In this document: positions 1 through 46,308 of the stretch, piece after piece | How the letters are laid out: each line of letters opens with the position of its first letter | Position numbering within the stretch: position 1 is the stretch's first letter | NCBI GenBank assembly: GCA_030916945.1 | Contig: JAUPVS010000006.1 | Location: 1 to 46,308 of the forward strand | Length of the DNA stretch: 46,308 nt | Source: Patescibacteria group bacterium | Lineage (GTDB): Bacteria; Patescibacteriota; Saccharimonadia; Saccharimonadales; JAUPVS01 | Direction of reading: 5' to 3' | Program-made: the position numbers and the translations under genes | Notes under the pieces: model-generated | What the model was told of the DNA's origin: nothing | The model's database searches: none | Seen by the model: only the letters and a program-made list of their open reading frames with translations

Positions 1-90
1 TAGACCCAGTAAGCCAATTTCGGCTTGGCTGGGCACAATAAAACTACCGAGCTGTCGGGGTTGGGGTGGTGCGGTCTTGCGGTTTGTCAT
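1..90 (-). CDS. Partial unknown CDS leaving the window (N-terminal 30 codons)
   Basis: An open frame on the minus strand starts with ATG at 90-88 and runs without a stop to the window edge. The product begins MTNRKTAPPQPRQLG, a polar, proline-rich start. The start is supported by a promoter rather than a Shine-Dalgarno site: on the minus strand TTGCTA (128-123), a 16-base gap and TACAAT (106-101) lie 10 bases before the ATG. The gene is divergent from the GH16 gene. I do not recognise it, and thirty codons are too few to name a family. Confidence 0.5.
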   Translation of the reverse strand, partial: MTNRKTAPPQPRQLGSFIVPSQAEIGLLGL

Positions 91-210
91 GGCTGTTTTT
101 ATTGTAAGCTGATTATGGTTAATAGCAACATTGGTTGACACCAGGCGTATACTAAAATCTAGAACCGTCTATTTTGCAGGCGATTTCATAACAAAGCACA
201 AGGTCTCCGT

Positions 211-2331
211 ATGGGAATACCTAAACTGTCTATGAAAAATAGATCACCCTTACTGCTACTGACTATCTTTAGCCTGGGTGCAGCTACAATCCTCTTAAAT
301 ACTGGCACAACCTGGGCGGCCTGCCCAGCCCTCCCAACAGATAAAGGGACAATAACCTTGTCCGCCTCGGCCCCGGTTACGGGTACTTACTATATCTGGA
401 GTCGCAATAAGCTAACAACTGCTGGTAGTGGCGCCTACTATTTACAGGTCAACAACGACTGCGGCAACTTAGTTGGCAATGCCGCCCTGCCAGCCAATAC
501 TTGGACTTGGGTGAACTACAAAGACGGCAATACTGGTAGCCGAATGTCCGTTAGCCTCTCCAAGGCGACGCATACCTTTAAACTTTACGGCGTTAGCCCG
601 AACTTATCAGTTGATCGAATAGTTTTAACCACCGACGCCGCCTGTGTGCCTAATGGTACGGGCGACAATTGCATAAACACGGCTACCACCACAACTCCTC
701 CACCTAGCACTGCACCGCCTACTCCGCAGGTTATTTCGCCGACTACACCAAGCTCGACCCCAATTCCGGTTACCGGAACGGTGGCCGTGGGAAGTGGCAA
801 ACCTAACAGTAAGACAACTGTTAAGGTTGATGGAAAGGTAGTTGCTCAGGGTGGGGGAACAGCCACCCTTGATACAAATTCTTTGCCTGATGGCTATCAC
901 GATATAGTTATCGAGACGACCGACGAAAACGGTAATACAGAGGTGGTTGTTCAGAAGGTTCTAGTAGACAATCATCAAGGCTTCTTTGAACGAGCCTATG
1001 CTAGTGTCAATCAGATTTTTGGCGGCCGTCGCTGGTTAACTTTAGCATTTGTTGCGACCTTTGCAATTATGACAGTGGCAACCTTAGGGCTAGCCCTTTA
1101 CCTGGCTTGGGCTAGTCGTATTTGGCAGAAAATACCAATCTTCAACAGGTTATTCAAAAGACGAGCAACCAACAGCGATACTGCCGTGGCAGCCGACTTT
1201 ACGGTTCGAACCAAATTTCAGGAACTTATGGGTAAGCCCGTACCCCGGGCATTGTTTATTATTTCGGTTGCTCTTATAGGGGCTATCACTTTACGGTTTG
1301 GTTTCGCTGCTGTTACTGGTTTTGCGGTTGACCCGGAAAAAGGCACACTTGCCGGTGTTAGTGCAGTTAGCGACAATGCTGCTGCCGGCAAGTCATCGAT
1401 TCGTTTTGGTGTTGGTAGTTGCCCGGCTGGCCAAACCGGCACCCCGCCCAATTGTGTAACGCCACCGCCGCCAACTTGCCCGGCTGGCCAAACCGGCACC
1501 CCGCCTAACTGCGTAACCCCTAATAGCGCTAAGATTGTATGGTCCGATGAGTTTGATGGTCCGGCTGGCTCTGATGTTAATGCGGCACACTGGGATACGG
1601 TCGTTGGTCCCACCATCGGTGGCCGTCTGGAGTACGTCACACCGGCTACTCGTAACAAAAAACTAGATGGCGCCGGCAAGCTGGTAGTTACGCCAAAACG
1701 CGAAAGCTACTGCGGAGCCGAGGGTACTTGCAGAGATTACACCTCGGCTCGGATAGAAGGGCGCCGCCCGGTCACGACTGGGTACATGGAGTTTAGAGCT
1801 AAGGTGACCACGTGGGCAGGTACTTGCCCAGGCTTGTGGTTTATGGGGGCCAAAGGCAATACGTATCCAACCTACAGCCATTATTCGAACGAGAATAGCT
1901 TTATAGAAATTGACATGCCAGAAGTTCAAACTGGTGGCACCAACGCCGACCCAACAAATGCTCGGCTGACTATTCACGGCGACTTTGATCACGACCGATC
2001 GTATAACAACCTTTGGCAGCTGGGCTGGGGTTCTAACCGTTACAACTTTGCCCCCAAGCGACCGGGTGACGACTGGCATACCTACGGTGCTTATGTTAAC
2101 CCTTCTGATAAGTCAGTGACATTCTATGTTGATGGCCGGGCACATGTACGTTATACCCAAGCCCAGGCCCAAGGCTTTGGCAGCGATGCGCGCTGGCCCT
2201 ACGGCACCAAGCCGATGGTCCCTGTTATAGAAGTTAACCTGGGTTTCTACAGTGGGCCGCCGGTTACTTCGCAGTCCAGCGACACCATGACGGTTGACTA
2301 CCTGCGCTACTATGACAAGCCGCCCTATTAA
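211..2331 (+). CDS. Membrane-anchored glycoside hydrolase family 16-like protein
   Basis: A 706-aa surface enzyme predicted to cut beta-glucan- or galactan-type polysaccharide outside the cell. Residues about 1-36 form a signal peptide. A beta-rich carbohydrate-binding-like domain follows (about 37-150), then a Thr/Pro linker, an Ig-like segment (about 185-255), and two strongly hydrophobic segments (about 275-300 and 345-372). Next come two copies of a CPAGQTGTPPNCVTP repeat, and a GH16 catalytic domain from about 445 to the end. The GH16 active-site signature is visible as EIDMPE, with E566 the probable nucleophile and E571 the acid/base (bulge-type spacing). The start at 211 has AAGGT 7 bases upstream. 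Two internal membrane segments would place both the binding domain and the catalytic domain outside. The substrate cannot be read from the sequence. Confidence 0.85.
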   Translation: MGIPKLSMKNRSPLLLLTIFSLGAATILLNTGTTWAACPALPTDKGTITLSASAPVTGTYYIWSRNKLTTAGSGAYYLQVNNDCGNLVGNAALPANTWTWVNYKDGNTGSRMSVSLSKATHTFKLYGVSPNLSVDRIVLTTDAACVPNGTGDNCINTATTTTPPPSTAPPTPQVISPTTPSSTPIPVTGTVAVGSGKPNSKTTVKVDGKVVAQGGGTATLDTNSLPDGYHDIVIETTDENGNTEVVVQKVLVDNHQGFFERAYASVNQIFGGRRWLTLAFVATFAIMTVATLGLALYLAWASRIWQKIPIFNRLFKRRATNSDTAVAADFTVRTKFQELMGKPVPRALFIISVALIGAITLRFGFAAVTGFAVDPEKGTLAGVSAVSDNAAAGKSSIRFGVGSCPAGQTGTPPNCVTPPPPTCPAGQTGTPPNCVTPNSAKIVWSDEFDGPAGSDVNAAHWDTVVGPTIGGRLEYVTPATRNKKLDGAGKLVVTPKRESYCGAEGTCRDYTSARIEGRRPVTTGYMEFRAKVTTWAGTCPGLWFMGAKGNTYPTYSHYSNENSFIEIDMPEVQTGGTNADPTNARLTIHGDFDHDRSYNNLWQLGWGSNRYNFAPKRPGDDWHTYGAYVNPSDKSVTFYVDGRAHVRYTQAQAQGFGSDARWPYGTKPMVPVIEVNLGFYSGPPVTSQSSDTMTVDYLRYYDKPPY
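1420..1515 (+). repeat. Two-copy 57-bp tandem repeat inside the GH16 gene
   Basis: Near-identical DNA starting at 1420 and 1477 (period 57) encodes two copies of CPAGQTGTPPNCVTP joined by a proline run. Each unit has two cysteines and could form a small disulfide-closed spacer before the catalytic domain. The near-identity at DNA level suggests recent duplication or active copy-number change. Confidence 0.8.
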
Positions 2332-2434
2332 AGTACCTACAACAGTGTTTGCGGGCTCAAAAACACCTGAACCAACAAGAATATGGCCTCTGAGGAGTTT
2401 GGCTTTACGATAAATACGGGATAATAAATACTAG

Positions 2435-2929
2435 CTAAGCTGGGCTTTCGAGCTCGGTGAGACCAAGTGACGCGATGGTGTTGCCCATACTTTGAAGCAT
2501 TATGTCACGATCGAAAGCAGGCATAGTATCGCCAGGAGAGGGAACTCTCACTACATTGGCCGGGTCAATAAATAGAAAGTTGTATTCATCGTGACCATAG
2601 TCGTCCATTCCTTGGTAAACGCGTTCCTTACCGTACGCGACACCCCAACCAATCTCTGCACCGTAAATAAATCTTTCCTTGCCAAAGAATATCGGTTTTT
2701 TTGATCCTAGGTAAGGACGATGCTGCGGAACCCCGGCCGAGTAGCAGGTGTAAGAAAAGTTCTTTAGTGTTCTCGCTGTATGAAAAAGACCTGGTATCTC
2801 ATCTATCGGAATACCTTCGGTGGCAAGTCGATAGCGCAGCATATCACCGGCGGCTCGCTCTGCCGCCGCGGCGGCTTGTGCGGCAGCTCTTGCTCGGCTG
2901 GCCTCGGTGTATCTGTCTAGCTCTCCCAT
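2435..2929 (-). CDS. Unknown protein, last gene of a three-gene minus-strand cassette
   Basis: A 164-aa predicted cytoplasmic protein. It begins with an Ala/Arg-rich helical stretch (about residues 8-35, heptad-like). The rest is mixed alpha/beta with aromatic patches, including a Tyr/Asp/His-rich stretch DDYGHDEYNF near residues 115-125. There is no signal peptide or membrane segment. It lies about 60 bases after the DUF4287 gene on the same strand, so it may be co-transcribed. A TATACT/TATAAA-like sequence just upstream could also give it its own promoter. I do not recognise the family and assign no function. Confidence 0.7.
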   Translation of the reverse strand: MGELDRYTEASRARAAAQAAAAAERAAGDMLRYRLATEGIPIDEIPGLFHTARTLKNFSYTCYSAGVPQHRPYLGSKKPIFFGKERFIYGAEIGWGVAYGKERVYQGMDDYGHDEYNFLFIDPANVVRVPSPGDTMPAFDRDIMLQSMGNTIASLGLTELESPA

Positions 2930-2990
2930 ATTATTAGTTTATAACTAGCTAGTATATTTGCAACGATAAGCAGATTGAAGAACACTTCAT

Positions 2991-3272
2991 TTATCGATTT
3001 TTAATGCCGTCGAGGCGTAGTTGGTTGCTGTCGTCGCTGTGTGCTCCACCGCTACCAACGTGCTTGTCGCTAATTATGGCGCCATTCTTTATGACGTGCA
3101 CTAGAGCCATGGCGTAGCCGCGCCCAAGATCAAAATCCTGCTTCAGCCAGTTGACTATTTCGCTGGCTTTTGTATTTTTGTCGAATCCTTTGGCGTGGGC
3201 CAGGTCAATAAGTTCGTTGGGAGTCTTGCCGGTTTTGGCTTCAATATTGTCTAGATAGGCTTGGAACGACAT
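2991..3272 (-). CDS. DUF4287-domain small protein
   Basis: A 93-aa soluble protein. The first 65 residues match the DUF4287 pattern: MSFQAYLDNIEAKTGKTP, then an L-A-x-x-K-G-F segment, a W-L-K-x-D-F-x-L-G-R-G-Y-A-M-A motif and a closing VIKNG. The family is widespread in bacteria, often beside AraC-like or SRPBCC proteins, but its biochemical role is unknown. The start is 6 bases after the stop of the upstream 81-aa gene, so the two are almost certainly co-transcribed. The C-terminal 25 residues are polar and may be disordered. Confidence 0.85.
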   Translation of the reverse strand: MSFQAYLDNIEAKTGKTPNELIDLAHAKGFDKNTKASEIVNWLKQDFDLGRGYAMALVHVIKNGAIISDKHVGSGGAHSDDSNQLRLDGIKNR

Positions 3273-3278
3273 GACGCA

Positions 3279-3524
3279 CTAAGACTCTGCTCTAAAAACC
3301 CGGTCGATGCCTTCCATGGCACCTGGTTTTTGGAATCTTGTGAATGCTTCGTCTGTTTTTCTGTCCCAGTCTGCTTGCTCTTCGGGCGTCATGGCATCGT
3401 AGGCGGCTTGGCCTTCACGGATCCACTGGTCTTCAATATCTTCGGGCAAGTTTGCCACCCGATCCTTTAGCTCATCCAAGTCAGCCTGCCAATCGGCTGG
3501 TATCTCTGGGGCAGGGTTATCCAT
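3279..3524 (-). CDS. Small acidic unknown protein, first gene of the cassette
   Basis: An 81-aa very acidic, Trp-containing helical protein (DWQADLDELKDRV near residues 11-23; TPEEQADWDRKTDEAF near 46-61). There is no signal peptide or membrane segment. The start at 3524 is favoured because TGC-TATAAT on the minus strand (3539-3531) ends 6 bases before the ATG and there is no Shine-Dalgarno site, giving a probable leaderless message. It heads the cassette with the DUF4287 gene 6 bases downstream. No function assigned. Confidence 0.72.
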   Translation of the reverse strand: MDNPAPEIPADWQADLDELKDRVANLPEDIEDQWIREGQAAYDAMTPEEQADWDRKTDEAFTRFQKPGAMEGIDRVFRAES

Positions 3525-3530
3525 GAACTA

Positions 3531-3539
3531 ATTATAGCA
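3531..3539 (-). promoter_or_regulatory. Extended -10 promoter, leaderless start of the 81-aa gene
   Basis: On the minus strand TGC plus TATAAT is followed by 6 bases and the ATG at 3524. No convincing -35 box is visible; the extended TGn motif would compensate. Confidence 0.65.
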
Positions 3540-3602
3540 AATACACATTAACTGTATGTTATTGGAAGGCTATCGTGCTGGCTGTAGCAACTACTCTTGT
3601 GC

Positions 3603-3631
3603 TTGCAGGCTAAGCGGCAAGTGTAGATACT
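3603..3631 (+). promoter_or_regulatory. Promoter of the 363-aa gene
   Basis: TTGCAG (3603-3608), 17 bases, GATACT (3626-3631), then 7 bases to the ATG at 3639. The predicted transcript would start at or next to the start codon. Confidence 0.5.
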
Positions 3632-3638
3632 TAAGACC

Positions 3639-4730
3639 ATGGAAATTATTATCCCAGGTTCGGAGTCGGCACATGGGGCTCAGTGGGTATCGCAACTTTT
3701 AAGTGAGCCTGGCTGGGATGACCGAAACTTGCTCATCCCAGCCGAAGATCGTCGTGATCAAGAATGTCGTCTGGTTGGAACCGTCATATCAGAACTTGGG
3801 CTTGATAACTTACAAAGATGGATTGATCCGGAAAGTGGAGATTTCGAGTTCTTAGCACCTGATGGTTTTGAGTTCGTTATGCGTGGTAAGTTTATGGTCT
3901 GGGAAGGTGACAGTTTTGGTCCGCCGGGTCTAAGTGAGGAACTACTTGCGGAAGAGTACCCAGACGGCTACGATTCCGAAGACTATGAAATACTCTGTGT
4001 CAGTGAGTTTCGGGGGCCTAGAGTCGCACTCGAACTCAATTACCGAAACGTTAACCTTAGTGAATCAGCGCGACACTCCAGCTGGCAGAAAATAAATACT
4101 GACCGGAATGGCGATGGTGACCGTCCGCGGCTCAGCCTCAAGGTCAAGGCTCAGGCAGAGGTTTTTGTGATGGAAGACTCTTATACGACATTACCTTTTA
4201 ACCTTTATGGTCGTCCCGAGCCGATGACGGTTGCTTTGCCGGACCAGACTATTCGGTTTGCAACAACTGAGGCAGAAGGCGAACATGGGGCTATAACTAT
4301 TGAACTTGTGCCTATTTCTAGCGTACCGCAGGGTATAGAAGTTCCAGCAGTAGTAACCGCTACCAATACCGATGAATTATGGTTGCCCCAAACCGCCAAC
4401 AACATGACTTTTGAGGAGTTTAAACAGGATAACCCAGGGTTAGCTGAGTATATGGCATGGAAGCTTGGTGGTGATGATCAAGCAGTAATCGACTTTCATA
4501 GGAGGGTTTACCATACACCGTTTGCAGATGACCCAGTGTGGCGAGCTAAGGATCTGGATGTTTTTGGAAACAGCATGCAAACCTTAAACCAGGACGTTGC
4601 TAGGATTGTCGGAAGAATGTCTGACGGTCCTCAAAAGCGTTTGGCGCAACGGATCTTTACGCTAGCAGCTGGTGATGTTGAAGTTACGCCCGAAAAGCCA
4701 ACTGACGTTATAGATGATGAGCCTTTTTAG
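3639..4730 (+). CDS. Unknown 363-aa acidic soluble protein
   Basis: A predicted cytoplasmic protein with no signal peptide or membrane segment. It is rich in Glu/Asp and has several Trp-containing beta-like stretches in the N-terminal two thirds. A more helical C-terminal third starts around MTFEEFKQDNPGLAEYMAWK (about residue 258), and the tail is acidic. The start has a promoter 7 bases upstream and no Shine-Dalgarno site. It faces the S66 peptidase gene convergently with about 55 bases between them. I do not recognise the family and propose no function. Confidence 0.75.
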   Translation: MEIIIPGSESAHGAQWVSQLLSEPGWDDRNLLIPAEDRRDQECRLVGTVISELGLDNLQRWIDPESGDFEFLAPDGFEFVMRGKFMVWEGDSFGPPGLSEELLAEEYPDGYDSEDYEILCVSEFRGPRVALELNYRNVNLSESARHSSWQKINTDRNGDGDRPRLSLKVKAQAEVFVMEDSYTTLPFNLYGRPEPMTVALPDQTIRFATTEAEGEHGAITIELVPISSVPQGIEVPAVVTATNTDELWLPQTANNMTFEEFKQDNPGLAEYMAWKLGGDDQAVIDFHRRVYHTPFADDPVWRAKDLDVFGNSMQTLNQDVARIVGRMSDGPQKRLAQRIFTLAAGDVEVTPEKPTDVIDDEPF

Positions 4731-4786
4731 GGGATCTGGAGGGCCAGGGTGCTGGCCATTTCTACTAAGTGTGGTTTCCAGACGAG

Positions 4787-5836
4787 CTAAGCGTGATTAA
4801 AGGCTAGTTTTATAGTCTTTTCCTGAGTATTAATCTTTATTCTCCCGCCGCTGGGTAATAATATTTGCGGGTCGCTGTGACCAAAATCAAGATTCTGGAC
4901 AATAGGAATAGTTGGGTTGTATTGCCTAATTGAGCGAACTATCTCATCCCTTTGTTCTTTTCTGTACGCAGCTTTTTTCTCCGCACTATTCGGTTTGTCA
5001 AACTCCCAGGCCTTAGGACGTCCAACAATTACGGCCTGTATTTTATCGAACCAACCACGTTCGCCAAATCCACGAAGCAGATAAGCCGGTATCCACGACT
5101 CTGGGATATCCTCAGCAGTTTCGATAAATAAGACTACTCCTTCTAGATCGCTGTCTTTCGGCAGGTACTTCCCAACTGTAGCCTGGAAGATGAGAGACTC
5201 AACACAGCCTCCCCATAAAGTGCCTTCAACTACACCGCTACCATCCCAATACAACTCGTCATTCGGTTCCATTGTTCGTGGTCTTTCAAGATTGGCTTTG
5301 TCTGCCCAATCTAGGCCTATATCGTTATATTGCTTGCTGGCTTTGACTTCATATTCATCACCGACGAATAGGGCATTTTTGATTGAGTCTACGGTCATTG
5401 GGAACATTTCAACACTCATACCAAAGTTGGTCATGATTGCACCACCGTAATAGCTCGGTATTCCCAGATTCCATAAAAAGTTATGAATATGTGTGTTGTC
5501 GCTATAACCCAAAAATGGCTTGGGATTATCGAGGAATACCTGAGGATCAAGGTATTTGATAAGTTGAATCTGGTCCTCGCCACCAATAGAGGTAAACACG
5601 GCTTTATTCTCAGGGTCAGCAAAGGCGGCCATTATGTCTCTAGCTCTATCTTTAAGAGGAGCGCCCATTATTCTAGTTGTGGGATATTCCTTCGGAACAA
5701 GTCCAAAAATGTCCTGTAAGCGCTTCAGTCCTAGCTCAAAGGGGTGAGGAAAGATTTGAGGCAAACCATTAGATGGAGATATTACGGCAACCTGATCACC
5801 AGCCTTTAGCTTCTGTAGTTTTACAAATTGTTTCAT
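4787..5836 (-). CDS. S66-family serine peptidase (LD-carboxypeptidase / MccF-like)
   Basis: A 349-aa protein of peptidase family S66, which includes LD-carboxypeptidases that trim the terminal D-residue from cell-wall tetrapeptides and MccF proteins that inactivate microcin C-type antibiotics. The Ser-Glu-His triad is visible: S112 in FLGYSDNT, E239 in LFIETAED and H320 in NLDFGHSDP. There is no signal peptide, so it acts in the cytoplasm, as known for the family. The long S66 central region resembles MccF-like members, but the sequence alone does not separate recycling from detoxification. The ATG is preceded by TATAGT and 6 bases with no Shine-Dalgarno site, suggesting a leaderless message. 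Confidence 0.92.
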   Translation of the reverse strand: MKQFVKLQKLKAGDQVAVISPSNGLPQIFPHPFELGLKRLQDIFGLVPKEYPTTRIMGAPLKDRARDIMAAFADPENKAVFTSIGGEDQIQLIKYLDPQVFLDNPKPFLGYSDNTHIHNFLWNLGIPSYYGGAIMTNFGMSVEMFPMTVDSIKNALFVGDEYEVKASKQYNDIGLDWADKANLERPRTMEPNDELYWDGSGVVEGTLWGGCVESLIFQATVGKYLPKDSDLEGVVLFIETAEDIPESWIPAYLLRGFGERGWFDKIQAVIVGRPKAWEFDKPNSAEKKAAYRKEQRDEIVRSIRQYNPTIPIVQNLDFGHSDPQILLPSGGRIKINTQEKTIKLAFNHA

Positions 5837-5842
5837 TACTTA

Positions 5843-5848
5843 ACTATA
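5843..5848 (-). promoter_or_regulatory. -10 box for the S66 peptidase gene
   Basis: TATAGT on the minus strand ends 6 bases before the ATG at 5836. No good -35 is seen. Confidence 0.45.
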
Positions 5849-6027
5849 ACAAAAAGACTCCTCTGAATGATAAGTCTTTAATGATACTTATGCTTTGGAG
5901 GACAAGTCGGTACCTCGCCTATGGCTCGTGTTTCCTCGCATGCTCGAAGCCAGCTTCTGTGCCTGCTCGTCACAATCGAACCCTCCGCTTTGCGGTACGG
6001 GTTCTGGTGTCGCTCCGTCATCAATAT

Positions 6028-6059
6028 AAAAAGCCCAGTCGGCGAGGACTGGACTTTTT
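6028..6059 (-). terminator. Intrinsic terminator after tRNA-Lys (near-symmetric)
   Basis: A stem of 13 positions with one mismatch (arms 6028-6040 and 6047-6059) closes a 6-base loop and is flanked by A-runs and T-runs on both sides. It lies just past the 3' end of the minus-strand tRNA. It could also work on plus-strand transcripts. Confidence 0.85.
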
Positions 6060-6062
6060 ATA

Positions 6063-6139
6063 TGGAGGGCCAGGAGGGACTCGAACCCTCGACACCCTGC
6101 TTAAGAGGCAGGTGCTCTAACCAGCTGAGCTACTGGCCC
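6063..6139 (-). tRNA. tRNA-Lys (anticodon CUU), CCA encoded
   Basis: A complete cloverleaf is seen on the minus strand: acceptor GGGCCAG/CTGGCCC, D-stem GCTC/GAGC, anticodon stem CCTGC/GCAGG with loop CTCTTAA (anticodon CTT), T-stem GAGGG/CCCTC with loop TTCGAGT, and encoded CCA. The discriminator base reads T, unusual for lysine tRNA. The promoter lies about 22 bases upstream and the terminator 3 bases downstream, so it is a single-gene unit. The plus-strand interval 5880-6027 beside it holds no gene I can support. Confidence 0.96.
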
Positions 6140-6161
6140 GTCGTAAATATTGAACTAACAA

Positions 6162-6190
6162 ATTCTACCATATACCCCTGTTAATGGCAA
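6162..6190 (-). promoter_or_regulatory. Promoter of tRNA-Lys
   Basis: On the minus strand TTGCCA (6190-6185), 17 bases, TAGAAT (6167-6162) preceded by TGG. This is close to the sigma-70 consensus and a good local reference for the promoter style of this genome. Confidence 0.8.
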
Positions 6191-6262
6191 GACGTGGAAA
6201 ATGTGAAAATTTTAACATAAGTGTTGTATACTCAAAGTAATATAACCAAATTGGAGGATCCT

Positions 6263-6769
6263 ATGCTCAGTCAATTAGCCGAAGTAACGTATAACTACAA
6301 TTACGATTACACAACCAGCAGCGCCGACGCTGGTGTGTCAGCTGCATTTATGTTTGTCGTGTTCCTTATTTTCTTGCCGCTCATCATCTTTAGCATCGTT
6401 TGCATGTGGAAGGTGTTCGTTAAGGCCGGCGAAGCTGGTTGGAAGAGCATTGTTCCAATTTATAACATGTGGATTATGGCCGAATTAGCTGGTAAGCCCG
6501 GTTGGTGGGCTTTCGCTAGTCTGTTAGGTGTCATCCCATTTGTGGGTTGGATCGGTACTCTAGTCGTCTACGCGATTATCTACCTAGAATTTGCCAAGGC
6601 CTTTGGCAAAGATACCGCCTTTGGTGTATTGTTGCTTCTTCTACCAGTTGTCGGTTTTGCAATCTTGGCCTTTGGCCCAGCTAAGTACGTTGGTACTAAG
6701 TTCGATACTCTTGGCAGCAACGGTGGCGGTGCTAAACCACAAACTCCACCAGCTGCTCCAGCAGCGTAA
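6263..6769 (+). CDS. DUF5684-like small membrane protein
   Basis: A 168-aa integral membrane protein. A Tyr/Asn-rich N-terminus is followed by a long hydrophobic segment (about residues 26-50), a short loop with KAGEAGWKSIVPIYNMW, which is typical of the DUF5684 family, then two or three more membrane segments and a Pro/Ala-rich tail. The function is unknown; these proteins are common in CPR bacteria and Firmicutes. The frame extends upstream to a GTG at 6221, but the ATG at 6263 is chosen because GGAGGA lies at 6253-6258 and TATACT at 6227-6232 would be the -10 box. Confidence 0.85.
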   Translation: MLSQLAEVTYNYNYDYTTSSADAGVSAAFMFVVFLIFLPLIIFSIVCMWKVFVKAGEAGWKSIVPIYNMWIMAELAGKPGWWAFASLLGVIPFVGWIGTLVVYAIIYLEFAKAFGKDTAFGVLLLLLPVVGFAILAFGPAKYVGTKFDTLGSNGGGAKPQTPPAAPAA

Positions 6770-6782
6770 TTTAAATCTCTGG

Positions 6783-6810
6783 TTAACAGAGGTCAATTTC
6801 GTGCTACAAT
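6783..6810 (+). promoter_or_regulatory. Promoter of folD, leaderless
   Basis: TTAACA (6783-6788), 16 bases, TGC-TACAAT (6805-6810), then 7 bases to the ATG at 6818. No Shine-Dalgarno site. Confidence 0.75.
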
Positions 6811-6817
6811 ACGCACC

Positions 6818-7627
6818 ATGCAGAAGTTACTGAATGGTAAAGAATTAGCCGAATATATTCAAGAACGTCAAGCCCGCCAAGTGCGGGCTTTACGTCAATC
6901 TGGCGGCGTTCAACCTAAGTTGGCGATTGTCGTAACGGTCGACAACCCGGTCATCGAAGTCTATATGCGTCTCAAGCAGCGCTATGGGACTCAGGTTGGT
7001 GTAGATGTTGATGTGCACCGCGTTAAGCAGGCTGGTGTACCAGCCTTGCTAGACAAGCTTAATGCCGACGATACCATCCACGGCATAATTACCCAGCTGC
7101 CACTAGAAGATCCCAGCCAGACTGACGTAGCAGTTAATTTAGTTGCTCCAACCAAAGACGTTGATGCGCTGGGATCTAAGACGGTCTTTGAGCCAGCCAC
7201 GGCCCTGGCGATTATGTGGCTACTAGCCGGCTACAACATTGAGTTACGCGACAAACATATTTTGCTGATTGGTCGCGGTAAGCTAGTTGGAGCACCACTA
7301 GAAAAAATGCTCAAAGCTTCGGGTCTAGATGTCGAAGTGGCCGACCGTAACGTTGCCGACTTGAAAGCCGTTACCCTGCAAGCTGACATTATTATTACCG
7401 CCACTGGCAGTCCAGCCATCCTTTTCCCAGACATGATTAAGCCTAAAGCTGTCGTGGTAGACGCTGGCGTGGCCAGTGAGGACGGCAAAACCGTGGGTGA
7501 CCTGGATGTTAGTGTTTATGAGCGTGATGACATTGTAGTAACACCAGCCAAGGGCGGGGTAGGACCACTCACCGTCTGTGCCCTATTCGAAAATGTTATC
7601 CGAGCCGCCCGTGAGGTGGCTAGTTAA
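6818..7627 (+). CDS. folD: Bifunctional methylenetetrahydrofolate dehydrogenase/cyclohydrolase
   Basis: A 269-aa cytoplasmic enzyme that interconverts 5,10-methylene-, 5,10-methenyl- and 10-formyl-tetrahydrofolate for one-carbon metabolism. The catalytic lysine is K53 in YMRLKQ. The family signatures GIITQLPLED and DVDALG (normally D-V-D-G-F/L) follow. A Rossmann NAD(P) site is seen at LLIGRGKLVGAPLEKML, and the late PAKGGVGPLTVCALFEN motif is present. It is slightly shorter than typical FolD (about 280-300 residues). Its 3' end overlaps the convergent murL 3' end by 8 bases. The promoter gives a predicted leaderless message. Confidence 0.95.
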   Translation: MQKLLNGKELAEYIQERQARQVRALRQSGGVQPKLAIVVTVDNPVIEVYMRLKQRYGTQVGVDVDVHRVKQAGVPALLDKLNADDTIHGIITQLPLEDPSQTDVAVNLVAPTKDVDALGSKTVFEPATALAIMWLLAGYNIELRDKHILLIGRGKLVGAPLEKMLKASGLDVEVADRNVADLKAVTLQADIIITATGSPAILFPDMIKPKAVVVDAGVASEDGKTVGDLDVSVYERDDIVVTPAKGGVGPLTVCALFENVIRAAREVAS

Positions 7628-8903
7628 GCTTCTGTTGGAGTATTTCGTAGACTTCTGGCGGCATGTCGTGGGTGCCCAAGGCTCGGTAGTCGTAACTATC
7701 TGGTAGCTCAAACTCGTACTTGGATAGCTCAGGGTATCTATGTTGAGCCAGTCGCATAGCGGCTCGACTCTCCTTTATTTCTCCAACACATTCTAGAGGC
7801 TTATCACCGTCAATGCCTAGTAACTGTCGGTAGGTCTTATCTAGGCCAGGATCCTTAAGTAGGTTCTTGCCACTAAATAACGATTCTAGCTTTTCTTGGC
7901 TGACGAAAGGAGTTAAAGCCAAAAACACAAAGGCACATTTAGGGCACTTACCATCCCAAAAAAGATGCGTTGCATCATGTGTAAAGGCTTTATTGCATGA
8001 GCTAAAAACATCACTGTACTTGTCGAAACCCGCTTTGGAGAATTCCTCGGCTATTCTCAGCTCCGACAAAGGCCGAAGAAATGAATAATAGCGAACTGAA
8101 TCGGTACCAAAATTTGTGCCCAGGTACGCCTGGAAGCGCTTTTCAAAATCGGATGACTTTGAGTACTGGTGATTAACCGGCGTGTCCTTGACGTACAGCG
8201 TTGGTTCATTGGCAGACTGCTCGTTAGACACAATGACGTCTTTGTAGCCAGTTAGCAGGGCAACAATAACCCCAGTTGCTGCAAAGATGGCCGAGATGGG
8301 TACATGACCATTGTAAGCGCCAGTATTATTAAGGCTCAATAGTTGTTTGTCCCAACTTCGCTCTACCCAGAAATGGGGTAGACCAATTCTTTTAACGAGT
8401 GGTTCGAGCTGCTTGCGATGGTTGACGCTCCAAGTGGCAACTTTTGGCTGTTCGGCTAAGTACTCTGCCGACAGTAGTGAATCTTTGCCACCACCAATTC
8501 CCACAAGCATACCGCTAAGTTCACCGGGATCGAGGACTTTATCTAGAGTATTATCGCTAGGGAAGTTGATTGGCTTAAGGGGGTCAAGCTTGTTGACATA
8601 CATAAACTCGCCGAGACCCTTCTGATAAGTTTGTTCCAGAAACTCTGCCGTGGCTCGGCTAAGGCCATGGTGTTCGGTGATTATGGTTGGTGCTAGGTAG
8701 GCCTTGTAGTAGGAAACTCCAGCCAGTAAAAACAGACTTTCGCAAGCCTTGTCTAATGTCTCTTTGTTGTATTCTGCGAAAGGGAAGTCAAACCTAAAAG
8801 TCTCGCTAAAATTTAGCTTGTCATCAAAGCTATAGTTCAGGGTCAGTATTTTATTAACTGGGTTGAAAGCGTAATTCTTGAAGATGAATGCTTGGTAATT
8901 CAT
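7620..8903 (-). CDS. murL: UDP-MurNAc-L-Ala-L-Glu epimerase (MurL)
   Basis: A 427-aa protein resembling MurL, the ATP-dependent enzyme described in Xanthomonas that epimerises the terminal L-Glu of UDP-MurNAc-L-Ala-L-Glu to D-Glu. A phosphate-binding GIGGGKDSLLSAEYL motif (about residues 135-150) is clear. A Cys-containing region SSCNKAF...DGKCPKCAFVFLAL lies in the C-terminal half, as expected for this family (older annotations call it a hypothetical or endonuclease-domain protein). The start ATG overlaps the murD stop as ATGA, so the two are translationally coupled. This pairing supports the function: MurD adds L-Glu and MurL inverts it. I see no glutamate racemase in the window, but the rest of the genome is not visible. 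Confidence 0.87.
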   Translation of the reverse strand: MNYQAFIFKNYAFNPVNKILTLNYSFDDKLNFSETFRFDFPFAEYNKETLDKACESLFLLAGVSYYKAYLAPTIITEHHGLSRATAEFLEQTYQKGLGEFMYVNKLDPLKPINFPSDNTLDKVLDPGELSGMLVGIGGGKDSLLSAEYLAEQPKVATWSVNHRKQLEPLVKRIGLPHFWVERSWDKQLLSLNNTGAYNGHVPISAIFAATGVIVALLTGYKDVIVSNEQSANEPTLYVKDTPVNHQYSKSSDFEKRFQAYLGTNFGTDSVRYYSFLRPLSELRIAEEFSKAGFDKYSDVFSSCNKAFTHDATHLFWDGKCPKCAFVFLALTPFVSQEKLESLFSGKNLLKDPGLDKTYRQLLGIDGDKPLECVGEIKESRAAMRLAQHRYPELSKYEFELPDSYDYRALGTHDMPPEVYEILQQKLN

Positions 8904-10228
8904 AGAGCTAAAACCGCCTGCTTAAACTGATTGCCGCGGTCCTCAAAGTTTTTAAACATATCAAAGCTGGCAAATCCTGGTGTTAGTATAACGCTGCCAT
9001 TGGCTGGCATTGCCTCAAAGGCCTGGGTAACTATATCCTTCATTGTCTCGGCTTTCGATACACTATAGTTCTCGAATCCGGCTTTGCTAAGTGCTTCAGA
9101 TAGACGTTGGGCACTTTCGCCAATCAATAAGACTTTAGTCAATTCAGTCTGGTGTGCAGAAACGCTTTGCGCCAAACCAGATAAATCCAGCTGGCGATCA
9201 AAGCCGCCAAGAATCAGTACTTTATTACCACTAATTGCTTCGATTGCTGCACCGGCTGCTTCTGGGGTAGCGGCGAAAGAATCATTGTAGAAATTTGTGC
9301 TACCAATAGTGCGCACTAGCTCTAGGCGATGCTCCAGCCCCTTAAAATTGCGCACAACTTGCTGGATAATGCTGGGGTTTTGGCCGATGATCTGCCAGGT
9401 GGCGGCGATGGCGGCACAAACATTTTCAATATTGTGGCGACCTAGTAGGGCAATGTCGCTGGCTTGGCAAACGGCTACGTCGTCCATGTAGATGGTGTCA
9501 CCTTTAAGATAGGCGCCAGTGGTTTGCTTGGGCTCAGCACCTGGTCCGGGGACTTCGTAGCTGATGCGACTAGCGGCCGGTGAAACACTGACCACCTGCT
9601 GAGACTGGGCGTTATTGCGGTTGAACACCACAATATCAGTTTCGGTTTGGTGAGCGAACAGGTTTTGCTTGGCGTGCAGGTAGTCGTCCATGTCGGTGTG
9701 CCAGTTAAGGTGTTCTGGGACAACCATCAGGCAGACAGCAATGTGCGGTGAGTGTTTTTGATCGGATAGCTGGAAACTGGATTGTTCTAAGACCACCCAA
9801 TCGTTGGCTTGAATACCGGCCTCGAGCAGACTAAGCGCTGGTACGCCAATGTTGCCACCCAAGTGAACAGTCTGGCCGGCAGCCTTAAGTATTTCGTAAA
9901 TTAGCGTCGAAGTCGTGCCTTTACCCTTGGTGCCCGTGACCCCAATAATGTTTTTAGTCGGGCAGACCTTGTAGAACTCGTTAGTTACAGTAGTGACTTT
10001 AGCTAGCACTGTCGCATCAATATCGCTTGGTTTTAGGCCCGGGCTACGGACAATTAGGTCAAAACGATCGAGGCCCTTCAGGTAATCAGGCCCAAGCTGG
10101 CCATCCACACCTTCGGGAAGTACCAAAGCTTGGTTTTGGTCGCAAATAGTGATCTGGTTATCGGGTTTTTGCCAGTACTTTAGGGCGGCCTGTCCTTCGG
10201 CGCCAAATCCTAATAGTGCGATGTTCAT
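8900..10228 (-). CDS. murD: UDP-MurNAc-L-alanine:glutamate ligase (MurD, probably the L-Glu type MurD2)
   Basis: A 442-aa Mur ligase. The N-terminal Rossmann-like domain carries GFGAEGQAAL. The ATP-binding loop is GVTGTKGKGTTSTLI (about residues 98-112). Family marks follow: the QSSFQL segment, a HLNWH motif with downstream lysine (the carbamylated-Lys region), the NxxN-type LLGRHNIENVCAAIAAT, and a C-terminal domain with HRLELV, YNDSFAATPEAA and ILGGFDR. It catalyses the second amino-acid addition of the peptidoglycan stem peptide in the cytoplasm. Coupling to murL suggests it uses L-Glu rather than D-Glu (inference). It starts 9 bases after a receiver gene in the same direction. Confidence 0.93.
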   Translation of the reverse strand: MNIALLGFGAEGQAALKYWQKPDNQITICDQNQALVLPEGVDGQLGPDYLKGLDRFDLIVRSPGLKPSDIDATVLAKVTTVTNEFYKVCPTKNIIGVTGTKGKGTTSTLIYEILKAAGQTVHLGGNIGVPALSLLEAGIQANDWVVLEQSSFQLSDQKHSPHIAVCLMVVPEHLNWHTDMDDYLHAKQNLFAHQTETDIVVFNRNNAQSQQVVSVSPAASRISYEVPGPGAEPKQTTGAYLKGDTIYMDDVAVCQASDIALLGRHNIENVCAAIAATWQIIGQNPSIIQQVVRNFKGLEHRLELVRTIGSTNFYNDSFAATPEAAGAAIEAISGNKVLILGGFDRQLDLSGLAQSVSAHQTELTKVLLIGESAQRLSEALSKAGFENYSVSKAETMKDIVTQAFEAMPANGSVILTPGFASFDMFKNFEDRGNQFKQAVLAL

Positions 10229-10237
10229 GGATACAGT

Positions 10238-10609
10238 TTAAGCGCTGAGCTGCTTTTTGACCAACTCGGCAACCTGACGCGGCGTCATGTCGGCCTTAAG
10301 TATCACGGCCACGACACCCATCTGCTTAACGGCTTCAGGAATTTCTTGCTCACCCATGTTGGTAAGAATAACCACTTTAATGCTTTTACCCCAGGTAGTC
10401 TTGCGCATCTTGGCCAACATTTCATCGCCGTTCATCTCGGGCATCATCAGGTCGAGCAGAATAATATCAGGCTTCATGCTCTCGGCTAGTTCTAGACCAA
10501 TTTTGCCATTCTCGGCCGTTTCGACTTCGTAGCCTTCGGCCTCGAACTTAATGCGGTACATCTGCGAGATAGCTTGGTCATCTTCAATAATCGCAATTTT
10601 TGTTGCCAT
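10238..10609 (-). CDS. Receiver-only response regulator (CheY-like), paralog 1
   Basis: A 123-aa single REC domain with no output domain. The acidic pocket is E9/D10/D11, the phospho-acceptor D53 lies in LLDLMMP, the switch Thr is in VILTN, and the conserved Lys is in LKADMTP. It would relay phosphate or bind a partner protein. It is the first gene of an apparent operon with murD (9-base gap) and murL. It shares the unusual I/L-T-N...K-A-x-x-T-P ending with the two neighbouring receivers, so the three are paralogs. A TAGAAT box ends 6 bases before the ATG, giving a probable leaderless message. Confidence 0.92.
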   Translation of the reverse strand: MATKIAIIEDDQAISQMYRIKFEAEGYEVETAENGKIGLELAESMKPDIILLDLMMPEMNGDEMLAKMRKTTWGKSIKVVILTNMGEQEIPEAVKQMGVVAVILKADMTPRQVAELVKKQLSA

Positions 10610-10615
10610 AGGGTA

Positions 10616-10644
10616 ATTCTAGGTGAAATTTGCCCCAAGTACAA
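10616..10644 (-). promoter_or_regulatory. Promoter of the receiver-murD-murL operon
   Basis: On the minus strand TTGTAC (10644-10639), 17 bases, TAGAAT (10621-10616), then 6 bases to the ATG at 10609. No Shine-Dalgarno site. Confidence 0.72.
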
Positions 10645-10664
10645 TGGCCGACAAATAGATTTGC

Positions 10665-11042
10665 TTATAAAAGTATATCTTTAACAGCCTTTACCACTTT
10701 GGCGGGAGTGTAGTGGGCCTTAACAATGTATTGATCGTAGTGAAGTTTAAGGAACTTCTTGGGAGCCTCTTTTTCGTTGATGTTGGTCATGATTATTACT
10801 TTCATGTCTTTAGCCCACGACAACCGTTGCAGTTTTTCCAGCACGTCTTCGCCGCCAATAGTTGGTATTTTAATATCTAACAGTAGAACATCAGGGCGTA
10901 AACGAACCGCCATCTTAAGTGCTTGCACACCGTCCTCGGCTGTTTCGATTTGGATTCCCTCATTAGCAAATTTGAGGCGATACATTTCCCGTATCGCCTC
11001 GTCATCCTCGACTAAAAGTATCGTCTTATTTCTGGGCACCAT
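10665..11042 (-). CDS. Receiver-only response regulator, paralog 2
   Basis: A 125-aa single REC domain: acidic pocket E12/D13/D14, phospho-acceptor D56 in LLLDIKIP, switch Thr in IIMTN, and Lys in YIVKAHYTP. There is no output domain. It is closest to paralog 3, with which it shares the YIVKAHYTP ending. A TATTAT box lies just upstream; if that is the -10, transcription would start near the GTG codon directly after the ATG, so the true start may be GTG at 11039. It probably serves a hybrid or membrane histidine kinase; the nearest kinase is at 14.6-16.8 kb. Confidence 0.9.
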   Translation of the reverse strand: MVPRNKTILLVEDDEAIREMYRLKFANEGIQIETAEDGVQALKMAVRLRPDVLLLDIKIPTIGGEDVLEKLQRLSWAKDMKVIIMTNINEKEAPKKFLKLHYDQYIVKAHYTPAKVVKAVKDILL

Positions 11043-11109
11043 CAGATAATAGCGTGTCTGCCGGCAGAGTCAATCTTGCTTTTTTTGGCAAAACAACACT
11101 AGTAAGTTG

Positions 11110-11493
11110 CTATGACATAACTTCGCGCACAATATCAACGACTTGCGCAGGTGTGTAGTGCGCCTTAACTATGTAGCGGTCGACGTTGAGTAGGCGTAAG
11201 TTATGGGGCGCCTCGTCCTTACTTATGTTCGTTAGAACAATAACTTTAATTGCTGCGCCCCAATTTTTCTTGCGGAGCTTGGCCAGCATGGCTTCGCCAT
11301 TCATGATGGGCATTTTTAAATCTAATAGAATAAGGGTTGGCTTTTCGGCTTCACATAGCGCCAAGCCCTCTTGACCGTTGACGGCCGTTATGACATTAAA
11401 CCCAGACAGCGACAGTTTAAGTCGATACATCTCGCAAATAGCCGGTTCATCTTCGACGATGAGGATTTTTTGAGGTTGATTCTTACTGCTCAT
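11110..11493 (-). CDS. Receiver-only response regulator, paralog 3
   Basis: A 127-aa single REC domain: acidic pocket E14/D15/E16, phospho-acceptor D58 in LLDLKMP, switch Thr in VLTN and Lys in YIVKAHYTP. The frame is open upstream to 11595, but the ATG at 11493 is preferred: it begins MSSKNQPQKILIVEDE with normal receiver length, a G-run (GGGGG) sits about 10 bases upstream, and the upstream extension is not receiver-like. It is divergent from the 346-aa-frame gene, with about 145 bases between the starts. Confidence 0.88.
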   Translation of the reverse strand: MSSKNQPQKILIVEDEPAICEMYRLKLSLSGFNVITAVNGQEGLALCEAEKPTLILLDLKMPIMNGEAMLAKLRKKNWGAAIKVIVLTNISKDEAPHNLRLLNVDRYIVKAHYTPAQVVDIVREVMS

Positions 11494-11639
11494 GCTTGCA
11501 TAACCCCCGGTAATGTTACTTGACATTATACTCGTCTTATGATAGAATGCCAACAGTACTTTAGAAGATAGAAGCGTCCGCTCACATCTGTTCAAACAGT
11601 TGTTGGCGGCGCTTTTTGTCTATATTAAGGAGAAATAAT

Positions 11640-12656
11640 ATGAGCGCAACCGAACAATCCGGACGAACACCACTCGACGTCAACATGATGTTTCGTGGTG
11701 GCGAATGGCCTCCTGTCACACCTCAGCACCATGAAGTGGTCGTTGACTCTGTTATTTCTGAAACCCCCCTTGTACAAGAGTTTATTGGCGAAGTTTTACC
11801 AGTTGCTGTCGAAAAAGCTGCAGAAGACTCGACTCAACGCCTTCCAAGGGTTAGAGCCGTTGGCGCTGCTGTTATAGAAGACGTTAGTCAAAGTGAGCAC
11901 AAGGTCAAGACAGCATCGCTGTTGGCAGCCACGATTATTTCGCAAGCGGCCGACAGGGCACGCCTTTCGGTTATTCTGGTGCCTCACCTTGCAACCAAAG
12001 TTCTAACCGAGACCCAGTCTCCTACTCAAGCTGCAATTGTTGGCGCGGCAACTTATTTTGCATGGAGTGGTGCAACTGGTGAAATTCTTAACCGCGGTTT
12101 GAATCAACTACCCGGTGCTACCAAACAGTTTAAAGAAGAGTTCCCGGTTGTAGTTGATCTATTCCGTGACTCGCTGCCTGGTATGAACGACGATGCTAAA
12201 AATATACCTAATAAAACCGCCGAAGAAGAAATAATGACCGAAGCTATTGAGTCGGAAGAGATTCAAAAGAGGGCTAGTCGCATAGGTGCATTTATTTCCA
12301 AGCACGGTAAAAGAGGTGTAACTGGCGCGGCAATTGGTTCAACCGCCTTTGTGGCCACGGCTTCGGTTGATGGTTTTACAAGTCGGCAAAAGACCAAGTT
12401 GAATTTGTCGGTAGCGACCGACGCTTCGGCAGTTGTGGCCGGTGTGGTAGCAGGCGTGGGGCAGGCTCTTATGGAGTTGCCCAAGCATGGTTACTACTGG
12501 CAAGCTAAATATGCCAGTGACGTGGTGACCGACTTGCGTTTCTGGTATGCCCTTGCCGGTGCAAGCGTGGTTAGTGAATATGTTGATAACCGCAAGAAGA
12601 TGAAAGAGCTAGCCGAAAAGCATCACGATACGTTGGCTGTTCCTGAAGAGCAGTAA
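11640..12656 (+). CDS. Unknown alanine-rich hydrophobic protein
   Basis: A 338-aa protein from the ATG at 11640, chosen over an upstream in-frame ATG at 11616 because AAGGAG lies at 11627-11632. The N-terminal 90 residues are polar. Two blocks of weakly hydrophobic Ala/Val/Gly-rich helices follow (about 95-160 and 235-310), separated by a charged segment. It may be a membrane or membrane-associated protein, with the charged C-terminal helix in the cytoplasm. It ends 3 bases before the decarboxylase start and is likely co-translated with it. I do not recognise the family. Its place at the head of the decarboxylase-acyltransferase-kinase run makes a role in that system possible. Confidence 0.8.
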   Translation: MSATEQSGRTPLDVNMMFRGGEWPPVTPQHHEVVVDSVISETPLVQEFIGEVLPVAVEKAAEDSTQRLPRVRAVGAAVIEDVSQSEHKVKTASLLAATIISQAADRARLSVILVPHLATKVLTETQSPTQAAIVGAATYFAWSGATGEILNRGLNQLPGATKQFKEEFPVVVDLFRDSLPGMNDDAKNIPNKTAEEEIMTEAIESEEIQKRASRIGAFISKHGKRGVTGAAIGSTAFVATASVDGFTSRQKTKLNLSVATDASAVVAGVVAGVGQALMELPKHGYYWQAKYASDVVTDLRFWYALAGASVVSEYVDNRKKMKELAEKHHDTLAVPEEQ

Positions 12657-12659
12657 GTT

Positions 12660-13847
12660 ATGGTATATTTACAAGAATTAGTAAAACAAAAAGGCAAGAA
12701 CGTGCTAAAAAAAGAACAACAAGCTTGGATAACCAGACTAAAGGGCATGCCACACAAGACACCATTCATGGTGACTGACTTGGCTATTGTCCACGAGAAC
12801 GCCAAAGTTATTACAGAAGCTCTACCAAGAGTCGGTATTTACTACGCTATAAAGAGTAATTCAGATGAGCGTATTATCGAAACTATTGACCCGATCGTGG
12901 CTGGTTATGACATCGCTTCATTAGGTGAATACAAGCACCTAAAGAATTTAGGTGTTGCCAGTGAACGGATGCTGTACAGCAATCCGGTAAAGATCCCGGA
13001 ACACATACAGAAAACCTACGAGGGTGGTGTTCGTCACTTTGCCTTTGATAGCATGGATGAAATATCTAAGTTATCGACTTACGCTCCTGGTTCAGAAGTT
13101 TACCTGCGTATTAAAGTGTCCGACTATGGTAGCCGCTTCCCGCTTTCTAAGAAGTTTGGCGTCGACCCATTGCACGCTGTTGCCTATATGGATATGGCGG
13201 CCGAAAAGGGTCTTAAACCAACCGGTTTGGCCTTTCATGTTGGGTCGCAGTCAGAAAACCCGCACTCTTGGGCAGTGGCCTTCGAAACTTGTGGTGAGAT
13301 TATTAAGAAATTGTCAGCCGTTGGCATCGACATTAGCTTTATTAATATCGGCGGTGGTTTCCCTGCCTCTTACACGGAACGGATTAACTCACTTAAGCAA
13401 ATCGCCGACATTATTAATAAGTCGATTACCAAGCACATTCCAGACCATGTTAAGATTGTCGCTGAACCGGGACGTTTTATCTCGGCTACATCAAGCGTCA
13501 TTGTAACTTCTGTAATTGGGCGCGAAACCCGTGGTTCAAGCGACTGGTTGTTTATTGACATGGGTGTTTTCCAAGGCTTGTTGGAACCGCTAGAAATTGA
13601 CTCGTGGCGTTATCCAATCTTTACTAACTATGGTAAAAAGGCGGCCGCTTTTTCTAAAAGCTTTGTGCTAACCGGCCCAACCTGTGATGCCTATGACACA
13701 CTTGGTTTAGACTATGAGCTACCGTCGAACCTAAAAATGGGTGACAGGCTCTATATTGGTTCGGCTGGTGCCTATACCAAGGTATATGCCAGCAACTTCA
13801 ATGGTTTTAGCCCACCCAAGACCTATTACCTAGAAAATCAAAAATAA
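12660..13847 (+). CDS. Ornithine decarboxylase-like PLP enzyme (fold type III)
   Basis: A 395-aa member of the alanine-racemase-fold decarboxylases. The PLP lysine is K65 in YYAIKSN. FHVGSQ, INIGGGFP (phosphate-binding Gly loop) and AEPGRF follow. The catalytic-site motif is GPTCDAYD (C342, D343). The Cys-Asp pair is typical of ornithine/lysine decarboxylases, whereas diaminopimelate decarboxylases usually have Cys-Glu. The likely reaction is decarboxylation of ornithine (or lysine) to putrescine (cadaverine), but DAP decarboxylation cannot be excluded. It begins 3 bases after the preceding stop, and a TATAAT box lies in the 37-base gap before the acyltransferase gene. Confidence 0.88.
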   Translation: MVYLQELVKQKGKNVLKKEQQAWITRLKGMPHKTPFMVTDLAIVHENAKVITEALPRVGIYYAIKSNSDERIIETIDPIVAGYDIASLGEYKHLKNLGVASERMLYSNPVKIPEHIQKTYEGGVRHFAFDSMDEISKLSTYAPGSEVYLRIKVSDYGSRFPLSKKFGVDPLHAVAYMDMAAEKGLKPTGLAFHVGSQSENPHSWAVAFETCGEIIKKLSAVGIDISFINIGGGFPASYTERINSLKQIADIINKSITKHIPDHVKIVAEPGRFISATSSVIVTSVIGRETRGSSDWLFIDMGVFQGLLEPLEIDSWRYPIFTNYGKKAAAFSKSFVLTGPTCDAYDTLGLDYELPSNLKMGDRLYIGSAGAYTKVYASNFNGFSPPKTYYLENQK

Positions 13848-13850
13848 GCG

Positions 13851-13856
13851 TATAAT
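13851..13856 (+). promoter_or_regulatory. -10 box before the acyltransferase gene
   Basis: TATAAT lies right after the decarboxylase stop; AAAGGA at 13870-13875 is the ribosome site for the ATG at 13885. It would allow separate expression of the acyltransferase and kinase. Confidence 0.55.
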
Positions 13857-13884
13857 TTAAAACATAAACAAAGGAACAAACACC

Positions 13885-14604
13885 ATGGCACTAGAAGCAG
13901 TCGATCGCCCAGAAACCCAAGAGGACAAAATCGGACCTGGGCATGATGAGATTCTATTAATTACCGACCACCAAAGCGCTGAGTGGTTAGCCGCTCAAGG
14001 CGTAGAGGTTGATGTATTTATTGAAAAGGGCTACGTAAAAAATGCTGAAGAGCTTACCGCCGAATATGCTCCTTATGAAGACGCTAGCGTATTTATTGGT
14101 GTTAAGCGTCACGGTCAAACGATTGGTAGCGCTCGACTAACAACGCCCGACGAAAACGGCTTCAAGACAATTAATGATGCCCGCGCCGGCAAGCTCAACG
14201 TAACAGAGGAGGGCTGGGCATTACTATCTAAATTTGATCTTGATACCCAAGGTTTCGAAGTCGGCACCATGGCAATTAAAGATGGTTTTAGGAGTGGTCC
14301 GTTTGCACCAGATAGTGTTTCGGCTAGTGTCTACGCTGGTATCGTGTCTTACACCAAGAGATATGCCGATCAACAGGGTAGAGACGAGAGAGGCTTTGTT
14401 TTGGCCAGTTTTGATCAGCACTTCTTCGATAACTTTTCATCAGCGTTTGGGGAATCCGTCCAACCCCTGGGTCCAGAGCAAATGTATATGGGCTCACTGA
14501 CAATACCAGTTATTATTGATGTCGAAAAATTATTAAGTGATGACGTATCTGGTCTGAGCCCATTGCTCGAGTCCTTATCGCAGGCCACGCAATCGGATGT
14601 CTAG
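13885..14604 (+). CDS. GNAT-fold acyltransferase resembling LuxI / N-acyl amino acid synthases
   Basis: A 239-aa soluble protein. The arrangement is that of autoinducer-synthase-like GNATs: an N-terminal lead with a conserved F-I-E-K-G-Y segment, a strand GVKRHGQTIGSARLTTP (like the V-G-x-x-R-L strand of LuxI), then FEVGTMAIKDGFRSG (like the W-E-x-S-R-F-x-V segment). A helical segment SASVYAGIVSYTKRYA follows. The C-terminal part, LASFDQHFFDNFSSAFG, is like the acyl-pocket helix region. It would transfer an acyl group from acyl-CoA or acyl-ACP to a small molecule. The neighbouring amine-producing decarboxylase suggests an amine acceptor (inference). Its stop overlaps the kinase start by 8 bases, so the two are coupled. 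The family call rests on pattern only. Confidence 0.6.
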   Translation: MALEAVDRPETQEDKIGPGHDEILLITDHQSAEWLAAQGVEVDVFIEKGYVKNAEELTAEYAPYEDASVFIGVKRHGQTIGSARLTTPDENGFKTINDARAGKLNVTEEGWALLSKFDLDTQGFEVGTMAIKDGFRSGPFAPDSVSASVYAGIVSYTKRYADQQGRDERGFVLASFDQHFFDNFSSAFGESVQPLGPEQMYMGSLTIPVIIDVEKLLSDDVSGLSPLLESLSQATQSDV

Positions 14605-16762
14605 TGATGTCCTGATACTAGTTGTATCGGCGGCCTGTAACTTCTTGCTAAGTGCTTTCGTTCTATTTCGTAGCCCCAAGAGTACAATTAACCGCGTTTT
14701 CGCGCTGTTTGGCGTAAGTGTCATTACCTGGACAACCTTTAACTATCTAGCTGATCACGTGGTGTCGCATAGCTTAGTGTTTACGCGTCTTACCTTGGCG
14801 TTTGGGGTTTGTATTGGTGCTAGCCTGCTGGCACTTTCTTATATATTCCCACGTTCTATCAAGGTTTCTAAACGCCGACTGTACGCTGTTTACATATTTA
14901 GCTTTACAACGTTTTGCCTGTGTCTGTCGCCCTACTTTGTTGCTAGTGTGGTTAACACAGGTTCAAGGGCTGAGCTGACTACAGGTGCTCTTTATCCGGT
15001 CTTTATCGTTTATTTGTTACTAACATTGAGTTTAGTCATTCGCAATTATACTCGGCAGTTCAAGCAAGGGACTACTGTCGAACGTAACCAAATTAGACTC
15101 TTCCTAATTGGCATCATAGTTTACAGCGTTTTTGCGATTGGCTCTAACGTTATTTTGCCGCTCATATCTCAGGACTGGTCGAGTAGTAGTTATGGCCCAA
15201 TCTTTACTGTGCCATTCATTGCAATCACTGCTTACGCAATGATCAAGCACGGTTTATTTGATGTTCGCTTAGTTGTGGCACGATCGATCGCCTACGTACT
15301 AACCTTGCTGACAATTAGCACCATCTTCGTGCTGGTAGCCTTCGGGTTCCTATCGCGAATCCTTGGTACCGGTTCGTTGAGTATTGTTCAGCAGGTCCTT
15401 TATATCGTAATCGCGGTAGTAATAGCCTTGTCATTCCAAAGTGTTAAGTCATTCTTTGACAGAATTACGCGATCAATATTTTATCGTGATGCCTACGACC
15501 CGCAGGCCTTTCTGGACCAACTGAATAAAATTCTCGTATCAACTATTGATCTGGAACTGTTGCTCAATAACTCTGGCAAGGTAATCGAGAGTAATTTGAA
15601 AGCAGCTTTCTGTCTGTTTGTAGTCGAAGGTGTCGAGTCTGGTGAAAGAAGGATCTCCACGGACACTAAGCTAGAAATCAGTAAAGCCGATATTGAATCA
15701 ATAAAGCGCCATATGGCAAAGCGACGTAAGCGTATTGTGGTATCTGATAACTTAGAGGGCGAGCAAGAATTCCAGCGGCTACTTTCAAGCAATAACGTAG
15801 CCATAGTCGCCAAAATGGTTAACACTAGCAGCTCGGCAAGCCATAATGTTGGTTATCTCTTACTAGGCGTAAAGCGTAGCGGTAACCTCTATAACAAGCA
15901 GGATGTTCGGATGGTTGATATTGTGGTCAACGAACTAGTCATCGCCACCCAGAACGCTATGCGCTTCGAAGAAATTCAGAACTTTAACCTTACCCTGCAG
16001 GAAAAAGTCGACGACGCTACCAGAAAATTGCGCAAGACTAACGAGAAGTTGCGTCAGCTGGATGAAACTAAAGACGACTTCATCAGTATGGCTTCGCACC
16101 AGTTGCGCACGCCGCTGACATCTGTTAAGGGGTACGTTAGCATGGTGCTAGACGGCGACGCCGGTAAGGTGTCCAGTCAGCAGCAAAAGCTGCTCGACCA
16201 AGCCTTTATTAGCTCTCAGCGCATGGTCTACCTAATTGCCGACTTGCTAAACGTGTCGCGCCTTAAAACGGGTAAGTTTGTGATTGAAGCCAAACCAACC
16301 AACTTGGCCGAGGTTGTGGAGAGCGAAATGGAACAACTCAAAGAAACAGCCAAGGGCCGTGGGCTTAAGCTCGAGTACAAACAGCCGAAAGCATTCCCAT
16401 CACTTAACCTCGACGAAACCAAGATTCGCCAGGTGATCATGAACTTTACTGACAATGCCATTTACTACACGCCGAGTGGTGGTACGATTACTGTGAATTT
16501 AGAGGACAAGCCAGAAAGTGTTGAGTTAACAGTGGTAGATAATGGAATCGGCGTGCCCAAAGCCGAGCAGCATCACTTGTTTAATAAGTTCTATCGGGCT
16601 GGCAATGCCAAGAAGGCTCGCCCTGATGGTACTGGGTTGGGCTTGTTTATGGCTCAAAAAGTGGTGGTTGCCCAGGGTGGTGCCATCATCTTCCATAGTG
16701 AAGAAAACAAGGGTAGCACCTTTGGCTTCAGCTTCCCCAAGGCCAAACTCCTCGTTAAGTAG
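14597..16762 (+). CDS. Membrane sensor histidine kinase (multi-TM, GAF-like, HisKA, HATPase)
   Basis: A 721-aa kinase. The N-terminal half has about nine hydrophobic segments: seven in residues 4-217, resembling the 7TM sensor module of bacterial histidine kinases, and two more near 232-256 and 268-285. A GAF-like region follows (about 305-455), then a coiled coil (about 458-490), then HisKA with the phospho-acceptor H501 in SHQLRTPLTS. HATPase_c carries the N-box NFTDNAIYYTP, the G1 box DNGIGVP and the G2 box GTGLGLFMA. It phosphorylates receiver domains; three receiver-only proteins lie at 10.2-11.5 kb. Overlap with the acyltransferase gene suggests that kinase and enzyme work in one circuit. 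A weak hairpin (16761-16780) follows the stop. Confidence 0.93.
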   Translation: MSSDVLILVVSAACNFLLSAFVLFRSPKSTINRVFALFGVSVITWTTFNYLADHVVSHSLVFTRLTLAFGVCIGASLLALSYIFPRSIKVSKRRLYAVYIFSFTTFCLCLSPYFVASVVNTGSRAELTTGALYPVFIVYLLLTLSLVIRNYTRQFKQGTTVERNQIRLFLIGIIVYSVFAIGSNVILPLISQDWSSSSYGPIFTVPFIAITAYAMIKHGLFDVRLVVARSIAYVLTLLTISTIFVLVAFGFLSRILGTGSLSIVQQVLYIVIAVVIALSFQSVKSFFDRITRSIFYRDAYDPQAFLDQLNKILVSTIDLELLLNNSGKVIESNLKAAFCLFVVEGVESGERRISTDTKLEISKADIESIKRHMAKRRKRIVVSDNLEGEQEFQRLLSSNNVAIVAKMVNTSSSASHNVGYLLLGVKRSGNLYNKQDVRMVDIVVNELVIATQNAMRFEEIQNFNLTLQEKVDDATRKLRKTNEKLRQLDETKDDFISMASHQLRTPLTSVKGYVSMVLDGDAGKVSSQQQKLLDQAFISSQRMVYLIADLLNVSRLKTGKFVIEAKPTNLAEVVESEMEQLKETAKGRGLKLEYKQPKAFPSLNLDETKIRQVIMNFTDNAIYYTPSGGTITVNLEDKPESVELTVVDNGIGVPKAEQHHLFNKFYRAGNAKKARPDGTGLGLFMAQKVVVAQGGAIIFHSEENKGSTFGFSFPKAKLLVK

Positions 16763-16804
16763 CACTAAAACGCTTGTGCTTTTGCTCCAATATGCTATAG
16801 GATA

Positions 16805-16833
16805 TTGACATCTAATAGTTTTTATGGTAAATT
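16805..16833 (+). promoter_or_regulatory. Promoter of the surface-protein pair
   Basis: A perfect TTGACA (16805-16810), 17 bases, and TAAATT (16828-16833) preceded by TGG. The leader carries GAGGAG at 16853-16858, 7 bases before the ATG at 16866. It looks like one of the strongest protein-gene promoters in the window. Confidence 0.78.
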
Positions 16834-16865
16834 GTGATGGTAAAAATTATCTGAGGAGATAAGGT

Positions 16866-18155
16866 ATGAGTGAGATTAATGAGATCAATTGGGATCAGGG
16901 TATGCCAGCAGCTCCACCAACTGCTGAATATGCTCATCTACCCCTTTCAGCTGAGCCAGTAGGCGCACCATTGTACAGCGCTCCCGAACGTCAGGCTTCG
17001 GCCGTTTTGACGAGCGGTCGTGTAAAAAAAGGCCTGGCAGGATTTGCTGGTTTAGCTGTGTTTGCTAGCGGTAGCGTTGTGGCAGCCAATATTATGACTG
17101 GCGGCGAAAGCGAATCAGCTAGTTCGCTACCCGACGTAGCTTTGGCACAAAATAGCGACTTTGAAGCCTGTGATGGCGAAGCTTTCACTAATGGTGCTTA
17201 CGAAGCTTCGTTAAATGTGCAGACTCCTGGTGACTTACACCGCGAGCCAGCCGAAACTCTTAAAGACACTCCATCATTAAACGAATATTTGTTTGGCGGC
17301 GAAGGCGTGGCTTGTAACTCGGCAATTACGCTGGCAGTTATCAAGACTTCAGTATTGAGCTTAAACGGCCAAGGCGCTGCCGAAGCTCGTGGCTTTGATG
17401 TCTTTGCAAGTGTCGACGAGCAGGCTCAACACTACGTTGACAACCCAGCTGACGCTCTAGAAGACGCCGACAAGCTCTCGGCCTATATACGTGTTGCAGC
17501 CGCTCTTAATACAGAAGAAGTCAAGGGTACCTACCTAAAGGTAGTTGGTGTTCAAGATGGCGAAATCGTAAGGGCAGAAGTGGCCCCAACCGACGTCAAC
17601 TTTGCTAAGGAAACAGTCTTCATTATCCGCAATGTTGGTGACAACGGCGATATCACTAATCAGATTTTCGTCTTTGACAAAGAAACCGGCCAAATTTATC
17701 TCCTCGAAAATATTGGCTTAAACGAACAACAGCCTGAACCAGAAGCTCAAGACCAAGAAGGTAACACCGGCGGTGGTTCTGGTGATACCGAAGGTGAAGG
17801 TGGTGGCGATGAAGAAGAGCAACACAATGGTTTAGAAAAGGGCTGTAATGGCTCGTGTGGTAGTGGTAGCAACAAGTCTGGCAACGGTACCGGTCAAGGT
17901 GCTGGTGGCCAAGGCGGCGGCCCTGGCGGTCAATGTGGCGGCGGCTGTGGTACGACTGGTACAACCCCATCGGGCGGTCCAGAAGAATCAACTCCTCCTC
18001 AGACAACCCCTAACACAGCTCCTCCAAGTACTGAGAAGCCTCCAACAACTAAACCTCCAGTAACCACTCCTCCGGTAACCACTCCACCACCAACCACTCC
18101 TCCGACAACTAAACCTAAGGGCGAAGAGCCAGTGGACCCAGACGCTCCTAACTAA
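16866..18155 (+). CDS. Surface protein with Cys/Gly-rich and Pro/Thr-rich tail
   Basis: A 429-aa protein. About 55 polar N-terminal residues precede one membrane segment (about 55-76), so it is probably a type II membrane protein with the rest outside. Residues about 95-285 form a folded-looking domain. An acidic Gly-rich stretch follows, then a Cys/Gly segment (CNGSCGSGSN, QCGGGCG) and a Thr/Pro tail built from TTPPVTTPP-like units, like wall-spanning regions of Gram-positive surface proteins. There is no LPxTG motif. The gene is followed after 21 bases by the LPATG protein and is probably co-transcribed with it. I do not recognise the extracellular domain. Confidence 0.82.
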   Translation: MSEINEINWDQGMPAAPPTAEYAHLPLSAEPVGAPLYSAPERQASAVLTSGRVKKGLAGFAGLAVFASGSVVAANIMTGGESESASSLPDVALAQNSDFEACDGEAFTNGAYEASLNVQTPGDLHREPAETLKDTPSLNEYLFGGEGVACNSAITLAVIKTSVLSLNGQGAAEARGFDVFASVDEQAQHYVDNPADALEDADKLSAYIRVAAALNTEEVKGTYLKVVGVQDGEIVRAEVAPTDVNFAKETVFIIRNVGDNGDITNQIFVFDKETGQIYLLENIGLNEQQPEPEAQDQEGNTGGGSGDTEGEGGGDEEEQHNGLEKGCNGSCGSGSNKSGNGTGQGAGGQGGGPGGQCGGGCGTTGTTPSGGPEESTPPQTTPNTAPPSTEKPPTTKPPVTTPPVTTPPPTTPPTTKPKGEEPVDPDAPN

Positions 18156-18176
18156 GGCGCATAAAGGAATAAGACT

Positions 18177-19289
18177 ATGAATATATTTACTCAACTATCA
18201 AAGAAAATCAGCACCGTAGCAGCTAGTCTGCTCATGGTTGGTATGATCTTGGCGCCGATGAAGGTTAATGCTTTGAGCATTCCTTACACTGGCGAGAATA
18301 CTCCACCAGCACCTTACCCTGCCTTTAACGTTTTCACTGGCACACCGTACAACGGTGACGAAAGTGACTTCTTACGCGGCAAGGTCGCCGGTGACACTGG
18401 TGACTCAAAGAACGTAGTCGACACCGCCTGCCAAGACGGTACTCGCTTTACGTTGCGTGTTTACGTGCACAACGGTGCATCGCAAGACCTAAACAATGGC
18501 GGTAGCGGCCCAAGTGTGGCTCGTGACGTCCGCGTTAAGGTTGGTGGCGTAACCGGAACAGGTACAAACTTTGTTCCTAACGCTACCATTAGTGCCAGTA
18601 ACGCCGGTACAGTAGCCGACGACATGCGCATTAACTGTACAAACGGTTCGCAGGTAACAATGAGCTACGTAGCTGGCACTGCTAAGCAGTACAGTAAGTT
18701 AAGCGGTACTCAAGCTGTCAGCGACAGCATTGTTACCACCGGCGCACCAATTGGTACCATGACTCCAGATGGTAACGTTTGGGGCTGTTGGGACCAACGC
18801 GTTTACGTAACGCTTGATGTTCAGGTAAAGAAGGTAACTCCTCCACCAGTTGTGTCGGAAGGTTCATGTAAAGTTGCCGACCTAACCACAGCCGATAATC
18901 GCAAGGTTACCGTTACTGTAACTGGCCAAACTAACAATGCAACTATTGTTGGTTACGAAATTGACTTTGGTGACGGCACCAAGTCGAACAAGCAAACCGA
19001 TACTCACACCTATGCCAAGGACGGTACATACACCATCTTTACTAAGGTCCAGGTTCGCTATGCTGATGGTCGAACCGAATGGAAGACCGCAACCGCTTGT
19101 ACCAAGCAAGTTACATTCAAGCCTGGTGTGCCACCAACAGTGGTTACGCCTCCGCCAACAACTCCAGCAACCGTAACTACCTTGCCAGCTACTGGTGCAG
19201 GTAGTGTAGCCGCTGTCTTTGCAGCCGCTACAGTTGCCGGTGCGATGGCTTACCGAGTGTTCATGGCCCGACGTCTCAGCCGTCAGTAA
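18177..19289 (+). CDS. LPATG-anchored surface protein with PKD-like domain
   Basis: A 370-aa secreted protein. The signal peptide is residues about 1-32 (cleavage after VNA). A beta-rich domain is rich in Gly/Thr/Asn (about 40-220), and a PKD/Ig-like domain (about 235-310) shows the typical DFGDGTKS ... HTYAKDGTYT pattern. A Pro/Thr linker leads to a C-terminal sorting signal: LPATG at about 336, a hydrophobic segment and the basic end ARRLSRQ. A sortase should link it to peptidoglycan; no sortase gene is in the window. AAAGGAAT lies upstream of the ATG. A strong terminator is found about 95 bases after the stop. Confidence 0.9.
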   Translation: MNIFTQLSKKISTVAASLLMVGMILAPMKVNALSIPYTGENTPPAPYPAFNVFTGTPYNGDESDFLRGKVAGDTGDSKNVVDTACQDGTRFTLRVYVHNGASQDLNNGGSGPSVARDVRVKVGGVTGTGTNFVPNATISASNAGTVADDMRINCTNGSQVTMSYVAGTAKQYSKLSGTQAVSDSIVTTGAPIGTMTPDGNVWGCWDQRVYVTLDVQVKKVTPPPVVSEGSCKVADLTTADNRKVTVTVTGQTNNATIVGYEIDFGDGTKSNKQTDTHTYAKDGTYTIFTKVQVRYADGRTEWKTATACTKQVTFKPGVPPTVVTPPPTTPATVTTLPATGAGSVAAVFAAATVAGAMAYRVFMARRLSRQ

Positions 19290-19385
19290 TCGCCTGTGGA
19301 CAAGTGGCTAGCCAAAACATAACTTTTATGCTAAGCTAACCACAGAAATGAGCAATGACTGACCGCTCACTCTCGGTTCCAAAAC

Positions 19386-19418
19386 AAGAAGCCCCCTCTA
19401 ACCAGGGGGTTTCTTTTT
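19386..19418 (+). terminator. Intrinsic terminator of the surface-protein operon
   Basis: A 12-bp stem (arms 19386-19397 and 19404-19415, one G-T pair) with a C5/G5 core and a 6-base loop, ending in a T-run. Confidence 0.92.
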
Positions 19419-19432
19419 GGCCTCTGTTATGG

Positions 19433-19438
19433 TACAAT
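19433..19438 (+). promoter_or_regulatory. -10 box upstream of tRNA-Glu
   Basis: TGG-TACAAT lies just after the terminator, about 110 bases before the tRNA. If used, the precursor would carry a leader of about 100 bases with two hairpins. Confidence 0.5.
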
Positions 19439-19470
19439 TTTGCGGTTGCAGCAACTGCGCATGTGGCCTC

Positions 19471-19537
19471 ATATGCCTCCGGCATATACACCCTTGTGCT
19501 CGACAATAAATGATTCATGCACGCACAAATCATTTAT
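19471..19537 (+). repeat. Two perfect inverted repeats in the tRNA-Glu leader
   Basis: ATATGCC (19471-19477) and GGCATAT (19481-19487) are separated by 3 bases. ATAAATGATT (19506-19515) and AATCATTTAT (19528-19537) are separated by 12 bases. Both lie between the predicted tRNA promoter and the tRNA. No gene is visible in 19419-19548. Confidence 0.7.
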
Positions 19538-19548
19538 GTCTGCGCCAA

Positions 19549-19623
19549 GGCCTCATCGTCTAACGGTTAGGACACCGGGTTTTCATCCCGGCAATAGGGG
19601 TTCGATTCCCCTTGAGGTCACCA
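19549..19623 (+). tRNA. tRNA-Glu (anticodon UUC), CCA encoded
   Basis: A complete cloverleaf: acceptor GGCCTCA/TGAGGTC (one G-T pair), D-stem GTCT/GGAC, anticodon stem CCGGG/CCCGG with loop TTTTCAT (anticodon TTC), T-stem GGGGT/CCCCT-type with loop TCGATT, discriminator A and encoded CCA. An intrinsic terminator begins directly after CCA. Confidence 0.96.
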
Positions 19624-19659
19624 AACAAAACGCCTAAGCTTGTCTTGGGCTTTTTGTTT
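19624..19659 (+). terminator. Intrinsic terminator of tRNA-Glu
   Basis: The stem GCCTAAG/CTTGGGC (one T-G pair) with a 5-base loop is extended outward by AAACAAAA/TTTTGTTT. It overlaps the -35 box of the next gene. Confidence 0.88.
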
Positions 19660-19668
19660 GCTTACAAT
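19640..19668 (+). promoter_or_regulatory. Promoter of the small gene at 19679
   Basis: TTGTCT (19640-19645), 17 bases, TACAAT (19663-19668), then 10 bases to the ATG at 19679. The -35 box is built into the tRNA terminator stem. Confidence 0.65.
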
Positions 19669-19678
19669 GCGTCCAATC

Positions 19679-19993
19679 ATGACTAGTCCAAACCCCAACG
19701 AGCATCCCGAAGCTTACGATATGACTGTCGAAGAACAGGCCCGCTTATTGGTGCTCCAAGCCGAAGTCTACTTAGCAACGGCTGGCGAAGGCGAGTTAGA
19801 ACGAATAAGACAAGAAGAAGCTCTGGCCGCCCAGGAGCATCAAAGAGTTATGAATATTGCCGATCGGCGTGAGCGATTTAGGAAAATTGGTTTGGCAATG
19901 ATCATGGCTTCAGGAAGGGCCATGCAGTATGCCTTTGGTCCGTGGCCAGCCGGCTACATGGATATCGGTGGCTATGAAGAACCTGATACCTAG
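19679..19993 (+). CDS. Small helical unknown protein
   Basis: A 104-aa protein from the ATG at 19679. In-frame ATGs at 19667 and 19640-side codons are rejected because they lie inside the -10 box or the tRNA terminator. The first 70 residues are charged and helical (VEEQARLLVLQAEVYLAT, then an E/R-rich stretch), followed by a short hydrophobic segment (IGLAMIMASGRAMQYA) and a Gly/Tyr-rich end. It may be peripheral to the membrane. Its stop shares the palindrome CTAG with the stop of convergent mgtE. I do not recognise the family. Confidence 0.65.
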   Translation: MTSPNPNEHPEAYDMTVEEQARLLVLQAEVYLATAGEGELERIRQEEALAAQEHQRVMNIADRRERFRKIGLAMIMASGRAMQYAFGPWPAGYMDIGGYEEPDT

Positions 19994-21321
19994 CCCAGAA
20001 CGATAGTGGCTAGCCCCAGGAAGGCCATAAAGCCCAGAACGTCAGTAGCGGTGGTAATAAAGATGGTAGCTGAAGCAGCCGGGTCTTTGCCCAGTTTGGC
20101 CATGATAAGCGGTACGATGGTTCCAAAGAATGATGCCACCAGTAGGTTAATTACCATGGCAATACCCAAGATGGCGGCGATCTTGTAGTCATGGTTGACT
20201 AGAATTACCACGGCGGCTACCAGTACACCGTTAATCAAACCGTTAACCAGGCCGGCTCCCAGTTCGTTGCGTAGTGTCTTCCAGACGGTTTTGAGTTCAA
20301 TTTGCTTTAAAGATATACCACGCACCTGAACGGCCAGAGTCTGGGTGGCGGCATTACCACCCATGCCGGCGACAATTGGCATGTAGACGGCCAGCAACAC
20401 GTACTTGTTAAGCGTGTCTTCGAACATGCCTACCGTAAAGGCCGCCAGAAAGGCCGTCCCTAAGTTAATAATTAACCAGCGATAGCGGTTCTTGATCTTC
20501 ATTTTGGCGGAGTCGGTTACGCTTTCTTCTTGGCTAATACCAGCAAAGTTATACAAAGACGAGGCTTGGCGGTCTTCCAGTAATTGCAGCATGTCGTCGG
20601 AGTAGATAATACCGACTACGTTGCCTGAGTCGTTTAATACGGCGATTTTGGCATGCGGGTGAGCTCGAAAAGCTCGTTCCACATCTTTGTGGGTGGCGGC
20701 GTACGAAATACTAGGGATGCGCTTAACATATTTACTAATCAGTTCGCTTTTGGCGGCTAAGCCAAGCTCATGTCCGGGCAAGAAGCCACACAATTTACCG
20801 TCTTTAAAAACTAAAATCACCGGTGGTCGGCCGGTGCGGGTTTCGTGTTGCCTAAAGTGATGGGCGACATCAGACACGGTTTCGGTGTCATTGACCTGGA
20901 TGTAGTCCAGGGTCATCAAGCCGGCTGCAGTTTCGGCATCGAACTCTAGTAGGGTAGATAACGAATCCTTTAAATCCTGGCTTAATAGCAGCAAAACCTT
21001 TTCGCGTTTGCGTTTTGTCATTAGCTGCAGGATGTCGGTGGCTTCGTCGGGGTCTAAGCCTTCGATTAGCTTAACGACTTCTTCTTCAGGAATCTTGGCT
21101 AAAATATCACGCTTAACAGGTATGGTAACGGAGCGAATAATCTCGATACGCTTTTCGGGTGATGAATCTAGGAACAAGCGTGTCCGCTTGTCTTTGCGGA
21201 ACATAATATCGGCGTACGAAACCGGGTTTATTTTTTGGCCAAGCTGCTGACCGAGCTCGATGCTTTTGTCGAGGATTTTGGTAGGCGCTTCGGCGCTTTT
21301 TTGGAAAATGTTTTTGGGCAT
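19990..21321 (-). CDS. mgtE: Magnesium transporter MgtE
   Basis: A 443-aa Mg2+ channel/transporter. A cytoplasmic superhelical N domain (about 45-140, with the repeated E-E-V-V-K-L-I-E-G-L-D-P-D-E-A-T pattern) is followed by paired CBS domains (about 145-265) that sense Mg2+ in this family. A connecting helix leads to five membrane segments (about 285-443), including the signature MPIVAGMGGNAATQTLAV in TM2 and the pore-lining Asp in TTATDVLGF near the end. The predicted promoter (TATAAT at 21359-21354 on the minus strand) lies about 35 bases before the ATG and is back to back with the pyk promoter. There is no clear Shine-Dalgarno site. Confidence 0.95.
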   Translation of the reverse strand: MPKNIFQKSAEAPTKILDKSIELGQQLGQKINPVSYADIMFRKDKRTRLFLDSSPEKRIEIIRSVTIPVKRDILAKIPEEEVVKLIEGLDPDEATDILQLMTKRKREKVLLLLSQDLKDSLSTLLEFDAETAAGLMTLDYIQVNDTETVSDVAHHFRQHETRTGRPPVILVFKDGKLCGFLPGHELGLAAKSELISKYVKRIPSISYAATHKDVERAFRAHPHAKIAVLNDSGNVVGIIYSDDMLQLLEDRQASSLYNFAGISQEESVTDSAKMKIKNRYRWLIINLGTAFLAAFTVGMFEDTLNKYVLLAVYMPIVAGMGGNAATQTLAVQVRGISLKQIELKTVWKTLRNELGAGLVNGLINGVLVAAVVILVNHDYKIAAILGIAMVINLLVASFFGTIVPLIMAKLGKDPAASATIFITTATDVLGFMAFLGLATIVLG

Positions 21322-21365
21322 AGTGTGGTGTTTGATTTTGTTACTTTACATTTATTATAACAAAG

Positions 21366-21394
21366 TTGGCTTTGTAACCATAAGCAAGTAAAAT
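21366..21394 (+). promoter_or_regulatory. Promoter of pyk, leaderless
   Basis: TTGGCT (21366-21371), 17 bases, TAAAAT (21389-21394), then 7 bases to the ATG at 21402. No Shine-Dalgarno site. Confidence 0.72.
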
Positions 21395-21401
21395 TAATGT
21401 A

Positions 21402-22832
21402 ATGGATGTAACTAATCAGACACCGCGGGTGCCGCTTTCTAAATTTAAGCGCACCAAAATAATTGCCACAGTTGGCCCGGCTACCAATAGCTACGATGCT
21501 ATTGCCGAGTTAATTGCCGCTGGTGTAAACGGCCTGCGCCTGAACTTTAGTCATGGTAACTACGAAGAACGCGATGAACAGATTGCCTGGATCCGTAAAG
21601 CCTCTAAGGCCTACGGTAAACCGGTGGCCATCATTCAAGATTTGCAGGGACCTAAAATTCGCCTCGGAGACTTTGAAGGGATTATTAATGTTCAGAAGGG
21701 TCAGTCTTTGCAGTTTGGTTACCAGGCTGACATCGAACGGTCGGGGGTTATACCTACCCAGTATGACCTGAGCAAAAAGGTGAAGCGTGGCGAACGCCTG
21801 TTTTTGTATGATGGCAAAATTCGTACCATCGTAACTAGTGTTAAAGATGGGGTAGTCCATGCCGAGGCCAAAAATGCCGGTATCCTAATTCAGCGTAAGG
21901 GCATCAACTTGCCCGATACCGATTTTGCCGGTGACATCATTACCGCTAAAGACAAGAAAGACATTGCCTTTGGTTCCGAGCGCGACATCGATTATGTAGC
22001 CCTGAGCTTTGTGCAAACCGCCGCTGACATTGAACAATTACGCAAGCGTCTTAAATCACTTGGTAGTACCGCCCGGATAATTGCTAAAATCGAGACCAAA
22101 GCCTCGATCGATAACCTCGAAGAAATTATTGAAGCCACTGACTCGGTGATGGTGGCACGTGGTGACTTAGCCATCGAAACCGCTGCCGAAGCCGTGCCAA
22201 TTGTCCAGCGTCGCATTATTGGTTTAGGTCTAGCCCAAGCCAAGCCAACCATCGTGGCTACCCAGATGTTGGCCAGTATGACCGAAACACCCGAACCAAC
22301 TCGCGCCGAAGTGTCAGATGTGGCTACGGCCGTCATCCTGGGAGCCGACTGTGTAATGCTCAGCGACGAGACTGCTAATGGCCAATACCCCATCGAAGCC
22401 GTTAGTGTCATGAAGCGCGTTACAACTTATACCGAACAAAATAACCCGTTAACCGTTCAGTTTCCGGACCATCCGCACAAGTCGCTGCAAAGCGCCGTCA
22501 GCAAGGCCATTATTGGTTTGGCCGAAAGCCTACCAGCTACGGCGATTGTGGCCGAAACTCAAACCGGTAATACCGCCTTGCAAATAGTTAGTCGCCGCCC
22601 AGTCATGCCTCTAATTGCCGTTACGCCCGACAAGCGCGTTGCCCAGCAGTTGGCGATCGTGTTTGGTACCAAGGCCTATGTTCGCCCAGTCGACCCATTA
22701 GCCGCCACCAAGTTAACCAATTGGCTTTTGCAGAACAAAGTATTGGCCAAAGGCAATATTATCGTTACTGCCTCTGGTAAGCATCCGGGTGTGGTTGGAA
22801 CGACCGACACTATTAAAGTTCGGGTCCTGTAA
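21402..22832 (+). CDS. pyk: Pyruvate kinase
   Basis: A 476-aa glycolytic enzyme converting phosphoenolpyruvate and ADP to pyruvate and ATP. The N-terminal barrel begins KRTKIIATVGPATNS. The substrate motifs LRLNFSHG, DLQGPKIRLG and IIAKIETKASIDNL (catalytic Lys and metal-binding Glu) are present, followed by MVARGDLAIE and ATQMLASM..PTRAEVSDVATAV. The small B domain lies at about 80-175 and the C-terminal domain at about 355-476. It is first in a run with pgk (14-base gap) and tpiA. The ATG follows the -10 box closely, suggesting a leaderless message. Confidence 0.96.
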   Translation: MDVTNQTPRVPLSKFKRTKIIATVGPATNSYDAIAELIAAGVNGLRLNFSHGNYEERDEQIAWIRKASKAYGKPVAIIQDLQGPKIRLGDFEGIINVQKGQSLQFGYQADIERSGVIPTQYDLSKKVKRGERLFLYDGKIRTIVTSVKDGVVHAEAKNAGILIQRKGINLPDTDFAGDIITAKDKKDIAFGSERDIDYVALSFVQTAADIEQLRKRLKSLGSTARIIAKIETKASIDNLEEIIEATDSVMVARGDLAIETAAEAVPIVQRRIIGLGLAQAKPTIVATQMLASMTETPEPTRAEVSDVATAVILGADCVMLSDETANGQYPIEAVSVMKRVTTYTEQNNPLTVQFPDHPHKSLQSAVSKAIIGLAESLPATAIVAETQTGNTALQIVSRRPVMPLIAVTPDKRVAQQLAIVFGTKAYVRPVDPLAATKLTNWLLQNKVLAKGNIIVTASGKHPGVVGTTDTIKVRVL

Positions 22833-22846
22833 AGGGTAGGGGTGGG

Positions 22847-24163
22847 ATGAGTTTTAATAAGCAGACAATTCGCGACGCTAAACTGAAGGGCAAAACCGTA
22901 CTGCTGCGGGCTGATTATAATGTGCCGATTCGTGGCGATGGCCAGATAGCTGGTGACTACCGCTTAGTCCAGTCTATACCGACCATCCAGTACTTGCTTA
23001 AGCAGGGCTGCAAAGTCGTGATTATTTCCCACATGGGACGGCCCAAAGACAAGTACGACAAGCACTTGAGTCTAAAGCCCGTAGCCAAGCATCTACAGAA
23101 GCTACTTGGGCAGCCGGTCACTTTTGTTGACGAGTGCATTGGGCCGGTTGCCGAAAAAGCTGTCCAGCAAATGAAGCCCAAAGAAGTTCTGATGCTCGAA
23201 AACTTGCGTTTTCATCCCGAAGAAGAGGCCAATGATAAGCACTTTTCGGAAGCCCTGGCACGGCTAGGTGACGTTTTTGTACAGGATGGTTTTGGGGTGG
23301 TTCACCGGGCGCATGCTTCCACCGAAGGGGTCACGCACTACCTGCCGAGTGTTAGCGGATTGCTGCTCGAAAAAGAGGTGGTCACCTTAGAGGCTGCCAT
23401 ATCTAATCCCAAGCGACCGCTGATGGCCATTGTTGGCGGTGTTAAGATAGCCGACAAAATTGAGTTTTTGGAACGCTTCATTGCCATTGCCGACTTCTTG
23501 GTAGTGGGTGGGGCTATGGCTAATACCTTTTTGTTGGCCAAAGGTGTCGATGTTGGTAGCAGCATCGTGGTGCCCGAAGATGTTCCTTTAGCCAAAAAGA
23601 TTATGGAGATGGCTCGTCAAAAAGCCGCCAAACAGCGCTTTGTATTTTACCTACCTCAAGATGGTGTGGTGGCAACTTCTTTAGACCCGAAAGCCAAGAC
23701 CCGGATTGTTGACTGGGATACTCACATGATTGCCGATATAGAGAATTATCCCAAGCGACCGCCGCGTGAGGCCAGCAAAATTAAGAGCAACGAATTGCTT
23801 TACGACATTGGCCCGTTTTCGGGCGCCTTTATTGCCGGCGGTATGCAGTTGGCAGAAACCGTAATTTGGAATGGTGCCATGGGTGTAACTGAGGTTAGCC
23901 CCTTGGGTGGTCTGGGACCGGTTGGTCCGTTTGCGCATTGCACCGAACTAATTGTCGAGTCTATGCTCGGTCAATATGGCCACCGACCATTCAGTATTGT
24001 GGGTGGTGGTGACACCGTTTCTTATGTAGAAGGTCGGGGCTTAACAGATAGCTTTAATCATGTCTCAACTGGCGGCGGGGCTAGTTTAGAGCTGATGAGT
24101 GGCAAAAAACTTCCCGGTGTCGAAGCCCTCAAGAATAAATCACGCCTAAAGAAGGCGAAATAG
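22847..24163 (+). CDS. pgk: Phosphoglycerate kinase (long form)
   Basis: A 438-aa enzyme transferring phosphate from 1,3-bisphosphoglycerate to ADP. The N-terminal domain has the signature VLLRADYNVP, then SHMGRPKDKYDKHLSLKPVA and MLENLRFHPEEE. The hinge and C-terminal domain show AIVGGVKIADKIEFLE, NGAMGVTE and FSIVGGGDTVSYVE with the STGGGASLELM ending. It is 30-50 residues longer than typical bacterial Pgk. The extra length lies in the C-terminal nucleotide domain, around IADIENYPKRPPREASK and around the GGLGPVGPFAHC stretch after NGAMG. A G-rich ribosome site (TAGGGGTGGG) precedes the ATG. It lies between pyk and tpiA. Confidence 0.95.
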   Translation: MSFNKQTIRDAKLKGKTVLLRADYNVPIRGDGQIAGDYRLVQSIPTIQYLLKQGCKVVIISHMGRPKDKYDKHLSLKPVAKHLQKLLGQPVTFVDECIGPVAEKAVQQMKPKEVLMLENLRFHPEEEANDKHFSEALARLGDVFVQDGFGVVHRAHASTEGVTHYLPSVSGLLLEKEVVTLEAAISNPKRPLMAIVGGVKIADKIEFLERFIAIADFLVVGGAMANTFLLAKGVDVGSSIVVPEDVPLAKKIMEMARQKAAKQRFVFYLPQDGVVATSLDPKAKTRIVDWDTHMIADIENYPKRPPREASKIKSNELLYDIGPFSGAFIAGGMQLAETVIWNGAMGVTEVSPLGGLGPVGPFAHCTELIVESMLGQYGHRPFSIVGGGDTVSYVEGRGLTDSFNHVSTGGGASLELMSGKKLPGVEALKNKSRLKKAK

Positions 24164-24165
24164 GG

Positions 24166-24171
24166 TACAAT
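24166..24171 (+). promoter_or_regulatory. -10 box before tpiA
   Basis: TACAAT begins 3 bases after the pgk stop and ends 15 bases before the tpiA ATG. It would give an mRNA with a very short leader in addition to operon read-through. Confidence 0.5.
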
Positions 24172-24186
24172 TTAAGCATAACAACT

Positions 24187-24969
24187 ATGAGCGATCGAAC
24201 ACTAATTGTCGGAAACTGGAAAATGCACCTGAACGTCAGTCAGGCCAGTTTACTGTTACATCGTCTTCAGGAGCGAATTCGCATCAGTAGCGACATAGAA
24301 GTCGTTCTGGCACCTAGTATGTTGGTCTTACAGCCACTATCAGTGCGGCTTGACCGTCGTAAGTTCCGCCTAGCCGCCCAGAACGCCTATGCCACCGACG
24401 AAGGTGCTTTTACTGGCGAAGTTTCCTTTACGATGCTACGCGACCTGGTTCATTATGTGATTATTGGTCACTCAGAGCGGCGTATTTACTTCCATGAAGA
24501 TCTTAAAACGGTTCGTGCCAAAGTTGCCGCCGCCGTCCGCAACGAAATCACACCAATTCTTTGCGTGGGTGAAACCAAAGAAGAGCGTAAGAATGGTGAA
24601 ACCAGAAAAGTACTACACGACCAAGTAACGACTGCCTTGGCCGACCTAACAGCTAAAGAGGTTCAAGACATGGTGATTGCCTACGAGCCGGTTTGGGCTA
24701 TCAGTACCTTCCAGGGTATTTTGGCCAAGCCTGATGAAGCCCAGCAGGCTATGGATTACATTCGTGACCAAGTTAAACAACTATATGGTCCCAAGGCGGC
24801 CAAGAATGTGCGCATTTTGTATGGAGGTAGCGTGGACGACCAGATTGTCGGCGGTTATCTGGCTATCCCCGGTTGTGATGGCGTACTAGTTGGCGGTGCC
24901 AGTATTAACTACCACAAATTCTCTGGCATTATCGATACCGCCTACCGTCTGCACCGCAAGGCCGACTAA
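24187..24969 (+). CDS. tpiA: Triosephosphate isomerase
   Basis: A 260-aa TIM barrel interconverting dihydroxyacetone phosphate and glyceraldehyde 3-phosphate. The active-site Asn/Lys are in VGNWKMHL, the electrophile His is in IIGHSERR, and the catalytic Glu is in IAYEPVWAIS. The flexible loop 6 is TFQGILAKPDEAQ rather than the usual GTGKTATPEQAQ-like loop: the WAIGTGK stretch has become WAISTFQG. Phosphate-binding ILYGGSV and GVLVGGASI follow. It is the third gene of the glycolytic run. Confidence 0.95.
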   Translation: MSDRTLIVGNWKMHLNVSQASLLLHRLQERIRISSDIEVVLAPSMLVLQPLSVRLDRRKFRLAAQNAYATDEGAFTGEVSFTMLRDLVHYVIIGHSERRIYFHEDLKTVRAKVAAAVRNEITPILCVGETKEERKNGETRKVLHDQVTTALADLTAKEVQDMVIAYEPVWAISTFQGILAKPDEAQQAMDYIRDQVKQLYGPKAAKNVRILYGGSVDDQIVGGYLAIPGCDGVLVGGASINYHKFSGIIDTAYRLHRKAD

Positions 24970-24982
24970 GCACTTTTTACCA

Positions 24983-25011
24983 CAGACAAAGCGCTTTGCT
25001 TAGGTTAGAAT
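24983..25011 (+). promoter_or_regulatory. Promoter of the UvrD-type helicase gene
   Basis: CAGACA (24983-24988), 17 bases, TAGAAT (25006-25011). The ATG at 25012 touches the -10 box, so transcription would start near the GTG at 25018. Confidence 0.55.
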
Positions 25012-27150
25012 ATGATGGTGTCAGAAGATGTACTGGTAGGGCTCAATCAAGAGCAACAAAAGGCCGTTCAAGCAACCGAAGGGCCTTTATTAATCTTGGC
25101 CGGCGCTGGCAGTGGTAAGACCAAAACCCTGACTCACCGGATTGCCTATATCATCGCCACTAAAAAGGCTACGCCGTTTAATATTCTGTCGGTAACATTT
25201 ACCAATAAGGCGGCCGGCGAAATGCGCGAACGGGTGGCCGACTTACTTGGCGCCCGCGCCGATGACCGGGGCTTTATGCCGTTCATGGGTACCTTCCACA
25301 GCATTTGTGTGCGTCTGCTACGTCAAGACGGCGAAGCCATTGGGGTGCCGCGAAACTTTATTATTTTCGACGAGTCCGACCGCCAGTCGACCGTTAAACG
25401 AATTACCAAACAGCTTCATATCGACGAAAAAACCTTTCCGGCTCGCGTCATTGGCGGCCTAATTAGCAGCGCCAAGAACGAGCTTATCTCACCGCAAGTC
25501 TATGCCGGTACGGCTATGAGTCCAGCCCAGCAGGTGGCGGCACAGGTTTATCCTCTCTATCAAAAAGAACTCCACAACGCTCGCGCACTAGATTTCGATG
25601 ACTTAATTAGTCGTACCGTGCACCTCATGGAAAGCCAGGCGGATGTTCGTCAAAAGTGGCAGCAGCAATTCAAGTACGTCATGATCGACGAGTACCAAGA
25701 TACCAACGCTGCTCAGTACAAGCTAGTTAAGCTGCTGACTAATCAAGACAAAAACGTGGCCGTAGTAGGTGACGACTGGCAGAGCATTTACTCTTGGCGC
25801 GGCGCCGATTTCCGCAACATTCTCAACTTTGAAAAAGACTACCCCAAATGTACGGTTATCAAGCTAGAGCAGAACTATCGTAGTACCAAACATATTCTGG
25901 AGGCCGCTCACGCTGTTATTTCGCAGAACCAGCAGCGTTCCGACAAGAAGTTGTGGACCGATGCCAACGACGGGTCACCCGTGCAAGTGGTGCCGGTCGG
26001 TAGTGAGCGGGCCGAGGGCGAAGCGATTGTTCGACGCATTCGCACCACCGTCGACATGAAGTTACGCAATTACCGCGATTTTGCCGTTTTGTATCGCACC
26101 AATGCCCAAAGTCGTTCTATAGAAGAAACCTTTATCCATTACGGTATTCCCTACCGGATTGTTGGTGGCCAACGCTTTTACGACCGTAAAGAAATCAAAG
26201 ACATCGTGGCCTACTTGCGTCTAATCTATCAGCCAGAAGATCGGGCCAGCTTTGAGCGAATTGTTAACGTGCCAACGCGCGGCATTGGCGCCAAGTCGAT
26301 GCAGAACTTTTTAGAATGGCAAACCCAGGCCGGTCTTGGTTTGGATGATGCCTTGCAAATGGTAACAACCTGCAATAATCTAACTGCCAAAGCCCGCCAA
26401 GGCTTGGCCGAACTAGCCGACATTATTCAAGTATCACGCAACGTCATGGAAGATACGCCGCTACCGGCCTTGCTCGATTCATTAATCCGTCGACTCGACT
26501 ATCTACGTTTTCTGGATGATGGCACGCCCCAGGGTGAGTCGCGCAAAGAGAACGTTCAAGAACTTATCAGTGTTGCCCAGTCTTACCAAGAAGTTGGTCT
26601 GGCTGGCTTTTTAGAGGAAGTCTCGCTGATTAGCGATCTTGATAGCTGGGAGAGTAATGGCAATGCCGTGACGCTGATGACCTTGCATGCTGCCAAGGGT
26701 TTGGAATTCCCAGTGGTGTTTATGACCGGCTTGGAAGAAACTATCTTCCCTCACTCGAGGGCTTTATATGATCAGTCCGAAATGGAAGAAGAACGTCGGC
26801 TTTGTTACGTTGGCATGACCCGGGCCAGGGAAGAACTATTTATGATCTATGCCAGCGGTCGTATGCTGTACGGTGGTACCCAACACAATCCACCGAGCCG
26901 ATTCCTGAGTGAGATTGATGGCCAGGTCCAAACCAGCCCCTCGTTTGGCACGAGTGATACGCAGTATCAGCCTGTCAACGATGAGCCTCACTATGTACCG
27001 GAATTAAACGAAGGCGACAATGTGAAGCACAAACTATTTGGTGTTGGCACTGTTTTGGAATTGGACGGCGACAACGCCACGATTTATTTCCGCGGTAAGG
27101 GGACTAAGAAACTCAATATTTCTTTCGCCCCGCTCGAGAAGGTCGAATAG
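25012..27150 (+). CDS. UvrD/PcrA-type superfamily 1 DNA helicase
   Basis: A 712-aa ATP-dependent 3'-5' DNA helicase, probably for repair and replication restart. The order of SF1A motifs is complete: Q-motif LNQEQQKAV, Walker A GAGSGKTKTLTHRI, Walker B MIDEYQDTN, motif III GDDWQSIYSWRGAD, motif IV EQNYRST, motif V TLMTLHAAKGLEFPVVF and motif VI EEERRLCYVGMTRAREEL. The C-terminal 60 residues form the small RNA-polymerase-binding/Tudor-like domain of PcrA and UvrD (EGDNVKHKLFGVGTV). The annotated ATG adjoins the -10 box, so the true start may be the GTG at 25018 (2 residues shorter). The NUDIX gene begins at the very next base. Confidence 0.95.
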   Translation: MMVSEDVLVGLNQEQQKAVQATEGPLLILAGAGSGKTKTLTHRIAYIIATKKATPFNILSVTFTNKAAGEMRERVADLLGARADDRGFMPFMGTFHSICVRLLRQDGEAIGVPRNFIIFDESDRQSTVKRITKQLHIDEKTFPARVIGGLISSAKNELISPQVYAGTAMSPAQQVAAQVYPLYQKELHNARALDFDDLISRTVHLMESQADVRQKWQQQFKYVMIDEYQDTNAAQYKLVKLLTNQDKNVAVVGDDWQSIYSWRGADFRNILNFEKDYPKCTVIKLEQNYRSTKHILEAAHAVISQNQQRSDKKLWTDANDGSPVQVVPVGSERAEGEAIVRRIRTTVDMKLRNYRDFAVLYRTNAQSRSIEETFIHYGIPYRIVGGQRFYDRKEIKDIVAYLRLIYQPEDRASFERIVNVPTRGIGAKSMQNFLEWQTQAGLGLDDALQMVTTCNNLTAKARQGLAELADIIQVSRNVMEDTPLPALLDSLIRRLDYLRFLDDGTPQGESRKENVQELISVAQSYQEVGLAGFLEEVSLISDLDSWESNGNAVTLMTLHAAKGLEFPVVFMTGLEETIFPHSRALYDQSEMEEERRLCYVGMTRAREELFMIYASGRMLYGGTQHNPPSRFLSEIDGQVQTSPSFGTSDTQYQPVNDEPHYVPELNEGDNVKHKLFGVGTVLELDGDNATIYFRGKGTKKLNISFAPLEKVE

Positions 27151-27603
27151 ATGTGGAGATTAGCCGGTAAGCTAGGATTCTGGCTCGCCTATCCCTTGCT
27201 GTGGGTATATCTACGATTTGGCTGGCGTACCCGCGTACTCGTGATTGTCGATGGTGAGATTTTGTTGCTGCGTGGCTGGCTAGGAACTGGTCGTTGGCAG
27301 TTGCCGGGTGGCGGTGTCCATAGGGGTGAGCCGCCCGCCCAAGCAGCCCAAAGAGAATTACGTGAAGAAACCGGCATAGAAGTTTCGGCAGAGCAGCTCC
27401 AGCCACTCTATTCAGGCCGATCCAGTAGCCATGGGCTATCGTTTAATTTTCATGCCTACGTTGTTGAGCTAGCCGCCAAGCCGGTGGTTAAGCGTCAGGC
27501 TATCGAAATTTCTGAATCCCAGTGGGTCAAGCCGACCAAAGTAAGTGAATATTCGGTGACACCAGACACCAACGACTGCCTTGATACTTGGTTGCAACAC
27601 TAA
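27151..27603 (+). CDS. NUDIX hydrolase with hydrophobic N-terminus
   Basis: A 150-aa NUDIX protein hydrolysing a nucleoside diphosphate linked to another group; the substrate is unknown. The NUDIX box is intact: G-x5-E-x7-R-E-L-x-E-E-x-G-I in GGGVHRGEPPAQAAQREL followed by REETGIEV. The first about 25 residues are hydrophobic (FWLAYPLLWVYLRFGW), suggesting a membrane-facing helix, which is unusual for soluble MutT-like enzymes. The ATG follows the helicase stop with no gap, so translation is probably coupled. Confidence 0.92.
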   Translation: MWRLAGKLGFWLAYPLLWVYLRFGWRTRVLVIVDGEILLLRGWLGTGRWQLPGGGVHRGEPPAQAAQRELREETGIEVSAEQLQPLYSGRSSSHGLSFNFHAYVVELAAKPVVKRQAIEISESQWVKPTKVSEYSVTPDTNDCLDTWLQH

Positions 27604-27616
27604 TATTTGCTATAAT
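27588..27616 (+). promoter_or_regulatory. Promoter of the DUF348/G5 protein gene
   Basis: TTGGTT (27588-27593), 17 bases, TGC-TATAAT (27611-27616). The leader is about 65 bases to the ATG at 27689. GGGCTAT near the leader start and AATAGC further on could pair loosely. No Shine-Dalgarno site is seen. Confidence 0.6.
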
Positions 27617-27688
27617 TATAGGGCTATTTTTGAGGTTTGTGTGGCGTCAGTAACAGTTTAATCACAGCCCTAACCAATAGCTACAATT

Positions 27689-28933
27689 ATGAAGAAGAAA
27701 CCTTCTACTTCCAAAACTCAACCCCAGCAAAAGCGGCTACATCGGTTAAAGAACCACCCGTTTGTTGTGCCAGTTATGACTTTTCTGGGTCTGTTTGTAA
27801 TAAGCCTAGCTACATTTGTAATGCTGGGCGGTACGAGCATTGGCCCGAGTGATAGTCACATTGTTCATTTGTATGTCGACGGTCAAGAGCAGATTCTCCC
27901 CAGCCGTGCCACTACCGTTGACGACTTACTGGCTCGTGCCAAAATAACACTTGGTGAAAATGATGTGGTTGAGCCGGCCCGAGATGCCGCCATTACCGAT
28001 GATAACTTTAGCGTCAATGTTTACCGGGCGTACCCGGTAACAATCGTTGATAGCGATGCTACTGGTAAGAAAACGTCTATTACGGCCTATACTGCCCAGC
28101 AAACACCGGAGGCGATTGCTAAGCAGGTTGGCATAACGCTAGCACCCGAAGATAAGGTTGAGGTAGCTCAACCCGAGAACCTTTTGCAAGAAGGCGTCAT
28201 TAGCCAGAAGCTGGTAGTTAATCGCGCCGAAGTCGTCAATATCAACTTGTACGGCACGCCAATCGTGGCCCGAACGCACGCCACAACTGTGGCCGAGGTT
28301 TTGGCCGAGAAGGGGATTAAGCCTCAGCCCACCGATACCGTTACGCCAGCTCTAGCTACTCCAGTTACTTCGAATATGCAGGTCTTTGTAGTGACGGTTG
28401 GTAAGCAAATTGTCACCGAAGAAGTGGTTATACCGGCGCCAGTTCAAACTATTAGTGACCCTAACGTGGCAGCTGGCACCACAGTTGTTCAAAAAGAGGG
28501 CAGCCCCGGTAAGAAGTTGACTACCTTTGAGCTACAACTAGAGAACGGTAAAGAAGTTGGTCGTAAGGCCATCCAAGAGGTAGTATCGGTCGAAGCTGTG
28601 CCACGGGTGATTGCTAAGGGTACCAAGATTGTTAACACCAGGATTGGTGGTGACAAGTCAGCTATCCTATCGGCTGCCGGCGTGCCAGCCTCGCAGCAGA
28701 GTGCCGCCGACTTTATTATTGCTCGCGAATCCGGTTGGAACTTGGCCGCTCGTAATGGTAGCGGTTGTTTGGGCTTAGGCCAGGCCTGCCCCGGTCAAAA
28801 ACTGGTCAACGCCTGCCCTAACTGGCAATCTGATGCCGTCTGTCAGGTCGGCTTCTTTAGTGGCTATGCTAATGGTCGCTACGGTAGCTGGCAGGGTGCT
28901 TACAACTTCTGGTTGATTAATCACTGGTGGTAG
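27689..28933 (+). CDS. Rpf/YabE-like wall protein: DUF348 repeats, G5 domain, transglycosylase-like end
   Basis: A 414-aa exported protein. A basic N-terminus and one membrane segment (about 28-50) are followed by DUF348-type repeats (about 58-110, 115-165, 175-225, with the pattern V-x-L-Y-V-D-G...T-T-V-x-D-L-L). A G5-like domain follows (about 235-305, VTVGKQIVTEEV ... NGKEVGRKAI). The C-terminal about 80 residues form a lytic-transglycosylase-like fold with probable catalytic Glu in IIARESGWN, SGCLGLGQACPG, and the closing GSWQGAYNFWL. It should cleave or bind peptidoglycan outside. Four cysteines in the catalytic domain suggest disulfides. The NlpC/P60 gene follows. Confidence 0.9.
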   Translation: MKKKPSTSKTQPQQKRLHRLKNHPFVVPVMTFLGLFVISLATFVMLGGTSIGPSDSHIVHLYVDGQEQILPSRATTVDDLLARAKITLGENDVVEPARDAAITDDNFSVNVYRAYPVTIVDSDATGKKTSITAYTAQQTPEAIAKQVGITLAPEDKVEVAQPENLLQEGVISQKLVVNRAEVVNINLYGTPIVARTHATTVAEVLAEKGIKPQPTDTVTPALATPVTSNMQVFVVTVGKQIVTEEVVIPAPVQTISDPNVAAGTTVVQKEGSPGKKLTTFELQLENGKEVGRKAIQEVVSVEAVPRVIAKGTKIVNTRIGGDKSAILSAAGVPASQQSAADFIIARESGWNLAARNGSGCLGLGQACPGQKLVNACPNWQSDAVCQVGFFSGYANGRYGSWQGAYNFWLINHWW

Positions 28934-28941
28934 AACATATG

Positions 28942-28966
28942 CTATACTCTTTGTCAAAGGAGTATA
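28942..28966 (+). promoter_or_regulatory. Palindrome covering the -10 box and ribosome site of the NlpC/P60 gene
   Basis: CTATACTCTTTG and CAAAGGAGTATAG pair almost perfectly (one bulged G). The left arm contains the extended -10 TGC-TATACT (28943-28948). The right arm contains AAAGGAG (28956-28962), the ribosome site for the GTG at 28970. Transcripts reading through from the upstream gene would hide the ribosome site; those starting here would not. Confidence 0.65.
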
Positions 28967-28969
28967 GTC

Positions 28970-29470
28970 GTGGCCGAAATTGCTGATACATTTGGTGCTG
29001 AGCTTATCGCTGCCACCCGTTCTTATATGGGGCAACCCGCCGTGCACCATTACGAATTCGCCGGCAACTGCCTGGAGCAGGCCAGCCCACGTTGCCTGGA
29101 TGATGGTTTTGGCCCAGAAAACTTTGATTGCTCTGGTCTGATAATTAGAGCCGTTAGTGACGTGTTAGGCAAGAGGGTAGAGGACTGGCCGCTAGACTTA
29201 CGGCATGTTCGCGATATGTGGGGGGACTCCCAGGTAGAGGCAACAGCTTTCGAGCCAGCTCCAGTTGAGCGCGGCTCTTTGCTGGTAATGCGTCGCAAAC
29301 ACACTGTTGATGACATGACTTACGTCGTGCCCGGACATATTGGCGTGGTAACCCAAGTATTTCGGAGCGGCGCCTATTATATTCACGCCAATGCGCCCGA
29401 GGGTAAGGTAATCGAAAGCCGTCTGATGACCTTTAGTGGCGTTTACGGAACAATCCGACCAACCGCCTAA
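28970..29470 (+). CDS. NlpC/P60-type cysteine peptidase
   Basis: A 166-aa papain-like amidase/endopeptidase (C40 family) expected to cut peptidoglycan stem peptides. The catalytic Cys is C54 in NFDCSGLIIRA, the His is H123 in PGHIGVV, and the third polar residue is H139 in YIHAN. There is no signal peptide in this frame, which is odd for a wall hydrolase. It may be exported by another route, act on intracellular fragments, or be unrelated to wall turnover. GTG is chosen as the start because AAAGGAG lies 7 bases upstream. It sits right after another wall enzyme. Confidence 0.9.
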   Translation: MAEIADTFGAELIAATRSYMGQPAVHHYEFAGNCLEQASPRCLDDGFGPENFDCSGLIIRAVSDVLGKRVEDWPLDLRHVRDMWGDSQVEATAFEPAPVERGSLLVMRRKHTVDDMTYVVPGHIGVVTQVFRSGAYYIHANAPEGKVIESRLMTFSGVYGTIRPTA

Positions 29471-29475
29471 ACACC

Positions 29476-29484
29476 TGTTAGAAT
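29476..29484 (+). promoter_or_regulatory. Extended -10 promoter of rsmA, leaderless
   Basis: TGT-TAGAAT ends 6 bases before the ATG at 29491. No Shine-Dalgarno site; the -35 region is weak. Confidence 0.65.
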
Positions 29485-29490
29485 AACTTT

Positions 29491-30297
29491 ATGACCGATC
29501 AACCGTACGCCAAGAAATCACTTGGCCAACACTGGCTTAATGACCCCGCAACATTGGAAGCGATTGTTGATGAGGCCGACTTACAGCCAAGTGATGTGGT
29601 GCTAGAGATTGGCCCCGGTCCTGGAGCGCTAACAAAATACTTGGTCAAACAGGCCAGAGAAGTGGTGGCGGTAGAGTTTGATGAACGTTTTGCCAAAAGC
29701 CTAGCTCAAACCGTGGCAGCCGACAATCTTCAGGTTGTCCACCAGGATATTCTAAAGTTCGATCTAACCAGCTTAGCACCGGGTTACAAGGTGGTGGCTA
29801 ATATTCCATACTACCTAACTAGCAACTTATTGCGCGTCCTAAGTGAGTCGGCCAATCCGCCGGCTACGATTATTCTGCTCATTCAAAAAGAAGTTGCTGA
29901 ACGAGTTGCGGCTAAGCCGGGCCAGATGTCGCTTTTGAGCGTAAGTGTGCAGCTTTATTACCAGCCACGCTTGGGCGTTAAGGTGCCGGCCTTGCTGTTC
30001 AGTCCGCCACCCAAAGTTGACTCGCAGGTGCTGGTTCTGCAAAAAAGGGAAGAAGCGCTTTTCCCAACCACTTCCCTTCAGGCCATTCTAACAGTGGTGA
30101 GGGCAGGGTTTTCGGCTCGTCGCAAAACCTTGCTTAACTCCTTGAGCGGGGGGCTAAGGCTGGATAAGCCAGCCGTTACTCAAATACTAGCTGCAGCCGG
30201 TTTAGATCCATCAAAACGACCGCAGGAACTGACCTTGGCCGAGTGGCACCAGCTGACCTTGGCTGTTCAGCAACACTCCCCTACCCTTAATACTTGA
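29491..30297 (+). CDS. rsmA: 16S rRNA dimethyladenosine transferase
   Basis: A 268-aa SAM-dependent enzyme that dimethylates two adjacent adenosines in the 3' hairpin of 16S rRNA during small-subunit maturation. It shows KKSLGQHWLND, the SAM loop VLEIGPGPGALT, acidic VEFDERF, the catalytic NIPYYLTSNLL (N-I-P-Y), and the C-terminal FSPPPKVDSQV and FSARRKTLLNSL. The length is normal. The start follows a leaderless-type promoter. The promoter of the MarR gene overlaps the stop. Confidence 0.96.
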   Translation: MTDQPYAKKSLGQHWLNDPATLEAIVDEADLQPSDVVLEIGPGPGALTKYLVKQAREVVAVEFDERFAKSLAQTVAADNLQVVHQDILKFDLTSLAPGYKVVANIPYYLTSNLLRVLSESANPPATIILLIQKEVAERVAAKPGQMSLLSVSVQLYYQPRLGVKVPALLFSPPPKVDSQVLVLQKREEALFPTTSLQAILTVVRAGFSARRKTLLNSLSGGLRLDKPAVTQILAAAGLDPSKRPQELTLAEWHQLTLAVQQHSPTLNT

Positions 30298-30309
30298 CTT
30301 GTTAAGTAT
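30290..30309 (+). promoter_or_regulatory. Probable MarR operator
   Basis: ATACTT (30290-30295) and AAGTAT (30304-30309) form a perfect inverted repeat with an 8-base gap. It covers the -35 box TTGACT (30294-30299) of the promoter TTGACT-17-TAGGCT (30317-30322), the right place and size for a MarR-family dimer. Confidence 0.6.
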
Positions 30310-30343
30310 CGCTTGGTAGGCTGTTCGTAAGGGTCTAATAAAT

Positions 30344-30808
30344 ATGCAGTCACGCAACAAAATCGGCTTTTTAATTCAACACCTCGCCTTCTCTCTTGGT
30401 CGCACCAACGATCAGGTTTTACAGGAACAACTTGGCATCGGGTTCTCGCAGTACAAGCTGATGATGGTGCTGCAGAAGATGCCGCATATTCAACAAAAGC
30501 AAATCGCCAATGCCCTCAATCAAACCGAGGCCAGTATTAGCCGCCAGATTAAGCTCCTGCACGACAAGGGCCTGTTGCAAACTACCGTCAGTCCTAAAAA
30601 CCGTCGTGAGCACATCACGACGCTGACACCTAAAGGAGTTCGCTACACCGAGGAGGCTCTGCGGATACTGACCAATTACTATCAGCCGATGTTCGAGCAC
30701 ATGTCCGAAAAAGACACCGAGCAACTGGTTGTCTTACTGGGCGGTTTGCACGACTATATTTGTCATGACAAAGGCGCCGAAATGTGTCAGAAATTTATAA
30801 ACGAGTAA
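30344..30808 (+). CDS. MarR-family transcriptional regulator
   Basis: A 154-aa winged-helix dimer-type regulator. The helix-turn-helix lies in QKQIANALNQTEASISRQIK (about residues 50-70), and the wing follows with VSPKNRREHITTLTPKG. N- and C-terminal helices should form the dimer interface. Two cysteines near the C-terminus (CHDKGAEMC) could be redox-sensitive, but this is speculation. It is followed 12 bases later by an MFS exporter, and its promoter overlaps an inverted repeat, so auto-repression and control of the pump are likely. Confidence 0.92.
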   Translation: MQSRNKIGFLIQHLAFSLGRTNDQVLQEQLGIGFSQYKLMMVLQKMPHIQQKQIANALNQTEASISRQIKLLHDKGLLQTTVSPKNRREHITTLTPKGVRYTEEALRILTNYYQPMFEHMSEKDTEQLVVLLGGLHDYICHDKGAEMCQKFINE

Positions 30809-30820
30809 ACAGGAATAGAT

Positions 30821-32131
30821 ATGGCCTCATCAAATAATCTTACCCGCAAAGCACTACCAATTGTTATCTTTACCGTTTTCTTGGACGTCTTGGGTGTTGG
30901 CATATTAATCCCGGTCCTACCACAGATGGTCTTTAAGATCTTTATACCAGCCGGCTTTAGCTACAACGAGTCGCTCATAGCTTTGGGTTGGTTAACTGGT
31001 ATATACCCATTGATGCAGTTTGTAGCGACGCCAATTCTGGGACAGCTATCAGATCGCTATGGGCGTAAAAGGATACTAAGCTTGAGTCTGGCTGGTACCG
31101 GTTTTGGCTATGTGCTGTTTGCTATTGGTATTATTACCAAAAACATCCCGCTGTTATTTATATCGCGGGCCTTTGATGGTGTGACGGGCGGTAACATTAG
31201 TGTCGCTAGGGCGGTTATCGCCGATGTTACCAAACCCGAAGATCGTACCAAAAACTTTGGGTTAATCGGTGCAGCTTTTGGAATTGGTTTTGTGATGGGT
31301 CCATACTTAGGGGCCCGCTTGGCGTCGCCAAATGTTAATTTCTTTGGGCTATTCACCACACCTAGCTGGTTCAACGCTGCCACCCCATTCTGGTTTACAG
31401 CCATTCTGGCAGCCATTAATACTATTTTGGTTTTGGCGATTCTGCCCGAAACTCACCAGCATATTAACAAGAAACTGAAGATGGTTTGGAATCAGTCGCT
31501 TACCAACATCCGTAAAGCCGCTTCGGCGCCCGGTCTACGGATTGTCTTTACGGCCGAGTTCTTGTATCAAGCCGGCTTTACTTTCTTTACGACCTTCTTC
31601 CAGATCTTGCTTATACAGAAGCTGAACTTTACCCAGGCCAATGTTGGTGACTTTTTTGCCTACATTGGTATTTGGATTGCCGTGACCCAGGGGGTAATCA
31701 CGCCAATTCTGGCCAAGCGCTTCAAGAACTACCAGGTGCTGCGGGTGACATTCTTTGGAATGGGATTGGCCTTGTTTGCGCAACTGTGGCCGAGTAACAC
31801 CTCTCAGTTACTACTGATATCACCGTTAATTGCTGTGTTCGTGGGAGTCACTATGGCCAACATTTCGGCGCTGGTTAGCTTGTCGGCCGGACCCGAAATG
31901 CAGGGCGAGATACTGGGCATTGATGCCAGCGTTATGGCTTTGGCCCAGGCCATCCCAGCTATCATCAGTGGTTACGTGGCTACTATGGGCATGAACATGC
32001 CGGTCATTGTTGGCGCTATCACCGTTATGGCCGCCGGCGTCATTTTTGCCGTCTTCTACAAGCCATCCAATCACATTCTGCACGAATCACCGGCCGAACT
32101 GGCCGCCGAAGCGGCCGGCGGAGCGCACTAG
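30821..32131 (+). CDS. MFS efflux transporter (TetA/multidrug type)
   Basis: A 436-aa protein with twelve predicted membrane segments. It carries the MFS motif A GQLSDRYGRKR in the loop after TM2 and a D-x-x-G-x-G-I-L-I-P-V-L-P start typical of TetA-like drug/H+ antiporters (FLDVLGVGILIPVLPQM). A large loop after TM6 separates the halves. Co-transcription with a MarR regulator suggests export of a toxic compound or antibiotic; the substrate cannot be read. AGGA lies upstream of the ATG. Confidence 0.92.
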   Translation: MASSNNLTRKALPIVIFTVFLDVLGVGILIPVLPQMVFKIFIPAGFSYNESLIALGWLTGIYPLMQFVATPILGQLSDRYGRKRILSLSLAGTGFGYVLFAIGIITKNIPLLFISRAFDGVTGGNISVARAVIADVTKPEDRTKNFGLIGAAFGIGFVMGPYLGARLASPNVNFFGLFTTPSWFNAATPFWFTAILAAINTILVLAILPETHQHINKKLKMVWNQSLTNIRKAASAPGLRIVFTAEFLYQAGFTFFTTFFQILLIQKLNFTQANVGDFFAYIGIWIAVTQGVITPILAKRFKNYQVLRVTFFGMGLALFAQLWPSNTSQLLLISPLIAVFVGVTMANISALVSLSAGPEMQGEILGIDASVMALAQAIPAIISGYVATMGMNMPVIVGAITVMAAGVIFAVFYKPSNHILHESPAELAAEAAGGAH

Positions 32132-32158
32132 ACATAAGCGGCTTAAAAGTGGTATAAT
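32129..32158 (+). promoter_or_regulatory. Promoter of tmRNA
   Basis: TAGACA (32129-32134), 18 bases, TGG-TATAAT (32153-32158), then 8 bases to the first base of tmRNA at 32167. Confidence 0.8.
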
Positions 32159-32166
32159 AACCGAAC

Positions 32167-32576
32167 GGGGCTGAATTTTAAGCTCGACGTTGGACTTTAT
32201 CAGTTAGATCCCGCAGGTCGCTTACTCAGCGTTATAGGGTAAACCAGACTAGATGTAAAATCTTCTCTATCAGATCGCTTGGCTTCAATCAGCGAAGGCT
32301 TCAACGCCCTCGTTGCTCGTGAACCAGCTTTCGCCCTAGCAGCCTAATAACTGCTAGCACTTCGTAATCAATACCAGATAGATTACGCCAGTGTTATATC
32401 ATCTGGTTGCTTACTTGCTAGTGACTCCTAGTAGGTACTAAGACTAAGAGTCTGCTCATCGTAGTATTTGGTCTACTTACAGCCACGATGCTAAGACCAA
32501 TTAAGTAGACTATACCTGTAGACGGCTAACAAAGATAAACTAGCGGACCCGGGGGCGGTACCCGGCAGCTCCACCA
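32167..32576 (+). ncRNA. ssrA: Transfer-messenger RNA (tmRNA)
   Basis: A 410-base one-piece tmRNA that rescues stalled ribosomes. The 5' end GGGGCTG pairs with CAGCTCC before A-CCA at 32573-32576, and the start shows the typical GGGGCTGAATTTTAAGCTCGACG sequence in outline. The tag reading frame ends EPAFALAA with tandem stops TAATAA (32345-32350); the resume codon is probably GCT at 32282, giving about 21 residues. The T-stem is CCGGG/CCCGG, but the T-loop reads GGCGGTA rather than the usual TTCRANY. The promoter and terminator fit the ends exactly. No tmRNA partner gene (smpB) is in the window. Confidence 0.93.
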
Positions 32577-32581
32577 AAAGG

Positions 32582-32608
32582 GACTCATCGAACGATGGGT
32601 CTTTTTTT
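32582..32608 (+). terminator. Intrinsic terminator of tmRNA
   Basis: An 8-bp stem GACTCATC/GATGGGTC (one T-G pair) with a 4-base loop and seven Ts, 5 bases past the tmRNA CCA. Confidence 0.9.
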
Positions 32609-32684
32609 GTTTGAAAATAGGTAATCCACCCCTTATAGCGTATACTGTTAGGTAGTAAGAACGCACAAGCGAAAGAAGGTGGTT

Positions 32685-32747
32685 ATGTCTAAAGATCGTG
32701 GCCGTAAAGAAGTCAAGAAGCCTAAAAAGCCGAAGGTTCAAGTATGA
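32685..32747 (+). CDS. 20-codon basic small protein
   Basis: ATG at 32685 opens a 20-residue frame beginning MSKDRGRKEVKKPKKPK, ending in TGA that overlaps the next ATG as ATGA. AAGAAGGTGG lies just upstream as the ribosome site, and TATACT at 32641-32646 is a possible -10. The MSKD-x-G-x-K-x-x-K-K-P pattern recalls a small lysine-rich protein type I have seen in other bacteria; no function is known to me. The coupled overlap makes it more likely to be translated, either as a product or as a leader for the 83-aa gene. Confidence 0.6.
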   Translation: MSKDRGRKEVKKPKKPKVQV

Positions 32748-32995
32748 ACATTAAGCAGCTCGAAACGGTTCGCAAGCCTATTTTTATGGAAGAAGACGAG
32801 ATTAAGCAGATGCTAGCCAGCATGGAAAGCGACGCCTCCTACAATACCAAGCCTGAGCTAATCAAGGAGCGGCCTGGTTCTTTGCCAGAAGCCGAGTTTA
32901 AATCGCGTCACCTGGAATATCTCAAGACTCACCCTAAAGTTAACCCCGCCCACTACCTGTCTAACTTACGAACTGTGTTGCGCGTCCGGACGTAG
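32744..32995 (+). CDS. Unknown 83-aa protein coupled to the small ORF
   Basis: A polar, charged protein with no membrane segment: an acidic patch near EEDEIKQMLASMESD, then a basic C-terminal half ending LRVRT. Its start overlaps the stop of the 20-codon ORF (ATGA). Its 3' end overlaps the convergent 130-aa membrane protein gene by 30 bases, so one of the two 3' ends could be misjudged; both frames look intact. No recognised family. Confidence 0.65.
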   Translation: MNIKQLETVRKPIFMEEDEIKQMLASMESDASYNTKPELIKERPGSLPEAEFKSRHLEYLKTHPKVNPAHYLSNLRTVLRVRT

Positions 32996-33358
32996 GCGCC
33001 ACAAAAACCAACCAAAGCCACTGGCAAACACCAGGTGTAGTAATACTATTGCCCAGCCGCTGGCTTTGAGACTGCCGTTAAGCACAGCAATGATGCTTAG
33101 TATCAGAGCAATGCTTAGTGTTGAGAAGTTGCCGACTAAGGTAGGATGTATCGATGTGGTTTTACTGTAGTGAGCACTGTACCAGTTTAGGTAGGTGTAG
33201 CCAATTAGAGCTGAGCCCAAAAAACGGATGAAGATGTCGCTGCCATGAGCCGGACTAACGACAAACAGCTCGTTAATGAAACCGGGGAATAATAGCAAAG
33301 TTGGCCCAATCACGGCTGTGGCACTAGCTGTCAGGCGAAGAAAGGTTCGAACAGTCAT
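32966..33358 (-). CDS. Small four-helix membrane protein
   Basis: A 130-aa protein with four hydrophobic segments (about 8-28, 41-60, 74-94 and 101-121), short loops and a basic N-terminus. It looks like a small DoxX-like or DUF4345-like four-helix membrane protein, but I cannot assign a family. It converges on the 83-aa gene with a 30-base overlap and is divergent from typA, with about 115 bases between the starts. No function assigned. Confidence 0.72.
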   Translation of the reverse strand: MTVRTFLRLTASATAVIGPTLLLFPGFINELFVVSPAHGSDIFIRFLGSALIGYTYLNWYSAHYSKTTSIHPTLVGNFSTLSIALILSIIAVLNGSLKASGWAIVLLHLVFASGFGWFLWRLRPDAQHSS

Positions 33359-33388
33359 TACTAACAGACTACCACGTCTGGGAAATAG

Positions 33389-33417
33389 TAGACCTATACC
33401 CCTGTTTCTGTTATAAT
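33389..33417 (+). promoter_or_regulatory. Promoter of typA
   Basis: TAGACC (33389-33394), 17 bases, TATAAT (33412-33417). The leader runs about 50 bases to the ATG at 33476. Confidence 0.65.
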
Positions 33418-33430
33418 CAGTAGCGAAATC

Positions 33431-33458
33431 AACGCGCTTGGTTCAGGGGCGCGTTTTT
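33431..33458 (+). promoter_or_regulatory. Terminator-like hairpin in the typA leader
   Basis: AACGCGC (33431-33437) and GCGCGTT (33449-33455) form a perfect 7-bp stem with an 11-base loop, running into a T-run at 33454-33458, about 17 bases before the typA start. It looks like an attenuator. Confidence 0.6.
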
Positions 33459-33475
33459 AATATCAAGAAATCAGT

Positions 33476-35290
33476 ATGCAGCAAGATCCAACTAAAATCC
33501 GTAACATCGCGATTATCGCCCACGTTGACCATGGTAAGACCACCTTGGTAGATGGGCTTTTAAAGCAGTCGCAAACTTTCCGCGACAACCAGGCCGAGAT
33601 GAGCCAGGAGTTGATTATGGATAGTGGCGATCAGGAAAAAGAACGCGGTATTACCATTACCGCTAAAGTTACTGCCGTTCAGCACGGTGACTATCGCATT
33701 AATATCATCGACACCCCTGGTCACGCCGACTTTAGTGGTGAAGTTGAGCGTACCCTTAACATGGCCGACGGTTGTATTTTGATTGTTGATGCCCAAGAAG
33801 GCCCGATGCCACAAACCAAGTTTGTGCTTAGCAAGGCCTTAGCCAACGAACTTAAGCCAATTGTGATTATCAACAAAATCGACAAGTCAGCCAGCCGTAT
33901 TAAAGAAGTCGAAGACGAACTAGCCGACCTATTCTTGGAACTAGCTGTTCACGAAGATCAATTGCACTACCCGGTTTACTATGCCGTTGGACGAGCTGGT
34001 AAGGCTTGGACTGAAGTTCCAAACGACTTCGAAGTTGAGGGCAACTTGGATGACGTCTTTGACGCCATTATCGAGCATATTCCAGCCCCCAAGATTGATG
34101 TCGAAAAACCTTTCCAGATGCTGGTAACAGCACTGGCCTGGGATAGTTTTAAAGGTAAATACGCCATTGGCCGGATTACCCAAGGCCGTATTAAGGCTGG
34201 TGACCCAGTTACCTTATGTAAAAAAGATGGTACCCAAGCCAAGGCTAAGATCGATCTAGTATTTATGAGTCATGGTGTTAGTCGCTTTGAAGTTAAAGAA
34301 GGTGTGGCCGGTGACATCGTCCAGCTAACTGGTGTGGCCGAAGCTAAAATTGGTGAAACCATTGCTGACGCCGACAACCCCGAGGCCCTACCGGTTCTAG
34401 AGGTTGAAGCCCCTACTCTTAAAATATACCTAGGTCCAAACACCAGCCCAATGAAAGGGCAGGAAGGTGAGTTCACCACCTCACGACAGATTGGCGAACG
34501 CCTAACTAAAGAACTCGAAACCAACGTTGGTTTGCGCGTTGAAGAAGAAGGTATTGGCTTTTTGGTAGCTGGTCGCGGTGAATTGCACCTAAGCGTCCTA
34601 ATCGAAACCATGCGCCGCGAAGGTTACGAATTTGAAGTTGGTCGTCCTCAAGTGGTTACCCGCGAAAAAGACGGCATCACCGAAGAGCCTTTGGAAGAAG
34701 TTATTATCGAAGTGCCGGCCGAGCATGTCGGGACTGTCCAGATGGAACTTGGCCAACGCCGAGCCACCCTAAAAGAACAGTTTGCCAGCCCCAAAGGTGT
34801 TACTAAGCTAGTCTATGAACTGCCAACCCGAGCCCTACTAGGTATGCGTAACGTCCTGATGACCAATACTAAGGGCACGATTGTGATGAACAGCTTGATT
34901 ATTGGCTATCAGCCACTTGGCGCTGCCCTGCAACAGCTCCGTAACGGTGTGCTAATTGCCTTCGAAACTGGCGTTACTACACCTTACGCCCTGCAGAACG
35001 CCGAAGCCCGTGGCACGACCTTTGTTGGCCCGGCCCAAAAAGTGTATGCTGGTCAGATTATCGGTTTGAATACCCGTCAAGAAGACATGGAAATTAACGT
35101 TTGTAAGGCTAAGCACCTTACCAACATGCGTAGTTCTAGCAGCGATGGTGTGGTGCAGCTAACGCCGCCAACTATCTTTAGCCTCGAAGAATGCCTCGAC
35201 TTCATCGAAAACGACGAGTTGCTAGAAGTCACCCCTGAAAATCTGCGTTTACGCAAGCGCGAGCTTGACCAAAAGAAGCGCAAGCGTTAG
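33476..35290 (+). CDS. typA: Translational GTPase TypA/BipA
   Basis: A 604-aa ribosome-binding GTPase, involved in stress and low-temperature growth and in 50S assembly in bacteria studied. G1 is [11 protein letters not shown]2 is ITITAKV, G3 is [10 protein letters not shown] and G4 is NKIDK. Domain II follows (about 200-295), then EF-G-like domains III and V (about 310-480) and the TypA-specific C-terminal domain (about 485-604, with [18 protein letters not shown] and MRSSSSDGV). The length is normal. There is no strong ribosome site. The gene is followed by the DEAD-box helicase and RRM genes, consistent with a cold or ribosome-assembly group. Confidence 0.97.
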
Positions 35291-35309
35291 CATTCAGCCA
35301 AGCAACAGA

Positions 35310-35338
35310 TTGACTATTTATGCAAATCGTGCTAATGT
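35310..35338 (+). promoter_or_regulatory. Promoter of the DEAD-box helicase gene
   Basis: TTGACT (35310-35315), 17 bases, TAATGT (35333-35338) preceded by TGC. It gives a leader of about 148 bases holding two perfect hairpins: CTGTGA/TCACAG (35392-35406) and CTGAC/GTCAG (35421-35435). AAAGGA (35477-35482) is the ribosome site. Confidence 0.6.
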
Positions 35339-35492
35339 ATTAGTATTGTTCAATTGGATCCACAGTTTGTTCGTTATTACTGAGGCTTCATCTGTGACAA
35401 TCACAGCTATCAATGCCTCGCTGACATTAAGTCAGATACGCGCCAAAAGCTAAGTAATAACAATTTATAACAAACCAAAGGATTCTTTTTTT

Positions 35493-36698
35493 ATGGCCTA
35501 TTACGCCTACAAATCTCAAACCAATAATCGTAACCGTCGCCCAAGTGGTGGTTCCGGCTCACGTAGCCGCGGTAACCGCCGTCCCGGCGCCAAATATATC
35601 GACCCGACTCGTTTTGTAAAGGCTGCTAAGCCAGTTACGGCCGAGACCGAGTACGTACCAACTCATAAGTTCGATGACTTTGATGTGCATCAGGTTGTAA
35701 AGACCAACTTGCGCGCCAAGGGCTTCGTTACACCAACCCCAATTCAAGACCAGACTATTATTCCAGCCCTAGCCGGTAAGGACATTATTGGTATTGCTAA
35801 CACCGGTACCGGTAAAACGGCCGCTTTTGCAATTCCAATCCTACACATGCTAATGAGCCAACGTGGTTCACGCGCCCTAGTAGTAGCTCCAACCCGCGAA
35901 CTAGCCATGCAGATTGAAGAAGATATTCGTTCGATGGCTAAGGGTAGTGGCCTATTTGGCGCCGTTCTAATTGGTGGCGCCCCAATTGGCCGCCAGTTGC
36001 GCGACCTGCGCTCTAACCCGCAAATTGTCATTGGTACGCCTGGTCGTATTAAAGACCACATCGAACGCCGTACCCTTAACCTAGAACGCTTCAACATGGT
36101 GGTTCTAGACGAAGTTGACCGTATGCTCGACATGGGCTTTGTCGACGATGTGCGCGAGATTCTAAGTAATGTTGCCGCTCAGCGCCAATCATTCTTCTTC
36201 TCGGCCACCCTCGACGCCCGCGTCAATTCGCTAATCCAGACCTTCTCTAATGAGCCGGTCACAATTTCTATCAAAACAGGTGAAACCAGCGACAATGTTG
36301 ATCAAAATGTTATCCAATTTGGTGGCAACATGGAAAAGATCGAAAAGCTGCACGATGTTCTGATTCAACCCAATGTCACCAAGGCCATCATCTTTGATGA
36401 AACCCAACGTAGCGTGGAACGACTTAGTAATGAACTTATTGACCGTGGTTTTGCGGCCGTATCGATTCATGGTGGTAAGAACCAGGGTCAGCGCCAACGA
36501 GCCTTGGCTAGCTTTAAGGCAAACCAAACAACTATTCTGGTTGCTACCGACGTAGCGGCTCGTGGTATTGATGTCGCCGACGTTAGTCACGTTATCAACT
36601 ACACCCAACCGCAAAGTTACGAAGATTACGTTCACCGCATTGGTCGCGCCGGCCGAGCCGGAAAAACCGGATATGCACTTACCTTCGTTAATCGATAG
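35493..36698 (+). CDS. DEAD-box family RNA helicase with DEVD motif II
   Basis: A 401-aa ATP-dependent RNA helicase. An Arg/Ser/Gly-rich basic N-terminal tail (about 1-32) is followed by the Q motif (TPTPIQDQ), motif I NTGTGKTAAF, motif Ia PTRELAMQI, GG and TPGR, motif II VLDEVDRMLD, motif III FSATL, motif V TDVAARGIDVADV and motif VI HRIGRAGRAGKTG. Motif II reads D-E-V-D in place of D-E-A-D. It is short, with no C-terminal RNA-binding extension; the basic tail is at the N-terminus instead. The long structured leader and the RRM gene downstream suggest a role in RNA remodelling in the cold (inference). Confidence 0.95.
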   Translation: MAYYAYKSQTNNRNRRPSGGSGSRSRGNRRPGAKYIDPTRFVKAAKPVTAETEYVPTHKFDDFDVHQVVKTNLRAKGFVTPTPIQDQTIIPALAGKDIIGIANTGTGKTAAFAIPILHMLMSQRGSRALVVAPTRELAMQIEEDIRSMAKGSGLFGAVLIGGAPIGRQLRDLRSNPQIVIGTPGRIKDHIERRTLNLERFNMVVLDEVDRMLDMGFVDDVREILSNVAAQRQSFFFSATLDARVNSLIQTFSNEPVTISIKTGETSDNVDQNVIQFGGNMEKIEKLHDVLIQPNVTKAIIFDETQRSVERLSNELIDRGFAAVSIHGGKNQGQRQRALASFKANQTTILVATDVAARGIDVADVSHVINYTQPQSYEDYVHRIGRAGRAGKTGYALTFVNR

Positions 36699-36712
36699 TA
36701 ATGTGTTATAAT
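36684..36712 (+). promoter_or_regulatory. Promoter of the RRM gene
   Basis: TTCGTT (36684-36689), 17 bases, TATAAT (36707-36712) preceded by TGT. The -35 is weak and overlaps the end of the helicase gene. The leader is about 134 bases. Confidence 0.6.
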
Positions 36713-36780
36713 GTGTCTGCTAGAAATAAGCTGCTACATAACGTTTGTTAGTTCTAGATCAATATAAGTTAAGTGTTTCT

Positions 36781-36842
36781 GAGGAGCAGCTAACTGGACC
36801 CCGAATTTCGAGAGCCAGGTTACCTCCGAGCAACAAAAGGAG
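36781..36842 (+). promoter_or_regulatory. Structured leader with possible ribosome-site switch
   Basis: GAGGAG (36781-36786) and TAACTGG (36791-36797) can pair with CCAGGTTA (36815-36822) and CCTCC (36823-36827), forming a hairpin with a small inner stem. CCTCC could instead pair with the ribosome site AAAAGGAG (36835-36842). The ATG is at 36853. Confidence 0.55.
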
Positions 36843-36852
36843 TTAATCATTA

Positions 36853-37119
36853 ATGGCTACTAAACTATTTGTCGGATCCCTATCATGGGGTGTTACAGAC
36901 GACCAACTCAAAGATTTTTTCTCTGCAGCTGGTACCGTTGTATCTGCTAAGGTTATCACTGACCGTGACACAAACCGCTCAAAGGGCTTCGGCTTTGTTG
37001 AGATGTCTAGCGACGAAGAAGCCAAGAAGGCTGTTGATCAACTCAACAACCAAGAACTTGATGGCCGCGCCATCAACGTCAGCGAAGCTCGTCCTCGCGA
37101 AGAACGACCTCGTTACTAA
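36853..37119 (+). CDS. Single-RRM RNA-binding protein
   Basis: An 88-aa protein with one complete RNA recognition motif: RNP2 is LFVGSL (about residues 5-10) and RNP1 is KGFGFVEM (about 44-51), with a short acidic/basic tail EARPREERPRY. Such proteins bind single-stranded RNA; in cyanobacteria, close relatives are cold-induced. AAAAGGAG lies 10 bases before the ATG. It follows the helicase gene but has its own promoter and a long structured leader, and ends at a strong terminator. Confidence 0.96.
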   Translation: MATKLFVGSLSWGVTDDQLKDFFSAAGTVVSAKVITDRDTNRSKGFGFVEMSSDEEAKKAVDQLNNQELDGRAINVSEARPREERPRY

Positions 37120-37146
37120 GTAATTACGTAACTACGTTCAAACCTT

Positions 37147-37173
37147 AAACCCGTCCACTGTGGCGGGTTTTTT
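37147..37173 (+). terminator. Intrinsic terminator of the RRM gene
   Basis: AAACCCG/CGGGTTT with inner CCAC/GTGG and a one-base loop (very tight; the inner pairs may open), then six Ts. Confidence 0.9.
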
Positions 37174-37217
37174 GTATGGCGAATTAACCGTAAGCGCGCT
37201 ATCATGACAAGTACCAT

Positions 37218-37454
37218 ATGACGAATAAGAAAACGATTGTCTTTCAACCCCCAAACCTACCTTTGGTGGTGTGGTTTATCGCTTGGTTACTAACTAGAAT
37301 TCTTCCTTATGGCCAACTTAACTTTGCGGCCGCTTTAATTAGTTTTGGAGCCTTATTTACCTGGGCCTGGCTAGAAATATTTGATGGTGCTAACAGTTTT
37401 CGACGCGCTTTAGGTGTGATGGTGATGATCTTTATTATAGTTAATCGTTTATAG
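37218..37454 (+). CDS. Small membrane protein, two or three helices
   Basis: A 78-aa protein. A polar start is followed by hydrophobic segments at about 13-30, 34-53 and 59-76, joined by short loops with a conserved-looking WLEIFDGANSFRRALG. TATCAT at 37200-37205 is a possible -10, 12 bases before the ATG. No family recognised. It lies between the RRM terminator and the trehalase gene. Confidence 0.6.
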   Translation: MTNKKTIVFQPPNLPLVVWFIAWLLTRILPYGQLNFAAALISFGALFTWAWLEIFDGANSFRRALGVMVMIFIIVNRL

Positions 37455-37456
37455 CC

Positions 37457-37485
37457 TTGACGCCAGTACCAGCGCCTCTTAAGCT
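37457..37485 (+). promoter_or_regulatory. Promoter of the trehalase-like gene
   Basis: TTGACG (37457-37462), 17 bases, TAAGCT (37480-37485), then 9 bases to the ATG at 37495. Confidence 0.6.
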
Positions 37486-37494
37486 AAGTGTAAG

Positions 37495-38781
37495 ATGCTA
37501 GACAAAGCCAAAAAAGTTGTTGCTCTATTAGGGGGCGGAAACAAGCCTCATGACTTGTCTTCTAAAGATGTGCACGAGGCGCGCCAGTACATTCATGATT
37601 ATTGGAAGCGTCTGGAACGTTATCACCCCAAAGACGATGAAACCTTGTTTGGCGTTCCTAAACCCTACTTGGTGCCAGCTTACGAAGCCGGCCACAGCTT
37701 TGATTTTAATGAACTCTACTATTGGGATAGTTACTTTATGGTGCAGGGTTTTCTTAAAGACAAACATCGCCAAAAGCTGGTCAGCGGAATATTGGAGGAC
37801 CTTTTATATCTTCAAAAACGACTCAAAATCATTCCTAATGCTTCCCGCACCTATTTAACGGGCCGATCACAGCCACCACTGTTGACCAGTTTCATCTTTG
37901 ATGTGTACGACAGTTATCACCCGGGCAAGAAATGGTTGGCCGAAGCTATTAAGACGGCCGAAACCGAATACTACACGGTCTGGCTGGGTGTCAATAAGCC
38001 TAATGAGCGTCAGATTTATCGCGGTCTGAGCCGCTACTATGACATTAACTATCTGCACGATCTGGCCGAAACCGAGAGTGGCTGGGATATGACGCCGCGC
38101 TTCAGCCGCAAAACCCTAAACTACCTACCGATCGATTTAAATTCTTTGCTATATAAGTACGAAACCGACTTTGCCCGAGCTTCGCAAATAGCCGGTGACC
38201 ATGCTGCCGAAGAATCGTGGCTTAAGCGGGCCGCCAGCCGCAAAGAGGTCATGGACGAGCTAATGTGGAGCCCGTCACGTGACTTTTATTATGACTACGA
38301 CTATGTGCGCCAACGCCGCGGTTCGGTTAGTTCCTTGGCTGGTTTCTACCCGATGTGGGCCGGTATGGCCACTAAAGAACAGGCTGCTAAGATGGTGCGG
38401 TCTCTAAAGAAATTTGAGGCCAAGGGTGGTTTGAGCACCACCGACCAACAGTTTAATCAGCGTCTGCCCGGTCAATTGCCGGGTACGGGCAATACCCCGA
38501 CCCAATGGGCCTATCCTAACGGCTGGGCGCCTTTGCAGTTTTTTGTTATCAAGGGCTTGGAGCGTTATGGCTATCACGACGATGCCAGGCGGATAGCTAT
38601 GAAGTGGTTGAAAACCAATCTTGACTGGTTTAATGATGAGCATGTCTTTTTAGAAAAGTACAACGTGGTTAACCCCGATAAGCCACCGGCTAAAGGGGTT
38701 TATCCATCACAGACTGGCTTTGGCTGGACCAACGCTGTCTTTGAAAGACTGTGTCAAGATTACATCGATAAACGGACCTAA
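37495..38781 (+). CDS. Trehalase-like glycoside hydrolase family 37
   Basis: A 428-aa cytoplasmic (alpha/alpha)6-barrel enzyme with no signal peptide, expected to hydrolyse trehalose to two glucoses. The family pattern is visible: VPAYEAGHSFDFNELYYWDS (the P-G-G-R-F-x-E-x-Y-x-W-D-x-Y region), RSQPP, ESGWD (D198, probable acid), QWAYPNGWAP and FLEKYNV (E387, probable base), ending with GFGWTNAV. It differs from the textbook signatures: GHSFDF for the G-G-R-F start and QWAYP for Q-W-D-x-P. It is shorter than TreF/TreA (about 550). The specificity could therefore differ. Confidence 0.88.
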   Translation: MLDKAKKVVALLGGGNKPHDLSSKDVHEARQYIHDYWKRLERYHPKDDETLFGVPKPYLVPAYEAGHSFDFNELYYWDSYFMVQGFLKDKHRQKLVSGILEDLLYLQKRLKIIPNASRTYLTGRSQPPLLTSFIFDVYDSYHPGKKWLAEAIKTAETEYYTVWLGVNKPNERQIYRGLSRYYDINYLHDLAETESGWDMTPRFSRKTLNYLPIDLNSLLYKYETDFARASQIAGDHAAEESWLKRAASRKEVMDELMWSPSRDFYYDYDYVRQRRGSVSSLAGFYPMWAGMATKEQAAKMVRSLKKFEAKGGLSTTDQQFNQRLPGQLPGTGNTPTQWAYPNGWAPLQFFVIKGLERYGYHDDARRIAMKWLKTNLDWFNDEHVFLEKYNVVNPDKPPAKGVYPSQTGFGWTNAVFERLCQDYIDKRT

Positions 38782-38783
38782 GC

Positions 38784-38792
38784 TGGTAGAAT
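38784..38792 (+). promoter_or_regulatory. Extended -10 promoter of the 548-aa gene, leaderless
   Basis: TGG-TAGAAT ends 7 bases before the ATG at 38800. No Shine-Dalgarno site. Confidence 0.6.
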
Positions 38793-38799
38793 AAGCGTA

Positions 38800-40446
38800 A
38801 TGACCCAAGATACCGCTCTCAACTTTTACCTGGCTCTACTTTCGGTTCAGATGGCGATTCTGGGCTTTGTAGTGGCTGGCATTGTGACGTTGATGCAGAT
38901 GTTGCACAACGCTAAACCGCATCGCGTTACCAGCCTACTGATTCGGCATAGTGTGCTGTATGCCTATGTGGGGCTGATGGTGGCGGTGTTGATGGGCCTT
39001 TGTGTTGGGGCTTGGGCAATCGCTTTTGATCAAACCGCTATAGAAGAACTATTTCTTGATGCCAAGGTGGGTGGCGGGCTGCTGGCACTCTGTTTGGTGG
39101 GGCTGTTTTGGTTCGTACAGCTAATTTATAAGGCCCGCACCTTGTTGCAGGCCGACGAGTACCTCCGAACCTACATCGAGTCTCAAAATATGAATGATGT
39201 CCGCGGCTATTTGTATAAACTCTATGCCAAAGAACCTGAGGAGCCAGCCGAAGATGCTTCTGATCACGAAAAAGTCGCTTACAAAACCGCCCTGCAACAG
39301 TGGGAAAATCAGTACCAGCAGGTTCAGTACTTGCAAGACCCCTTTCAGCCAATTCGTGAGTACGTCAAAGATAACGCCCTGAAGCTTTATGACTTTGGCA
39401 CTAAGTCGGGCATGAAGTTCTTTAGTGGCTTTTTTGATCAGATCTTCGCAGCAATTAGTAAGAATCCGCAGCCCGAAGAGTATGCTCATCTAGCTAAATA
39501 TCTTCATGACAGCTCACTTGAATACTTTAATGTCTTTCGTAAAACTTCATCGGAACGCCGCAAGGAGGATCTAATAAAGTTGGTGCGCATCAAAGGGCGG
39601 GAATTTGCGGCCGTCCCATCTGGTGAGGGCTTTATTACGGTGGTTCGAACCATTGAAGGCATGGCCAAGATGGCCGACGACGACGAGGTAATATTGGCAA
39701 TTGACAGCATTCAGGACCTGCTCGACGATTACCTAAGTCATCACCAAGGCAAGCCTTGGCAGGAGATATCGCTGATATTCGAAGAAACTTGTTTATCAGT
39801 TACCCGGATTGCCGAGCAATACTTCCTGCAAGGTGACAACACCCTGCAAACCGTTCCGATTATTGGTCACTACACTGGCGAATATCAAACCGTAACTGGT
39901 CTTTTGGTTAAGTTCTTCACTACTTACGACAATCTAGCCGATGACTATGCCGATGCCTATCCGGTGCTGTATTTTGAGGCGATTGAGGCCGTTATAGAAG
40001 TACTCTTTGCTCGTTATGCCGAAATTGTCGAGGCCGGGCGTCAGACGGTCGGCTTAAACGCTCAGTATCAGATACTGCTAAAAACCCTCTACGGCATCTA
40101 CTTCACATTTGGCATTGATGCTGTTGAACACAAGCAGCCGGAGTTGGTGGCGCTATGTTTGGCCAACTTGCGTCGCGTTATTAAACCAGCCAAGAATCTT
40201 AAGCTAGATGAATCATATGCCGACATTCTGGACGCTTTTGTGGAGATTTCCCTGAAGTCGGTTAGCCAACAGGGTGATACCATTGTTAAAGACACCCGAA
40301 CAGTAACTGATTATGCCGTTCAAACCCTCGAAAAGCACGCTACTAAGTCAGCCGTTAAGGCTGTTATCGACACCTACAAAGATGATGCCGGCGTTGACTT
40401 CACTAACGAAGCCACCAAAAAACTCATCAAAGCTATCACAACCTAG
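38800..40446 (+). CDS. Unknown protein with N-terminal membrane helices and long soluble region
   Basis: A 548-aa protein. Three hydrophobic segments (about 8-32, 48-75 and 88-110) anchor a large cytoplasmic-looking, Glu/Lys/Tyr-rich helical region (about 115-548), with no enzyme motif I recognise. The order of short N-terminal TMs and long helical repeats-like region could suggest a scaffold or a regulatory membrane protein. It lies alone between the trehalase and metG genes with its own promoter. No function assigned. Confidence 0.8.
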   Translation: MTQDTALNFYLALLSVQMAILGFVVAGIVTLMQMLHNAKPHRVTSLLIRHSVLYAYVGLMVAVLMGLCVGAWAIAFDQTAIEELFLDAKVGGGLLALCLVGLFWFVQLIYKARTLLQADEYLRTYIESQNMNDVRGYLYKLYAKEPEEPAEDASDHEKVAYKTALQQWENQYQQVQYLQDPFQPIREYVKDNALKLYDFGTKSGMKFFSGFFDQIFAAISKNPQPEEYAHLAKYLHDSSLEYFNVFRKTSSERRKEDLIKLVRIKGREFAAVPSGEGFITVVRTIEGMAKMADDDEVILAIDSIQDLLDDYLSHHQGKPWQEISLIFEETCLSVTRIAEQYFLQGDNTLQTVPIIGHYTGEYQTVTGLLVKFFTTYDNLADDYADAYPVLYFEAIEAVIEVLFARYAEIVEAGRQTVGLNAQYQILLKTLYGIYFTFGIDAVEHKQPELVALCLANLRRVIKPAKNLKLDESYADILDAFVEISLKSVSQQGDTIVKDTRTVTDYAVQTLEKHATKSAVKAVIDTYKDDAGVDFTNEATKKLIKAITT

Positions 40447-40480
40447 TAGGCTGACTCTTTTGTTAATTGCCTAATAGGGG

Positions 40481-40486
40481 TAGACT
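40481..40486 (+). promoter_or_regulatory. -10 box of metG
   Basis: TAGACT ends 8 bases before the ATG at 40495; TTGTTA at 40460-40465 is a possible -35 with a short 15-base gap. Confidence 0.45.
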
Positions 40487-40494
40487 AGATAGGT

Positions 40495-41943
40495 ATGAAC
40501 TATTATGTGACAACTTCAATTCCGTACATGAACGGCGAGCCTCACTTGGGTCACGCCCTAGAGTTTTTGTATGCTGATATCTTAGCCCGGGCCGCTCGTA
40601 AGCAAGGCGCGCCGGTCATCTTCAGTACTGGTACCGACGAGCATGGTACCAAGGTTGCCGATAAAGCGGCCGAGCTCAAGATTACTCCGCAGCAGCTGGT
40701 TGACCAAATGAGCCAGAAATTCCGTGACCTGCAAAAGGTCATGAACATCAGTAACGACCGTTTTATTCGCACCACCGATAAGGCCCATGAGCAACGGGCT
40801 CAAATTGTTTGGAAAAATCTAGCCAAAGACATCTATAAAGGCAATTATATCGGCTTGTATTGTAGTGGCTGCGAAGCCTTTGTAACCGAGGCAGTTGCCA
40901 AAGAAAACAAGAATAACTGTCCGCATCACAACAAGCCTTACGAAAAGATCCAAGAAGAAAATTACTTCTTTAGGCTCAGCAACTATGCCCCACAAATCTT
41001 ATATGCCATTGAGTCTGGGTCTTTCCGAGTAATCCCGGCTACCCGCAAGCACGAAATCCTTAATGTTATCAAAGACGGCCTAGAAGATATCAGCATCTCT
41101 CGACCCAAAGAAAAGGTTAGCTGGGGGGTAGCGGTTCCGGGCGACCCAGGGCAGGTGATGTATGTCTGGTTCGAAGCTTTATTGAACTATATAACCGTCT
41201 TGGGCTACCCTGAGCACTCTGACTTTAAAAAGTTTTGGCCGGCTAATGTTCAGGTCATCGGTAAAGACATTCTGCGTTTTCATGCTGCCATCTGGCCCGG
41301 TATGTTACTTGGCTTGGGTCTGCCCCTGCCAAAGACCTTATATGTACATGGTCACATTGGTGTTGAAGGTAAAAAAATGAGCAAAAGTCTGGGTAATAGC
41401 ATATCGCCACATTCTTTGATTGATAAATGGGGCGCCGATGTTTTTAGGTATTACTTTGCCCGCCACATCCCAAGTTACGAAGATGGCGACTTTAGTCAGG
41501 AACGTTTCGAAGACGCTTACAACAACGAGTTGGCGAACGAGCTTGGTAATGCTGTCCAGCGAACGGTTGTGATGGTTCAGAAGTATCTTAACGGGATTGT
41601 TGGTGATATCCCACCAGCCAAGCACGACATTGCTAAATACGAACAAGCTCTAGAAGATTGTCGCTTCGACCGGGCGCTTGATGAAGTTTGGGAGCAAGTG
41701 CGCGGCTTGAATCAATACATTGAAGAAGAGAAGCCGTGGGCAATTGCTAAGGAGGGCGACGAATCGCACCTTCGTGAGGTCTTGGCCTATCAGGTTAGTT
41801 GCTTGCTAGAAATCGCCGGTATGCTGGAACCGTTTATGCCCGACACGGCCGCCAAAATTATCTATGTCTTCAGCGAAGGTGTAGTGCGACCAATTAAGGG
41901 TACTCTTTTCCCTAGAACTGATTCACCAGCCCAAAAAGGCTAA
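40495..41943 (+). CDS. metG: Methionyl-tRNA synthetase
   Basis: A 482-aa class I synthetase charging tRNA-Met. The HIGH motif is GEPHLGHALEF. The connective insertion has a zinc-knuckle-like CSGCEAF...NNCPHHNKPY, where the second pair is C-x-x-H/H rather than C-x-x-C. The KMSKS loop is EGKKMSKSLGN. An anticodon-binding helical domain is in the C-terminal third (W-A-I-A-K and L-E-P-F-M-P-D-T-A). It lacks the C-terminal EMAP/tRNA-binding extension, as in short bacterial forms. It is followed by tatD after 3 bases, a common pairing. Confidence 0.96.
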   Translation: MNYYVTTSIPYMNGEPHLGHALEFLYADILARAARKQGAPVIFSTGTDEHGTKVADKAAELKITPQQLVDQMSQKFRDLQKVMNISNDRFIRTTDKAHEQRAQIVWKNLAKDIYKGNYIGLYCSGCEAFVTEAVAKENKNNCPHHNKPYEKIQEENYFFRLSNYAPQILYAIESGSFRVIPATRKHEILNVIKDGLEDISISRPKEKVSWGVAVPGDPGQVMYVWFEALLNYITVLGYPEHSDFKKFWPANVQVIGKDILRFHAAIWPGMLLGLGLPLPKTLYVHGHIGVEGKKMSKSLGNSISPHSLIDKWGADVFRYYFARHIPSYEDGDFSQERFEDAYNNELANELGNAVQRTVVMVQKYLNGIVGDIPPAKHDIAKYEQALEDCRFDRALDEVWEQVRGLNQYIEEEKPWAIAKEGDESHLREVLAYQVSCLLEIAGMLEPFMPDTAAKIIYVFSEGVVRPIKGTLFPRTDSPAQKG

Positions 41944-41946
41944 GCG

Positions 41947-42717
41947 ATGCAGTTCACCGATACCCACTGCCATATTCACATTGACGACTACCCGCTCGAT
42001 GCCGAGGAGGTTATGGCTAATGCCAAACGCGTTGGTGTAGATCGTTTACTGGTGGTTGGTTGCACTCTGCAGGATAGCCAATCGGCTGTAGCATTTGCTG
42101 CCAAGCACAACGATGTTTGGGCTAGTGTTGGTCTGCATCCCCACGAAGCCCACAACTATACAGATGATGCTGACCAGTTAGCTAAGTTTGCAGCCCTAGC
42201 CAGCCAGCCAAAAGTGGTGGCTATTGGTGAGTGTGGCCTGGACTACTACTATAATCACTCGCCCAAAGACGCTCAAAATACTTTGTTGCGTTTCCAGCTT
42301 GAACTGGCCCAGCAACACAATTTGCCTCTTATATTTCATGTCCGCGATGCTTTTAAAGACTTCTGGCCGATATTTGATGAATTCAAAGGTCTACGCGGCG
42401 TGGTCCATAGTTTTAGCGCCACAACCACAGAGCTTGATCAGATCCTGGAACGTGATTTGCTGGTGGGTTTGAACGGCATTATGACGTTCACCAAAAACGA
42501 GAACCAGTTAGAGGCTGCCAAAGCCGTTCCTCTCGAGAAAATTGTGCTCGAAACCGATGCGCCCTTCTTGACTCCAGCACCGTTTCGTGGTAAAGTGTGT
42601 GAGCCTAAACATGTCCGTGTGTCTGCCGAGTTTTTAAGTCGCTTGAGAGGTGAATCTCTCGAGGATTTTGCCGCGGCGACAACCCGGAATGCGGGCCAAC
42701 TATTTAAGCTAAGCTAG
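41947..42717 (+). CDS. tatD: TatD-family metal-dependent deoxyribonuclease
   Basis: A 256-aa TIM-barrel hydrolase. Metal ligands are visible: H-x-H in THCHIH, Glu in IGECGLDYY, His in FHVRDAF, His in VHSFSA and Asp in ETDAPFLTP. The family trims 3' ends of DNA (and some RNA) and is also implicated in quality control. It follows metG with a 3-base gap, as in many bacteria, so the two are translated together. Confidence 0.94.
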   Translation: MQFTDTHCHIHIDDYPLDAEEVMANAKRVGVDRLLVVGCTLQDSQSAVAFAAKHNDVWASVGLHPHEAHNYTDDADQLAKFAALASQPKVVAIGECGLDYYYNHSPKDAQNTLLRFQLELAQQHNLPLIFHVRDAFKDFWPIFDEFKGLRGVVHSFSATTTELDQILERDLLVGLNGIMTFTKNENQLEAAKAVPLEKIVLETDAPFLTPAPFRGKVCEPKHVRVSAEFLSRLRGESLEDFAAATTRNAGQLFKLS

Positions 42718-42731
42718 AAGGTAATTACCAC

Positions 42732-43034
42732 ATGTCCATCAACAAGGAACGACAGATTGATCAAGAGCGAGTTCAGCAGCGACGCGAGATCCGCTTTCGA
42801 GCGGCTGGCTCAGCTCAGAGAACGCTTGAACATCAATATGGTGAACAGGTGAAAGTTATCATCGAGGAAGTGTCGCCAGATTTGGTGGCTGATTCTACTA
42901 ACAATGTTGAAGTTATGCCGGGCGTGGCTGGTATCGTTCAGGACCACCTTACCGGTATTGACTCGATTCGGGCTGCAGTTGAAGCAGCCAGCCAAGAGGG
43001 GGATATTACTTATGATCTTCCAGAAGCTGCTTAA
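42732..43034 (+). CDS. Unknown 100-aa charged protein
   Basis: A soluble protein. The first 30 residues are Arg/Gln/Glu-rich (ERQIDQERVQQRREIRFRAA) and probably helical; the rest is mixed and acidic. AGAAGGT lies 10 bases before the ATG. It overlaps the following 122-aa gene by 23 bases. I do not recognise a family. It sits in the operon-like run tatD - this gene - 122-aa gene - cysteine desulfurase. Confidence 0.65.
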   Translation: MSINKERQIDQERVQQRREIRFRAAGSAQRTLEHQYGEQVKVIIEEVSPDLVADSTNNVEVMPGVAGIVQDHLTGIDSIRAAVEAASQEGDITYDLPEAA

Positions 43035-43380
43035 GTCACTTAACGAATCTAAGACCATTGATCGCCGGGCCGAGCAGTACCGCGATCTGATTCGCCGTGA
43101 GGCCAAAATTGGTGGTAAATTATTTGGCCCGATTCCTAGTGGCCATCGTCGTGAATTCTTTTGTCTTGATGAGCATACTTGGGTTTGGTACGAAGAGTGG
43201 GTAGATGGCAGTAATCAAAAACAGTCCAAAACTACTCGTTACGATGTTCGACCCAATGGTGTGATAAAGGTACAGGACGGCCACCAAAGCCAATATGTTG
43301 GTTTGGACGAAGCCCGCAACCTGTACCAGGCAGTCGAGTTGTATAATCAACGTATCGATGCCGAGTATGATTTATCTTGA
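43012..43380 (+). CDS. Unknown 122-aa protein before cysteine desulfurase
   Basis: A soluble protein. The start at 43012 is chosen over an open frame beginning at 42904 because an AGAGGGGG ribosome site lies at about 42994-43001 and this start fits the operon spacing. It is basic at the N-terminus (SLNESKTIDRRAEQYRDLI) and has an aromatic segment (HTWVWYEEWVDG) followed by a short beta-like region (SKTTRYDVRPNGVIKVQDG) and an end helix (EARNLYQAVELYNQRIDAEY). Its stop overlaps the desulfurase start. I have no function for it; its place suggests a partner or co-expressed protein. Confidence 0.72.
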   Translation: MIFQKLLKSLNESKTIDRRAEQYRDLIRREAKIGGKLFGPIPSGHRREFFCLDEHTWVWYEEWVDGSNQKQSKTTRYDVRPNGVIKVQDGHQSQYVGLDEARNLYQAVELYNQRIDAEYDLS

Positions 43381-44512
43381 TTACGCCGCCGCTACACCAC
43401 TAGACGATAGTGTTCGTCAGGCCATGGATCCCTTTTGGCAGGATCAGTTTTATAATCCCTCAGCCAGCTACTTGGCGGGACGACGTGTGGCTCAAGAGTT
43501 ACTAGCGGCCCGTACCAAGATTGCCATTGCACTTGGCGCTCGACCCTCCGAAATAGTCTTTACGGCCGGCGGCACCGAAGCTGATAATTTGGCCATCAAC
43601 GGAATTATGGACAGCTTCCCGGGAGCCAAACTATTGGTTGGCTCCACCGAACACAAAGCCGTGTTGGATGCTGCCCAGCAATACGATCACGCCTTAGTGC
43701 CAGTCGATCACGATGGACGAATAAGAACGGACAAATTAACCCAACTAATGGATAGCAAAACGGTTTTGGTGAGCGTCATGTACGCCAACAACGAAACCGG
43801 TACTATCCAACCGTTAAAGCGCATCGCGCAGATTGTACAAGCCGAACGACAACGTCGATCCCAACAAGGTGAGACTTTGCCGCTGTATTTTCATACTGAT
43901 GCCAGTCAGGCAACCAACTACCTAGATCTTCATGTTAGTCGCTTGGGCGTTGATATGATGACGATTAATGGCGGTAAAATCTATGGACCTAAACAATCCG
44001 GGGCACTTTATGTTAAAGCCGGTATTGAGTTAAGGCCACTTGTTCGCGGTGGCGGCCAGGAGCGTGGGCTAAGGAGCGGCACCGAGAATGTTGCTGGTTG
44101 TATTGGGCTGGCCACGGCCGTCGTCTTGGCTCAAGATAGCCGGTTAGTCGAAAGCGAGCGTTTGCAAGGTCTGCGTGACTACTTTGAGGAGTCGCTAAAA
44201 ACCCTATCACCACAAATCACGATCAACGGCGGCAAGCACCGATTGCCAAACAACAGCCACATCACTTTCCCAGGTCTTGATAACGAAAGATTGATGATGG
44301 AACTAGATGAACAGGGTATTGTTTGCGCGGTTGGCTCGGCTTGCGCCGCCAGTGATGATGAGCCGTCGCACGCCTTACAGGCTATGGGACTAACCAAAAA
44401 CGAAGCCCAAAGTTCGTTGCGTTTTACGATGGGTCGGACGACTACCAAAAAAGATCTTGCTAAGGTTCTTAAAGCACTAGAAAAGTCAGGGGTCAAAAGC
44501 TTTTCTGAATAG
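43367..44512 (+). CDS. Cysteine desulfurase (NifS/IscS-like)
   Basis: A 381-aa PLP enzyme releasing sulfur from cysteine for Fe-S clusters or tRNA thiolation. The ATG at 43367 (MIYLDYAAATPLD) is preferred over upstream frames that lie in the preceding gene. Motifs: TAGGTEADN, STEHKAVL, ANNETGT, DASQ, PLP lysine K204 in INGGKIYGPKQSG, RSGTEN and the catalytic C326 in GSACAASDDEPSHAL. In the PLP region the usual S-x-H-K reads N-G-G-K, so the His next to Lys is replaced by Gly. No scaffold gene (iscU/sufU) is adjacent in this window. Confidence 0.94.
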   Translation: MIYLDYAAATPLDDSVRQAMDPFWQDQFYNPSASYLAGRRVAQELLAARTKIAIALGARPSEIVFTAGGTEADNLAINGIMDSFPGAKLLVGSTEHKAVLDAAQQYDHALVPVDHDGRIRTDKLTQLMDSKTVLVSVMYANNETGTIQPLKRIAQIVQAERQRRSQQGETLPLYFHTDASQATNYLDLHVSRLGVDMMTINGGKIYGPKQSGALYVKAGIELRPLVRGGGQERGLRSGTENVAGCIGLATAVVLAQDSRLVESERLQGLRDYFEESLKTLSPQITINGGKHRLPNNSHITFPGLDNERLMMELDEQGIVCAVGSACAASDDEPSHALQAMGLTKNEAQSSLRFTMGRTTTKKDLAKVLKALEKSGVKSFSE

Positions 44513-44572
44513 CTATTTTAGAGTATAGTAACAGGGAAGCTATAAACATAAGCAAGGTGGGCAACTTACACC

Positions 44573-45193
44573 GTGGGAATCTGGCTGATATTGGGGTTGG
44601 GGATAGCACTAGTACTACTGGGTGTTATTGTTTGGCTGGCCATAAGTTTGAACTTGAGTCAAAAGAAAACTGCCGCTGCGCGCCAAAAGGCCTTTAATGA
44701 AACGGCCGAGAAAGACGTTGAACACATCTTTAACGATGCCTTCCGTCAGGAGCTGCGCAACCGGGGTCTACTACATTTTGAACAGATAATTAACGAAAAT
44801 GCTATGTTCTTGCAGCAGGATCTACGCATTACGGCTTCACAAGTCAATGACTACATGAAGCAAGAGATCAAGCGCACCTTAACCGAGGAGTTTGCTAAAT
44901 ACGAACAATCAATTGCCGATGCCAAACAACTAGCCACCGACTCGATTAACAAAACCCAAGGAGCGATCGAAGAGCAGCGTAAAATTCTGACCGATCAGCT
45001 CAAGCAGCAGGCCGATGCCGCCAAGGCCCAACTAGTTGAGCACTTTGAAAAGAATATGGCCGACACCGTTAACCACTACATCATGCTGGCAATTGGCGAG
45101 CAGATTGACCTGAACGACCAGCTCGAGTACATCATTGGTGATCTAGAAGCTAACAAGCAAGCTATCCTCGAGGATATAAAAAATGGCGCCTGA
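44573..45193 (+). CDS. atpF: F-type ATP synthase subunit b-like protein
   Basis: A 206-aa protein starting with GTG. One N-terminal membrane helix (about 3-27) is followed by a long charged coiled coil (about 32-190; A-E-K-D-V-E, Q-E-L-R, E-Q-R-K, Q-A-D-A-A-K-A-Q). This is the layout of the peripheral-stalk b subunit. Identity is inferred mainly from its place: it precedes delta and alpha subunit genes, as in the canonical order b-delta-alpha. It is longer than usual (about 156-170). Its stop overlaps the delta start. AAGGTGG lies about 15 bases before the GTG. AtpB and AtpE are not upstream. Confidence 0.72.
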   Translation: MGIWLILGLGIALVLLGVIVWLAISLNLSQKKTAAARQKAFNETAEKDVEHIFNDAFRQELRNRGLLHFEQIINENAMFLQQDLRITASQVNDYMKQEIKRTLTEEFAKYEQSIADAKQLATDSINKTQGAIEEQRKILTDQLKQQADAAKAQLVEHFEKNMADTVNHYIMLAIGEQIDLNDQLEYIIGDLEANKQAILEDIKNGA

Positions 45194-45686
45194 ACCGGCT
45201 ACACCAAGCCCAGTTTTAGTGTTGCCACAGGCCATTGTTGGGCAGGTCGACATAATTCGGGCTACCCGGGAGTTGGAGGCTTTGGGTGACATGCTATCGC
45301 AGCAGAAGCGGGGCGGCACAGCCGTTCAGCTACCGCCAATTAGCGAACGGCTAGCTGCTGTCATAGAAGCCAATAAGGTTGATATCCAGAATCAAACCGA
45401 ACGGCAGCGACTTTACGACTTCCTGGGTGAACTTAAAACAAAGGCGCCGCGTCTGCATATGAGTTTTGCGTCCGAGCCAGCCGGCCTATTTACAGAAAAG
45501 ATCATTACCTGGCTTAGAACCGAAATTCATCCACTTCTTTTACTAGACATTGGTTTACAGCCAACCATTGCCGCCGGTTGTGTTATACGCACCAGCAGTA
45601 AAATAATTGATTGTAGTATCCGGCAACGCCTGGTTAATTCCACGCCCGATCTACTCAAGCGACTACGAGGTGATATTCATGCCTGA
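45183..45686 (+). CDS. atpH: ATP synthase delta subunit-like protein
   Basis: A 167-aa protein of the peripheral stalk linking b to the top of the F1 head. The C-terminal end matches the delta family: AAGCVIRTSSKIIDCSIRQR (typical G-G-x-x-x-R-x-x-x-x-x-x-D-x-S-x-x-x-x-L) followed by a leucine-rich helix. The N-terminal two thirds diverge and are only helix-rich. Its ATG overlaps the b-subunit stop by 11 bases, and its stop overlaps the alpha start. The position between b and alpha supports the call. Confidence 0.78.
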   Translation: MAPEPATPSPVLVLPQAIVGQVDIIRATRELEALGDMLSQQKRGGTAVQLPPISERLAAVIEANKVDIQNQTERQRLYDFLGELKTKAPRLHMSFASEPAGLFTEKIITWLRTEIHPLLLLDIGLQPTIAAGCVIRTSSKIIDCSIRQRLVNSTPDLLKRLRGDIHA

Positions 45687-46308
45687 AACTCAAGCTAGTC
45701 GGCACTTCGAAAAGCTCGTCAAGCAAGGCAAGCCAGTTGGTGAAGTGATTGCGGTTGACCAGTTCCTGATTAGAGTCAGTGGTCTGCACCCGGTTAGCGT
45801 ACATTCGCTGATAATGTTTAACGATGGTAGCAAGGGTTTTGTACATCATATCTACGAAGACTATGTGGTGGTTTTGCATCTCGGTCAAAGCGCTCTAGTG
45901 CCAGGCGTCTTGGCGGTGGTGCAGCATGACGAGTTGGTGTCTAAGGTAGGTAAAGATTTTATTGGTCGAGTGGTTTCGGTCAACGGTGATCCATTGGACG
46001 GCAAGGGGCCAATCGCGGCTGACGCCGTATGGCCGGTTTTTAAAGAAGCCCCGCTTTTGTACGAAAGAGAAATGCTTAATGACCAACTAGAAACTGGTGT
46101 TACGGTAGTTGATTCGCTTTTCCCAATTGTTCGTGGGCAGCGCATTGCCATAATCGGTGATAGCAAAAGCGGCAAGTCTACCCTCGCTACCCAGCTGGCG
46201 ATTAATCAAAAGAATACCGATATCACGGTCGTTTACGTCATGATTTCGAAACGCAGTAGCGATGTGGACGACCTGTTAGTTCGACTAAAAGACAACGACT
46301 CACTCAAG
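45679..46308 (+). CDS. atpA: ATP synthase alpha subunit, partial (cut by window end)
   Basis: ATG at 45679 overlaps the delta stop; the frame stays open to the window end (210 codons seen). An N-terminal beta-barrel (about 20-95) is followed by the alpha-type segment VNGDPLDGKGPIAA, then the nucleotide-binding domain with RGQRIAIIGDSKSGKST. The P-loop reads GDSKSGKS where F1 alpha normally has GDRQTGKT, so the usual Arg and Gln of the loop are replaced by Ser and Lys. The alpha identity rests on the order of genes and the PLDGKGPI motif. The rest lies outside the window. Confidence 0.85.
   Translation, partial: MPETQASRHFEKLVKQGKPVGEVIAVDQFLIRVSGLHPVSVHSLIMFNDGSKGFVHHIYEDYVVVLHLGQSALVPGVLAVVQHDELVSKVGKDFIGRVVSVNGDPLDGKGPIAADAVWPVFKEAPLLYEREMLNDQLETGVTVVDSLFPIVRGQRIAIIGDSKSGKSTLATQLAINQKNTDITVVYVMISKRSSDVDDLLVRLKDNDSLK

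Follow-up and report, generated by a model that had tools for sequence, protein, structure and literature searches.

The window is a stretch of 46,308 nucleotides and represents one entire contig of an 860-kb Saccharimonadia genome, which is 94.6% complete. At the locus analyzed here, genes for three response regulators diverge from a run of four genes that encode a protein of unknown family, an amino acid decarboxylase, a predicted acyltransferase, and a membrane sensor histidine kinase (Table 1). This is the layout described in the original prediction: all seven open reading frames were recovered where it had placed them, with three receiver-only proteins on the minus strand and four genes on the plus strand, a 3-base gap ahead of the decarboxylase gene (12657-12659), and an 8-base overlap of the acyltransferase and kinase genes (14597-14604). 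The latter two genes overlap likewise in L132, another Saccharibacteria MAG.

Table 1. Features of the locus, with window coordinates
Feature	Coordinates	Strand	Basis or remark
folD	6818..7627	+	FolD family; chassis marker, far side of receivers; adjoins RR1 in many relatives
RR1, receiver-only response regulator, 123 aa	10238..10609	-	Response_reg 77.8 bits
RR2, receiver-only response regulator, 125 aa	10665..11042	-	Response_reg 77.1 bits
RR3, receiver-only response regulator	11110..11493	-	Response_reg 66.6 bits
Overlapping divergent promoter-like sites	11520..11553	both	TTGACA-17-TAGAAT on +, TTGGCA-17-TATAAT on -
First operon gene, unknown family, 338 aa	11640..12656	+	One marginal membrane segment
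PLP-dependent fold-III amino acid decarboxylase, ornithine/lysine type, 395 aa	12660..13847	+	Orn_Arg_deC_N 172.5 bits
LuxI/FeeM-superfamily GNAT acyltransferase, 239 aa	13885..14604	+	Predicted fold
7TM-type sensor histidine kinase, 721 aa	14597..16762	+	HisKA and HATPase_c matches

The most likely start of the first plus-strand gene is the ATG at position 11640, behind AAGGAG, which gives the 338-aa product. RR3 most likely begins at the ATG at 11493 and not at the TTG at 11595, since a pair of promoter-like sites overlaps back to back upstream of that ATG. Both sites match 11/12, the minus-strand one spanning 11553-11525, but as promoters they are suggestive only, given that the total number of such sites in the region is no higher than in shuffles. 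RR1-RR3 have no output domain. Homologues of RR1 (55-82% identical) occupy the same position in relatives, and in most of them RR1 is the receiver that adjoins folD.

The kinase consists of a membrane sensor region (approximately residues 1-280), a GAF-like region, a HisKA domain with H501, which is invariant in the alignment of 13 homologues, and a HATPase_c domain. Its N-terminal 7TM region, combined with the two catalytic domains, identifies it as a 7TM sensor histidine kinase; a homologue (L047) passes the HisKA_7TM profile (42 bits, cut-off 28.6), whereas the window kinase itself does not. The first operon protein had been described as unknown and hydrophobic. The former holds, with no Pfam or NCBIfam match and relatives in L074 (same sensor clade) and L091; the latter does so weakly, as a simple hydropathy scan detected one marginal membrane segment, compared with eight hydrophobic segments in the kinase. 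We also considered this protein as a homologue of U141/GN4C, a small membrane protein that recurs with acyltransferases, and found no such relationship.

The sequence of the decarboxylase assigns it to the ornithine/lysine type and not to the diaminopimelate type. The PLP lysine (K65), the EPGR motif (E269-P-G-R), and D343 of the catalytic C-D motif are invariant among 12 homologues, C342 is conserved in at least 90% of them, and the closest solved structures are lysine/ornithine decarboxylases. The original prediction had raised the possibility that the enzyme acts only on diaminopimelate in lysine synthesis. This did not prove to be the case: the family profile scored 328 bits against lysine/ornithine decarboxylase vs 209 against diaminopimelate decarboxylase, a LysA assignment was rejected (TIGR01048, 177.5 bits, cut-off 297.9), and a search of the genome for DAP epimerase found none. 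In the genome G036, a homologue shares an operon with speE (163 bits) and speD, an arrangement consistent with diamine production. As a marker of the system in other phyla, the PLP decarboxylase was rejected, since in most phyla scanned (Thermotogae, Chloroflexi, Synergistetes, and Actinoplanes) its homologues are not located beside these genes.

The LuxI/GNAT-like fold proposed for the 239-aa protein was borne out by structure prediction. The AlphaFold2 model (pLDDT 80.8, pTM 0.79) has a GNAT fold, and a Foldseek search against the PDB ranked first the N-acyl amino acid synthase FeeM (2g0b; TM-score 0.72 on target), followed by the AHL synthases BjaI and LasI, together with MesI. Like FeeM and the AHL synthases (LuxI and BjaI) in predicted fold, the protein differs from them in being only 15-16% identical, in having a decarboxylase partner, and in its genomic context, where no ACP or acyl-CoA ligase was found. 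It falls short of the curated cut-offs for PF21926, PF00765, and PF13444 (12.5 bits for the last, cut-off 22.4). Its homologue in L132 passes PF13444 (26.7 bits), the cassette relatives in L056 and L108 pass FeeM, related cassette proteins clear the Pfam FeeM and Autoind_synth cut-offs, and the profile of the window protein links to the FeeM-like and LuxI-like families of the sister cassettes. A scan of the genome collection with the acyltransferase alone yielded no match, since this protein offers too few short conserved stretches for such a scan; a PDB profile search with the alignment gave chance matches only, and a fold search against viral proteins retrieved generic GNATs and one phage AHL-synthase-like protein.

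We do not class the protein as LuxI proper, an AHL synthase that would make a homoserine lactone from SAM and acyl-ACP or acyl-CoA. Its partner being an amino acid decarboxylase, it probably acylates an amine rather than an amino acid or SAM. Searches of the genome for ACP (PF00550), an AMP-binding acyl-CoA ligase (PF00501), and CoaE found none of these, so that acyl donors of the usual kinds would have to be host-derived, or else the donor would be something else, such as aminoacyl-tRNA. No exporter for the predicted product was identified.

The gene order is not accidental, as it recurs in other Saccharimonadia. L132 contains a three-gene operon of the same kind and order (decarboxylase, acyltransferase, and kinase), followed by a gene for a DNA-binding response regulator (Trans_reg_C), and acyltransferase-kinase-receiver sets adjoin folD in several families; a lack of neighborhood conservation, which would have counted against the original prediction, was not observed. 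In the nearest relative (G102), the decarboxylase is absent. Throughout the class, a conserved chassis composed of the 7TM kinase and a receiver adjoins folD, and directly upstream of the kinase lie genes for small-molecule enzymes, which are interchangeable. murD and murL also adjoin this chassis. The cargo types include amine cassettes (three unrelated decarboxylases with GNATs), LuxI/FeeM-ThiF, a PaaK-type ligase, a UbiA prenyltransferase, and others, with at least five types in genus g15 alone. In other Patescibacteria classes, kinases likewise have ThiF, FeeM, PaaK, or UbiA genes directly upstream. Among 12 homologues of the PLP decarboxylase, 8 adjoin the kinase and 3 more are truncated by contig ends. 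Pyruvoyl ArgDC lies at most 3.2 kb from the kinase in 10 of 19 genomes, and a SpeD-like decarboxylase is found near the kinase in 10 genomes; the latter was assigned from PF02675 (40.9 and 38.8 bits against a cut-off of 25), and a PDB profile search with this family gave no AdoMetDC match. In most cases, a decarboxylase near the kinase has a GNAT-fold or GNAT-like transferase as its partner (FeeM-like or LuxI-like families, or a tandem GNAT).

The two halves of the kinase were found to have different histories. On the tree of the membrane half, the type of associated enzyme changes 5 times (minimum 4, shuffled 28.5) and the taxonomic family 17 times; for the catalytic half, the tree has 22 changes of enzyme type and 4 of family. 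These counts indicate that the membrane half moves along with the enzymes and that the catalytic half follows the organism, a double dissociation of cargo and taxonomy of the kind expected of a ComQXPA-like arrangement, where synthase and variable sensor half are inherited together on a conserved kinase half. The result was unchanged once similar sensors were removed (5 against 18) and was the same against the FolD (13) and RR1 (12) trees. The association with the enzymes is limited to about residues 1-250 of the kinase, and the history changes within the kinase gene, where the membrane part ends, not at the gene start. Such co-inheritance is not in itself proof of ligand recognition, because block swapping between two conserved flanks alone would carry the sensor along.

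Our preferred reading, which we consider probable, is that the locus is a self-contained signaling cassette in which an N-acyl-diamine-like signal is both made and sensed. The decarboxylase would produce a diamine of the putrescine or cadaverine class, the LuxI/FeeM-like enzyme would acylate one of its amines, and the product would be released and bound by the 7TM part of the adjacent kinase. H501 would then hand its phosphate to at least one of the three divergent receivers and, in L132, to the OmpR-type DNA-binding regulator whose gene follows immediately. The conserved chassis would comprise the kinase half and the RR1/folD surroundings, and the exchangeable block the biosynthetic genes and the 7TM half; a single relay would thereby serve different molecules in different Saccharibacteria, in the manner of the ComQXPA pherotypes.

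A less likely explanation, although one that deserves consideration, is metabolite feedback, whereby the kinase would sense the product of an internal pathway or its precursor, as in polyamine or amine homeostasis, and the receivers would tune that pathway, with no cell-to-cell signal. Enzymes of both kinds, decarboxylases and transferases, belong to metabolism, amines of the putrescine type are general metabolites, receiver-only outputs suit local control, and in G036 the same decarboxylase family belongs to a spermidine operon. However, the partner enzymes at the same locus within one genus or family (prenyltransferase, LuxI-ThiF, PaaK ligase, and amino acid dehydrogenase) have no common pathway, and the membrane half of the kinase varies along with them, a combination that fits signals better than one housekeeping pathway. 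It is quite unlikely that the enzymes instead make amine-, amino-acid-, or prenyl-containing membrane lipids while the 7TM kinase monitors the membrane. The presence of LPG_synthase_C, UbiA, and CMAS-type methyltransferase genes in some cassettes and the proximity of murD and murL would agree with such a role in envelope modification, as would PF13444, which includes ornithine-lipid acyltransferases as well; yet in fold the window enzyme matches FeeM and AHL synthases, not lipid acyltransferases, the genome searches turned up no source of acyl-ACP or acyl-CoA, and sensor types sort almost perfectly with enzyme types, which would not be expected if the kinase sensed the membrane in general. Still less can be said for a molecule that acts on the host cell or competitors, with the kinase reading the host response or merely monitoring the molecule: Saccharibacteria are host-dependent and the acyl donors would need a host origin, but the sequence indicates no host target, and the pairing of sensor and enzymes points to the product itself as the sensed molecule. 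Finally, although linkage by itself can give adjoining segments a common history, we give almost no weight to unrelated functions hitch-hiking in one recombining block between conserved flanks, considering the position of the history switch within the kinase gene rather than at its start, the repeated occurrence of the same predicted chemistry, in unrelated folds, beside the kinase, and the acyltransferase/kinase gene overlap in the window and L132.

The signaling cassette favored here resembles ComQXPA of Bacillus (PMC4008528) in that a signal-making gene adjoins a multi-TM kinase with a highly variable N-terminal half and a conserved kinase half, a receiver or regulator is encoded nearby, and several communication types exist among close relatives. 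In contrast to the prenylated peptide ComX, the signal predicted from the enzymes here is a small molecule, whose chemistry differs from cassette to cassette; the receivers lack a DNA-binding domain, except in the relative L132. With a decarboxylase and a GNAT in the operon in place of the ComQ isoprenyl transferase and ComX pre-peptide, and with no prenyl synthase, the window locus is analogous to ComQXPA but not a member of it. The LuxI-ThiF and PaaK cassettes of relatives, which encode a FeeM-like acyltransferase with ThiF and a nitroreductase-type protein, are similar to the acyl-oxazolone clusters tyzABC (Mycobacterium) and oxzAB (PMC10404671), for which the available portion of that publication describes no kinase; the window's own cassette has neither ThiF nor a nitroreductase.

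Literature searches on this system in Saccharibacteria returned a single survey, Bernard et al. 2020 (PMC7567580). The available part of that survey reports, in CPR genomes, LuxI homologue/sensory kinase pairs (18 cases) and CqsA/CqsS-like pairs (51 CqsA cases), that is, the same kind of bacteria with a LuxI-fold synthase adjoining a sensor kinase; decarboxylases do not appear in the available main text, nor are interchangeable cassettes or a sensor/kinase mosaic described in it. The term undescribed, as originally proposed, should therefore be softened. The proposal that it is a signaling system gains partial support: none of the three outcomes named at the outset as contrary to it came about, and the domain-level trees pair the sensor with the enzymes. 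These results would fit kin sensing as well as host sensing.

More tentatively, Saccharibacteria, and probably much of Patescibacteria, could possess a modular pheromone platform, with matched synthase-plus-sensor cassettes of at least five chemistries on one kinase/receiver chassis giving communication types within a genus; the window cassette would make a new signal class, an N-acylated diamine, possibly with host acyl groups. How host-dependent Saccharibacteria sense kin or host is largely an open question. If this reading is correct, the chassis with its matched cassettes would provide a concrete, testable signal for each strain and a large variety of acyl, prenyl, and oxazolone-like molecules that are as yet undescribed, and pherotype swapping would extend beyond peptide sequence to the chemistry itself. 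With recognizable acyl-donor genes missing, it is possible that the cell builds the signal from host material.

All genes of the original prediction were found in place on the window, which is the complete contig C19 of an 860-kb, 94.6% complete genome from the class Saccharimonadia, as were the 3-base gap between the unknown protein and decarboxylase genes and the 8-base overlap between the 239-aa protein and kinase genes. The minus-strand promoter-like site suggests that receiver 3 starts later than first annotated.

Features of the kinase locus and its flanks
Feature	Strand	Coordinates	Remarks
murL and murD		7620-10228	between folD and the receivers
Three receiver-only proteins	minus		divergent from the operon
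Promoter-like sites		11520-11553	back-to-back, overlapping; each 11/12 positions matched
Tight operon	plus		unknown protein, fold-III PLP decarboxylase, 239-aa protein, 721-aa histidine kinase
Corrected start of first operon gene	plus	11640	ATG; AAGGAG just ahead
Predicted surface protein		16866-18155	immediately downstream of kinase
Predicted surface protein		18177-19289	immediately downstream of kinase; LPATG-like motif and hydrophobic tail at its end

Relatives of the second surface protein (30-38% identity) adjoin or lie near the kinase in five loci (L047, L048, L050, L058, and L059), so this protein is a possible system output. On the other flank, murL (MurL epimerase) scored 333 bits, under the cut-off of 700, and murD 332 bits, over its cut-off; the pair recurs in L053 and L055, which suggests that part of the class makes peptidoglycan via the L-Glu epimerase route.

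The 239-aa protein, predicted to be a LuxI-like acyltransferase, scores under the Pfam cut-offs. Its AlphaFold2 model (pLDDT 80.8, pTM 0.79) matched FeeM first (E 5.9e-7, TM 0.72 on target), followed by the acyl-homoserine lactone (AHL) synthases BjaI, LasI, and MesI, in line with that assignment. Profile comparison linked it to FeeM-like (probability 97.8%) and LuxI-like (probability 92.3%) families of sister loci, some members of which exceed the Pfam FeeM and Autoind_synth cut-offs. Two domains of the ornithine decarboxylase family were recognized in the decarboxylase (172.5 and 49.9 bits), and in a profile of 12 homologues the PLP lysine K65, EPGR, and D343 are invariant and C342 is at least 90% conserved. 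An assignment as diaminopimelate decarboxylase (LysA) was rejected: the enzyme scored 177.5 bits against the LysA model, far under the cut-off of 297.9, the profile scored best with lysine/ornithine decarboxylases (328 bits, versus 209 bits for diaminopimelate decarboxylases), and a search of the genome found no diaminopimelate epimerase.

In L132, a locus of Saccharibacteria MAG RYN_418, the decarboxylase, acyltransferase, and kinase (56%, 33% [E 1e-34], and 40% identity, respectively) occur in the same order, and the next gene encodes a response regulator that includes a DNA-binding domain (Trans_reg_C); the acyltransferase here exceeds the PF13444 cut-off. Eight of the 12 decarboxylase homologues (36-57% identity) adjoin such a kinase, three lie at contig ends, and one, in genome G036, has no such kinase beside it. 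The operon of the G036 homologue also encodes spermidine synthase (163 bits) and a strongly scoring SpeD (140 bits), an arrangement that fits a putative diamine-producing role. Homologous decarboxylases in most other phyla scanned lacked the cassette neighbors.

Of 295 Saccharimonadia genomes, 203 encode the N-terminal family of the kinase, as do dozens of Patescibacteria from beyond this class. Across 79 kinase loci, folD and a conserved receiver commonly adjoin the kinase, whereas the kinds of genes immediately upstream differ. In amine cassettes, a GNAT-fold or GNAT-like transferase usually accompanies the decarboxylase; the other kinds are LuxI/FeeM plus ThiF, PaaK-type ligase plus ThiF, aminotransferase or tryptophan-dehydrogenase-like genes, UbiA plus methyltransferase, and an ABC/FtsX type. 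Within a single genus, g15, this locus is occupied by at least five cargo types, and among 20 loci inspected in other classes, about half contain ThiF, FeeM, PaaK, or UbiA genes at the same position. The decarboxylase of amine cassettes is of one of three unrelated types: the PLP enzyme; a SpeD-like pyruvoyl enzyme, next to the kinase in 10 genomes; and a pyruvoyl arginine decarboxylase, which 19 genomes carry and which in 10 of these lies no more than 3.2 kb from the kinase (chance expectation, ~0.7% per gene). Ornithine and arginine decarboxylases have evolved from within the SpeD family (PMC10407285). Replacement of one decarboxylase by a non-homologous one would be hard to explain unless an amine is what matters. 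Amine cassettes also include another transferase family, predicted to be a tandem GNAT (pLDDT 86.5).

In L073, L083, L105, and L113, a tryptophan-dehydrogenase-like enzyme (in L073, 295 bits against the ScyB model, cut-off 600) and a PaaK-type ligase adjoin the kinase, and a tryptophan-derived product is possible. Decarboxylase and tandem-GNAT cassettes, in L138 with the kinase, also occur in L138 and L193, filed under Psychroflexus and Nitriliruptoraceae; these contigs are likely mis-binned Saccharibacteria or transfers. A family of small membrane proteins (~90-160 aa), with motifs resembling NPWIFL and APYVYV, is repeatedly encoded next to cassettes (L056, L062, L064, L079, L086, L092, and L103), in some loci fused to the acyltransferase, as at the C-terminus of the L053 enzyme; the L056 member, the one scanned, had no Pfam match. 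The members of this family are candidate exporters or partners.

Cargo labels, following our own scheme, were assigned from gene content ahead of tree building, and the fewest cargo changes were counted on quick trees. For the 26 loci also having folD, the tree of the membrane sensor (kinase residues 1-305) required 4 changes, compared with 10 for the kinase domain, 13 for FolD, and 12 for RR1, the receiver adjoining folD. With all 50 labelled loci, the sensor tree required 5 (minimum 4; mean after shuffling, 28.5), compared with 22 for the kinase tree; taxonomic family showed the reverse pattern (17 and 4, respectively). After sensors at least 45% identical were dropped, the cargo counts were 5 and 18. 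Thus, the kinase gene has two histories, its membrane half following the enzymes and its catalytic half the organism. In sliding windows, cargo association was good over residues 1-200 (7 and 5 changes), weaker at 201-300 (14), and near chance past 250 (20-26). A block exchanged between conserved flanks would show sensor-enzyme linkage anyway; that the switch lies within the kinase gene speaks for selection keeping sensor and enzymes together. On the tree, the nearest sensors to that of the window belong to L070, a pyruvoyl-decarboxylase cassette, and to its relatives L074 and L077, with SpeD cassettes next, an order with which pairwise identities agree only partly (L085 and L082 rank between the two groups). 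The L091 and L095 sensors share a very long branch (1.72) among SpeD-type sensors, with the acyltransferase family unchanged, and possibly recognize an altered ligand.

Beyond the decarboxylase class and the acyltransferase fold, we infer the mechanism: most likely, the decarboxylase would produce a diamine that the acyltransferase N-acylates, and the released product would be detected by the kinase through its 7TM region; the kinase would then relay the signal to the receivers. The largest difficulty of this model is the acyl donor, because searches of the 94.6% complete genome for ACP, AMP-binding ligase, and CoaE found none. The donor may be supplied by the host or may be another molecule, such as aminoacyl-tRNA, the donor for some GNAT-fold relatives.

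In CPR genomes, 18 LuxI and 51 CqsA homologues adjoin sensor kinases (Bernard et al. 2020, PMC7567580); the main text of that study mentions no decarboxylases and appears to describe neither exchangeable cassettes nor a kinase mosaic. The evolutionary pattern resembles that of ComQXPA (PMC4008528), which, however, involves peptides. For the sister cassettes, the FeeM-like, ThiF, and nitroreductase genes of Mycobacterium that yield acyl-oxazolones (PMC10404671) offer a lead to the chemistry.
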